Of a stretch of DNA of 44,949 bases, positions 1-44,949 are shown one piece after another (the first letter of the stretch is position 1; the number at the start of each line of letters is the position of its first letter). Position numbers and translations under genes: made by a program. The stretch is from Chitinophagaceae bacterium. GTDB taxonomy: Bacteria > Bacteroidota > Bacteroidia > Chitinophagales > Chitinophagaceae. The stretch covers positions 1-44,949 of the forward strand of contig CANJJU010000004.1 in assembly GCA_947474815.1 (NCBI GenBank), written 5' to 3'. The notes beneath the pieces are model-generated. The model was given only the letters and a program-made list of their open reading frames with translations, was not told the origin of the DNA and did not search any database.

Positions 1-118
1 GAATTATTTTACAAACACTAATATTTTTAGTATTTTTTGCTAAGTTTTTTATACAAGAATGGAGAAGAAAAAAACGGGAGAGAGTTAATATTATTGTAAC
101 TTATTGAAAATCAATGCC

Positions 119-2023
119 CTATTTAATAATCGACTGAAATACAGATTCGTTTATTTTGACAGGATATTTTTTTCTTAATTCATTCAGCCACTTATTTTCA
201 ATAACTGTTTGATAGTCGTTGATAACAGCTCCTCTTGAGTTTTCAAAATCACGTAATTCACCAGCACTATATATAGTATCGTATCTTATAAATGATACAG
301 TGCCGTCTTCATTTTTAGTTATTGAAGAAAACTGACCCGGTGTTGGATTGTCAATGCTATTTAGTTGAGCCAACTCAAATCGTCCACTATCTGCTTGTAG
401 CTCATTTTGTTTTGTTTCAATAAGTGATCTCCAGTTTATTCCAGCTTTTAAATTTTGGATGGTTTCTTGAGCAAGTTTTTCTGAACTACAAGTCATTAAT
501 AAAACATCTGCACTTGATAGCCATTTATATTGCTGCCTGTGAGTATTAAAATATTGTCTTAGTCCTACAGAATCAACAGCAGCTTGTGACCATACTTTCT
601 TTTCCATTATTTCAAAAAGCATGTTACCTTCTTTGAATTCCTGTATCTGATATTTAAAATCAGCATTGGTTTCTGCTAAATGTTTTCGATAGTAATCTAG
701 TGCAGCAGCCGATTTATATTTTTCCCAAAGCACCACGCTGGTTTCGTTTTTATATAATTCACTATTAGAAGTGTAATCACGCACAAATCCAAGCCAGTCG
801 CTTCCGGTTAATTTTCCTTTCTTGAATTGGATGATTGTTTTACTACTAATTGGAAGCACAGAAAAATCATACTCAGCAGCATGTTGTTTAATGCTATCTG
901 CACTACTAAATAAATCAGGCTCATTTACAGTTGAAAAAATGCGAAACCCTGTTTTTACTTTGATGTCTCGTGCAAATTTTTCTTTACTGATATTAATTCT
1001 TTCGTCTTGGGAAATTTTTTGCTTTAGTTCAAATTGTAATGCGTCGTCTGTTTTATTTGTAGAGGTGGGCGTAACAGCTATTCGCTTTACGATGTGTATA
1101 CCAAAATCAGTTATAAACGGCGAAGACACTTCTCCGTCAGAAGATAGTTTAAATACTTGCTTTTCGAATGAATACTGAAACCTACCAGTACTAAACTCAG
1201 GTATTTCTCCTTTATTTAAATACGTTAGTTTATCATCGCTGTATTCACGTGCTAAAGAAGAAAATTCTGCTCCTTGTTTTAACAACTGATAAACAGAGTC
1301 TGCTTTCTTTTGTATTGATTTTTTTATTTGGTTGTCTGCATTGGGAGGAAACGAAAATAAAATCTGAGCTATCTTCCATTTACCTATACTTTTTCTTTGG
1401 TCAATTACTTTAAAAAGATGCCAGAGTTTTTTAGAACGATATGGCTTGGAGGTTTCGCCTACCCTTAATCCATATACAATGTTTTCATATTGATAGGGCA
1501 AAGAAAATGCTGTTATAAATCCAATATCCGAAAATTTCACATGGCAGGCTGTTGCAATAGAATCGTAATTAATATTGCCAGTCGAAAGTTTTTGAAAAGC
1601 CGCTTGAATATTTTTTATGCTTTGTAACGTGTCTTTAGAATCAACTATTATTGAAAAGTGCAACACATGTCTGTCTTCTTGAATACGCTGAAAAGCTTCG
1701 TTATATAAAGCATTGAAAGATGCCTCATCTTTTAAATAATTCTCTTCTATCTGACGACGAAAGTTATTTATATCTTCTTTAAGTTGTGCAGAGGTATCAA
1801 GCCCACTCTCTATAGCAGCCTTTACTTTTAATTTGAAATTGGTATATAAAGTAACATACTCACGCAATTGCTGCTCTTTGTTTCCTTCTGTGGTTTTATT
1901 TTTATCATATGCTTTTAGAAACTCTTCTTTTGAAATAGAATTATTTCCATACGAAATGAGTGTTTGGGAGTTTGCACAAAAAGTAATAACTATAGTAAAT
2001 AGTAAAAAAGTGATTTTCTTCAT
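119..2023 (-). CDS. Exported parvulin-type peptidylprolyl isomerase (SurA/PpiC-like)
   Basis: Periplasmic folding factor predicted to isomerise prolyl bonds in envelope proteins. It begins with a signal peptide (MKKITFLLFTIVITFCANSQ) and has a recognisable PpiC/rotamase domain at about residues 215-315 (KWKIAQILFSF, FSSLAREYSDD, GEIPEF, FGIHIVKRI). A second, more degenerate parvulin-like segment lies before it (about residues 115-210), and a long helical C-terminal part follows. The open frame extends to a TTG at 2029, but the ATG at 2023 sits directly before the signal peptide and is preferred. It lies 20 nt downstream of the TlpA-like gene and is probably co-transcribed, forming an envelope redox/folding pair. 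The family call is firm; the substrate is unknown. Confidence 0.85.
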   Translation of the reverse strand: MKKITFLLFTIVITFCANSQTLISYGNNSISKEEFLKAYDKNKTTEGNKEQQLREYVTLYTNFKLKVKAAIESGLDTSAQLKEDINNFRRQIEENYLKDEASFNALYNEAFQRIQEDRHVLHFSIIVDSKDTLQSIKNIQAAFQKLSTGNINYDSIATACHVKFSDIGFITAFSLPYQYENIVYGLRVGETSKPYRSKKLWHLFKVIDQRKSIGKWKIAQILFSFPPNADNQIKKSIQKKADSVYQLLKQGAEFSSLAREYSDDKLTYLNKGEIPEFSTGRFQYSFEKQVFKLSSDGEVSSPFITDFGIHIVKRIAVTPTSTNKTDDALQFELKQKISQDERINISKEKFARDIKVKTGFRIFSTVNEPDLFSSADSIKQHAAEYDFSVLPISSKTIIQFKKGKLTGSDWLGFVRDYTSNSELYKNETSVVLWEKYKSAAALDYYRKHLAETNADFKYQIQEFKEGNMLFEIMEKKVWSQAAVDSVGLRQYFNTHRQQYKWLSSADVLLMTCSSEKLAQETIQNLKAGINWRSLIETKQNELQADSGRFELAQLNSIDNPTPGQFSSITKNEDGTVSFIRYDTIYSAGELRDFENSRGAVINDYQTVIENKWLNELRKKYPVKINESVFQSIIK

Positions 2024-2043
2024 GTACAACAGGTTTGATAAAC

Positions 2044-3474
2044 TTAGCTCTTATTGTTTTTTAGTTTTGTTTGAAGAAGATCATCGAATTGTTTCCAGGT
2101 AAGTTTTTTTCCTATGATTCTTTTTTCTTTGTCAAGCAAAAAAAGTGTGGGTGTTTGAATAACATCATACAACTGACGGAAACTAGGCTTTTGTGCATCG
2201 GTGGTGGCTTTTTCCATTTCCTTGGTTGCATAAACATTGGTCCAGCTACCAATATGATTTTCTTGAATATATTTTACCCAATCTGCTTTTTTATCAGGCT
2301 CTGAAAGGACTGCATAAATTTTCAATCCTTTAGCTTTCCAGGAGGCCCTGTAAATAGAATCTATTCTTGGAACCTCTTCTTTACAGTGCCCACAAGCAGG
2401 GTCCCAAAATATTACAAGTGTGAATTCGGCCTTTAAATCATATAAAGAAATTGTTTTACCAGTGGAATCAATCATCTCTAAATTAGCCGCCTTCTCGCCC
2501 AACAAATTACTCATTTGCATATACGCTCTTCTCGAAATGGTTTCCATTTGCTTTTCATTGAGCCAAGTGCTAACCCCTTTGCTATGGTATTTATTAAACA
2601 GGTGAACAAAAATGGCATCTTGTCCCATGTATTTAGGATTGATGTACTCATCCGTCAGCCAGTTTATTAAAAACTTATACATCTCGGGCGCTGTTCTTGC
2701 TAATAATAATTTATAATCTAAGTCTTTAATGATACTGTCAGGCGCCTGTGGCATTACTTCTCTATAATAGCGTTCTAGTTTTGGTAAAAAGAAGGGAGTG
2801 CGAATAATTCGATCATCCATAAACGTTATACCATCCCAATAATGCGCTTTGTAATAATTATAATTATCCAACGTATCCCTACGTGTCATTGGTTTTTTGA
2901 TAATAATTTCTGGGTCTTTCATGGCATTCAAGAAAAGCGTCATCATTGAAGTTGGATGAGTGGATATAATCCCTTCTCTGTAGTCATTTAGCTCTTTATT
3001 ATACTTGTTATAGTTTTCTAGATGCAATAAGGAGTCTTTTGAATTTGTTGATGCATTATATGCCAGTCTTTCTTTTTGCATCTGACCGCCTTTTGCATTT
3101 ACCACTTGTTGATACTGCTGAAAAAGAATATTTTCTTTAGATCCTTTTATGACAACATTTAATAAATTAGACGAATCCGCATTGATAGAAATGTTTTGCT
3201 CTTTGTCAATAAAAAAATCTACACTTAAGTTCTTGCCTGGAAAAACAATAGAATAAATACCCCCGGGAAGCTTTCTGTCTCCTTTAAATATCGCTTCTCC
3301 CTTATTATTAATAAAGGTGGAATCTTCGATATTCATATTTTTTCCCATGTGATAAGTCAAGTAGGCTAACCCCGATTTATAACTCGGTGTTTGTAGGGTT
3401 ACCATAAATCCCTGACCATTGGAACAAGTAAATGCCACTAGCAAAATAATAAAAAAGAGTAACTGTTTTTTCAT
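2044..3474 (-). CDS. TlpA-like thioredoxin-fold protein with DUF4369/DUF5106-type N-terminus
   Basis: Exported thiol-disulfide protein of 476 aa. Signal peptide MKKQLLFFIILLVAFTCSNG, then an N-terminal beta-rich DUF4369-like region (about 25-125), a helical DUF5106-like middle (about 150-320), and a C-terminal AhpC/TSA-type thioredoxin domain (about 335-476). The redox motif is FWDPACGHCKEEVP, i.e. CGHC, with the cis-proline segment IQTPTLFLLD. This architecture is common in Bacteroidota and is thought to reduce periplasmic disulfides. It is the first gene of a likely two-gene operon with the parvulin gene. A TAnnTTTG element (TACATTTG) lies on the minus strand at 3498-3491, but I see no good -33 TTG at the proper spacing. 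Confidence 0.87.
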   Translation of the reverse strand: MKKQLLFFIILLVAFTCSNGQGFMVTLQTPSYKSGLAYLTYHMGKNMNIEDSTFINNKGEAIFKGDRKLPGGIYSIVFPGKNLSVDFFIDKEQNISINADSSNLLNVVIKGSKENILFQQYQQVVNAKGGQMQKERLAYNASTNSKDSLLHLENYNKYNKELNDYREGIISTHPTSMMTLFLNAMKDPEIIIKKPMTRRDTLDNYNYYKAHYWDGITFMDDRIIRTPFFLPKLERYYREVMPQAPDSIIKDLDYKLLLARTAPEMYKFLINWLTDEYINPKYMGQDAIFVHLFNKYHSKGVSTWLNEKQMETISRRAYMQMSNLLGEKAANLEMIDSTGKTISLYDLKAEFTLVIFWDPACGHCKEEVPRIDSIYRASWKAKGLKIYAVLSEPDKKADWVKYIQENHIGSWTNVYATKEMEKATTDAQKPSFRQLYDVIQTPTLFLLDKEKRIIGKKLTWKQFDDLLQTKLKNNKS

Positions 3475-3564
3475 AGCTTAAAAATGTAAACAAATGTATT
3501 TAAAATAGTGGGGTTGATAAAAAATATCCGCCTCCGCCACACTAAAATTACAAATCATTAACAA

Positions 3565-3595
3565 TTGACTTTTCTTATTTTAAAGGTTAATTTTG
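3565..3595 (+). promoter_or_regulatory. Bacteroidota-type promoter of rlmD
   Basis: TTG at 3565-3567 and TAATTTTG at 3588-3595, separated by 20 nt, match the Bacteroidota consensus TTG-N17-23-TAnnTTTG. The predicted start of transcription falls within a few bases of the GTG start codon at 3600, so the mRNA would be leaderless or nearly so. Confidence 0.55.
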
Positions 3596-3599
3596 TGCT

Positions 3600-5021
3600 G
3601 TGAGAAAAAAACAAAAAAATCCGCTGTTAGAAAATATCTTGATTACAGATTATGCAGCTGAAGGAAAGGCGCTGGTTCGCCACGATGGAAAAGTAATCTT
3701 TGTATCAGGAGCTGTTCCCGGCGATACAGTTAATATTCAACTCGTTAAAAATAAAAAGGATTGGGCCGAAGGGCGCGCCGTGAAAATTGTTCATCCAGCC
3801 GCTGATCGATTGGAAGCTTTTTGTAAGCACTTTGGAACATGTGGAGGCTGTAAGTGGCAAATGCTTCCTTATGATAAACAGTTGCAATTCAAACAACAAG
3901 AGGTTGAGCAAAACCTTAAACGAATTGGTAAATTGGAGCTTCCAACAATTTTGCCAATAGTGGGCTCCGATGCAACCACTCAATATAGAAATAAACTAGA
4001 ATTCACCTTTAGCAATAAACGCTTTTTAACAAACGAGGAAATCAATGTAGAAGGTGTTGTTATTCAACAAGACGCTTTAGGATATCATGTTCCTAGAATA
4101 TTTGATAAGGTGATCGATATTTTTGAGTGTCACTTAATGGACCCGGTTAACAATTCGATTAGAAACACCATAAGAGATTTTGCAAAAGCAAAGAGTTTTT
4201 CTTTCTATGATATAAAAGAACACACTGGGTGGCTAAGGAATATTATTGTAAGATACTGCACCACTGGCGAGCTAATGATTAATATTTGTCTAAATTATGA
4301 AGACGAACAAAATAGAAAATTATTATTAGATCACTTGCTCCAACAGGTGCCCTCAATTACTACTTTATTGTATACCATTAATCCGAAATGGAATGATAGC
4401 ATTTACGATCTAACGCCACAAGTATATCACGGTAAAGGTTACCTGACAGAAAAACTAGATGAGTTTGAATTTATTATTAGTCCAAAGTCTTTTTTTCAAA
4501 CCAATACAAAACAAGCAGAAAAACTATACACTATCACGCGCGATTTCGCCGGACTCACGGGAAAAGAAATTGTATACGATCTCTATTGTGGTACGGGAAG
4601 CATTGGAATATTTGTAAGCAAGCTGGCTAAAAAAATAATCGGAGTGGAAGTGATTGAAGAGGCGATTGAAGATGCAAAGAAAAATGCAGCACTCAATCAT
4701 ATTGAACATGCTCATTTCGTAGCAGGGGATGTGATTAAAATTTGTAATGATGATTTTTTTACTCAGCACGGAAGACCCGATGTGGTTATCACTGACCCGC
4801 CCAGAGCGGGTATGCATGAAAAGCTTGTATTAAAACTACTTGAAATGGAAGCGCCGAAAATTGTATATGTAAGCTGTAATACGGCTACACAAGCAAGAGA
4901 CCTTGCACTACTTTCAGAAAAGTATATGGTAGAAAAAGTACAGCCAGTAGACATGTTTCCCCATACACATCATATAGAATGTGTGGTGTTGCTTAGATTA
5001 AAAACAACGATTAACGCCTAA
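3600..5021 (+). CDS. rlmD: 23S rRNA (uracil-C5)-methyltransferase RlmD
   Basis: SAM-dependent methyltransferase of the RumA/TrmA family, expected to methylate U1939 (E. coli numbering) in 23S rRNA. An N-terminal TRAM domain (about 8-65) is followed by the iron-sulfur cysteines C75, C81 and C84 in CKHFGTCGGCKW. The Rossmann methyltransferase has VYDLYCGTGSIGIF near 325-338, the TDPPRAGM motif near 398, and catalytic Cys426 in VYVSCNTAT. 473 aa is a normal length. The start is a GTG; the residues after it (LLENILITDYAAEGKAL) align with the usual RlmD N-terminus, so a later start is unlikely. It heads an operon with two rhomboids and an EEP protein. A paralogous assignment such as RlmC is possible but less likely. 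Confidence 0.9.
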   Translation: MRKKQKNPLLENILITDYAAEGKALVRHDGKVIFVSGAVPGDTVNIQLVKNKKDWAEGRAVKIVHPAADRLEAFCKHFGTCGGCKWQMLPYDKQLQFKQQEVEQNLKRIGKLELPTILPIVGSDATTQYRNKLEFTFSNKRFLTNEEINVEGVVIQQDALGYHVPRIFDKVIDIFECHLMDPVNNSIRNTIRDFAKAKSFSFYDIKEHTGWLRNIIVRYCTTGELMINICLNYEDEQNRKLLLDHLLQQVPSITTLLYTINPKWNDSIYDLTPQVYHGKGYLTEKLDEFEFIISPKSFFQTNTKQAEKLYTITRDFAGLTGKEIVYDLYCGTGSIGIFVSKLAKKIIGVEVIEEAIEDAKKNAALNHIEHAHFVAGDVIKICNDDFFTQHGRPDVVITDPPRAGMHEKLVLKLLEMEAPKIVYVSCNTATQARDLALLSEKYMVEKVQPVDMFPHTHHIECVVLLRLKTTINA

Positions 5022-5030
5022 CTTTATACT

Positions 5031-5720
5031 ATGGAATTTAGAAATCGATTTGGAGACACTTCTCCCATTGTACTAAATCTGATTATTATTAACGCATTGG
5101 CATTTTTTGCACAAACTGCTTTTGGTGGATTATCAGATTTCAATAGCGTGAATGATTTGTTTGCATTACATCATTACAAATCCGAAATGTTCAGACCATA
5201 CCAACTCGTTACGCATATGTTTATGCATGGAAGCTTCTTTCATTTGTTGTTTAATATGCTTGGGTTGTGGATGTTTGGAAATATTCTTGAAAAAGTTTGG
5301 GGGTCTAAAAGATTTCTTACTTTTTTCCTGATATGTGGAATCGCTGCAGGAATAGCTCAAATGATTAATTATTCAGTTGATTATTATCAAGTAGATCATG
5401 CCTTACTAGATGCGTCTACCATGATACAATATCAAGAAGCAATGCGCTTAAACTGTACAATTGGCGCCTCTGGAGCAGTAATGGGAATTTTAGCTGCCTA
5501 TGGTTATTTATTCCCCAACACACAATTATTTATTATGCCAATCCCCTTTCCTATTAAAGCAAAGTGGGCTATTACCGGTATTATAGCACTAGATATATTT
5601 GGTGGAATTTCAAAAGCAGCCAATGATAATGTGGCACATTTTGCTCATGTTGGTGGAGCCTTGATAGGGTTGCTGATTGTGCTATATTGGAACAAAAAAA
5701 ACAAACAAACTTTTTATTAA
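5031..5720 (+). CDS. Rhomboid intramembrane serine protease (active)
   Basis: Six-helix rhomboid protease of 229 aa in the inner membrane, cleaving transmembrane substrates. The catalytic dyad is complete: Ser147 in the GASGAVMG motif (145-152) and His206 in FAHVGGALIG. His66 and Asn75 of the conserved loop-1/helix-2 HxxxxHxxxN region (HGSFFHLLFN, 66-75) are also present. It starts 9 nt after rlmD and is followed by a second, inactive rhomboid 25 nt downstream. Tandem rhomboids recur in Bacteroidota; the two products may form a complex or divide substrate binding and cleavage, but that is inference. Confidence 0.92.
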   Translation: MEFRNRFGDTSPIVLNLIIINALAFFAQTAFGGLSDFNSVNDLFALHHYKSEMFRPYQLVTHMFMHGSFFHLLFNMLGLWMFGNILEKVWGSKRFLTFFLICGIAAGIAQMINYSVDYYQVDHALLDASTMIQYQEAMRLNCTIGASGAVMGILAAYGYLFPNTQLFIMPIPFPIKAKWAITGIIALDIFGGISKAANDNVAHFAHVGGALIGLLIVLYWNKKNKQTFY

Positions 5721-5745
5721 AAGTGTTTTAAAACATTAACCATCG

Positions 5746-6678
5746 ATGGGAGAATCAGACAGATACCTAGAATATAAAAACATAAAAAGAAGCAGTCGAT
5801 TTTTATTAGGGCAGGATAACAATGCACTAGTAGGACTCTTTACACTAATTGCAATTTTCTTTCTATTGCTGCTTACCCTACAAGTAGGATATTATTTTTA
5901 CCAACAAACTCCCGCCCTTTTTTATAGTCAAGTTATTCAATCGTTCTCTTTGCCCAATTCCTTTACAGAGCTTTCTGAAAAACCATGGACTTTATTAACG
6001 TATATGTTTAGCGATAATAGCGAAAACTTAATGCGCATTGTAAGCAATATGCTTTGGTTGTGGGCATTTGGAGTAGTATTACAAGGCATGGGAGGTAATA
6101 ATAAAATAATCCCTATCTATATTTATGGCGGACTATTGGGGGGGCTGTTTTTTATTGTTGCTAATTATTTTTTCCACTCCGAAAATACAATGTCATTGTT
6201 AGGTGCCAATACCGGCGTAATGGCCGTTGCTGTTGCCGCAACCACACTACAACCAACGCATCGATTTTTCACACACATCAGAAAGGGGGTTCCTATTTGG
6301 GTACTGCTAGTATTATACATATTGATTGATGTTGCCGGCGTTGCAACCATGGGCGCAGCATTTGTTCTGGCTCATCTTGGTGGAGCGGTAGCGGGATTTT
6401 TATTTATTATATTACTTAGACAAGGAAAAGACGGAAGCATTTGGATGAATAGAGGTTATGGTTGGATACTCACTATTTTTACGCCTACTAATATTATTAC
6501 AAATAATAAAAGAGTGAAAAACACGGCAGCAGAAAATAAAATTTTTAGTAAAAAGAATATAATAACACAACAACGAATAGACGAAATATTAGATAAAATA
6601 TCTTCTAAAGGATACGATTTTCTTACTGAAGAGGAAAAAGATGTTCTCAAAAAAGCAGGAGAGGAAGAGAGTTTTTAA
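5746..6678 (+). CDS. Catalytically dead rhomboid homologue with C-terminal cytoplasmic tail
   Basis: A 310-aa rhomboid-fold membrane protein that looks like a pseudoprotease. Where the neighbouring rhomboid has GASGAVMG, this one has GANTGVMA (153-160), so no serine is present. His210 (AHLGGAVAG) and Asn101 (SNMLWLW) are retained, but the loop-1 His is replaced. The tail after the last helix (about 260-310) carries a helical segment with IDEILDKISSKGYDFLTEEEKD, resembling the small DUF6576 module found on Bacteroidota rhomboids. Its close coupling to the active copy suggests a regulatory or substrate-recruiting role similar in principle to iRhoms, though that is only an analogy. Confidence 0.88.
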   Translation: MGESDRYLEYKNIKRSSRFLLGQDNNALVGLFTLIAIFFLLLLTLQVGYYFYQQTPALFYSQVIQSFSLPNSFTELSEKPWTLLTYMFSDNSENLMRIVSNMLWLWAFGVVLQGMGGNNKIIPIYIYGGLLGGLFFIVANYFFHSENTMSLLGANTGVMAVAVAATTLQPTHRFFTHIRKGVPIWVLLVLYILIDVAGVATMGAAFVLAHLGGAVAGFLFIILLRQGKDGSIWMNRGYGWILTIFTPTNIITNNKRVKNTAAENKIFSKKNIITQQRIDEILDKISSKGYDFLTEEEKDVLKKAGEEESF

Positions 6679-6712
6679 TGTTTTTTGATCATTATTAATC
6701 TTAACTTTAAAT

Positions 6713-7843
6713 ATGGCCAAGCCTTTTGCAAGACGTGCTACAAAGACCATATTAATCTGCTGTAATATTATTACAGCCCTGTGTTTGTTTGTTGCTTGCT
6801 ATGGTAATTATTTTAATACCCGCTTCTCTTGGATTACCGGGTTGTTTACCCTCGCTTCTCTTTATTTTTTTATTGTGCTAATTGGTTTTTTATTGTTCTG
6901 GCTTTTTGTAAAGCCCGCTTTTACACTCATAGGTATTCTTGCCCTTGTTATTTGCTGGGCTCCCTTACAACAAACGGTTCAGCTGCGAATTCCAGAGAAG
7001 TTTATATTTAAAAAGAGCGAACTAGGAATACGATTAATGAGCTGGAATGTAGAGCACTTCGATATCATAGAGCATAAAACACATCCCGAGAAAAAACAAC
7101 AAATGCTACAGCTTATCAATGAAATGCAGCCAGACATTGCTTGCTTTCAGGAAATGGTTGCCAGCGATAGCGCCACTCACGCCATCAATTACCTTCCCGA
7201 CTTTTTGACGCAATTAAACATGCCCGATTATTTTTATACCTATAATAAAAAATTAGACTTCGACTCAAAGCATCGATTTGGAATTATCATATTTAGCAAG
7301 CTTCCTATTATAAAAAAAGAAACGGTCATCCTAGATTCAAAAAACTACAATTCTATTTTTCAGTTTGTGGATGTTGTTAAAAACAATGATACGTTCAGGA
7401 TTTTTAATATTCATCTACAATCTCTCAAGTTTAGTGCAGACAACCGGAATTATATCAACGACCCCACCCTAAGCGATGAGACAGATATAGAAAAATCAAA
7501 AAACGTACTTTATAAATTTAAAATAGGGTTTATTAAAAGACGTTTACAAAGTGATTTTATTAAAAAGGTTATTGAACAAAGTCCTTACCCAACAATCGTT
7601 TGTGGAGATTTTAACGACGTGCCTAATAGTTATGCCTACAATACAATTGGCAAGGGGCTGGTAAACTCGTTTACTAAAAAAGGGGCGGGTATTGGAAATA
7701 CATTTAATGGTATTTCGCCTACATTAAGAATTGATAATATTTTTTGTGATAAATCATTTGACATAATGCAATATGGAACTATTAAGAAAAACCTAAGCGA
7801 TCATTTTCCGATAGTTGCCGACTTGGCGCCTAATAAAAATTAA
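6713..7843 (+). CDS. Membrane-anchored endonuclease/exonuclease/phosphatase (EEP) family protein
   Basis: A 376-aa metal-dependent phosphodiesterase-fold protein. Three hydrophobic segments in the first 90 residues anchor it in the membrane. The EEP domain then shows the ordered catalytic motifs MSWNVEHFD (near 110), CFQEM (metal-binding Glu, near 146), FNIHLQS (near 240), GDFND (near 299) and SDHFP (near 362). Family members cleave nucleic acid, phosphoinositide or sphingomyelin phosphodiesters; the sequence does not settle which. It is the last gene of the rlmD-rhomboid operon, 34 nt after the second rhomboid. Confidence 0.85.
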   Translation: MAKPFARRATKTILICCNIITALCLFVACYGNYFNTRFSWITGLFTLASLYFFIVLIGFLLFWLFVKPAFTLIGILALVICWAPLQQTVQLRIPEKFIFKKSELGIRLMSWNVEHFDIIEHKTHPEKKQQMLQLINEMQPDIACFQEMVASDSATHAINYLPDFLTQLNMPDYFYTYNKKLDFDSKHRFGIIIFSKLPIIKKETVILDSKNYNSIFQFVDVVKNNDTFRIFNIHLQSLKFSADNRNYINDPTLSDETDIEKSKNVLYKFKIGFIKRRLQSDFIKKVIEQSPYPTIVCGDFNDVPNSYAYNTIGKGLVNSFTKKGAGIGNTFNGISPTLRIDNIFCDKSFDIMQYGTIKKNLSDHFPIVADLAPNKN

Positions 7844-7947
7844 TCTCCCGCGTCTTTTTCTCTTGAGCACCTTCCGATTCGAATAGACAGCCTTATCTTT
7901 GTATTATAGCAGATAAATAGAATTAGACATTTCTATAAATTTTTCAA

Positions 7948-9456
7948 ATGCCCCTAAGTATTTATAATTCATATACAAGAAAGAAAGAAACCTTCGAGCC
8001 TTTAACGCCCGGACATGTTGGAATGTATGTGTGTGGTCCAACAGTGAGCGGAGAAAGTCACCTCGGACACGCTCGTCCGTACATAGGATTTGATGTAGTA
8101 TACCGATATCTTACTTATAAGAAATTTAAAGTTCGTTACGTACGAAATATTACAGATGCGGGACATTTTGAAGAAGAAGGAAGAGAAGCCGAAGATAAGG
8201 TGGGGAAAAAAGCTCAATTAGAAAAATTAGAGCCAATGGAATTGGTACAAAAATATACCAACCTCTTTCATTGGGCGATGAAACAATTTAATTGCATAGA
8301 ACCAAGCATAGAACCAACCGCTACTGGACATATTGTAGAGCAGATTAACATGATTGAAGAAATCATCAATCAAGGATATGCTTATGTACAAAATGGATCT
8401 GTTTATTTTGATGTGAAAAAATACGCCGCTACGCATGATTATGGGAAACTAAGTGGAAGGGTGATTGATGAATTAATAAATGCCGAATCTCGTGAGGTAA
8501 CTACGCGCACATTAGAGGGGCAAGAAGAAAAAAGAGATACAGCCGATTTCGCTTTGTGGAAATCCGCACCAGCAGAACATTTGATGCGATGGAGAAGTCC
8601 ATGGGGAGAAGGTTTCCCAGGATGGCATATTGAATGTTCGGCCATGGCTACAAAATACTTGGGTGCTTCATTTGATATTCATGGAGGTGGTATGGATCTT
8701 CAGTTTCCTCATCATGAAAGTGAAATTGCACAAAGCACTATTTGTAACCATGTAGCGCCAGTAAAATATTGGATGCACAATAATATGATTACCATCAACG
8801 GAAGAAAGATGGGAAAAAGCTATAACAATGTAATCAAACTAACGGAGTTGTTTAGTGGCAATCACCCTTTGCTTACACAAGCTTTTCATCCTATGACCGT
8901 TCGGTTTTTTATCTTGCAAAGCCATTATCGTAGTCCGCTTGATTTCAGTAGTGAGGCATTGACTTCCAGCGAAAAAGCATTTAAAAGATTATGGGAAGCT
9001 TATGAAATATTGAAACAAATCAATGTTGCCCAAAACACCCAAGCAAAAGATGTTGAACTAGAAGAAAAAGTAAAAAATTGGTTAGGTGAAATGGAGGTGT
9101 TTATGGACGATGATTTTAGTAGTCCGAAAGTATTGGCCAATATGTTTGAAATGGCCCCGATCATTAATTCTATCAAAGATCAACTCATACCCATTAATGC
9201 ACTTAGTAGTGATACATTGTTATTAATGAAAGAGCGTTTTGCTGTTTTTTTAGAGGATATTTTTGGTTTACAAGGAGCAGACGGCACCGACAATAATCAA
9301 CTTAAGTCGGTAATGCAATTGTTAATCGATATTCGAAAAGAAGCAAAGGCTAAGAAAGATTTCGCCACTTCTGATAAAATCAGAATTCAACTAAACGAAA
9401 TGGGCATTGTGCTAAAAGATGAAAAAGACGGAAATACAAGCTGGGGGTTGACTTAG
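7948..9456 (+). CDS. cysS: Cysteinyl-tRNA synthetase
   Basis: Class I aminoacyl-tRNA synthetase that charges tRNA-Cys. The HIGH signature is HLGH (38-41), the KMSKS signature is KMGKS (287-291), and zinc ligands include Cys29 (YVCGPT) and the FPHHESE segment. 502 aa is normal for bacterial CysRS and the C-terminal helical anticodon-binding region is intact. A TAnnTTTG element (TATCTTTG, 7894-7901) lies 46 nt upstream of the ATG. The gene ends 5 nt before the convergent fRMsr gene with no obvious terminator between them. Confidence 0.96.
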   Translation: MPLSIYNSYTRKKETFEPLTPGHVGMYVCGPTVSGESHLGHARPYIGFDVVYRYLTYKKFKVRYVRNITDAGHFEEEGREAEDKVGKKAQLEKLEPMELVQKYTNLFHWAMKQFNCIEPSIEPTATGHIVEQINMIEEIINQGYAYVQNGSVYFDVKKYAATHDYGKLSGRVIDELINAESREVTTRTLEGQEEKRDTADFALWKSAPAEHLMRWRSPWGEGFPGWHIECSAMATKYLGASFDIHGGGMDLQFPHHESEIAQSTICNHVAPVKYWMHNNMITINGRKMGKSYNNVIKLTELFSGNHPLLTQAFHPMTVRFFILQSHYRSPLDFSSEALTSSEKAFKRLWEAYEILKQINVAQNTQAKDVELEEKVKNWLGEMEVFMDDDFSSPKVLANMFEMAPIINSIKDQLIPINALSSDTLLLMKERFAVFLEDIFGLQGADGTDNNQLKSVMQLLIDIRKEAKAKKDFATSDKIRIQLNEMGIVLKDEKDGNTSWGLT

Positions 9457-9461
9457 TGCTT

Positions 9462-9935
9462 TTATAGTTGTATCAATGCAACTATTTCTTCTAAATATTG
9501 TTGATCGATTTCATCAAAAAAATTAAGCGACTCGCTATCTACATCTAATACGCCTATCACCTCATTTTTGTGTTTCATTGGAACCACTATTTCTGATTTT
9601 GACAAACTACTACAAGCGATGTGTCCCGGAAATTGTTCCACATCAGGCACAATCAATGTTTTAGCGGATAACCAAGCCGCACCACACACGCCTCGCCCTT
9701 TTTGTATTCTAGTACAAGCAACTGGTCCCTGAAACGGTCCTAATACCAACTCGTTTTTTTTCACTAGATAAAAGCCTACCCACAACCAGCCAAATTGCTC
9801 TTTCAAAGAAGCCGCAATATTGGCCAAATTAGCAATCAAATCCAATTCACCTTCCAGTAATGCTTTTATTTGTGGAATCAAGGATTCATATTGTGCAACC
9901 TTTGAACCTTTTGCGATAATTAAGTCATCTGCCAT
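9462..9935 (-). CDS. msrC: Free methionine-(R)-sulfoxide reductase (GAF domain)
   Basis: Single GAF-domain enzyme that reduces free methionine-(R)-sulfoxide, protecting the methionine pool from oxidation. The three cysteines characteristic of fRMsr are present: Cys74 (GPVACTRI), Cys84 (GRGVCGAAW) and Cys108 (GHIACSSLS). The pocket motifs IVVPM and GVLDVDSE are also conserved. 157 aa is typical. It follows recX on the same strand with a 1-nt gap and is very probably co-transcribed with it. Confidence 0.9.
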   Translation of the reverse strand: MADDLIIAKGSKVAQYESLIPQIKALLEGELDLIANLANIAASLKEQFGWLWVGFYLVKKNELVLGPFQGPVACTRIQKGRGVCGAAWLSAKTLIVPDVEQFPGHIACSSLSKSEIVVPMKHKNEVIGVLDVDSESLNFFDEIDQQYLEEIVALIQL

Positions 9936-9936
9936 G

Positions 9937-10404
9937 TTATAATGATTTCAACTTTTCAAAAATAAGCGAGGATTCGTATCCCTTTTGGGTTAAGTAGGAT
10001 TGAAGCTTTTTTTTCTTTGAAAAAATATTTTTTTCAGTTCTTAGCGCTTTTAGTTTATCATCAAAAAGCTTCTCAAATGTACTACTGTATTCGTTTTCAT
10101 CAATCGATAAAAGCGCCTTTTTAACACAATACTCACTTACCTGTCGTTGCTTGAGTTCGTATTTAATCTTGGTTTTACCCCAATGATTTACCCTGAATTT
10201 ACCCCCCGCAAAAGCAATGGCATATCGTTCTTCGTTAAGATAATTTTCTTCTATCATTTGTATTATTAGTCCCTCTACCTGATCCTTATACAACCCGAAA
10301 CTGTATAACTTCTCTTTTACTTCTGTGTGACTCCTCTCCTGATAAGCACAATAATGTCTTATTTTTTGAAGGGCTCTGTCTATTCCTATGTTTAATGGAT
10401 TCAT
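9937..10404 (-). CDS. recX: Regulatory protein RecX
   Basis: Small helical protein that modulates RecA filament growth. Three-helix repeats are visible: ALQKIRHYCAYQERSHTEV, then EGLIIQMIEENYLNEERYA, and a third repeat near the C-terminus ending LIFEKL. The frame opens with a TTG at 10416, but the ATG at 10404 (MNPLNIG) is the more natural start. A TACATTTG element on the minus strand at 10421-10414 lies just upstream. recA itself is not in the window; recX is grouped with msrC here. Confidence 0.85.
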   Translation of the reverse strand: MNPLNIGIDRALQKIRHYCAYQERSHTEVKEKLYSFGLYKDQVEGLIIQMIEENYLNEERYAIAFAGGKFRVNHWGKTKIKYELKQRQVSEYCVKKALLSIDENEYSSTFEKLFDDKLKALRTEKNIFSKKKKLQSYLTQKGYESSLIFEKLKSL

Positions 10405-10545
10405 ATTAACAATCAAATGTAGAATAAAGATGACAAATCGCTCTGTTGAAAAGAACGAAATAAATGATTTCTGTACAACTGTTATTAATTATAAAAGTCT
10501 GAAATACAATTGTGTAAAAAACCTTCTTATATGAGGACAAATATC

Positions 10546-10577
10546 TTGGTTTCATTAACAGCAATCTTTTATCTTTG
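10546..10577 (+). promoter_or_regulatory. dnaN promoter
   Basis: TTG at 10546-10548 and TATCTTTG at 10570-10577, separated by 21 nt, fit the Bacteroidota promoter consensus; the ATG of dnaN follows 20 nt later. Confidence 0.6.
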
Positions 10578-10597
10578 GCTCCTATTAAATCTTACTT

Positions 10598-11713
10598 ATG
10601 AAGTTTATCGTTTCCTCTTCGGCATTGCTGAAACAATTACAACAAATTGGTGGCGTTATCAACACCAATACCGTTTTACCTATATTGGAAGACTTTTTAT
10701 TTGAAATCGAAAAGAACAAATTAACGGTGGTTGCTACAGACCTTGAAACCGTAATGAAAGTTCATCTTGATATTGAAGCAAAAGACAGCGGTAAGGTTTG
10801 TATCCCTGCGAAAATATTAATGGATTCACTAAAAAATATTGCTGAGCAACCGCTCACTTTTAATATTGACAAGAGCTTTGGTATTGAAATCACCAGTGAT
10901 AATGGGAAGTATAAATTGATGGGAGAAAATCCAGACAATTTTCCACGCGAACCCAAAGCGGATGATGCAACAGGCTTCACGATGACTTCTTCGGCACTAG
11001 TGACGGCAATTAACAAAGCACTCTTCGCTGTTAGTAGCGACGATCTTCGTCCGGCTATGACAGGGGTGTTTTTTGAGCTGGATAAAAAAGGAATCACTTT
11101 TGTTGCAACAGATGCACACCGTCTCGTTCGTTACACACGCAAGGATGTTAAGTGTCCACAAAAAGATTCTTTTATTGTTCCTAAAAAACCTCTCAACCTT
11201 TTAAAGGGGTCTTTGCCAGATAATGATGATGAACTAACGATTTCTTATAATAGCAATCATCTTTTTGTAGTACATGGTGGAACCGAGCTTGTGTGTAGAT
11301 TAATTGATGCAAGATTTCCAGACTACAAAGTGGTTATTCCTACCGATAATCCATATAAGATGATTGTAAATAAGGGTGATTTTCAAAGTGCCCTTCGTCG
11401 AGTAAGTGTATTTAGCAATAAAAGCACCAATCAAATTGCACTTACCATCAGTGGAAATAAATTGCAATTAGCCGCACAAGATGTTGATTTTAGCAACGAA
11501 GGAAATGAGCGTATGGCTTGCCAGTATGATGGTGAAGATTTACAAATTGCTTTTAATGCAAAATTTTTGATAGAAATGCTAAATGGTGCAGAAACGCCAG
11601 AAATCATCATGGAGCTTAGCACATCTACGAAAGCAGGTATTATTAAACCAAGCGAACAACTAGAAGAAGAAGAGTTGTTGATGTTGGTAATGCCACTAAT
11701 GTTAAATAGTTAA
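10598..11713 (+). CDS. dnaN: DNA polymerase III beta sliding clamp
   Basis: Ring-shaped processivity clamp for the replicative polymerase. 371 aa, starting MKFIVSSSALLKQLQQIGGV, with three successive clamp domains of about 120 residues. Characteristic segments include FVATDAHRLVRY in domain 2 and the C-terminal LVMPLMLN, which corresponds to the usual MPMR/MPM-type clamp terminus. It is monocistronic, with its own promoter and a strong terminator downstream. dnaA is not adjacent, unlike the classic dnaA-dnaN arrangement of other phyla. Confidence 0.97.
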   Translation: MKFIVSSSALLKQLQQIGGVINTNTVLPILEDFLFEIEKNKLTVVATDLETVMKVHLDIEAKDSGKVCIPAKILMDSLKNIAEQPLTFNIDKSFGIEITSDNGKYKLMGENPDNFPREPKADDATGFTMTSSALVTAINKALFAVSSDDLRPAMTGVFFELDKKGITFVATDAHRLVRYTRKDVKCPQKDSFIVPKKPLNLLKGSLPDNDDELTISYNSNHLFVVHGGTELVCRLIDARFPDYKVVIPTDNPYKMIVNKGDFQSALRRVSVFSNKSTNQIALTISGNKLQLAAQDVDFSNEGNERMACQYDGEDLQIAFNAKFLIEMLNGAETPEIIMELSTSTKAGIIKPSEQLEEEELLMLVMPLMLNS

Positions 11714-11732
11714 TTAAAAATAACAATAACCT

Positions 11733-11766
11733 AAAAACGCTTTCGACATTAACGGAAGCGTTTTTT
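11733..11766 (+). terminator. Rho-independent terminator of dnaN
   Basis: A 13-bp stem pairs 11733-11745 with 11753-11765 (one G-T wobble), with a 7-nt loop, and ends in a six-T run. It lies 20 nt after the dnaN stop codon. Confidence 0.85.
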
Positions 11767-11812
11767 ACATTCACCAAAATAGCAACAGGGGTATTTATCA
11801 AATTGTTTGTAT

Positions 11813-12544
11813 ATGAAAAAAATCGCCATGATACCGGCAAGATATGCGTCTACAAGATTCCCTTTCAAGCTAATGCAACCACTGGGAAACAAAACGGTGA
11901 TCAGACATACGTATGATAATACCGTGGCTACTAATTTGTTTGATGAGGTGATAGTGGTTACTGATAGTGAGCTTATATTTAATGAGATTGTGCAACAGGG
12001 AGGCAAGGCAATGATGAGTAAAAAAAATCATGAAAGCGGTAGCGATCGAATTGCAGAGGCTATAGAAAATATGGAGGTAGATATTATTTTAAATGTACAA
12101 GGAGATGAACCCTTTGTAAACAAAGAAACACTGCGAAAATTATTAGAGGCTTTTAAAGACGATACTATTCAAGTGGCCTCTGTAATGAAAATATTAAATG
12201 ACAACGCACTTATTAATAATCCCAATTATGTAAAGGTGGTGGTAGACAAAAATATGCAGTCGCTTTTATTTAGCAGAAGTCCCATTCCTTATCACCGCGA
12301 CCAAGATGTACTGCCTGTTTATTATGAACACATTGGGGTATATGCATTTAGAAAAGAAGCTCTATTACAGTTTACCAAATGGAATCCAACACCACTTGAA
12401 ATAGTTGAAAAGATTGAGTGTTTGAGGTATTTAGAAAACGGCGTGCCGTTAAAAATGATTCTCACCGAAGATTCAGGAGTAAAAATTGATGTGCCCGAAG
12501 ATTTGATTAAAGCAGCCAATTATCTTCGTGAAATAAGCCAGTAA
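11813..12544 (+). CDS. kdsB: CMP-Kdo synthetase (3-deoxy-manno-octulosonate cytidylyltransferase)
   Basis: Activates Kdo with CTP for attachment to lipid A, in the cytoplasm. The N-terminal nucleotide-binding motif IPARYASTRFPFKLM, the LNVQGDEPFV motif and RSPIPYHRD are all characteristic of KdsB. The open frame starts at a TTG (11807), but the ATG at 11813 gives the standard N-terminus (243 aa). It ends 7 nt before the convergent aminotransferase gene. Together with kdsD on the opposite strand it supplies two steps of Kdo synthesis. Confidence 0.95.
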   Translation: MKKIAMIPARYASTRFPFKLMQPLGNKTVIRHTYDNTVATNLFDEVIVVTDSELIFNEIVQQGGKAMMSKKNHESGSDRIAEAIENMEVDIILNVQGDEPFVNKETLRKLLEAFKDDTIQVASVMKILNDNALINNPNYVKVVVDKNMQSLLFSRSPIPYHRDQDVLPVYYEHIGVYAFRKEALLQFTKWNPTPLEIVEKIECLRYLENGVPLKMILTEDSGVKIDVPEDLIKAANYLREISQ

Positions 12545-12551
12545 AAAATAT

Positions 12552-13706
12552 TTAGCTCAAGTATTTTATAAGCCTATTTGCGGCTTCATCTAAAGTGGAT
12601 TCCTTTTTAGCAAAACAAAAGCGCAACACTTTATTCTCCACAGGGTTTTTGTAAAATGCCGAAACCGGAATCGTTGCAACACCCGCCTCTTTGGTTAACC
12701 TCACTGCAAAATCATATTCATTTTCTTCACTAATATTAGCATAGCTATACAACTGAAAATAGCTTCCAAATGAGGGTAAGGGGATGAATTTTGTTTGACT
12801 CATGTTCTGTTTAAAATAATCTCTTTTTTGCTGTAAAAAAGAACCGAGTTGAAGATATTGCTCCCTGTCTTCTAAGAAAGCAGCCAACGCATATTGTGTA
12901 GGACCATTACAGGTAAAGCAATTGAACTGATGTACCTTTCTAAATTCTTTCATTAGTTTTTCTGGAGCAATACAATATCCCATTTTCCACCCTGTACAAT
13001 GATAGACTTTTCCAAAAGAGAATGAAACAAAACTTCTCTCTAATAAATCGGGATATCTTAACATAGAACAATGTGCCTTATTATCAAATATCAAATGCTC
13101 ATACACTTCATCGCTGATAATAAAAATCCCCGTATCCTTTACAATGCTTCGAAGTTGATTGATATCGTTGTCGGTAAACACGCTCCCTGATGGATTGTGC
13201 GGGGTATTAATAATAATTGCTTTTGTTTTTTTATTTACTTTTTCTTTTACGACTGTCCAATCAATGGAATAGTCTGGAAACTGTAAAGATATTGGTACCG
13301 GAATAGCTCCGTTTATTTCAATATTGGGAATATAAGAATCATACGCCGGTTCAAATAAAATCACTTCGTCTCCTGCTTGTAAAATAGTTGTAAGGGCTGT
13401 GTATATAGAATAGGTTCCTCCGGGAGTAATAGTAATTTCTGTGTCAGGGTTAACAGTTGCCTGATATAATAAATTTACTTTTTCAGCTATTCTTTCCCGT
13501 AATAATGGAAGGCCACACATATGCACATATTGATTGTTTCCGTTTCTCATTGCCTGAGTAACCAAATCCGTGAGCGCATTGTTCATCGGAAAATCGGGAA
13601 ATCCTTGTCCTAAATTAATGGCATTATGAGCAGATGCAAGTGCGCTCATCACCGTAAAAATGGTGGTGCCTACCGTGGGGAGTTTACTTTGGATATTTGT
13701 GTGCAA
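12552..13706 (-). CDS. Methionine/aromatic aminotransferase (YbdL-like, PLP-dependent)
   Basis: Class I/II fold-type I aminotransferase of 384 aa. N-terminal INLGQGFPDFP, NPSG (171-174), SDEVYEHL (198-205) and the PLP lysine Lys233 in SFGKVYHCTGWKMGY match the YbdL/kynurenine aminotransferase-like family that RefSeq-type annotation calls methionine aminotransferase. The start is a TTG: the conserved SKLPTVGTTIF segment begins at residue 7, the next ATG is residue 20, and no ATG, GTG or CTG lies between the TTG and the upstream in-frame stop. It sits 50 nt downstream of manC, so it may be the third gene of that operon. Confidence 0.85.
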   Translation of the reverse strand: MHTNIQSKLPTVGTTIFTVMSALASAHNAINLGQGFPDFPMNNALTDLVTQAMRNGNNQYVHMCGLPLLRERIAEKVNLLYQATVNPDTEITITPGGTYSIYTALTTILQAGDEVILFEPAYDSYIPNIEINGAIPVPISLQFPDYSIDWTVVKEKVNKKTKAIIINTPHNPSGSVFTDNDINQLRSIVKDTGIFIISDEVYEHLIFDNKAHCSMLRYPDLLERSFVSFSFGKVYHCTGWKMGYCIAPEKLMKEFRKVHQFNCFTCNGPTQYALAAFLEDREQYLQLGSFLQQKRDYFKQNMSQTKFIPLPSFGSYFQLYSYANISEENEYDFAVRLTKEAGVATIPVSAFYKNPVENKVLRFCFAKKESTLDEAANRLIKYLS

Positions 13707-13756
13707 AAAAACAGATTGAGGAGGTTTATACTCTATTCTAATTTAACCAATGAAGA

Positions 13757-14839
13757 TTAAATAAATTTATCGCCTTTGTTTCGTTTTATCTCTGCCACAT
13801 ATTCTTTGATTTCTTGTTCTTTATCCTTTTTACAAATCATTAAAACATCCTTCGTGTCCACTATAATAAAATCTTCTAGGCCTTGTAATAAAACTAGTTT
13901 TTTATTGTCGGCATGCACCATGTTTTTAGTAGCATCAATGATGATTACATTGTTACCAGTGACCGCATTGTCTAAATAATCTTTTTCAATGGTATCATAT
14001 GCACTGGTCCAAGTACCAAGATCACTCCATCCAAAAGCAGCAGGAACAACATAAACATTATCCGCTTTTTCCATAATACCATAGTCAATAGAAATGTTTA
14101 CACACTGAGGGTAAATTCTTTCTATCGCTTCGTGTTCTCTTTCTGTATTAAACAAAGATTTTTCTGCATCAAAAACTTCATGAATTTCGGGAAGTAGTTT
14201 TTCAAAAGCAGCGACAATGCTTTTAATCTTCCAAACAAAAATGCCGGCATTCCATAAAAAATCTCCACTTTGTACAAATGTCTTCGCAAGTTCTTTGTCT
14301 GGTTTTTCTGTAAATGTTTTTACTTTATACACATTGTTACTTACTGAAAGTGGCTCATATTGAATATAACCATATCCGGTATTCGGATTGGTAGGCTTGA
14401 TGCCAAGCGTAAGCAGTGCTTTGATTTCAGAAGTAAACTGTAGGGCATCCAAACAGATTTTTTCAAAAGAAACTTCATCGGTAATTAAATGATCTGCGGG
14501 TGCGCAAATAAGATTTGCTTCAGGATTTAATTGATTAAGTTTATAGGAAATGTAGGCAATACAAGGGGCGGTGTTTTTTCTAGAAGGCTCACATAAAATA
14601 TTTGAGCTGTTCAGATGGGGCAGCTGCTCCATTACAATTTTCTTGTAACTATCTGACGTAACTACAAAAATATTTTCTGCAGGAATAAAACGAGCAAAGC
14701 GATCATACGTAGATTGAATAAGCGTTTTGCCAATATTTAATATGTCTAAAAACTGTTTAGGATACTCTGTTCTGCTCATGGGCCAAAATCTACTTCCTAT
14801 TCCCCCTGCCATGATCGCTACATAATTATTTTTATTCAT
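13757..14839 (-). CDS. manC: Mannose-1-phosphate guanylyltransferase (GDP-mannose synthesis)
   Basis: Transfers GMP from GTP to mannose-1-phosphate, giving GDP-mannose for LPS, exopolysaccharide or glycan synthesis. The nucleotidyltransferase signature AGGIGSRFWPMSR followed by PKQFLDIL is at the N-terminus, with CAPADHLI, FTEKPDKE and WNAGIFVW further on. 360 aa corresponds to the single-domain form without a fused isomerase cupin; a separate type II phosphomannose-isomerase-like cupin is found at 30067-30558. It begins 15 nt after kdsD, so the two are almost certainly co-transcribed. Confidence 0.92.
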   Translation of the reverse strand: MNKNNYVAIMAGGIGSRFWPMSRTEYPKQFLDILNIGKTLIQSTYDRFARFIPAENIFVVTSDSYKKIVMEQLPHLNSSNILCEPSRKNTAPCIAYISYKLNQLNPEANLICAPADHLITDEVSFEKICLDALQFTSEIKALLTLGIKPTNPNTGYGYIQYEPLSVSNNVYKVKTFTEKPDKELAKTFVQSGDFLWNAGIFVWKIKSIVAAFEKLLPEIHEVFDAEKSLFNTEREHEAIERIYPQCVNISIDYGIMEKADNVYVVPAAFGWSDLGTWTSAYDTIEKDYLDNAVTGNNVIIIDATKNMVHADNKKLVLLQGLEDFIIVDTKDVLMICKKDKEQEIKEYVAEIKRNKGDKFI

Positions 14840-14854
14840 ACACCTCTTGCATTT

Positions 14855-15820
14855 TTAGATGATACCTTCCCTGATAATATCTTGAATATGAACTACACCA
14901 ATGTATTTTCCTTGCTCTGTTACGAGCAACTGATTGATGTGATTGTTTCTCATCAACTCGAGCGCTTCTGCCGCCAAGGCGTCTGATGAAATTAATTTAG
15001 GACTAGCGCTCATTATATCTTTCGCTGTTAACCCGTCAAGAGAATTGTTTTTTTCTAACATTCTGCGTATATCCCCGTCTGTTATAATTCCAATAATCTC
15101 GTTACTTAAACTAACAACCGCTACCGTGCCCAATCTTTTTTTAGTGATTTCTATAATCACTTCTTTAATGGAAGCAGTAGGATTTACTAGTGGTGGTTCT
15201 TGTTTTGCAAGAAGTTCAATTACTCTTAAATACAACTTCTTACCTAATGCGCCTCCCGGATGAAACTTGGCAAAGTCTTCCTTATTGAATCCTTTTATTT
15301 CCATTAAACAAACTGCCAACGCATCTCCCATGACCATTTGAGCGGTTGTGCTAGTGGTGGGTGCAAGATTATTTGGACAAGCCTCTTGTGAAACGGTGGT
15401 GTTTAATAAAATATCACAGTGGGTTGCAAGATAAGACTGGTTGTTTCCTGCCATACCAATTAGGGTATTACCAAATCCTTTTAATAATGGAATCAATACT
15501 TTTATTTCCGGACTGTCTCCGCTTTTACTAATCAACAGAACAATGTCCTCTTTTTGAATGATGCCCAAATCTCCATGAATAGCATCTGCTGCATGCATAA
15601 AAACAGAAGGCGTTCCTGTACTATTGAATGTTGCTACAATCTTTTGGGCTATAATCGCACTTTTTCCAATTCCACTAACAACTAGCCGACCCTTAGAATA
15701 GGCAATTTTTTCAACCGCTTTTACAAAGTCGGCATTTATATATGCCGCCAGCTCATGAATAGCAGTTGCTTGCAATTGTAGGGTGCTTAAAGCAGTAGGT
15801 ATGATTGTTTCGCTCTTCAT
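14855..15820 (-). CDS. kdsD: D-arabinose-5-phosphate isomerase (KdsD/KpsF)
   Basis: Converts ribulose-5-phosphate to arabinose-5-phosphate, the first committed precursor of Kdo. An N-terminal SIS domain (about 25-170; VSGIGKSAIIAQKIV, HAADAIHGDLGII, ISKSGDSPE) is followed by two CBS domains (about 200-321; GIITDGDIRR and GVVHIQDIIREGI). 321 aa is standard. It is the first gene of the minus-strand kdsD-manC-aminotransferase cluster, with a well-formed promoter immediately upstream. Confidence 0.93.
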   Translation of the reverse strand: MKSETIIPTALSTLQLQATAIHELAAYINADFVKAVEKIAYSKGRLVVSGIGKSAIIAQKIVATFNSTGTPSVFMHAADAIHGDLGIIQKEDIVLLISKSGDSPEIKVLIPLLKGFGNTLIGMAGNNQSYLATHCDILLNTTVSQEACPNNLAPTTSTTAQMVMGDALAVCLMEIKGFNKEDFAKFHPGGALGKKLYLRVIELLAKQEPPLVNPTASIKEVIIEITKKRLGTVAVVSLSNEIIGIITDGDIRRMLEKNNSLDGLTAKDIMSASPKLISSDALAAEALELMRNNHINQLLVTEQGKYIGVVHIQDIIREGII

Positions 15821-15832
15821 TTATTAAGTTTA

Positions 15833-15862
15833 CAAACCTACTCTAAATAGTGGAAAACACAA
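15833..15862 (-). promoter_or_regulatory. kdsD promoter
   Basis: On the minus strand TTG (15862-15860) and TAGGTTTG (15840-15833) are separated by 19 nt, matching the Bacteroidota consensus; the ATG follows 12 nt downstream. Confidence 0.6.
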
Positions 15863-15879
15863 AGAATAGAAAATATTGC

Positions 15880-15975
15880 TTTTTAGCCCTAAAATGATAA
15901 AAATTCTAAATTTTTGGTGTTTTTTTGATAAAAATGGTGCTTTTTGTCTCTTTTTTACTGTTTTTTGCTCTTTTT
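15880..15975. other. Phased A/T tracts (predicted intrinsically curved DNA)
   Basis: Runs of four to seven A or T begin at about 15880, 15891, 15899, 15911, 15920, 15930, 15941, 15951, 15961 and 15971, close to the 10.5-bp helical repeat. Such phasing is the established signature of intrinsic bending. The stretch lies between the kdsD and recQ promoters and accounts for most of this 286-nt gene-free interval. A regulatory role (UP-element-like or nucleoid protein binding) is inference. Confidence 0.6.
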
Positions 15976-16004
15976 AGTAAAGTATAAAAATCAATAAATA
16001 GGCC

Positions 16005-16035
16005 TTGCAAATGCGAGGCTTTTAGATTAACTTCG
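16005..16035 (+). promoter_or_regulatory. recQ promoter (near-consensus)
   Basis: TTG at 16005-16007 and TAACTTCG at 16028-16035 (one mismatch to TAnnTTTG), with a 20-nt spacer. The recQ ATG is 71 nt further on. Confidence 0.45.
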
Positions 16036-16106
16036 TTGCCCTTTGAAAAAAACCTCATTATAATCCTGGGTTTATTGTAGAAGAAAAGATATTAACGAGC
16101 ATTTTT

Positions 16107-18371
16107 ATGGCTACTAAAAAAAAGACGATTGCCGCTACTACAAAACAGCCAATAAGGGCAGCAGGCAAATTGGGCAATTCCGAGCTTACTAGCCAACTTC
16201 AAAAACACTTTGGCTTCAATCAATTTAAGGGGCCACAAGAAGAAATTATTCAAACTGTACTTCAAGGAAAAGATGCTTTTGTAATTATGCCTACGGGGGG
16301 CGGGAAAAGTCTTTGTTATCAGCTGCCTGCCATGATGAGCGAGGGGGTTGCCATTATCGTGTCCCCACTAATTGCCTTAATGAAAAATCAAGTGGATCTA
16401 GTGCGTAGTTATAGTAGCAAGGATAATGTGGCGCATTTTTTAAATAGCACACTTAATAAAGGCCAACAAAAAACAGTTAAAGATGATCTTATAAGCGGGG
16501 ATACAAAAATGTTATATGTAGCGCCCGAAACAATGACCAAAGAAGAGAATGTTGAATTTTTTAAAACCTTAAAAATCTCCTTCTTTGCTGTAGATGAGGC
16601 ACATTGTATTTCTGAGTGGGGTCATGATTTTAGACCAGAATATAGGAGACTAAAAGAAACAATGGAATTGATTAACCCATCTATTCCTATTATTGGACTA
16701 ACAGCAACGGCTACACCAAAAGTACAAAACGATATAGTCAAAAATCTTGGACTTAGAACTCCCGCTGTATTTATTTCGTCTTTTAATAGACCAAATTTAT
16801 ACTATGAAATTCTTCCTAAAATAAATGTTGACCAAACCAATAAAAGCATTGTTCGCTTTATTCAATTACACAAAAACAAAAGTGGAATTATTTATACGCT
16901 CAACAGAAAAACAACTGAGGAGCTGGCAAATATGCTTGTAGCTAATGGAATTAAAGCAGTGGCATATCATGCTGGATTAGATAGCAAGTTGCGTTCTCTA
17001 AGACAAGATCAGTTTTTGAACGAAGATGTAAGTGTGATTGTTGCGACTATTGCTTTTGGAATGGGTATTGATAAACCAGATGTCCGTTTTGTAATACATT
17101 ATAATATTCCTAAGTCAATTGAAAACTATTATCAAGAAACGGGGCGCGCAGGAAGAGATGGAATGGAAGGAAAATGTATCCTATATTATTCTCATAAAGA
17201 TGTTGCCAAGCTAGAACATTTAATGAAAGACAAAGCGCTTAGTGAAAGAGAGGTGGGCGCTCAACTAATTAATGAAACCCTTTCGTATGCAGAAAGCAGT
17301 GTGTGTAGACGAAAAACATTGTTGTATTATTTTGGAGAGGAGTATGATGATTCTCAGAGTTGTGGACAATGCGATAATTGTTTGCATCCTAAAGAAAAAA
17401 TAGAAGCAAAAGAAAGCGCGGCTATTGTTCTTAAAGCAATAAAAGCACTAGGCGAACACTTTACAATTGATTACCTGCTTTTAATACTAACCGGAAAGGC
17501 TACCAATCAAGTACAAATGTATCGTCATGAAACACTAGATGTTTTTGCAAGTGGCAACGATCAAGAGCCACACTATTGGAATAGTTTGGTTAGGCAAATG
17601 TTATTAAGCGGCTTGTTAGAAAAAGATATTGTAGAGTATGGTGTTTTAAAAATCACCAAAAAAGGAACCGCTTTTCTTAAAAAACCTGTTTCATTTAAAA
17701 TTGTATTAAATAACTTATTTGAAGAAGCCAACGCCGATGAAGATGAAGCGGAAATCGCAGAAGCAGGCGCGGGGGCAACAGACGACAAACTATTTGAACT
17801 TCTTAAAGACCTTAGAAAAAAAGTAGCCAAAGAAAAAAATCTGCCGCCCTTTGTTATTTTTTTAGAGCGTTCTTTGGAAGATATGGCTGTGATGTATCCT
17901 ACCACGTTAGATGAGCTTGAAAAAATAAGTGGTGTGAGTAAAGGAAAAGCTATTCGATATGGCAAACCTTTTATTGATTTAATTACAGACTATATTGAAG
18001 AAAATGAAGTAATAAGACCAGATGACTTTGTAATGAAGAGTGTATTAAATAGAAATAATAATAAAATTTTTATAATACAAAACGTAGATAAAAAAATACC
18101 TCTTGAAACAATTGCAAAAAACAAAGAGCTACGCATCGATGAGTTGTTAGAAGAGATGGAAACAATTGTTGCAAGTGGCACTAAGTTAAATTTAAACTAT
18201 GCCATCAATGATATGGTAGACGAGTACGAACAGGCAGAAATTATTGAATATTTTAAAAGTTGCGAAAGCGCTTCGCTTCAAATTGCACTGGAAGAATTAG
18301 CAGAGGGTAATTTTAATTGGGAGCAACTAAAGCTAATGCGCATCAAATTCTTGTGTGAATATGGTAACTAA
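16107..18371 (+). CDS. recQ: ATP-dependent DNA helicase RecQ
   Basis: 3'-5' DNA helicase acting in recombination and repair. A lysine-rich N-terminal extension (1-25) precedes the helicase core with Walker A MPTGGGKS (61-68), DEAH (163-166) and motif VI QETGRAGRDG. The RecQ-C-terminal zinc cysteines follow (CRRKTLLYYFGE, CGQCDNC). An HRDC domain (about 570-630, LPPFVIFLERSLEDMA) and a C-terminal helical extension resembling the HTH found on long Bacteroidota RecQ proteins complete it. At 754 aa it is longer than E. coli RecQ because of this tail. It is transcribed alone, ahead of tRNA-Phe. Confidence 0.95.
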   Translation: MATKKKTIAATTKQPIRAAGKLGNSELTSQLQKHFGFNQFKGPQEEIIQTVLQGKDAFVIMPTGGGKSLCYQLPAMMSEGVAIIVSPLIALMKNQVDLVRSYSSKDNVAHFLNSTLNKGQQKTVKDDLISGDTKMLYVAPETMTKEENVEFFKTLKISFFAVDEAHCISEWGHDFRPEYRRLKETMELINPSIPIIGLTATATPKVQNDIVKNLGLRTPAVFISSFNRPNLYYEILPKINVDQTNKSIVRFIQLHKNKSGIIYTLNRKTTEELANMLVANGIKAVAYHAGLDSKLRSLRQDQFLNEDVSVIVATIAFGMGIDKPDVRFVIHYNIPKSIENYYQETGRAGRDGMEGKCILYYSHKDVAKLEHLMKDKALSEREVGAQLINETLSYAESSVCRRKTLLYYFGEEYDDSQSCGQCDNCLHPKEKIEAKESAAIVLKAIKALGEHFTIDYLLLILTGKATNQVQMYRHETLDVFASGNDQEPHYWNSLVRQMLLSGLLEKDIVEYGVLKITKKGTAFLKKPVSFKIVLNNLFEEANADEDEAEIAEAGAGATDDKLFELLKDLRKKVAKEKNLPPFVIFLERSLEDMAVMYPTTLDELEKISGVSKGKAIRYGKPFIDLITDYIEENEVIRPDDFVMKSVLNRNNNKIFIIQNVDKKIPLETIAKNKELRIDELLEEMETIVASGTKLNLNYAINDMVDEYEQAEIIEYFKSCESASLQIALEELAEGNFNWEQLKLMRIKFLCEYGN

Positions 18372-18435
18372 TTTTGTCAATTAGTACCAATTTTATATAA
18401 ATTCCCTTATTTTTGCTGCCCCGAAAGGACAAAAA

Positions 18436-18508
18436 GGTGCGGTAGCTCAGTTGGTAGAGCAATGGACTGAAAATCCATGTGTCGCCGGTTCAACCCCGGC
18501 CCACACCA
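18436..18508 (+). tRNA. tRNA-Phe (GAA)
   Basis: A 73-nt cloverleaf without encoded CCA. The D arm is GCTC...GAGC, the anticodon stem ATGGA/TCCAT carries GAA at 18469-18471, and the T arm is GCCGG-TTCAACC-CCGGC. The acceptor strands GGTGCGG and CCACACC pair except for a C-A mismatch at position 5-68. It lies 64 nt after recQ and is followed directly by a terminator. Confidence 0.95.
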
Positions 18509-18513
18509 CTTTT

Positions 18514-18553
18514 AAGGGCTGAAAATCACTAATAATGATTATCAGCCCTTTTT
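18514..18553 (+). terminator. Rho-independent terminator after tRNA-Phe
   Basis: A 15-bp stem (18514-18528 with 18536-18550, one A-A mismatch) with the 7-nt loop CTAATAA, followed by a T-rich tail. The remainder of the gap to 18632 holds nothing I can identify. Confidence 0.85.
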
Positions 18554-18632
18554 GTTTGCAAAAGAATCAAAATAAGTGCATTAATAGGGGCGTTTTTGGA
18601 ACGCGATATTACACAATCCTGCCAGGTTCTTT

Positions 18633-18962
18633 TTATTGAAGCCGTAAATAACTAAGTATAAAGTTTTCTTCTTTGACTTCGCCTTGTACCAAAGCTTTTC
18701 TTACTGAGTTACAAAATCCATCTTTGTCATGTGCATCTCCGAAATCATCTATCCCTGCACCTTGAACAAAATAATTTTTTCCATTGAGTCGAATGGCCAA
18801 AAAACACCCTTTGCCTTTCATTTTAAAATTACAAGAGCCGCAACTTGCCTCTGCCTCATAAAACGGAAGGGTGCTATCTGCCTGTTGATAGCTTGTTTTT
18901 GTTTGAGAAAAACAATGGTTGCCAAGCAACATTACAATTAAAAAGATTGTTATTTTTTGCAT
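18633..18962 (-). CDS. Exported DUF6370-like protein
   Basis: Small secreted protein of 109 aa with a signal peptide (MQKITIFLIVMLLGNHCFSQ). The mature part has ASCGSCNFKMKGKGC, AIRLNGKNYFVQG and DDFGDAHDKDGFC, a pattern typical of DUF6370, including a CxxC pair and further cysteines. The frame is open to 18995, but that would overlap the upstream gene; the ATG at 18962 begins the signal peptide and is preferred. Function is unknown; the cysteines and acidic residues could bind a metal. The MORN-repeat gene lies 5 nt upstream on the same strand, so the two may be co-transcribed. Confidence 0.75.
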   Translation of the reverse strand: MQKITIFLIVMLLGNHCFSQTKTSYQQADSTLPFYEAEASCGSCNFKMKGKGCFLAIRLNGKNYFVQGAGIDDFGDAHDKDGFCNSVRKALVQGEVKEENFILSYLRLQ

Positions 18963-18967
18963 GTTTT

Positions 18968-19291
18968 TTATTTTTCCATTAAAATCAAGTTCCATTCGTC
19001 TTCTTTTTTATCCTCCTTATAAAGAACTATAGAATCCACATTACCCCGATTATTATACACCTTCCATTCGCCTTCTTTTTTATCCTCCTTATAAATACCC
19101 ATGGTTTTTATTTTACCCTCAACATCATACTCTTTCCACTCTCCCTCTTTTTTGTCGTTCTTATATGTTCCTATATTTTTTACTTGTCCATTAAGCCAAT
19201 ACTCCTTGAATTCCCCATCTTTATGAACTCCTTGACCAAATAAATTAATAGAAAAGAAAAAAAAGATTGCTAAATAAAAGACTTTTTTCAT
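18968..19291 (-). CDS. Exported MORN-repeat (YwqK-like) protein
   Basis: A 107-aa secreted protein with signal peptide MKKVFYLAIFFFFSINLFGQ, followed by about three and a half MORN-type repeats of 24 residues (GEFKEYWLNGQ; KKEGEWKEYDVEG; KKEGEWKVYNNRG; KKEDEW). At the DNA level the repeat is visible as three copies starting near 18990, 19062 and 19134, an exact 72-nt period. Such repeats occur in many Bacteroidota exported proteins and are sometimes labelled YwqK-family antitoxin; nothing here supports a toxin-antitoxin role. Confidence 0.75.
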   Translation of the reverse strand: MKKVFYLAIFFFFSINLFGQGVHKDGEFKEYWLNGQVKNIGTYKNDKKEGEWKEYDVEGKIKTMGIYKEDKKEGEWKVYNNRGNVDSIVLYKEDKKEDEWNLILMEK

Positions 19292-19358
19292 TTTATTGAT
19301 ATCAGGTTTTAGTGAAAGGGTACGTTCATTCGCTTTCCTGGAAAGTAAATTTTTTTAT

Positions 19359-19580
19359 TTATGGGTGGCTATTCTTTTTATTAACTCGACCTAATCCTTT
19401 TTGAGTTTTAGTTACCTCCATTGTTTTTGTACCCTGTTTTTTGGTGCGAGATTTTTTTTTCTTCACAATAAATGATGCGTTTAGCTTTTTATGTGCAAGA
19501 GAACGATGGGCATTTTTTTCTTTCTGCGCAAATACGGCAGTGGAATGGCAGAACAATAGTAATAAAATGTATTTCTTCAT
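19359..19580 (-). CDS. Small basic exported protein of unknown function
   Basis: A 73-aa reading frame with a convincing signal peptide (MKKYILLLLFCHSTAVFAQ) and a very lysine- and arginine-rich mature part of about 54 residues (KKKKSRTKKQGTK). I do not recognise a family. The clean signal peptide, ATG start and placement among other small exported genes on the same strand argue that it is real, but a short spurious ORF cannot be excluded. Confidence 0.5.
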   Translation of the reverse strand: MKKYILLLLFCHSTAVFAQKEKNAHRSLAHKKLNASFIVKKKKSRTKKQGTKTMEVTKTQKGLGRVNKKNSHP

Positions 19581-19641
19581 ATAGAAATTTTAATACCTGA
19601 AAGATAATAATATATCGGAATTAGCGAAAAAACAAAACGAG

Positions 19642-19657
19642 TACGTATCAATACGTA
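19642..19657. repeat. Inverted repeat TACGTAT-CA-ATACGTA
   Basis: Perfect 7-bp dyad with a 2-bp centre, the form of a binding site for a dimeric regulator. It lies about 60 bp upstream of the small basic exported protein gene (minus strand), in the 298-nt gene-free stretch 19581-19878. Confidence 0.4.
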
Positions 19658-19687
19658 TGAAAGGCTAGTATTACAACCCAATTTTAA

Positions 19688-19708
19688 AACTATTGTCGAT
19701 CAATAGTT
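19688..19708. repeat. Inverted repeat AACTATTG-TCGAT-CAATAGTT
   Basis: Perfect 8-bp dyad with a 5-bp spacer, 30 bp from the previous dyad. It could be an operator or a small hairpin. Apart from the two dyads and the terminator at 19855-19880 I see nothing in 19581-19878. Confidence 0.4.
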
Positions 19709-19854
19709 GAAAGCTGTTGTAAGAGAGTTTACTTTTACATCAGAAACAATCCAACTCCTAAAAAAACCAAATGATCCTTATCCAATCCAATGAAAAAAAC
19801 CATGGCTTCCAAATCCTAAAAGACAAATAACTATTCGCCCGAAGCCAAAATATT

Positions 19855-19880
19855 AAACCCCGGATCAACCGGGGTTTTTT
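19855..19880. terminator. GC-rich terminator hairpin at the end of the 19879-20187 gene
   Basis: A perfect 9-bp stem (AAACCCCGG, 19855-19863, with CCGGGGTTT, 19869-19877) and a 5-nt loop. The T run is six long on the plus strand and three long on the minus strand, so it could work in both directions. On the minus strand it directly follows the stop codon of the 102-aa gene. Confidence 0.7.
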
Positions 19881-20187
19881 AATTACTTTCTATTAGCTCT
19901 ATGAAAAAATAAGGGTCAATAGACGATCGAAAATCTAATTCATGAAGCTCTTCTCCCATTTCCATCAGTAAGGTTTGTTTGCATTGTCTTAATTGTAACA
20001 AGCTTTTGGCTTCGAGATGATTAATGTACAACTTAGGCAACAGCCCTACCGCTGATGAATCCCAATGAGACTCTTCAATCAATTGCGAACTTGATAGATT
20101 CAGCAAAGCGTTAGACTTTTCTTTTCGAGAAGAGTGTCTTTTTAAAAAACTACTGCCAGAAACGATTATTACCTCTGTTTGTGCCAT
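19879..20187 (-). CDS. Hypothetical protein, 102 aa
   Basis: A reading frame with ATG start and a terminator hairpin immediately after its stop. The protein has no signal peptide or membrane segment. It begins MAQTEVIIVSGSSFLKRH and is leucine- and serine-rich, with a mid-region LEAKSLLQLRQCKQTLLMEMG likely to be helical. I recognise no family. The dedicated terminator supports it as a real gene. Confidence 0.5.
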   Translation of the reverse strand: MAQTEVIIVSGSSFLKRHSSRKEKSNALLNLSSSQLIEESHWDSSAVGLLPKLYINHLEAKSLLQLRQCKQTLLMEMGEELHELDFRSSIDPYFFIELIESN

Positions 20188-20274
20188 TATTAAGTGTTTT
20201 TACTTACTTGTTATTATAAAACGCACAAAAGGGAGGTTTTAGTATGTCAACATAGAGAATACTGGTACTTACAG

Positions 20275-21228
20275 TTAAAAAAGCTCTTTAACCACATTGG
20301 CCACTATTTGTGGTCTTCCTAGTGTATAATAATGTAATACAGGAACACCTTCTTTTTTAAGCTCTTTAGATTGGTGTAACAGCCATTCTTCCCCGACCTT
20401 TTCAACTTCTTGGTCTGTTTTACAAGCTAAAACAGCTTCAGACAAGGGAGTTGGGAGGTCTATATTGAAGGTTTTAGGTAATATGGTTAACTGCTTTTTT
20501 GTATAAACAGGCTTTAGACCAGGAATAATTGGAACCATTATGCCAATCTCTCTACACGCTTTCACAAAAGCAAAATATTTGGCATTATCAAAAAACATCT
20601 GTGTTACAATATAGTCTGCCCCTGCATCTACTTTTGCTTTTAGATTTCTTAGGTCGCTCTCCATATTGGGAGATTCAAAATGCTTTTCTGGATATCCGGC
20701 TACCCCAATGCAAAATTTGGTTTTAGAGCTATTTTTCAAATCTTCTTCTAGGTAAATTCCCGCATTTAAATTATTCACTTGCTTTAATAGGTCAATTGCA
20801 TATTTATGACCACCTGGTTCAGGTTCAAAACTTGATTCGTTTTTTGCGGCATCTCCCCTCAATACCAATACGTTGTCAATCCCTAGATAATGTAAGTTAA
20901 TCAGTGCGTCTTCAGTTTCATTAATGCCAAATCCACCACAAATTAAATGTGGCACTGTATCTACGTTGTATTTGTTCATAATAGCCGCACAGATAGATTC
21001 TGTTCCCGGCCTTTTACGCACCACCACCTTCTCAAACGTACCATCTATCTTCTTTTTAAAAACATGTTCACTTCTATGATAGGTTACATTAATAAACGAA
21101 GGCTTAAACTCTACCAGCTGATCAAGGTGTTGATATAATGATTGTATTCCCTTTCCTTTCAACGGGGGAAGGATTTCAAAAGAAATCAATGTTTTATCAG
21201 AATGATTAATATGGTCTATCACTTTCAT
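20275..21228 (-). CDS. metF: 5,10-methylenetetrahydrofolate reductase
   Basis: FAD-dependent TIM-barrel enzyme that makes 5-methyl-THF for methionine synthesis. Conserved segments are SFEILPP, FINVTYHRSEH, PHLICGGF, VLRGDA, ADYIVTQMFFDNAKYF and VPIIPGLKP. The frame is open upstream to 21303, but the ATG at 21228 (MKVIDHINHSDKTLISFE) gives the usual N-terminus and 317 aa. It is divergent from lptB across 107 nt. Confidence 0.94.
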   Translation of the reverse strand: MKVIDHINHSDKTLISFEILPPLKGKGIQSLYQHLDQLVEFKPSFINVTYHRSEHVFKKKIDGTFEKVVVRKRPGTESICAAIMNKYNVDTVPHLICGGFGINETEDALINLHYLGIDNVLVLRGDAAKNESSFEPEPGGHKYAIDLLKQVNNLNAGIYLEEDLKNSSKTKFCIGVAGYPEKHFESPNMESDLRNLKAKVDAGADYIVTQMFFDNAKYFAFVKACREIGIMVPIIPGLKPVYTKKQLTILPKTFNIDLPTPLSEAVLACKTDQEVEKVGEEWLLHQSKELKKEGVPVLHYYTLGRPQIVANVVKELF

Positions 21229-21311
21229 TCTGTAAAGATAACTCCAAAATAAAAACAATGATAGGTTTGTATAATAAGCGTTTAAATAAATGCTGGTACC
21301 CACATTTCTCT

Positions 21312-21319
21312 TATTTTTG
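21312..21319 (+). promoter_or_regulatory. Probable -7 element of the lptB promoter
   Basis: TATTTTTG matches TAnnTTTG and lies 16 nt before the TTG start codon; I see no clear -33 TTG at the correct distance. Confidence 0.4.
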
Positions 21320-21335
21320 TGTTTAAATAACTTCC

Positions 21336-22097
21336 TTGAATCTTACTATTCAAACAAACAATCTTGTAAAAAAATATGGCAGCCGTACTGTCGTTAGTGA
21401 TGTGACTTTTAGTGTAAGTCAAGGAGAAATTGTGGGTTTGCTTGGACCAAATGGTGCAGGAAAAACCACTTCTTTTTATCAAGTAGTTGGATTGGTTAAG
21501 CCCGATAGCGGAAGTGTTTTCTTAAATGATATTGATATTACCAATTTGCCAATGTTTAAAAGGGCACAAATGGGTATTGGATATTTACCACAGGAGGCAA
21601 GCGTATTTAGAAAACTTAGTGTAGAAGATAATATTAGCGCTGTGTTGGAAATGACAAAGCTCACAAAAGAAGAACAAAAAGAAAAACTAGAGTCATTATT
21701 AAATGAGTTTCGATTACAGCATGTTAGAAAAAACAATGGCGATACCTTGAGTGGGGGAGAAAGAAGAAGAACAGAGATAGCAAGAGCGTTGGCCGTTGAT
21801 CCTAAGTTTATATTATTGGATGAACCCTTTGCGGGTGTTGATCCTATTGCCGTAGAAGACATTCAGGCAATTATCGCTAAGCTTAAATTTAAAAACATAG
21901 GCATTTTAATAACAGATCACAATGTAAATGAAACCTTGTCTATCTGTGATAGAGCGTATTTATTAATTGATGGGAAGATTTTTAAACATGGAACTGCAGA
22001 AGAGTTGGCAAGTGATGAACATGTAAGGCGATTGTACCTTGGTAGAAATTTTGAATTAAAAAGAAAAGACTACTTGCATCAAGAGGCTGATCAATAG
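21336..22097 (+). CDS. lptB: LPS export ABC transporter ATP-binding protein
   Basis: Cytoplasmic ATPase that powers LPS extraction from the inner membrane with LptFG. Walker A GPNGAGKT (37-44), Q-loop [12 protein letters not shown] signature LSGGERRR, Walker [14 protein letters not shown] and switch His in LITDHNV are intact, and the [16 protein letters not shown] segment is characteristic of LptB. The start is a TTG: an in-frame TAA lies 12 nt upstream and there is no ATG or GTG before the conserved [11 protein letters not shown]. 253 aa is normal. It is followed by the GH3-family gene after 64 nt. Confidence 0.93.
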
Positions 22098-22161
22098 CAT
22101 CCGTCCTGATGATAAAAAAATACAAATAGCAGCATTAACATATTTTTTTTATCTTTCATAT

Positions 22162-23685
22162 ATGAAGCTGCTATCCGCCGCAATATCAAAAATAGCAAGG
22201 GCTCGTCTGTGGCGAATCAAAAACTGGACCGACTACCCTGTCACAGCTCAGCGAGAAGTATTACAATCGCTTATTACAGAAGCACAATACACTGACTTTG
22301 GTAAAAAACACGGATTTTCTTCGTTGTTTTCAGTGAAGGAATTCAAAGAACGAGTTCCTATTCAGGAATACGAAACACTGCGCTTGTATATTCAAAGAAT
22401 GATGAATGGAGAAGAAAATGTTTTATGGGATTCTCCTGTAAAATGGTTTGCAAAAAGCAGTGGTACCACCAGCGATAAAAGTAAATTTATTCCTATAAGC
22501 GAAGAAAGCTTACAAGAAAATCATTTTAAGGCCAGTAAAGATGTATTGACCAATTATTATAAAAACTTTCCCTCAAGTAATTTACTTATGGGTAAAGGGT
22601 TGGTCGTAGGTGGCTCTCATCAAATCAATCAATTTAATGAGGGCATTCAATATGGCGACTTAAGTGCTGTATTAATTCAAAACACGCCCTTTTGGGGACA
22701 GTGGTTGCGTACACCAGAACTAAGCGTAGCGCTAATGGATGAGTGGGATCAAAAAATTGAAAAGCTTGCACAAGCAACCGCTAATGAAAATGTAACCTCT
22801 TTGGCAGGCGTTCCCACCTGGACGCTTTTATTGTTGAAACGCATTTTAGAAATCAAAGAAAAAAAGACCATCAAAGAAATTTGGCCAAACCTAGAGCTTT
22901 ATATTAATGGAGGGGTTTCGTTTGTTCCTTATCGTGATCAATTTGAAAAAATCATAGGAGCTCCTATTAATTATCTAGAAATATACAATGCAAGTGAAGG
23001 TTTTTTTGCGGCACAAGAACGACCAGAAGATAATGGTATGACCCTTTTTACCGAACACGGAATATTTTATGAGTTCATGCCAGCAGAAGAATATGGTAAA
23101 CCAACCCCTCAAACAGTTGGGCTAGATAACGTTGTTATCAATAAAAACTATGCGCTTGTAATTAGTACCACTGGAGGGTTGTGGCGATATCTAGTAGGCG
23201 ATACTATTAAATTTACATCTCTAGATCCCTATAGAATAAAAGTTACCGGAAGAGTGAAACATTATATGAATGCTTTTGGAGAAGAAATTATAGTTGATAA
23301 TTCAGATAACGCAATTGCTATAGCATCTAAAAAGACCGGCTGTGTCGTTATCGACTATACTGCCGCTCCAATTTATTTTTCTGAAAAAAACAATGGCGCT
23401 CACGAATGGCTGATTGAGTTTGAAAAAGCACCAGAAAATATGAACGCTTTTATATTTGAGCTTGATAGCGCATTAAAAAGCATTAATAGCGACTACGAAG
23501 CAAAGCGATATAAAGACATTGCACTTCGACTACCAACGGTTCACCAGGCTTATTCGGGAACGTTTACTAAATGGCTACAAAATAAAAAACAGGTTGGTGG
23601 GCAACATAAAATCCCTAGATTAAGCAATGAACGAAAAATATTAGAAGAGATTTTAGCAATAAATGAAACAAACGTTGTTGATTAA
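22162..23685 (+). CDS. GH3-family acyl-acid-amido synthetase-like protein
   Basis: A 507-aa ANL-superfamily adenylating enzyme related to plant GH3 auxin/jasmonate-amino acid synthetases. The P-loop-like AMP-binding motif SSGTTSDKSKFIP (near 110), YNASEGFF (near 275) and GGLWRYLVGDTIKF (near 355) are all present. Plant members adenylate a carboxylic acid and join it to an amino acid; for bacterial members the substrate is generally unknown. A TATCTTTC -7-like element lies at 22150-22157, just before the ATG. The next gene, a FabG-like reductase, has its own promoter. Confidence 0.85.
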   Translation: MKLLSAAISKIARARLWRIKNWTDYPVTAQREVLQSLITEAQYTDFGKKHGFSSLFSVKEFKERVPIQEYETLRLYIQRMMNGEENVLWDSPVKWFAKSSGTTSDKSKFIPISEESLQENHFKASKDVLTNYYKNFPSSNLLMGKGLVVGGSHQINQFNEGIQYGDLSAVLIQNTPFWGQWLRTPELSVALMDEWDQKIEKLAQATANENVTSLAGVPTWTLLLLKRILEIKEKKTIKEIWPNLELYINGGVSFVPYRDQFEKIIGAPINYLEIYNASEGFFAAQERPEDNGMTLFTEHGIFYEFMPAEEYGKPTPQTVGLDNVVINKNYALVISTTGGLWRYLVGDTIKFTSLDPYRIKVTGRVKHYMNAFGEEIIVDNSDNAIAIASKKTGCVVIDYTAAPIYFSEKNNGAHEWLIEFEKAPENMNAFIFELDSALKSINSDYEAKRYKDIALRLPTVHQAYSGTFTKWLQNKKQVGGQHKIPRLSNERKILEEILAINETNVVD

Positions 23686-23702
23686 TAGCTTAATTACTCT
23701 TT

Positions 23703-23734
23703 TTGTTCATCCCGCTTTTTTTTATTTATTTTTG
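23703..23734 (+). promoter_or_regulatory. Promoter of the FabG-like gene
   Basis: TTG at 23703-23705 and TATTTTTG at 23727-23734 with a 21-nt spacer; the ATG is 46 nt downstream. Confidence 0.55.
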
Positions 23735-23780
23735 TTTGATACAGCATTGTTGTTTTATTGATTCATTTAAAAATTATACT

Positions 23781-24536
23781 ATGAAGCTTTTAGAAGGTAA
23801 GGTTGCAATTATAACTGGTGCAGCTAGGGGGATTGGCGAAGCAATAGCTATCAAATTTGCTCAACATGGCGCCAATATTGCTTTTACATATGTAAGTGAT
23901 AGTAGCGCTGGTAAAGCCGAAGCGCTCGAGCAAAAGCTTGTTTCTTTGGGAGTAAAAGCAAAAGCATACAAAAGTAATGCAGGAGACTTTGCGGCTTGTG
24001 AGATGTTGGTGAATGATGTGCTAAAGGAGTTTAATCAAATCGACGTTTGTGTAAACAATGCCGGAATCTCGAAGGATAATTTATTATTGCGCATGACACC
24101 AGAACAGTGGAATGATGTTATAAATATAAATCTTACCAGTGTGTTTAATATGACGAAACAGGTCATACGGCCAATGATGAAAGCAAAAAGCGGTAGTATT
24201 ATTAATATGAGTAGTGTTATTGGTGAAATGGGGAACGCTGGTCAAAGTAGTTATGCTGCTAGTAAAGCAGGTATTATAGGTTTTACGAAAAGCGTTGCAA
24301 AAGAATTAGGCAGCCGAAATATTAGATGTAACTCAATTGCACCGGGATTTGTAGAAACAGATATGACAAGTTATTTACAAGACGGCGAAGGCGCTGATAA
24401 ATATAAGGCAGGTATTCCACTGGGTAGATTTGCCACAGGAGAAGACATCGCAAATGTTGCATTGTTTCTAGCATGCGATATGGGAAATTATATCACCGGG
24501 CAAACCATTAGCGCTTGTGGCGGCTTAAATATTTAA
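23781..24536 (+). CDS. fabG: 3-oxoacyl-ACP reductase FabG-like SDR
   Basis: NAD(P)H-dependent short-chain dehydrogenase/reductase for the first reduction step of fatty-acid elongation. Cofactor motif TGAARGIGEAIA (12-23), NNAG (92-95), catalytic Ser145, Tyr158 and Lys162 (SSVIGEMGNAGQSSYAASK) and CNSIAPGFVETDM are all typical of FabG. The frame is open to 23703, but the ATG at 23781 yields the standard start MKLLEGKVAIITG and 251 aa. It stands apart from other fab genes, so a paralogous SDR with another acyl substrate is possible. Confidence 0.88.
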   Translation: MKLLEGKVAIITGAARGIGEAIAIKFAQHGANIAFTYVSDSSAGKAEALEQKLVSLGVKAKAYKSNAGDFAACEMLVNDVLKEFNQIDVCVNNAGISKDNLLLRMTPEQWNDVININLTSVFNMTKQVIRPMMKAKSGSIINMSSVIGEMGNAGQSSYAASKAGIIGFTKSVAKELGSRNIRCNSIAPGFVETDMTSYLQDGEGADKYKAGIPLGRFATGEDIANVALFLACDMGNYITGQTISACGGLNI

Positions 24537-24570
24537 CACTCAACCGAAACAATATTCGGTTATATCAATT

Positions 24571-25206
24571 ATGGCAAATCCTTACGAAAAATTATTACTC
24601 GAAAACAAAGCTTGGGCTCAACAACAATTAGAAAAAGATCCTGAGTTTTTTTCTAGACTGTCTCATATTCAAACACCCGAATTTTTATGGATTGGCTGTA
24701 GCGATAGTAGGGTGCCGGCAGATAAAATTACAGGGACACAACCCGGAGAGATTTTTGTACACCGCAATATTGCTAATCTGGTTGTTCATACAGACATTAA
24801 CCTGTTAAGCGTACTTGAATACGCCGTTGTTTACTTAAAAGTTAAACACATTATTGTTTGCGGCCATTATGGTTGCGGAGGTATTAGAGCAGCTATGGAA
24901 AACCATTCATTGGGTATTATAAATAAATGGCTTAGAAACATTAAAGATGTTTATCATAAACATCAAATAGAAATGGATACCTGCAAAACCGACGACGAAA
25001 AAGCCAATCGCCTAGTAGAGCTTAATGTTCAAGAGCAAATTATGAATCTTGCTAAAACGTCAATTATTCAAAAAGCTTGGAAATATGAACAAAGACCACA
25101 TTTACACGGGTGGGTATATGGACTTAATGATGGAATTATAAAGCCTGTTTGTGAAATGGAGCCTGGTGCCCACATTGATCCACTATATGAATACGATAAT
25201 TTATAA
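24571..25206 (+). CDS. can: Beta-class carbonic anhydrase
   Basis: Zinc enzyme interconverting CO2 and bicarbonate in the cytoplasm. The metal ligands Cys43, His99 and Cys102 and the Asp45-Arg47 dyad are visible in CSDSRVPAD and GHYGCGGIRAA. 211 aa and the ending GLNDGIIKPV are typical of the bacterial beta class. It follows the FabG-like gene by 34 nt and may be co-transcribed, supplying bicarbonate to carboxylases such as acetyl-CoA carboxylase. Confidence 0.94.
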   Translation: MANPYEKLLLENKAWAQQQLEKDPEFFSRLSHIQTPEFLWIGCSDSRVPADKITGTQPGEIFVHRNIANLVVHTDINLLSVLEYAVVYLKVKHIIVCGHYGCGGIRAAMENHSLGIINKWLRNIKDVYHKHQIEMDTCKTDDEKANRLVELNVQEQIMNLAKTSIIQKAWKYEQRPHLHGWVYGLNDGIIKPVCEMEPGAHIDPLYEYDNL

Positions 25207-25226
25207 ATTAATTGTTTCTTTAACGA

Positions 25227-25730
25227 ATGAAGCCCAATAAAGAACAATTGATTGATTTGTTTGATTTACAACCTCATCCTGAAGGGGGCTGGTATAAGGA
25301 ATCATACAAAAGCGTCGAACAAATAACAGCCAATGCCCTCCCTAATCGATTTAATGACAATCGTTTTTTTTCAAGTGCCATCTACTTTTTATTAGAACGA
25401 GGAAACTTTTCTGCATTTCATAGAATTAAAAGTGATGAATGTTGGCATTTTTATGCGGGGGAAACATTATTAATCTATATAATAAATGAAAGCGGAGACC
25501 TAGAGGTGGTTTCCTTGGGTTCAAATATTACCAAAGGAGAGTTTTTTCAATATGTTGTTCCTGCTAATTGTTGGTTTGCAAGTGTTCCTGCTCCTAATAG
25601 CGAGTATTGTTTTGTTGGTTGTACAGTTGCACCCGCATTTGACTTTAAAGATTTTGAACTTGCTAATGCAAAAGAGTTATCGGTAATCTACCCTCAACAC
25701 CTGGATCTAATTTATAGTTTGTGTAGATAA
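25227..25730 (+). CDS. Cupin protein, DUF985 family
   Basis: A 167-aa single-domain cupin beta-barrel. The DUF985 pattern is visible: PHPEGGWYKESYKS near the start, SSAIYFLLERGNFSAFHRIKSDECWHFYAGE in the first cupin motif, and YCFVGCTVAPAFDFKDFELA near the end. Members likely bind a sugar or metal ligand but have no agreed function. It begins 20 nt after the carbonic anhydrase gene, probably in the same transcript. The next gene has its own promoter. Confidence 0.8.
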   Translation: MKPNKEQLIDLFDLQPHPEGGWYKESYKSVEQITANALPNRFNDNRFFSSAIYFLLERGNFSAFHRIKSDECWHFYAGETLLIYIINESGDLEVVSLGSNITKGEFFQYVVPANCWFASVPAPNSEYCFVGCTVAPAFDFKDFELANAKELSVIYPQHLDLIYSLCR

Positions 25731-25779
25731 TCTTAGTATAGAGATGCCTTATTGTTTGTTGAAAACTAAAGCATAAGTT

Positions 25780-25812
25780 TTGATGTTTTAATTGCTATAC
25801 TTTTTATCTTTC
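25780..25812 (+). promoter_or_regulatory. Promoter of the SET/ATP-grasp operon
   Basis: TTG at 25780-25782 and TATCTTTC at 25805-25812 (one mismatch to TAnnTTTG) with a 22-nt spacer, 30 nt before the ATG. A second weaker candidate, CACCTTTG, ends 2 nt before the ATG. Confidence 0.45.
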
Positions 25813-25842
25813 AACATTAATAATTTATCAATTCACCTTTGT

Positions 25843-26349
25843 ATGCACGGTTCGTCAACCTTAGGCGCTCAAAAAATATTAACCACCCATTCTGTTGCAT
25901 CTGTGGTGTATAATAATATCAGTAAGCAAAAAGAGTTGCGTGCTAATAATAGGTTTAAAGCAGGAGATATTATAATACCTTTTTCTGCAGGAGAAACACT
26001 AATAGAGCCTACCTATCTAACTGTGCAAACGGGAGAAAATGAACACATAACACTTGTTCCCGAGTTTTTACAATACACCAACCATAGCTGTAGACCGACG
26101 GTTTTTTTTGATACCACTAATATGGTGTTGTTGGCGCTCAGAGATATTGAAATAATGGAGGAGTTAACTTTTTTTTATCCCTCTACTGAATTAAATATGT
26201 CTGATTCCTTTGACTGTTTTTGTGGAGAAAGCGAGTGTCTTACACATATCAAGGGCGCGGCCTTTATGTCAATTGATATTTTAGCAAAATATAGATTAAC
26301 AGATTTTATTAATAGCAAGATTCACATTAAGAAACAACCAAAAGATTAA
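25843..26349 (+). CDS. Stand-alone SET-domain protein
   Basis: A 168-aa SET-fold protein, predicted SAM-dependent lysine (or amine) methyltransferase. The core motifs are NHSC (80-83) and EELTFFY (106-112, with the catalytic-type Tyr112), and a post-SET zinc motif CFCGESEC (Cys125, Cys127, Cys132). The N-terminal GxG SAM-binding motif expected before NHSC is not evident; the corresponding region reads KELRANNRFKAGDIII. It may therefore be a divergent or inactive partner of the intact SET domain in the fusion gene two genes downstream. The ATG at 25843 is chosen over an upstream TTG at 25792. Its stop overlaps the next start (TAATG), indicating translational coupling. Confidence 0.8.
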   Translation: MHGSSTLGAQKILTTHSVASVVYNNISKQKELRANNRFKAGDIIIPFSAGETLIEPTYLTVQTGENEHITLVPEFLQYTNHSCRPTVFFDTTNMVLLALRDIEIMEELTFFYPSTELNMSDSFDCFCGESECLTHIKGAAFMSIDILAKYRLTDFINSKIHIKKQPKD

Positions 26350-27515
26350 TGAATCAAGCAGCCTCTTCTAATAATAATCTTTCGTTGCCTTCCGATCGCG
26401 CTTTAAAAGTGTGGGTGTTGGCACCCTCTGTTGAGTCTAATGACGAAAACATTGATTACTATTATGATTTCTCTCAAAGCATTGCGGAATACACAAAGGT
26501 GTTTGATCAATTACAGCTTCCTTGGAAATGGCAGCCAGTAAATATGAAAACCTATATTGATATTGTAGAGGAAATCGAAACAGAAAAAAACGAAGGAAAC
26601 TGTTTGCCAATTGTTTTAAATCTTTGTGATGGCGATGAAGTCAATGGAACACCGGGCGTGTCGGTAGTAAGGTTACTTGAAGAGAAAGACATTGTTTACA
26701 CAGGAGCGGATGAATATTTTTATACTATTACCACCTCAAAAATCCCCATGAAAAAAGCGTTTGACGACGCAAATATTCCCAATGCATCTTGGGCAGCAAT
26801 ACATGAAGAGGGTGTTAATATTGAAATGCTTTTGAAGAAGGTTGGAAGCCCTATGATAATTAAACCGTCTGTTTCAGGAGGAAGTATGGGGGTGGGTATA
26901 AAAAATGTAGTGGAAACAAAAGAACAGTTAACCGCATTATTAAAAGACCTGTTTGCAGGCTATCGCGGATGGAATCTATCGGCAGACGGCATGATTGCAG
27001 AAGAGTTTATTAAAGGGCCTGAGTTTACCGCTTTTATTAGCGGATCTTATGATCGACCAAACGATGCAGTAATCTATACGCCTGTTGAAAGGGTGTTTCA
27101 TGAATCATTGCCAGAAACAGAAAAGTTTTTATCCTTTGATAGGCTCTGGGAAATTTATGAAACCGAATCTGCTATGCCCGATGGGGGAAGCTTTTATGAA
27201 TATAGAATACCCGACGAGGAATTAATAGAATCAATTAAAAAATTAAGTTGGGATGCTTATTGTGCAACGAAAGGAAGGGGTTATACTAGAATAGATATTA
27301 GAATGGATGCGACAACGAAGAAAATGTTTGTATTAGAAGTAAATGCTCAATGTGGTATTAGCGAAGATGAAAACTATACATCAATAGGTGCTATTTTAAA
27401 AGTATCAGAAAAAAGTTTTACTCAGCTTGTAGAAGAAATTATTTTAGATGCGCTTAAAAGGGCTTCATTAAAGAAACTATCTTATCTTAACAAAAGTAAT
27501 GAGGCACGGGCATAA
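26349..27515 (+). CDS. ATP-grasp ligase, D-Ala-D-Ala ligase-like
   Basis: A 388-aa ATP-grasp carboxylate-amine ligase with the Ddl-type layout. NLCDGDEVNGTPG (91-103) occupies the place of the Ddl N-domain loop. TSKIPMKKAF and the ATP-binding lysine with its glycine loop KPSVSGGSMGVG (172-183) follow, then EEF (218-220), the metal-ligand segments RIDIRMD (314-320) and LEVNAQCG (329-336). The final GxxPG substrate loop of true Ddl is altered, and the insert at 250-290 is unlike Ddl, so a role in cell-wall D-Ala-D-Ala is unlikely. It overlaps the SET gene by one base and lies 23 nt before the ATP-grasp-SET fusion. Substrates are unknown. Confidence 0.8.
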   Translation: MNQAASSNNNLSLPSDRALKVWVLAPSVESNDENIDYYYDFSQSIAEYTKVFDQLQLPWKWQPVNMKTYIDIVEEIETEKNEGNCLPIVLNLCDGDEVNGTPGVSVVRLLEEKDIVYTGADEYFYTITTSKIPMKKAFDDANIPNASWAAIHEEGVNIEMLLKKVGSPMIIKPSVSGGSMGVGIKNVVETKEQLTALLKDLFAGYRGWNLSADGMIAEEFIKGPEFTAFISGSYDRPNDAVIYTPVERVFHESLPETEKFLSFDRLWEIYETESAMPDGGSFYEYRIPDEELIESIKKLSWDAYCATKGRGYTRIDIRMDATTKKMFVLEVNAQCGISEDENYTSIGAILKVSEKSFTQLVEEIILDALKRASLKKLSYLNKSNEARA

Positions 27516-27538
27516 TGCAGATTTACTCTTTTAATTAA

Positions 27539-29026
27539 ATGCTAACAAAAAAAAATAACAATACGTCTTCTATAGCGCTTCCGAGTGGGAAGAACGGCGA
27601 AATACTTAGGGTGTGTGTGTTACAACCAGACTACTCTACCTCTAGCGTTGATTATCAACATTACGATCCACCAAGAAATTTGTCTTCTCTATTAGATAAT
27701 GTAATGGTTGATCATGTGTTTTTAAATAAACTAACCACCTACAAACAGCTTAAAGATTGTAGTAAGAAAAAGTATGATATTTATGTAAATCTATGTGAGG
27801 GTTATTTGGAGTGGGATGTTCCGTCTATTGATGTTATTTATTATCTCGAGCTTTTAAACCTTCCCTTTACAGGACCCTCAAGTATATTATACGATCCACC
27901 AAAAGAGTTAATGAAATATGTTGCCTATACACAAGGGGTTGCTACGCCTGCGTATGCGCTTATTGAAAAGGTTGACGATATAACAAACGCAAGTGTCACC
28001 CTACATTATCCATTGTTTGTAAAGCCTGCTAAAGCGGGCGACAGCTTAGGAATTGATGATTGCTCTTTGGTTGAAAATAAAGAGGGTTTGATAAAAAAAG
28101 TTGAGTCAATTATTGATGAATATGGTCCATTATTGGTAGAAGAGTATATTGATGGTAGAGAGTTTACGGTAATGTTAGCAGCAAATCCAACAGAAAAAAA
28201 AGGCGTAACAGTATTTAGACCCGTTGAATATATTTTTCCAGCAGGAAGACAGTTTAAAACATATGCGCTTAAAACTTCTGAATTACATCCCAACGCAAAC
28301 GTCCCTGTAGAAAATGGAGATTTGTGTGATCAATTAAAAATTGCTGCAGAAAATATTTTCAAGGGTTTTGGAGGTGTTGGTTATGCAAGGCTAGATTTTA
28401 GAATGGACAAAGAGGGGCTGTTGTTTTTTCTTGAAATCAATTTCACTTGTTCTGTTTTTTATTCTGAAGGTTATGAGGGGTCGGCCGATCATATTCTAAA
28501 AAATGACGGAACGGGTCAACAACAATTTTTGCATATGATTATTGTGGAGGGGATGACTCGTCATCAGCAGAAACAAAAATTATATAGCATGCGCGGAAAT
28601 GCAATTGCGGGCTATGGTATTTATGCCAATAGAGACATTGCAGTTAATGAGGTGATTTTTAAAGGTGAGGAGCGGCCTCAACGAATGGCAACAAAATCTT
28701 ACATTAATAATAACTGGGGCACTAAAGAAATAGAAAACTTTAAAAAATACGCTTATCCTGTTAGCAATGAGGTTTTTTTATTGTGGGATGAAAACCCCGC
28801 CGAATGGGCACCACAAAACCATAGTTGTGATCCCAACACCGGTTATGTAGGATTAGATGTTGTTGCGTTAAGATCAATAAAAAAAGGGGAAGAGTTAACC
28901 TTGTATTATGCTGATTTTTTAGACGAAAATATGGAGCCTTTTAATTGCTCTTGTGGAAGCAAAAACTGTAAGGGGCTTATTACGGGCACCACAGGAAACT
29001 CTGTTACCTTAAGAGAAAGCAAGTAG
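27539..29026 (+). CDS. ATP-grasp ligase fused to a SET domain
   Basis: A 495-aa two-domain protein. Residues 1-340 form a Ddl-like ATP-grasp ligase: NLCEGYLEWDVPS (84-96), KPAKAGDSLG (162-171), EEYIDGREFT (201-210), RLDFRMD (284-290) and LEINFTCS (298-305). Residues about 350-480 form a SET domain with the SAM motif GYGIYA (358-363), NHSCDPN (427-433), EELTLYY (451-457) and the post-SET zinc motif CSCGSKNC (470-477). All SET signature motifs are intact, in contrast to the stand-alone SET protein upstream. The fusion implies that ligation of an amino group and methylation act on the same substrate or in sequence. The biological product is not known to me. Confidence 0.85.
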   Translation: MLTKKNNNTSSIALPSGKNGEILRVCVLQPDYSTSSVDYQHYDPPRNLSSLLDNVMVDHVFLNKLTTYKQLKDCSKKKYDIYVNLCEGYLEWDVPSIDVIYYLELLNLPFTGPSSILYDPPKELMKYVAYTQGVATPAYALIEKVDDITNASVTLHYPLFVKPAKAGDSLGIDDCSLVENKEGLIKKVESIIDEYGPLLVEEYIDGREFTVMLAANPTEKKGVTVFRPVEYIFPAGRQFKTYALKTSELHPNANVPVENGDLCDQLKIAAENIFKGFGGVGYARLDFRMDKEGLLFFLEINFTCSVFYSEGYEGSADHILKNDGTGQQQFLHMIIVEGMTRHQQKQKLYSMRGNAIAGYGIYANRDIAVNEVIFKGEERPQRMATKSYINNNWGTKEIENFKKYAYPVSNEVFLLWDENPAEWAPQNHSCDPNTGYVGLDVVALRSIKKGEELTLYYADFLDENMEPFNCSCGSKNCKGLITGTTGNSVTLRESK

Positions 29027-29039
29027 ATTTTTTGTTCCC

Positions 29040-29417
29040 TTATTCTTTTTCGGCTCTAATAATTAAGCACCAGTCTTTTTCTAGATATAGATATCCATAA
29101 TCATAACAATAATAATATATTGATCCTTTTGGATTTATATATTGATGAGTATGGTATTTGAATCGATAGCCTTGTTGAATTAATCTTTCCTTTTTAACCT
29201 TGCTCATTTCTTCGTTTTCTACGATTAACGATTCTAGTATTCTTCTGTTTTTACTAAGTGTATGGTTAATGTTTCTTACCAAGTTGTTTGAGGGCGCCTT
29301 TAATTGGTTGTTATAACTATTTCTACAATAATCATTACAAAAGCGCTTGTCTGTTCTGCCTCTAATTGATTTATCACACGCAATACACTGTTTGATGGTA
29401 TTTGTTTGTACAATCAT
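29040..29417 (-). CDS. Small zinc-finger protein
   Basis: A 125-aa protein with an N-terminal CxxC...CxxxC zinc finger: Cys11, Cys14, Cys27 and Cys31 in CIACDKSIRGRTDKRFCNDYCRNSYN. This resembles short treble-clef or MYM-like fingers seen in many Bacteroidota hypotheticals that may bind DNA or RNA. The rest is basic, then rich in aromatic residues (YHTHQYINPKGSIYYYCYDYGY). It converges on the ATP-grasp-SET fusion gene with a 13-nt gap and is on the opposite strand, so it is probably not part of that operon. Confidence 0.65.
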   Translation of the reverse strand: MIVQTNTIKQCIACDKSIRGRTDKRFCNDYCRNSYNNQLKAPSNNLVRNINHTLSKNRRILESLIVENEEMSKVKKERLIQQGYRFKYHTHQYINPKGSIYYYCYDYGYLYLEKDWCLIIRAEKE

Positions 29418-29521
29418 ATTTGATTAATATTTCCTTCAAAATTGAATTTTTTTATATCTCTTTTATCCGTTTTTTTCCTCTTACAAATGGTTATTTCCAA
29501 CAATAAACGTATAAAAACCGA

Positions 29522-29549
29522 TTGTGACTATTGACGCGCCCCACCTTTG
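29522..29549 (+). promoter_or_regulatory. Possible ssb promoter
   Basis: TTG at 29522-29524 and CACCTTTG at 29542-29549, 17-nt spacer. The -7 element differs from TAnnTTTG at its first base, so this is tentative. The ATG follows 64 nt later. Confidence 0.35.
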
Positions 29550-29613
29550 TTGTGTAGAAAAATAGGCGCCTATACTCTACAGATATTTATTATTAATAAT
29601 TAAAAATTAAATT

Positions 29614-29961
29614 ATGTACTCATTAAGAAACAAGGTTCAATTAATTGGAAACCTAGGTAAGACTCCCGAAATACGAAATGCTGATTCGGGTAAAAAACTA
29701 GTGAAGTTTTCTATAGCGACCAATGAAATGTATACCAATCAGAAGGGTGAAAAAGTAAAAGAAACACAATGGCACAATGTTGTTGCCTGGGGAAAGTTGG
29801 CAGATATTGCCGAAAAGTATCTTTCTAAAGGAAGCGAAGTGGCTGTTGAGGGAAAACTTATTACCAAAGACTATACAGATAAAGAGGGTAATAAAAAATA
29901 CATTACGGAGGTGCAGGTAAACGAATTGCTTTTATTGGGTGGTAAGGCGGCTAATGCTTAG
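29614..29961 (+). CDS. ssb: Short single-stranded DNA-binding protein
   Basis: OB-fold SSB of 115 aa. The start MYSLRNKVQLIGNLGKTPEIR, the core FSIATNEM, WHNVVAWGKLADIAEKYLSKGSEVAVEGKL and VQVNELLLLG are all typical. It ends right after the OB fold and lacks the flexible linker and acidic DDIPF-type tip that recruits partners in main SSBs. It may therefore be a secondary SSB paralogue, for example active in competence or repair, with the full-length SSB elsewhere. It stands alone on the plus strand between two minus-strand genes. Confidence 0.9.
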   Translation: MYSLRNKVQLIGNLGKTPEIRNADSGKKLVKFSIATNEMYTNQKGEKVKETQWHNVVAWGKLADIAEKYLSKGSEVAVEGKLITKDYTDKEGNKKYITEVQVNELLLLGGKAANA

Positions 29962-30066
29962 TTGCACTTATAATTATTATGTAAAGAAGCGTTTAATTAC
30001 GATTGTTTATTAGATGAAAAAACAACATGTAGCCATTGTTGCCTTCTTTGCATAATAATATTATTT

Positions 30067-30558
30067 TTATCTTCCAAAATCATCTTGAATTCTGATGATA
30101 TCATTTTCGTCGCTTAAATTATGGGGATCTGTATGCATCCATATTTCAGCAACAACGCCCCACTCTTCAAGGCCAATCAGCCTGTGTCTTTCTCCTTGTC
30201 GTAGTTGAATTGTCTCGTTAATTATTAATTGGGCCCAGTCTTTTTCTTCGTCAGTTTCGCTTCTTGCAATTCCGGCAGACCCCTCTATTAATTTCCAAAC
30301 CTCTGCTCGCCGATGGTGGTATTGCCAACTTAATTTTTTATTGGGCTCTACTAATAAAATCTTTGGGCTTACTTTTCCAGCCAATATTACCTCCTTATCA
30401 AGAGAAGGAAAGAAATGATCTATAAATTTTATTGCATCTATTTCTTCAATTACAAAAAAACCTCCCCATGGACGAGAAGCATCTATTGTCTTAATGCTAA
30501 GATTGTTTTTTTCAAGCAGGAGTTGAATTTCTGTAAATTTTATTTCTTTTTCTGTCAT
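30067..30558 (-). CDS. Type II phosphomannose isomerase-like cupin
   Basis: A 163-aa cupin similar to the isomerase domain fused to ManC in other bacteria. RPWGGF (29-34), LVEPNKKLSWQYHHRRAEVW (His81/His82, Glu86), GERHRL (His125) and VVAEIW (Glu138) provide the metal ligands expected for the type II PMI fold. It has been labelled phosphoheptose isomerase in Bacteroidota annotation, but the sequence is a cupin. It could supply mannose-6-phosphate for the separate single-domain ManC at 13757-14839, although an unrelated sugar-binding role cannot be excluded. It lies 21 nt after mnmG on the same strand. Confidence 0.75.
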   Translation of the reverse strand: MTEKEIKFTEIQLLLEKNNLSIKTIDASRPWGGFFVIEEIDAIKFIDHFFPSLDKEVILAGKVSPKILLVEPNKKLSWQYHHRRAEVWKLIEGSAGIARSETDEEKDWAQLIINETIQLRQGERHRLIGLEEWGVVAEIWMHTDPHNLSDENDIIRIQDDFGR

Positions 30559-30579
30559 ATCGTTTATAGATATTGGTAG

Positions 30580-32448
30580 TTATCTACCCATATACAACAT
30601 TAGAATTTGAACATCACTTGGATTAACACCAGATATTCTAGAGGCTTGGCCCAATGTTCTTGGTTGTATCTTTATGAATTTTTGTTTCGCTTCTGTGCTT
30701 AATGAAACCAATTTTGTATAATTGAAATTTTCTGGAATCAACAGGTTTTCTAGTTGACTCATTTTTTCAACAAGCTCCCTTTCTTTTTCAATATACGTAT
30801 CGTATTTTATTTGTATTTCTGCTTGTTCTAAAACATCCGCTTCAAATTCACACAACATTCCATTCAACACGGGGGTTTCTTTTACCATTAATTTTAGATC
30901 AATTCCTGGCCTAAGTAAAATTTGTGATGCTCTTTGTTTGGTTACTAACGGTGATGAGTGTGCGCTAATTAGATAATCATTAATTTCTTCGGGTTCAATA
31001 TTTGTTTGCTGAAGAAGGGTTTTTATGGTGTCTACTTTTGTTTTCTTTGCTTGAAGGCGATCCATTCTTTCCTGACTAGCAAGGCCTATTTTATAACTAA
31101 TTTCTGTAAGGCGCATATCTGCATTGTCCTGCCTTAATAGTGTTCTAAATTCAGCTCTGCTTGTAAACATTCGATAGGGCTCGTCGGTTCCTTTGTTTAT
31201 TAAATCGTCAATTAACACCCCTATATACGCTTCGCTCCTTTTTAAAACCAGCGGCTCCTGACCTATTGATTTTTGGTGAGCGTTTATTCCAGCCATTAAT
31301 CCCTGACATGCCGCTTCCTCATATCCTGTTGTTCCGTTTATTTGTCCAGCGAAAAACAAGTTTTGTATCAGCTTTGTTTCTAGACTAAACTGTAATTGGG
31401 TGGGTGGGAAATAATCATATTCAATTGCGTATCCCGGTCGGAACATTTTGCATTTTTCAAATCCCGGAATCTTCCTAAGTGCTTGATGCTGAGTCTCTTC
31501 TGATAAAGAGGTTGAAAATCCATTAACATATATTTCAACCGTATTCCATCCTTCTGGCTCTACAAAAATCTGGTGTCTGTCACGTTCTGCAAATCTGTTT
31601 ATTTTATCTTCTATACTTGGGCAATACCTTGGGCCGGTTCCTTGAATTCTTCCTTTAAACATTGGACTAGACTCAAAACCCTCTTTTAAAATATCGTGAA
31701 CCTCTTGATTCGTATAGGTAATCCAGCAGCTTTTTTGTTGAGAGGGCTTAACAGGAGCTTGAGATAAATAACTAAATCCAACGATTTCATCGTCTCCCTT
31801 TTGCTCTTCCATTTTAGAATAATCTAAACTTCTACCATCTACCCTTGGGGGTGTTCCTGTTTTTAACCTATCGCTCTCAAATCCAAGAGAAACTAGTTGC
31901 TCGGTAATCCCGGTTGCGGACTTCTCAGCCACCCTTCCGCCTCCAAAGTTTTTTTCTCCTATATGAATAACGCCATTTAAAAAGGTACCATTTGTTAATA
32001 TAACAGCCTTAGAATCAATATGGTGCCCAAGGCTAGTAATAACGCCGGCTGCCTTATTGTCTTTTATGATGATTTCCTTAACGGTATCTTGATAAAAATC
32101 AACATTTGGGGTGTTCTCAAGCATTTCACGCCAGGTAGTAGCAAACAACATTCTGTCGTTTTGTGCTCTTGGGCTCCACATGGCCGGCCCCTTTGAACGA
32201 TTCAACATTCTAAACTGAATCATGCTTTTATCTGTAACAATGCCGCTATAACCCCCCATGGCATCTATTTCCTTTACAATTTGTCCTTTTGCAATTCCTC
32301 CCATAGCTGGATTACAGCTCATTTGGGCGATAGTTTGCATGTTCATTGTAATTAACAAGACCCTACTACCCATGTTTGCTGCGGCTGCGGCGGCCTCACA
32401 TCCAGCATGACCAGCACCAACAACTATAATATCGTAATTTTTAAACAT
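30580..32448 (-). CDS. mnmG: tRNA uridine-5-carboxymethylaminomethyl modification enzyme MnmG
   Basis: FAD- and folate-dependent enzyme that with MnmE modifies the wobble uridine (position 34) of several tRNAs. The N-terminal FAD Rossmann motif is VVGAGHAGCEAA (9-20), followed by QMSCNPAMGGIAKGQ, GGRVAEKSATG, TGTPPRVDGRS, FAGQINGTTGYEEAACQGL and a C-terminal helical GidA domain. 622 aa is normal. A TAACTTTG -7-type element is at 32466-32459 on the minus strand. Two parS sites lie just upstream. mnmG (gidA) neighbours the replication origin in many bacteria. Confidence 0.97.
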   Translation of the reverse strand: MFKNYDIIVVGAGHAGCEAAAAAANMGSRVLLITMNMQTIAQMSCNPAMGGIAKGQIVKEIDAMGGYSGIVTDKSMIQFRMLNRSKGPAMWSPRAQNDRMLFATTWREMLENTPNVDFYQDTVKEIIIKDNKAAGVITSLGHHIDSKAVILTNGTFLNGVIHIGEKNFGGGRVAEKSATGITEQLVSLGFESDRLKTGTPPRVDGRSLDYSKMEEQKGDDEIVGFSYLSQAPVKPSQQKSCWITYTNQEVHDILKEGFESSPMFKGRIQGTGPRYCPSIEDKINRFAERDRHQIFVEPEGWNTVEIYVNGFSTSLSEETQHQALRKIPGFEKCKMFRPGYAIEYDYFPPTQLQFSLETKLIQNLFFAGQINGTTGYEEAACQGLMAGINAHQKSIGQEPLVLKRSEAYIGVLIDDLINKGTDEPYRMFTSRAEFRTLLRQDNADMRLTEISYKIGLASQERMDRLQAKKTKVDTIKTLLQQTNIEPEEINDYLISAHSSPLVTKQRASQILLRPGIDLKLMVKETPVLNGMLCEFEADVLEQAEIQIKYDTYIEKERELVEKMSQLENLLIPENFNYTKLVSLSTEAKQKFIKIQPRTLGQASRISGVNPSDVQILMLYMGR

Positions 32449-32516
32449 AATGAAGCCGCAAAGTTAACACAGTGAAATTATTTTTAGTGGTTATTCCTGT
32501 TGGTTATATAGAATGT

Positions 32517-32532
32517 TGTTTCACGTGAAACG
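32517..32532. promoter_or_regulatory. parS chromosome-partitioning site 1
   Basis: TGTTTCACGTGAAACG matches the widely conserved 16-bp ParB-binding palindrome TGTTTCACGTGAAACA at 15 of 16 positions. It lies in the 129-nt gap between mnmG and ybeY, with the second site starting exactly 40 bp downstream. Confidence 0.9.
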
Positions 32533-32556
32533 CACTGTTTTAACCTCCCTGGGAAT

Positions 32557-32572
32557 TGTTCCACGTGGAACG
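32557..32572. promoter_or_regulatory. parS chromosome-partitioning site 2
   Basis: TGTTCCACGTGGAACG is the palindromic parS variant with C-G in place of T-A at the flanking core positions, a form accepted in other bacteria. It stops 6 nt short of the ybeY stop codon. Confidence 0.88.
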
Positions 32573-32577
32573 AAACA

Positions 32578-33000
32578 TTAATTAAAATAAGAGTTTAAAT
32601 AATAGTCCTCTTTTTTTCTCATTAGCGCTATATCGGCCGGTTTTTTATCCTTGTACCCACAAAGATGAAGCGATCCATGAAAAATAACACGATGTAGCTC
32701 CTGTTTAATGGTAACCTGTAGGGCTTTTGCATTATCGCGAACCCTGTCGATACTAATATATATTTCTCCATCTATAGCATCAGAGCCCGCCTGAGATAGG
32801 TTGAAAGTAATTATGTCGGTATAATAATCGTGATGTAAATAGGTTTGATTGATTTTTAATAAATAACTATCGGAACAAAAAACAACAGAAAGATTGTTTA
32901 GTTTTCTATTTTCCTTTTTAAAAATAGTTGCCACGAAAGACCTTAGGGATGATCTGCTTTGTAAAGAAATGGGCTCTAAAAAATGAAAGGTAATATTCAT
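32578..33000 (-). CDS. ybeY: Endoribonuclease YbeY (rRNA maturation)
   Basis: Metal-dependent single-strand RNase involved in 16S rRNA 3'-end maturation and 70S quality control. The metal-site motif is HGSLHLCGYKD: His108, His112, and in the third ligand position Asp118 rather than His, a substitution I associate with the Bacteroidota branch. The frame is open upstream to 33042, but the ATG at 33000 (MNITFHFLEP) gives 140 aa and the family's usual N-terminus. It is divergent from feoA. Confidence 0.92.
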   Translation of the reverse strand: MNITFHFLEPISLQSRSSLRSFVATIFKKENRKLNNLSVVFCSDSYLLKINQTYLHHDYYTDIITFNLSQAGSDAIDGEIYISIDRVRDNAKALQVTIKQELHRVIFHGSLHLCGYKDKKPADIALMRKKEDYYLNSYFN

Positions 33001-33075
33001 GGTTTTGTTTCTGTAATCGAAATTAATAAGTTTATCAAACAATTATCTTTACAAAATAATTTATCTAATAATAAT

Positions 33076-33312
33076 ATGGGGGTTTATAAGAAATTATCTG
33101 AATTAACCATTGGTAAACAGGCTATTATAAAGTCTTTTCAGAGCGACGAGCTGTTTATAAAACTAATGGAAATGGGCTGCATTCCGGGTGAGAAAATTAT
33201 CGTTGAACAAATTGCTCCACTAAAAGATCCTATATCAATTCATGTTGCAGGATATAGACTTAGCTTAAGGCTAGATGAAGCAGAGCATATAATTGTAGAA
33301 GAAATTAATTAA
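33076..33312 (+). CDS. feoA: FeoA-domain protein
   Basis: A 78-aa SH3-like FeoA protein, the small cytoplasmic partner of the ferrous iron transporter FeoB. Conserved segments are LSELTIGKQAIIKSF, LMEMGCIPGEKIIVEQIAP and LSLRLDEAEHIIVE. The ATG at 33076 (MGVYKKLSELTIG) is chosen rather than the open frame start at 32983, which would overlap ybeY. A TATCTTTA element (33044-33051) lies 24 nt upstream. No feoB follows; the next 170 nt carry no gene. Confidence 0.85.
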   Translation: MGVYKKLSELTIGKQAIIKSFQSDELFIKLMEMGCIPGEKIIVEQIAPLKDPISIHVAGYRLSLRLDEAEHIIVEEIN

Positions 33313-33483
33313 TATAATAATTATTTTTAATGTGTGGTTTGGTTTATTGGATAAGCCCCTTAATTAAAATTGATTTCAACAAAAAATCACACGCAACCAA
33401 CTAATAATCAATACTTTAATTTTTGGGGAACCCTAAGAAAAAAGAATATTTATTAATTACTTTTACAGTCTAATTATTTCAAA

Positions 33484-33876
33484 ATGATAAGAATACAGTT
33501 AGTCCTTATGTTGTCGCTTCTTTTCTCTTCCTCTTTTGGTCAGGATATTGATTTTAAAAAAGGAGTAGTGTTAATTAACGGAAAAGAATGTATGAAAATG
33601 TCAAAGGAAGACGCTGTAAGTATTTCGTTTACAGATATGGAGGGAAACGATATGATATTTTTAAGGTTTATACACAATAGTAAATTCGGAAAGCTTTATA
33701 ACAAGGTTACTTTTATAGACCAGAAAATTTCTTTTACTTCACAATCTTACATTTATACAAAAAAACTACTTATCAAAAAGTTGATAATAAACAATGTTAT
33801 TCAAGACTGCAGAATAAACCTAGAAAGCCTAGAAAAATTCATCCTGAAATATGATGAAAATATTGAAGAATTATAA
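33484..33876 (+). CDS. Exported protein of unknown function, 130 aa
   Basis: Signal peptide MIRIQLVLMLSLLFSSSFGQ followed by a roughly 110-aa mature domain rich in beta-strand-forming residues (FLRFIHNSKFGKLYNKVTFID, KKLLIKKLIINNVIQDC). No family is recognised. It is on the plus strand between feoA and a lipoprotein gene with gaps over 100 nt on both sides, so it is probably transcribed alone. The clean signal peptide makes it likely to be real. Confidence 0.6.
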   Translation: MIRIQLVLMLSLLFSSSFGQDIDFKKGVVLINGKECMKMSKEDAVSISFTDMEGNDMIFLRFIHNSKFGKLYNKVTFIDQKISFTSQSYIYTKKLLIKKLIINNVIQDCRINLESLEKFILKYDENIEEL

Positions 33877-33983
33877 ACAATTAAAAATATTGCCAATTTG
33901 ATTAAAACCGCAATAAGAAAAGAGTCGGCTCAAATGGATGCGGAAAAAGTAATTTATTAAACTAAATAATCAATACCCTTACA

Positions 33984-34688
33984 ATGAAATACATCAACAC
34001 CTCTCTAGCTTGCGCATTTTTTGTTTGTGTTTTAATGAGTTTTCAATCATGTAAAAAAAGCAATGATGATACTCCAAAACCTACTGTTTTTACTTTTACT
34101 GCTCCAGATGAGATCACGTTTGAATATAGTGGTTCAAAGTTGCTTACAGTTGCAGTTCAAAATGCTGAGAATAAAGAATTTGGTGCAAGTTTATCTGGTT
34201 TAAATGCAGCATTCTCTAATGGAAGTCAACAGCTTGTTATTCCATCAAATCAAGAGAGGTCGTTCAATATTAATTTCAATCAAATTGGCGCAACACCAGG
34301 AATATACCCATGTGCATTGACTATTGGGGTTTTTAATGAAAATAATTATGTTCCACAAACAAAGACGATTAATCTTGTATACACTCCAAACTGCGCTTAT
34401 AATTATCGCAACTATCTAAATGGCGAAATCACATATGAGATAAATGGAATTTTACTAAACAAGTCAATTAGTTGTTCTTACAACAATCAAGGACAACTCG
34501 TTGTGAGTGGATTAACCACTTTTCCTGTAGTACTTAATTTTGATTGTCAAGCACAAACATGTACCATGCAAGCGCTTACTCATCTTGGGTTCTATGTTAC
34601 AGGAAACGGATATATTCAAGGGCAGTATGTTATGCTTAATATGTATGATGACGGAGTCTTAAGTGCGGTTGCGAGAATTAAGCCGTAA
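33984..34688 (+). CDS. Hypothetical lipoprotein, 234 aa
   Basis: Predicted lipoprotein: hydrophobic signal and lipobox SFQSC with Cys23, followed by KKSNDD, typical of Bacteroidota outer-membrane-exported lipoproteins. The mature region looks like beta-sandwich domains: a first part (about 40-135) with FTFTAPDEITFEYSGSKLL and a second part with paired cysteines (NCAYNYRNYLNG, SCSYNNQG, FDCQAQTCT). It resembles the extracellular pilin-like or adhesin-like lipoproteins of this phylum, but I cannot assign a family. The ATG start is unambiguous. Confidence 0.65.
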   Translation: MKYINTSLACAFFVCVLMSFQSCKKSNDDTPKPTVFTFTAPDEITFEYSGSKLLTVAVQNAENKEFGASLSGLNAAFSNGSQQLVIPSNQERSFNINFNQIGATPGIYPCALTIGVFNENNYVPQTKTINLVYTPNCAYNYRNYLNGEITYEINGILLNKSISCSYNNQGQLVVSGLTTFPVVLNFDCQAQTCTMQALTHLGFYVTGNGYIQGQYVMLNMYDDGVLSAVARIKP

Positions 34689-34817
34689 CAACTTTGGGGC
34701 TTCTTTTAAATTATTGAACACGTCAAATAATAGCAATATAAAACAAGGTATAACGCAAGATGATACAGATTATATGATTGTAGAATAAATTAATTAACAT
34801 CAATATTGTTTTAATAT

Positions 34818-35408
34818 ATGAAGGTTGCACTATATTTTGGTTCGTTTAATCCTATTCATAATGGACACCTAATTATTGCAAGCCACGCTGTACAATTTAC
34901 CGATATTCAAGAGGTTTGGTTTGTGGTATCTCCTCAAAATCCATTTAAAAAAGCGAACACGCTGTTGAATGAAAACCACCGACTAAATTTAGTGAGGACA
35001 GCCATTGAAGGAGAAAATAAAATAAAGGCATCTAATGTTGAATTTAAGCTCCCTAAACCCTCCTACACCATAAATACATTAGCCTATTTAAAAGAGAAAT
35101 ATCCAGTGAATGAGTTTTGTATTTTATTAGGAAGTGATGGATTACAAAATATTGAAAACTGGAAAAACGCAGAAACAATAATAAAGGAACACGAGCTATA
35201 CGTATATGAGCGTCCGGGCTTTAATATTATAGAAAATAGCGAAATGAAGGTAGTAAAAATAAGCGCCCCTTTATTAGATATTTCGTCTACGCATATCCGA
35301 AGTTTATTAGCAAAAGAAAAATCAATTAGATACCTTGTGCCTGATAGCGTAAAAGAAGAGATAGAAAACAATGCATATTATAAATCTACCTTAGAAAATC
35401 CATCCTAA
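34818..35408 (+). CDS. nadD: Nicotinate-nucleotide adenylyltransferase
   Basis: Adenylates nicotinate mononucleotide in NAD synthesis. The nucleotidylyltransferase signature [14 protein letters not shown] (HxGH = HNGH) is at the N-terminus and [10 protein letters not shown] is in the C-terminal part. 196 aa is normal. Its last 18 nt overlap the 3' end of the convergent chromate transporter gene. nadA, for an earlier step of the same pathway, lies 2.4 kb downstream on the other strand. Confidence 0.95.
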
Positions 35409-36638
35409 TAAAAGACACAATATTACAATAAGAGGGGTGGGTGTTTTTGTAAACCTTAATAAGCAATAAGTTCCGGCAATCACCAAAAAACTAATAGATC
35501 CCTTATAAGTAAAAAAAGAAATAGGCGTTTCTGATAAGAGATATAAAACAGCGGCAAGCATCACCCCTACTACTACAGCATTGATTCCTTCTAGGGCTCT
35601 ATAAACAAGTGTGTATTGTTTTAAATACTGCCAAACAGGAAAGAAAAACAACACCAACAGGGCGCTAGGTAAAAAAATTGCAATAGACCCAATTATACAA
35701 CCAACTAGTTGAGATTTTTTACCTTCCTTTTCTAGTGCCATTCCACCAACAAAAGAAGCAACAGAAAACACTGGACCAGGAATAGACCTAACTATTCCAT
35801 AGCCGGTTAATAAATCAGCTTTGTTAATTTTAATTGCGGCTTCAGATTGAGGAGAGGTTGAATTTATAGGCCTAGCCACATATTGATCTAGCATCATAGG
35901 CAATAAAACATCTCCCCCTCCAAAAACAAAGCTTCCGAAACGATAAAAGTTCTCAAATAAATTATACGCCTTTCTGTTTTCCCAATTTTGCTTTCTAGCG
36001 TTTTCACTCAGGACACCAGCAATAATAAAAATTAATAAAAACAACCAAATATTGGTCCACCGAACTTGTTTGGGTTTTACATCGGTTTTTTTAGGAATGC
36101 GTTTATTACTAAAATTAGTAGCTAAGCCCCCGGCTATAATTAGAATAGGGAAAATCCAGGGTGTTTTTAAAAAAACAAAAGTGAGCACGCCAGCAAACAG
36201 CATAATAATTTTAGTGATAGTGTTATTGATAGATATCGAGAACACCTTAGTGGTAGAAAAAAGAAGAAACCCAATTGTCATGGGTTCTATGAAAGTAAAA
36301 ATATTATAAAGAAAACTGTCCTGATGTAGAGATGTTAATAAGAAAGAAAATAAACCCATAATTATACATGCGGGAGTTATCCAAACCAACAGGGTGATAA
36401 TGGCTAAAAGCAATCCGCCTCTTTTATACCCTATTAGGGTAATTAATTGTGTGCTTGAGGCTCCGGGCAACAATTGACAAAAAGAATTATATTCAATTAA
36501 CTCTTCTTCTGTGAGGTAGTTTCTCTTTTTAACGAATGTGTTTAATATCATACCGAGATGGCCTTGTGGGCCGCCAAAAGCGGTAAGTGTATAAAAAAAC
36601 ACCTGTTTAAGAAATGGTATATGGCGAAAAATTAGCAA
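35391..36638 (-). CDS. chrA: Chromate transporter (ChrA family, two-domain form)
   Basis: A 415-aa inner-membrane protein of the CHR family, which exports chromate in characterised members. The two homologous halves are both present, each with its glycine-rich signature: [15 protein letters not shown] near the N-terminus and [16 protein letters not shown] in the second half, with about ten hydrophobic helices. The start is uncertain: an in-frame TAA immediately precedes a TTG at 36638, and the first ATG is residue 30, after the conserved AFGGP. TTG is taken as the start. It overlaps the nadD 3' end by 18 nt. Substrate specificity for chromate is inferred only from the family. Confidence 0.85.
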
Positions 36639-36752
36639 TTATATATTTGATGGATATTTGGTGTTATCTAAAAATACAAAAAGCTTTATTAAATATTAGT
36701 CTAATTAGGGGTTAATATTTTAATTATTGAATATTGAAATGTAGATTTGATA

Positions 36753-37808
36753 ATGAAAACAACGAATCACTCCTTTAATATTCGAAAAGAATTATCTATT
36801 CTTCTTTTAATCTTATTTACAAGCATAGTATCTTGGGCACAGCCTCAGGAAGCAAACAGCAAAGATCCTTCCATATTAGCCCCTAATTATAATAACCTAT
36901 ACTATTGGGCTGCACACCCGTGGAAATATGACCCATCAGACAGTGTTCCTGCACCCTTAAAAAAGTATTATAGTAAAGACTCTGCGGTAGATGTTTTTTT
37001 TATATATCCTACCACTTATACCGTTAAGAATTTTAATGAATGGAATGCCTCTATTAATGATGAGCAACTAAATCAAAAAACAGATTATAGTTCAATATTA
37101 TACCAAGCAAGTGCCTTTAATGAGCACTGTAGAGTTTTTTCTCCTAGATATAGACAAGCACACATAAATTCATTTTTTATTGAGGATTCAATTGCAAGGC
37201 CTTATTTTGATATTGCTTATACAGATATCAAAACATCTTTTGAATATTATTTAAGCCACCTTAATGAAGGTAGGCCAATTATTATTGCTTCGCATAGTCA
37301 AGGAACAAAACACGCTGCTCGATTATTGAAAGAATTTTTTGAAGGGAAAGAATTAGAAAAAAAACTAGTCTGCGCGTATATTATTGGAATGCCGATTCCA
37401 AAGAATTATTTTACAGCTATTCCTGTTTGTAAAGATTCAACTGAAACAGGTTGTTTTGTTGCGTGGAGAACATTTAAAAAGGGCTATACACCCGAATATG
37501 TTAAAAAAGAAAAATTTGATGCAGTAGTGGTAAATCCGTTAACATGGAATATCAATGATGATATAATTTCTTCTACATTAAATAAAGGGGGCGTATTAAA
37601 AAACTTTAATAAAATTGTACCACATGTAGTGGATGCAAAAATTAATCAAAATATTTTATGGACAAGTAAACCGGATGTATTTGGGAAGATATTTTTTACA
37701 AAAAAGAATTTTCATATAGGAGATATAAATTTATTTTATATGAATATTAGGGAAAATGTTGCCCAAAGAATACATGCATATTGGAAAAAGAATTCTACTT
37801 CTTTATAA
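36753..37808 (+). CDS. Exported DUF3089 alpha/beta-hydrolase-like protein
   Basis: A 351-aa protein with a signal peptide after a short N-terminus ([18 protein letters not shown]) and an alpha/beta-hydrolase fold of the DUF3089 family. [11 protein letters not shown] marks the first strand, and the nucleophile elbow IIASHSQGT places Ser182 (counting from the ATG). ACAYIIG-like [11 protein letters not shown] and VNPLTWN follow. Family members are lipase- or esterase-like but largely uncharacterised. The frame is open from a TTG at 36747; the ATG at 36753 is preferred. Its last 6 nt overlap the convergent nadA. Confidence 0.8.
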
Positions 37809-38816
37809 TCCATAAACTGCACTTATTTCCAACATACGATCAATAGGTTTTTTTGCAGCAAGTCGTAAATTTTCTTCAAGCATAATTTCTGGTAATTCAT
37901 ATTTCATACATAAATATATTTTTTCTAATGTATTTAGTTTCATATATGAACAATCGTTACAAGCGCAATGATTATTTGAAGGAGCAGGTATAAATGTTTT
38001 GTTTGGGCTGTTCTTTTGCATTTGGTGTAAAATACCTGATTCTGTGGCCACAATAAATTCTTTGGTGGTATCTACCTGGGTATACTTTAAAAGTCCTGTG
38101 GTGCTCCCTATATAGTCTGCTAGAGCCAATATAGATTCTTCACACTCAGGGTGTGCAATAAATTTAGCTTTAGGATGTCTTATTTTTAGTTTGGTAATTT
38201 TTTGTAAATTAAAGATTTCATGAACCATACAAGCTCCATTCCATAGCACCATATTTCTTCCTGTAATTTTATTAATATATGCACCTAAATTTTTATCTGG
38301 AGCAAAAATAATAGGTTGATCAATAGGTAGACTTTCAACAATTTTTTGTGCGTTGGAAGAAGTACAAATAATATCACTTAACGCTTTAATACCTGCACTA
38401 CAATTGATATAAGAAATAACTAAATGGTTAGGGTGTTTATCACAAAATATTTTGAATTTATCTGGTGGTGCAGAGTCACTTAAAGAACATCCAGCGTTTA
38501 AATCAGGTAATAAAACTTTTTTGGTAGGATTTAAAATTTTAGCCGTTTCGGCCATAAAATGAACTCCTGCGAAAACAATTATATCAGCATTGGTTGAGAG
38601 CGCTTTTTGGGATAATCCAAGACTATCACCAATATAATCAGCTACATCTTGAATATCTGGTTCTTGATAATAATGGGCGAGTATAATTGCATTTTTTTCT
38701 TTTTTTAATTTGTTAATTTCTAAAAATAAATCGAGTGTAATATCAATATTAAAATCGAGAAATCCTTTTTCTGAAATTATTTTATTTTGAAAATTTGTAT
38801 TGTTAATATCTACCAT
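37803..38816 (-). CDS. nadA: Quinolinate synthase A
   Basis: 4Fe-4S enzyme condensing iminoaspartate and dihydroxyacetone phosphate into quinolinate, the de novo precursor of NAD. The cluster ligands are visible: Cys110 (LNAGCSLSD), Cys196 (NGACMVHE) and one of Cys284/286/289 ([12 protein letters not shown]). [19 protein letters not shown] and FIAHPECE are also characteristic. 337 aa is normal. nadB and nadC are not in the window. Its 5' end borders the gene-free AT-rich region proposed as the origin. Confidence 0.96.
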
Positions 38817-39342
38817 AATATGTATTAATACTATTTAATTATATAATCACTTATTACTACTATGTCTGTTAATAAGTGGATATATAAATTACAGACCCTA
38901 TTGTAAAATTAAAATTATTAACTTATTAACCTTGTTAAACATTTAATTAACATTATAATTTATTTATATAACCCTCTTTTATATTATTAAAACCCATAGA
39001 ATAATATTTTTAATTAACATAGGTTAATAAAAAAGGCTGTTGAAAATAAAACAACGTTTTTTTTATTCGTCTCTGTTAATTGATGGGTATAAACCCCCAC
39101 TAAAAGCAGCCCCAAAAACCAATAGAAGATAAACCGACATCTTTTACCCAAATTATTCATATTAAACAATCCTAAATCCTATTAATATCCACAGAAATAT
39201 AATTTATCAACATACCCCTTGTGGATTAATGATTTATTCCCCCTTATTCCTTTGTCAATAAAGAATTTGAAAGGTTTTCCACAGTTTGTAAATATCCTTT
39301 TTTACCTTATTTTTGCCATCCAAAAACTTTATAAAAAGTCAT
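38817..39342. other. Gene-free AT-rich region with DnaA-box cluster (candidate oriC)
   Basis: The longest gene-free stretch in the window. The left part (38817-39060) is extremely AT-rich, as expected of an unwinding element. The right part has four 9-mers, each one base away from TTATCCACA: ATATCCACA 39185-39193, TTATCAACA 39204-39212, TAATCCACA on the minus strand at 39228-39220, and TTTTCCACA 39275-39283 (which fits the relaxed E. coli consensus TTWTNCACA exactly). A weaker site is ATATCCACT on the minus strand near 38883-38875. Two parS sites lie 6.7 kb away. Origin function is inference. Confidence 0.55.
39286..39315 (+). promoter_or_regulatory. ppiD promoter
   Basis: TTG 39286-39288 and TATTTTTG 39308-39315 with a 19-nt spacer; the ATG follows 27 nt later. 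The last DnaA-like box (39275-39283) ends 2 nt before the TTG. Confidence 0.55.
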
Positions 39343-41475
39343 ATGCAAATTATTCAAAGTATTCGTGAAAAAGGCGCTGCCATTGTAATTATTGTAATTG
39401 CATTAAGCCTAATTGGTTTTATTTTAATGGATGCAAAACAAGGAAGTAATAAGCTTTTTAGCTCATTATCTAATAATGTTGGGTCTATAAATGGAGAAAA
39501 AATAGAATTAGCCGAGTTTAATAAAAGAGTAAAACAAGCAGAAGATCAGCAAGCTCAAAAAACCGGACAATCGCCTAGTGGAGCACAGACTTATCAAATA
39601 AGAGAGCAAATGTGGAACCAAATGGTGGCAGAAAGGGTGTTTTACAGCGAAATTGAAAAACTTGGAATTACTTTTACAGCAAAAGAGTTGTCTTATATAT
39701 TATTAAGTAATGACCAATCAAACCCTTTTTTACAAGAACAAAGCCTAAGAGATTCTATTACAGGAAAACTTGATATTAATAAAGCACAAGCGGCCCTTAA
39801 AAATATTCAAAAATTTAAAGGAGAACAAAGAGAAGGAGTAACAGCACAGGTGATTGATCCATTAAAACTTAGCACAACTGTTGCAAAATATGCAGGCTTA
39901 TTAAGCGCTAGTGCATATTATCCTAGTTGGATGCAGGAAAAAGAGTCTAACGAAAAACAACAGTTTGCAAATATTTCATATACAACCATTCCTTATTCAG
40001 AAATTTCTGATAGCTCTATTAAGGTTACAGATGAAGATGTTAATAATTATGTAAGCAAGAATAAAGACTTATTTAAACAAGAAGAAGGTAGAAACATATC
40101 ATACGTAGCGTTTAGTCAATTACCTAGTTCTGAAGATAGCGCTAGTGTAAAGGCACAGCTTGTAGAGTTAAAGCCAGCTTTTATTATAGATACAAATGCA
40201 CAAGCTTTTGTTGCAAGAAACCTTTCTATTATTGATTTTAAAGATGAGTATTTACCTAAAGAAAAATTAGGATCTTCTATTGCCGACACAATTGTAAAAT
40301 TATCTATAGGCACCGTGTATGGCCCTTATGTTGACAAACAGAGTTATGTATTAGCAAAAGTAATTGGTACCAAACAACAACCCGATAGCGCAAAAGCTAG
40401 ACATATATTAATTGGAGTAAACGACCCTAGAACTGGACAAGCAATCAACCCAGAGGATGTTGCAAAAAAACTAGCAGATAGTATTTTTAAGGCTATTTCT
40501 TCTGGCGCAGACTTTAGTGAACTAGCAAAAAAATATTCAACAGATGCTAGCAATAAAGACAAGGGCGGTGATTTAGGAATGTTTGCATATGGTGCGATGG
40601 TTCCAGAGTTTAATGATTTTTGTTTTAATAAAAATGCCGGTTCAAAAGGTGTAGTGAAAACACAATTTGGGTATCATATTATAGAACTAACAAGCCAAAA
40701 AAACTTTAAAACAGCCTATAAGGTCGCTTTTGTAGCCAAAGAAATAATTCCTAGTGATCTTACTATTAATAAAGCAAGCCTTGATGCAACAAAGGCGTCT
40801 ACCGAGAAAACAAAAGCAAACCTAGAAAAATATATTGCGAAGAATGGCCTAAGCTTAACGTCGGTGCCTACACTAATTAAGGAAAACGATTTTTCTGTTG
40901 GTGCACTTCAAGAAGCGCGCGGACTTGTAAGATGGGCGTTTGAAGCAAAAAAAGGCGATGTAAGTGAACCGTTTAGTATGGGAGACCAGTTTATTGTTGC
41001 GGTAGTTGATAAAATAAACGAAGTGGGTGTACAAGACGCTACTACAGCAAGACCAGGTTGTGAATCAATTATTCTTAATAAGAAAAAAGCCGCGGTTATT
41101 ATTAAAAAACTGGGCGATTATCCAACACTTGAGTCTGCATCAGCAGTATATAAAAAACAAGTACTAACTGCAGGATCGGATTCATTATTAACGCTAACTG
41201 CACAAATTATCAACGGAGTGGGTATGGAGCCTAAGATTATTGGTGCCTCTTTCAATAAAGAATATCAAGCGAAGCTATCACCAGCCATAGAAGGAACAAC
41301 GGGCGTGTTTGTGATTAAAGTGAATAATATTCAATCAAAAGCACCAGAAACCACCGAGGCCATCGCACAAAACATTGCTACACGAAAAAACGCACTTCGC
41401 GGCCAAACCAACAACTGGTATGAGGCATTAAGAAAACAAGCAGACATAAAAGATCTACGCAGCAAGCATTTTTAA
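39343..41475 (+). CDS. ppiD: Membrane-anchored peptidylprolyl isomerase PpiD/SurA-like
   Basis: A 710-aa periplasmic folding chaperone anchored by one N-terminal transmembrane helix (IREKGAAIVIIVIALSLIGF, about 8-28). A SurA_N-like region follows (about 40-200, NGEKIELAEFNKRVK). A clear parvulin domain is centred at about 355-460 (ARHILIGVNDP, SGADFSELAKKYSTD, GGDLGMFAYGAMVPEF, FGYHIIELTSQ), with a further parvulin-like C-terminal part. The frame opens at a TTG (39313), but the ATG at 39343 is directly before the anchor and is preferred. It is the second parvulin in this window besides 119-2023. It ends at a good terminator. Confidence 0.88.
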   Translation: MQIIQSIREKGAAIVIIVIALSLIGFILMDAKQGSNKLFSSLSNNVGSINGEKIELAEFNKRVKQAEDQQAQKTGQSPSGAQTYQIREQMWNQMVAERVFYSEIEKLGITFTAKELSYILLSNDQSNPFLQEQSLRDSITGKLDINKAQAALKNIQKFKGEQREGVTAQVIDPLKLSTTVAKYAGLLSASAYYPSWMQEKESNEKQQFANISYTTIPYSEISDSSIKVTDEDVNNYVSKNKDLFKQEEGRNISYVAFSQLPSSEDSASVKAQLVELKPAFIIDTNAQAFVARNLSIIDFKDEYLPKEKLGSSIADTIVKLSIGTVYGPYVDKQSYVLAKVIGTKQQPDSAKARHILIGVNDPRTGQAINPEDVAKKLADSIFKAISSGADFSELAKKYSTDASNKDKGGDLGMFAYGAMVPEFNDFCFNKNAGSKGVVKTQFGYHIIELTSQKNFKTAYKVAFVAKEIIPSDLTINKASLDATKASTEKTKANLEKYIAKNGLSLTSVPTLIKENDFSVGALQEARGLVRWAFEAKKGDVSEPFSMGDQFIVAVVDKINEVGVQDATTARPGCESIILNKKKAAVIIKKLGDYPTLESASAVYKKQVLTAGSDSLLTLTAQIINGVGMEPKIIGASFNKEYQAKLSPAIEGTTGVFVIKVNNIQSKAPETTEAIAQNIATRKNALRGQTNNWYEALRKQADIKDLRSKHF

Positions 41476-41503
41476 GTATTTCTTTTATAGTAAATGATTT
41501 CTC

Positions 41504-41531
41504 AAGCCGGTTCCATTAGAGCCGGTTTTTT
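41504..41531 (+). terminator. Terminator of ppiD
   Basis: A 7-bp stem (AAGCCGG 41504-41510 with CCGGTTT 41522-41528, one G-T pair) with an 11-nt loop and six Ts, 29 nt after the ppiD stop. Confidence 0.7.
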
Positions 41532-41547
41532 GTTTTAATTTTATAAC

Positions 41548-42060
41548 ATGACAGACGTATTAACAAACAAAGTTGCAGAGAGCGGAATCATAACCATTGA
41601 CTTAGAAGTCTTTTTTCCAAAAGAACCCGTCGTCTTGTTTGATTTAAAAGACTATCTTTTTATGGAGTTAATATTAAAAGAAAAAGAATTTAGATCGGCT
41701 CTTAAAAATCTAGACCTAGATCAATATAAAAACAAAATTATTGCTACCACCTGTACAGCAGATGCAATTATACCTATGTGGGCCTATATGCTTGTTGCAA
41801 GTCTTCTGCAGCCGGTAGCAAAAGAGGTTGAGCTAGGAAACATAGAACAAGTAAAAAATAAAATATTTATCAATAATATTAACAATCTTGATATCACCGA
41901 ATATATTGATAAAAGGGTTGTAATTAAAGGATGCGGAGAAACACCTATACCGGAAGAAGGGTATTTGGCCATCACCAAAAAACTAAGACCTGTGGCTAAG
42001 AGTATTATGTATGGCGAACCTTGTAGTACGGTGCCTGTATATAAACAAGAAAAAAAATAA
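41548..42060 (+). CDS. DUF2480 family protein
   Basis: A 170-aa cytoplasmic protein of the Bacteroidota-restricted DUF2480 family. LEVFFPKEPVVLFDLKDYLF, DAIIPMWAYMLVASLLQP and the C-terminal CGETPIPEEGYLAITKKLRPVAKSIMYGEPCSTVPVYK are the hallmarks. The function is unknown. The conserved Cys-Gly-x-x-x-Ile-Pro near the C-terminus and the final GEPCSTVP cysteine could be functional. It is transcribed from between the ppiD terminator and the convergent corA. Confidence 0.85.
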   Translation: MTDVLTNKVAESGIITIDLEVFFPKEPVVLFDLKDYLFMELILKEKEFRSALKNLDLDQYKNKIIATTCTADAIIPMWAYMLVASLLQPVAKEVELGNIEQVKNKIFINNINNLDITEYIDKRVVIKGCGETPIPEEGYLAITKKLRPVAKSIMYGEPCSTVPVYKQEKK

Positions 42061-42062
42061 AT

Positions 42063-43154
42063 TTAAAACCAGTCTCTCTTTTTAAAATAAACCATCATTG
42101 CTGCAGGAATTATAAACATTAAGCCTACTGAAATAAAAAATCCCCAGTGGTTATGTAACAGCGGAATGCGTTCAAAATTCATTCCAAATATCCCGCCTAT
42201 AACAGTAGCAGGAGCAAGTAAACATGTAACAACCGTCATTACCTTCATCACCTCATTCATTTTTAAGTTTACATTACTCATATAAAGATCCTGGAGGTTT
42301 ATTAACATATCTCTATAGTTATCTGCAAGATCGTTTGCTTGTATAATGTGATCATACACATCTTTAAAATATTTTTCTGTTTTATTTTCTATAAGGGCAT
42401 TCTCGCTTCTTATAATTCCACTTACCAAATCCCTTACAGGCCCAATACTTCTTTTTAATACAATCATTTCCTTTCTTAAAATATTAATCTTTGCTAAGGC
42501 TCTTTTATTGGACCACCTAATAATATCCTCTTCTAGCTCTTCTATCCTTTCACCGAGCTTTTCCATTACAAGAAAGTAATGATCAACAACAGAATCAATC
42601 AACATATAAAATAAAAAATCAGCGCGATTTTGTCTGACCTTGCTACCGTTTATTTTTAATTTATCTCTTAACTGATTGAAAACATCTCTGGAAGCGTCTT
42701 CCTGAAAACTTATCACAAAGTCTTTACCCAACACAATACTAATCTGCTCTGTGTCAACAGAAGATTCGCTTTCATTGAAGTAAAGCATGTTGAGAACACA
42801 AAAAAGCAACCCATTAATTTCGTCAGTTTTTGGTCGCTGACCCATACTTAGGATGTCTTCTACAATCAATTGGTGTATTCCAAAATGAGAACAGAGTTTT
42901 TCAACAGGGTCTTTTTTAATACCATCAATGTTTATCCAGCTGATTTGTGTTGTGTGGAGGTGTTTATAACTATTCTCAATATTTTCCAGTTCGTTAAAAA
43001 TGCAGTTATTTGTGTCGTATTCATATAAAAACACACGCACATTTTCTGTCTCTTTTCTGTTGGGTATAACGGTTGGGTTTACCTGTAAAATTCGCTTGTT
43101 TCTTATCAAATCAAACGGATTTACTATATAATCTAGATAGTTTTTCTTCGCCAT
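42063..43154 (-). CDS. corA: Magnesium/cobalt transporter CorA
   Basis: Pentameric inner-membrane divalent cation channel, 363 aa. A large cytoplasmic N-domain with a long coiled helix (LGERIEELEEDIIRW) leads to two C-terminal membrane helices with the selectivity-filter motif GMN (FGMNF) between them, and the basic end KKRDWF. The form with VKDIL-like IVEDILSMGQRPK is the usual long CorA. It lies 20 nt after asnS on the same strand and is probably co-transcribed. Confidence 0.94.
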   Translation of the reverse strand: MAKKNYLDYIVNPFDLIRNKRILQVNPTVIPNRKETENVRVFLYEYDTNNCIFNELENIENSYKHLHTTQISWINIDGIKKDPVEKLCSHFGIHQLIVEDILSMGQRPKTDEINGLLFCVLNMLYFNESESSVDTEQISIVLGKDFVISFQEDASRDVFNQLRDKLKINGSKVRQNRADFLFYMLIDSVVDHYFLVMEKLGERIEELEEDIIRWSNKRALAKINILRKEMIVLKRSIGPVRDLVSGIIRSENALIENKTEKYFKDVYDHIIQANDLADNYRDMLINLQDLYMSNVNLKMNEVMKVMTVVTCLLAPATVIGGIFGMNFERIPLLHNHWGFFISVGLMFIIPAAMMVYFKKRDWF

Positions 43155-43174
43155 TTTAGAGAGTTCTAATTGGT

Positions 43175-44617
43175 TTAAAACGATGCGCTTTTCGGATATC
43201 TAGGAAAAGGAATAACATCTCTAATGTTTCCCATGCCTGTTACAAACTGAACAATTCTTTCAAATCCTAATCCAAATCCTGCGTGAGGACACGCACCAAA
43301 TCTCCTAGTATCTAAATACCAATCTAATTCTTCCGTAGGAATGTGCATTTCTTTCATTCTTTCTACAAGCTTATCTATACGTTCTTCTCTTTGAGAGCCG
43401 CCCACAATCTCTCCGATACCCGGAGCAAGAATATCCATCGCTGCTACGGTTTTTCCATCATCGTTCTGGCGCATATAAAAGGCCTTTATTTCTTTAGGAT
43501 AGTTTGTTAGAATCACTGGCTTTTTGAAATGTTTCTCAACCAAATAACGCTCATGCTCACTTTGTAAGTCTATTCCCCACTTATCAATGATGTATTGAAA
43601 CTTCTTCTTTTTATTATGATTGCTTTCTCTTAATATTTCAATTGCCTCGGTGTAAGTAATTCGCTCGAAATTATTGTTTATTACAAATTCTAATTTTTCT
43701 ATTAACCCCATTTCACTTCTTTCATTTTGGGGCTTTTGTTTTTCTTCTTCATCCAAGCGTTGCGCAAGAAACTCAAGATCTTCTCGGTTGTTGTCCATTG
43801 CATAACGAATAATATGTTTTATAAATTCTTCTGCAAGGTTCATATTGTCTTCCAAATCATAAAAAGCCATTTCAGGCTCAATCATCCAAAATTCCGCCAA
43901 ATGTCTAGTCGTGTTGCTGTTTTCGGCACGAAACGTTGGACCAAAAGTATAAATATTACCAAAGGCCATGGCGGCTAATTCTCCTTCAAGTTGACCGCTA
44001 ACGGTTAGGTTTGTACTGCGGCCAAAAAAATCATCTTTAAAATTAATTGTTCCATCCTCATTCTTTGGAGCAGAACCATCTAGCGGAAGCGTAGTTACCT
44101 TAAACATTTCACCCGCACCTTCTGCATCGCTTGCAGTGATGATGGGGGTATGAATACCGATAAATCCTTTTTTAGTAAAAAAATCATGAATAGCGAAAGA
44201 CAGCGCATGTCTAACTCTGAAGACAGAACCAAATGTATTTGTTCTAAAACGAAGGTGTGCAATTTCTCTTAAAAATTCTAAACTGTGTTTCTTTGGCTGT
44301 AAGGGAAATTTTTCTGCATCACTGTCTCCTAGCACTTCTATGGCGGTAGCTTTTAGCTCTACCTTTTGTCCTTTACCCAGCGAAGCAATTACCTCCCCGG
44401 TGGCTTTAATACAAGCTCCGGTAGTAATTCTTTTTAATGTTGCTTCATCAAAAGCACCCAATGCTACTACGATTTGTATATTGTTATTAGTACTCCCATC
44501 ATTGAGCGCAATAAACTGATTGTTTCTAAAAGTTCTAACCCACCCCATTACAGTGGCCTGATAGTTTACTTTTTCTGACAATAAAAGTTCTTTTATTTTT
44601 ATACGCGTACTAAACAT
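43175..44617 (-). CDS. asnS: Asparaginyl-tRNA synthetase
   Basis: Class II synthetase of 480 aa that charges tRNA-Asn. An N-terminal OB-fold anticodon-binding domain (about 15-115; [20 protein letters not shown]) is followed by the class II core: motif 2 [21 protein letters not shown] and motif 3 [22 protein letters not shown], ending PRYPKSASF. Presence of AsnRS means Asn-tRNA can be made directly. A TATCTTTA element is visible on the minus strand just upstream of the ATG. Confidence 0.97.
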
Positions 44618-44664
44618 GTTCTAAAAATTTACTTTGTAAAGATAAAAATAGAATCTCTGATATT

Positions 44665-44949
44665 TTAATAACTCCGTTTCTGATTTGAAAATTTATTAAA
44701 ATCTTTCTTTGCCTTTGGTTTAAAACGATTTTGAGTGTTTCCTTGTTTCTTCTGAAGAGAAGGGGGCTTAGGGTTTCTGCTTAATAAACCAGAAAGATCA
44801 ACATGATATGGATGGTGAATATCTTTAGGTATTTCCTTTCCAATCAGTTTTTGAATATCTTTTAAATAAGCAAGTTCTTCGCTTTCACAAAAAGAAAGCG
44901 CTGTACCGCTTAACCCTGCTCTACCAGTACGACCAATTCTGTGAACATA
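44665..44949 (-). CDS. DEAD-box RNA helicase, C-terminal part (runs off the window)
   Basis: The last 94 codons of a gene entering from the right edge. Helicase motif VI YVHRIGRTGRAG opens the fragment, followed by GTALSFCESEELAYLKDIQKLIG and IPKDIHHPYHVDLSG. It ends in a basic, Gln/Lys/Asn-rich tail (KKQGNTQNRFKPKAKKDFN) typical of RhlE-type cold-adapted RNA helicases. The start and helicase motifs I-V lie outside the window. It ends 47 nt before asnS on the same strand. Confidence 0.88.
   Translation of the reverse strand, partial: YVHRIGRTGRAGLSGTALSFCESEELAYLKDIQKLIGKEIPKDIHHPYHVDLSGLLSRNPKPPSLQKKQGNTQNRFKPKAKKDFNKFSNQKRSY

Follow-up and report, generated by a model that had tools for sequence, protein, structure and literature searches.

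The window (the whole stretch of 44,949 nucleotides that was analysed) contains an operon of three genes, designated SET1, AG and FUS, which is one unit co-inherited beyond chance. With about even probability, the three genes supply the central enzymes of a pathway that produces a small, methylated and peptide-like metabolite, which is probably exported. This reading is built on the gene set and its co-inheritance, the predicted folds, and the conservation of the ATP-grasp residues and of the NHSC motif, Tyr and Cys residues of the SET domains.

Organization of the locus

The operon and the short open reading frames (ORFs) around it are arranged as follows:

25843–26349, plus strand: SET1, stand-alone SET protein of 168 amino acids from the ATG at 25843 (stop codon 26347–26349)
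26349–27515, plus strand: AG, predicted Ddl-fold ATP-grasp ligase of 388 amino acids
27539–29026, plus strand: FUS, ATP-grasp and SET fusion protein of 495 amino acids, 23 nt after AG
27602–28573, plus strand: ATP-grasp part of FUS (residues about 22–345, the span aligned to Ddl structures)
28610–28993, plus strand: SET domain and cysteine-rich post-SET region of FUS (residues 358 to about 485)
25817–25900, minus strand: short ORF extending beyond the three genes
25839–25913, plus strand: short ORF extending beyond the three genes
29032–29100, plus strand: short ORF extending beyond the three genes, cut by the edge of the scanned stretch

The sequence-only reading had described three packed plus-strand genes with a 1-nt overlap and a 23-nt gap, and the ORFs were indeed found at these positions, the first base of AG coinciding with the final base of the SET1 stop codon. 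The ORF listing also gives an alternative in-frame start of SET1, the TTG at 25792. The domain composition (SET, ATP-grasp, and ATP-grasp plus SET) was confirmed by Pfam matches above the cut-offs: SET (PF00856; cut-off 22.4 bits) scored 37.5 bits on SET1 and 37.7 bits on residues 358–457 of FUS, and Dala_Dala_lig_C (PF07478; cut-off 24) scored 53.7 bits on AG and 69.0 bits on residues 133–301 of FUS. The operon's proposed own promoter did not stand out, as a scan for sigma-70-like sites only found 13 of them versus a mean of 12.5 in shuffled sequences. The upstream flanking gene is a cupin as suggested (Cupin_5/DUF985, PF06172), but the downstream “zinc finger” matched a treble-clef family only below threshold (DUF2116, 19.3 bits versus a cut-off of 26.8). 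Flanking carbonic-anhydrase and cupin genes were rejected as parts of the operon, since they accompany it in near relatives and other genes take their place elsewhere. A small precursor ORF had been suggested as a further check; no RiPP precursor, such as a graspetide would need, was apparent in the scanned region (ORFs of at least 20 amino acids, positions 25730–29100), where the ORFs reaching outside the three genes have 22–27 amino acids.

Co-inheritance and distribution

Co-occurrence of the gene trio in related genomes had been set beforehand as a test and was borne out. FUS and AG are present in an identical set of 22 of the 36 same-genus genomes, and SET1 (20 of 36) and the gene of a PF13748 membrane protein (19 of 36) occur exclusively within these carriers. 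None of the four genes was found in the remaining 14 genomes, 10 of which are at least 90% complete. In three carriers (G002, G019, G025) SET1 is present on a separate contig, and no SET1 match at 1e-20 was obtained in one carrier of FUS, G016, whose listed completeness is 100%. Evolutionary distances over 41 loci were correlated between AG and FUS (0.888), AG and SET1 (0.704), and FUS and SET1 (0.702), and none of 2000 permutations reached such values, which are inflated because of shared ancestry and genomes present twice (L053 and L073 are the same contig, judged by length).

Neighborhoods were counted in 54 loci of named genomes, 50 of them with a full FUS; within 3.5 kb of the latter, AG was found in 41, SET1 in 28 and the PF13748 protein gene in 15 loci. 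In the Gemmatimonadota set, SET1 lies this close to FUS in only 1 of 19 loci. FUS is scattered over several phyla, including Gemmatimonadota, Cyanobacteria, Chlorobium and others, with at least 548 FUS-related loci confirmed (80 among the matches listed). A quick tree, used for the clade split only, divided the FUS rows into two clades; for one of them, with 33 rows, the loci examined showed no AG. The AG search in cyanobacteria returned 1 of 291, this one being the centre itself. Phage or plasmid cargo was rejected as an explanation, as there was no match in plasmids at 1e-20 or in phages at 1e-15; in viral contigs, 30 stretches fitted a pattern and none was confirmed as a match. Ddl-like genes of other families in the phylum (L038–L052) were also set aside, because they match without a SET part and have different neighborhoods.

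Ligase domains

AG and the ATP-grasp part of FUS are predicted to adopt the Ddl fold with ATP-grasp catalytic residues. The structural model of FUS (mean pLDDT 89.2) matched best to chain 8evy_A (DdlB; Z 30.6, rmsd 2.6 over 304 residues), which was also the top Foldseek match of the AG model (pLDDT 89.5). The ATP-grasp lysine and the ExN motif are each conserved in 24 of 24 AG rows and 31 of 32 FUS rows, one FUS row having Asp as the first ExN residue. The Ddl segments that bind D-Ala are GGxSxE near the N terminus and NTxPG after ExN. Alignment with the Ddl of the window genome shows both replaced in the AG and FUS rows, NTxPG by NxxC, whose cysteine is found in 32 of 32 FUS and 23 of 24 AG rows. 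The best Ddl family scores were 80.1 bits for AG (cut-off 243) and 82.1 bits for FUS (cut-off 245.65), about one third of the cut-offs, and the window genome contains a separate Ddl. That both ligases make ordinary D-Ala-D-Ala, which the sequence-only reading had named as evidence against its interpretation, thus appears unlikely from the low scores, the replaced motifs and the separate Ddl.

SET domains

Protein-lysine methylation is the best-known activity of SET domains. SET1 has NHSC, a Tyr at the catalytic position and the post-SET Cys invariant in 24 of 24 rows. The GxG motif is absent from the window protein and, in the region examined, the letters G-x-G occur in 1 of 24 rows (L081); an S-L-H-A-like segment stands at the expected place, and SET1 may therefore not be a normal SAM enzyme. 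The SET domain of the window FUS has GxG, NHSC, Tyr457 and Cys470/472/477. Among the FUS rows, NHSC is kept in 28 of 32, Tyr in 31 of 32 (one Phe), the three Cys in all 32, and GxG in 25, with departures in L069, L070, L071, L117, L119, L121 and L155, of which L070, L071 and L117 are close kin.

The nearest solved structure to SET1 is BurB (profile search 83.6 bits versus 48.0 for the next PDB sequence; single-sequence search 2.4e-10 versus 7.4e-4). BurB is a SET-domain S-methyltransferase of the malleicyprol/DMSP pathway, whose substrate is given as free methionine in its reports (PMC7496086, PMC12542666). A control, one of the genome's two other SET proteins, matched SETD7 and a viral histone-lysine SET protein, not BurB. 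The SET domain of FUS alone is about equally close to BurB (partial match, 59.5 bits) and to KMT2A (match over the whole domain, 52.2 bits). The earlier equation of SET with lysine methylation is thus not implied for SET1, since its closest solved relative methylates free methionine, while for FUS KMT2A is about as near. SET1 and BurB have in common an S-T-E motif after the catalytic-position Tyr (20 of 24 SET1 rows), but BurB's SAM-binding loop Gln37-Ala44 and His72, as described in PMC12542666, are unmatched in the SET1 alignment.

Genomic context and putative export

The fourth gene, which the window genome lacks, codes for a PF13748 ABC-exporter-like membrane protein without ATPase and immediately follows FUS in 19 of the 22 carriers; the named strain Lacibacter cauensis (L084) has it together with SET1, AG and FUS. 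It would be a candidate transporter of the product. Distant FUS loci adjoin exporter genes of several families: Chlorobium-type loci have a full ABC exporter nearby, and a gene of the MatE cluster (assigned by a Pfam run on its L178 member) lies 85–150 nt upstream of AG in L179, L181 and L186. Biosynthetic neighbors of the following families were found in one locus each. The cyanobacterial locus L118 contains an NRPS-like A-methyltransferase-T-thioesterase gene, an ectoine-synthase-family gene, two AGs and HlyD; in L106 (Brasilonema) a FemAB_like gene lies between SET1 and AG; and AdoMet_dc, cupin and EamA genes surround FUS in L155. In L069, a MATCAP-family peptidase is the second gene after FUS. 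No recurring substrate-protein gene adjoined the operon in the neighborhoods read.

Proposed pathway and alternative interpretations

Each of the two ligase domains, AG and the N-terminal half of FUS, would convert a carboxylate into an acyl phosphate and then make one amide bond. This version would therefore yield a short peptide-like product containing at most two of these bonds. Two bonds cannot be the rule throughout, because AG was not seen for the 33 rows of one FUS clade. The two SET domains would methylate building blocks or product at an amine or thioether with SAM as donor, and the fusion in FUS would couple one ligation to one methylation. We infer both the reactions and their order, the substrate being presumably a small molecule. 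In most same-genus carriers, the companion ABC-exporter-like protein would move the product across the membrane. A broader proposition, which we put forward only tentatively, is that Ddl-fold ligases in pairs, together with SET methyltransferases acting on small molecules, produce an undescribed, widespread class of exported natural products, with the PF13748-type protein as dedicated transporter.

SET1 could instead be non-catalytic, acting as a zinc-binding scaffold or regulatory partner while FUS alone methylates, a variant that is otherwise compatible with the proposed pathway and that we regard as unlikely. It would fit the replacement of GxG, the rarity of SET1 near FUS in the Gemmatimonadota set and its absence from the matches in G016, but not the invariance of NHSC, Tyr and post-SET Cys. 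Less probable is a role in protein modification, in which the ligases would add amino acids to a cellular protein in the style of TTL/TTLL or RimK and the SET domains would methylate its lysine or the added residues. The best-known function of SET domains, the similarity of the FUS SET domain to KMT2A, the MATCAP-family peptidase in L069 and the union of SET-like and ATP-grasp-type domains in eukaryotic TTLL12 (PMC3520985) would agree with it. Against it stand the missing recurrent substrate gene, the resemblance of SET1 to BurB, the exporter and NRPS-type neighbors in distant loci, and the co-occurring membrane protein, which would be odd for a cytosolic protein tag. The sequence-only reading had left the choice between a peptide product and a protein tag undecided, and the distant gene context tilts it towards a small molecule.

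Slightly more doubtful still is a special case of the proposed pathway, a sulfonium or betaine compatible-solute or signaling pathway in which SET1, like BurB, would make S-methylmethionine or a related onium amino acid and the ligases would join it to another amino acid. The similarity of SET1 to BurB including S-T-E, and the AdoMet-decarboxylase and ectoine-synthase-family neighbors in single cyanobacterial loci, would be consistent with such a pathway; the unmatched SAM loop and His72 are not, and no DMSP-type aminotransferase or dehydrogenase was among the neighbors run through Pfam. BurB binds methionine via main-chain contacts (PMC12542666), so that the substrate is unreadable from residues. 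A cell-wall variant, in which the ligases would supply peptidoglycan with a different dipeptide or depsipeptide in the manner of Van-type ligases, is very improbable. Ddl and Van ligases are the nearest folds among the matches listed, but the genome keeps its own Ddl, AG and FUS have other sequences in place of the Ddl segments near the substrate, and we know of no role of SET domains in cell-wall synthesis.

Comparison with known systems

No characterised pathway of this composition had been known to the sequence-only reading, and none turned up in the literature searched for SET together with ATP-grasp or D-alanine-D-alanine ligase, which covered few subscription papers. The two ligase domains share the predicted fold and the ATP-grasp residues with the Ddl/Van family, but stand apart from it by an identity of about 20%, by low family scores, and by pairing or fusion with SET. 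Stand-alone ATP-grasp ligases form amide bonds in bacilysin BacD-type pathways, as proposed for AG; BacD is distant from AG in sequence and was a weak match of its profile (32.7 bits). To our knowledge, no SET enzyme takes part in small-peptide ATP-grasp pathways such as that of bacilysin. MysD is a Ddl-like ATP-grasp ligase of mycosporine-like amino acids, which are protective small molecules. It resembles AG and FUS in being an ATP-grasp ligase, but no mycosporine core gene was recognised in the neighborhoods read.

SET1 is a small SET protein like BurB, its best profile match, and lies in a biosynthesis-like operon; it differs by NHSC in place of LHSC, by the missing SAM loop, and by its association with ATP-grasp ligases, none of which is mentioned in the available parts of the BurB papers (PMC7496086, PMC12542666). 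TTLL12 unites a SET-like and an ATP-grasp-type domain in one polypeptide as FUS does, but in opposite order and with a TTL-type ligase domain. According to the same report (PMC3520985), its SET-like domain is missing a critical Asn and did not methylate histones in vitro, whereas the canonical SET residues are retained in the window FUS.

Until the SET enzyme BurB was described, natural-product methyltransferases were known from classes I and III only (PMC7496086). If the proposed pathway is correct, SET chemistry on metabolites would be a recurrent bacterial strategy and BurB no longer a single case, and a conserved system of SET and amide-ligase genes in many genomes would show a wider small-molecule use of SET enzymes. 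Caution is also advisable in annotation, as a bacterial SET gene may encode something other than a lysine or histone methyltransferase. The defined SET-ATP-grasp gene set offers a handle for finding the compound, and at least one named strain, Lacibacter cauensis (L084), carries it.

Operon structure and domain properties

The window corresponds to contig C4 of its genome, which measures 1.9 Mb and is 98.2% complete. Three plus-strand genes, already recognized by the sequence-only reading, were borne out with an overlap of 1 nt between the first two and a gap of 23 nt before the third:

25843–26349, plus strand: SET1, stand-alone SET protein (Pfam SET)
26349–27515, plus strand: AG, ATP-grasp ligase (Pfam Ddl C-terminal domain)
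27539–29026, plus strand: FUS, ATP-grasp/SET fusion (Pfam Ddl C-terminal domain in front, SET at the back)

The best structural matches of the AlphaFold models of both FUS and AG (mean pLDDT 89.2 and 89.5, respectively) were structures of D-alanine–D-alanine ligase (Ddl; Z 30.6 for FUS). Both proteins score at about one third of the Ddl cut-offs, and a separate Ddl is encoded in the same genome (locus L003, 1396–2376). Alignment to this Ddl revealed a conserved ATP-grasp core and substitution, in AG and FUS, of two segments that hold D-Ala in Ddl, the N-terminal GGxSxE and NTVPG. Where Ddl has NTVPG, the motif N-x-x-C is found in 32 of 32 aligned FUS and 23 of 24 AG sequences. Its cysteine, located three residues past the asparagine of an ExN motif, is nearly invariant in both proteins.

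The FUS SET domain contains GxG in 25, NHSC in 28, the catalytic-position tyrosine in 31, and three post-SET cysteines in all of the 32 sequences, and the FUS of the window carries the complete set. All 24 SET1 sequences have NHSC, the tyrosine, and the cysteines, but the GxG letters appear in only one. Its profile scored 83.6 bits against BurB, a SET-domain methionine S-methyltransferase, versus 48.0 for the next PDB sequence, and the single SET1 sequence of the window gave 2.4e-10 versus 7.4e-4. Two additional SET genes of the genome (L196, 1453–1839, on C13; L197, 1480–1887, on C33) encode small SET proteins without post-SET cysteines, the former resembling protein-lysine SET enzymes. The L196 protein, the one control searched, matched SETD7 and a viral histone-lysine SET protein and not BurB; similarity to BurB thus is not a general property of bacterial SET domains. 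With the SET domain of FUS, BurB led by little (59.5 bits, partial, versus 52.2 bits for KMT2A over the whole domain). BurB methylates free methionine, yielding S-methylmethionine (PMC7496086, PMC12542666), and binds methionine via main-chain atoms (PMC12542666), so that the identity of a substrate cannot be read from the SET residues.

Co-inheritance and locus architecture

The gene set forms a unit, as proposed earlier for the trio and checked here by its co-occurrence in 36 genomes of the genus (own plus 35). FUS was found in 22 of them (split over two contig pieces in G003 and cut at the contig end in G028), and the genomes with AG are precisely these 22. SET1 accompanies the pair in 20 and was absent from G016 and the 67%-complete G020. 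A fourth gene, usually directly downstream of FUS, was present in 19 of the 22 and absent from the window genome, G008, and G028, where the contig stops inside FUS. About 300 residues of its product match ABC_membrane_3 (PF13748; 160.5 bits in L053); its Pfam matches include no nucleotide-binding domain. None of the four genes was detected in the remaining 14 genomes of the genus; completeness reaches at least 90% in 10 of these. At the thresholds used, neither FUS nor the fourth gene was detected in 23 genomes from other families of the order, two of which (G043, G048) contained a weaker SET1 match.

Among 54 loci from named genomes (L073–L126), 50 had a full FUS (skipped: L104, L108, L116 [partial], and L118 [without SET]), with AG in 41, SET1 in 28, and the PF13748 protein in 15 of the 50 within 3.5 kb. 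The loci of the compared genomes plus the window contained FUS in 21 of 21, AG in 16, SET1 in 17, and the PF13748 protein in 12 cases; the corresponding counts for Gemmatimonadota (loci from 19 of the 22 FUS matches) were 19 of 19, 14, 1, and 2. The sets overlap in some genomes: judged by length, L053/L073, L072/L117, and L121/L191 each represent one contig. In some loci the genes are arranged differently (AG-FUS-fourth gene-SET1 in L067 and L178, FUS-SET1-AG in L106), an argument for functional linkage.

In a quick tree, 86 FUS sequences fell into two clades of 53 and 33 members (SH-aLRT 100%). AG was located on 50 of the 53 loci of the larger clade (as a fragment in L095), the exceptions being L068, L155, and L100 (in which the contig starts at FUS itself), and on 0 of the 33 loci, some of them short contigs, of the smaller one. 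Among the tree sequences, the FUS nearest to that of the window (79% identity) belongs to a Chitinophagaceae MAG (L107). Downstream of the operon, the window carries genes for a small treble-clef-like protein (29040–29417, minus strand) and an SSB-like protein (29614–29961, plus strand), a pair also found beside it in several related loci (e.g., L057, L073, L074, L107, L113).

Distribution beyond the order

In the phylum sample, 35 of 296 genomes (own included) had a FUS match at 1e-20; besides the own genome only 14 of these matched over the whole length, the remainder being ligase-only relatives. FUS was found in 22 of 200 Gemmatimonadota genomes at 1e-90, including the previously known G357 and G360, and in 2 of 388 Cyanobacteria, among them the centre G353. 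Scanning species genomes with a profile yielded at least 548 confirmed related loci; the titles of the best 80, mostly MAGs, name Bacteroidota, Gemmatimonadota, Acidobacteria, Verrucomicrobia, a deltaproteobacterium, Cyanobacteria, Chlorobium, Chloroflexi, Planctomycetota, and others. From L127 onward, the retained loci show just the ATP-grasp half; the exceptions are the AG of L132 and, in L145, a stray match to SET1. The plasmids, phages, and viral contigs searched contained no match.

Putative function and genomic neighbors

Judging from folds and conserved residues, the ATP-grasp domains would catalyze ligation and the SET domains methylation. The most likely reading, to which we give about an even chance, is that the operon is the core of a pathway to a small methylated peptide-like metabolite, which probably is exported. 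No description of such a SET/ATP-grasp system was found in the part of the literature searched. Since all enzyme folds are known and the activities are predictions, the system is placed among the ATP-grasp small-peptide pathways and not in a separate category.

Exporter-type genes of several different families recur near the loci. Apart from the PF13748 protein, these comprise a full ABC exporter that separates FUS from a third SET gene in the Chlorobium-type loci L070–L072 (Pfam on L070), a MatE-cluster gene immediately upstream of AG in L179, L181, and L186 (typed by Pfam on the L178 member, which lies ~5 kb from its operon), EamA at L155, HlyD at L118, and MacB/FtsX plus HlyD genes adjoining the Chloroflexi ligase-only relatives (Pfam on L130). 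Biosynthetic neighbors were each seen in single loci: an NRPS-like adenylation-methyltransferase-carrier-thioesterase protein, an ectoine-synthase-family protein, and two AGs in L118; FemAB_like in L106; AdoMet_dc and cupin in L155; and FGase, MATCAP, and a glutathione-synthetase-like ATP-grasp protein in L069. Together, these exporter-type and biosynthetic neighbors favor a small molecule over a protein tag, although each single locus is weak evidence and several FUS loci lack any such neighbor.

The ligase-only FUS relatives in the Chloroflexi loci L130–L149 repeatedly have as neighbors the MacB/HlyD-type export genes together with a gene resembling family-4 glycosidases (typed by Pfam on members from L130). 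A TMEM164-family membrane protein follows FUS in L088 (11449–12171; Pfam on this member), L092, L093, and L120; in L129, from a gammaproteobacterial MAG, it precedes a relative that has the ligase part only. In L155 (8344–11440), the S-adenosylmethionine-decarboxylase-family gene ends 4 nt before a divergent FUS, with the cupin and EamA-type genes downstream. L118 (358–10993), from the cyanobacterial MAG UBA8803, is a candidate for a separate gene cluster in its own right, in which the NRPS-like gene (A-MT[PRMT5-like]-T-TE) precedes a FUS relative lacking the SET domain, the ectoine-synthase-family gene, the two AG copies, and genes for a cNMP-binding and the HlyD protein.
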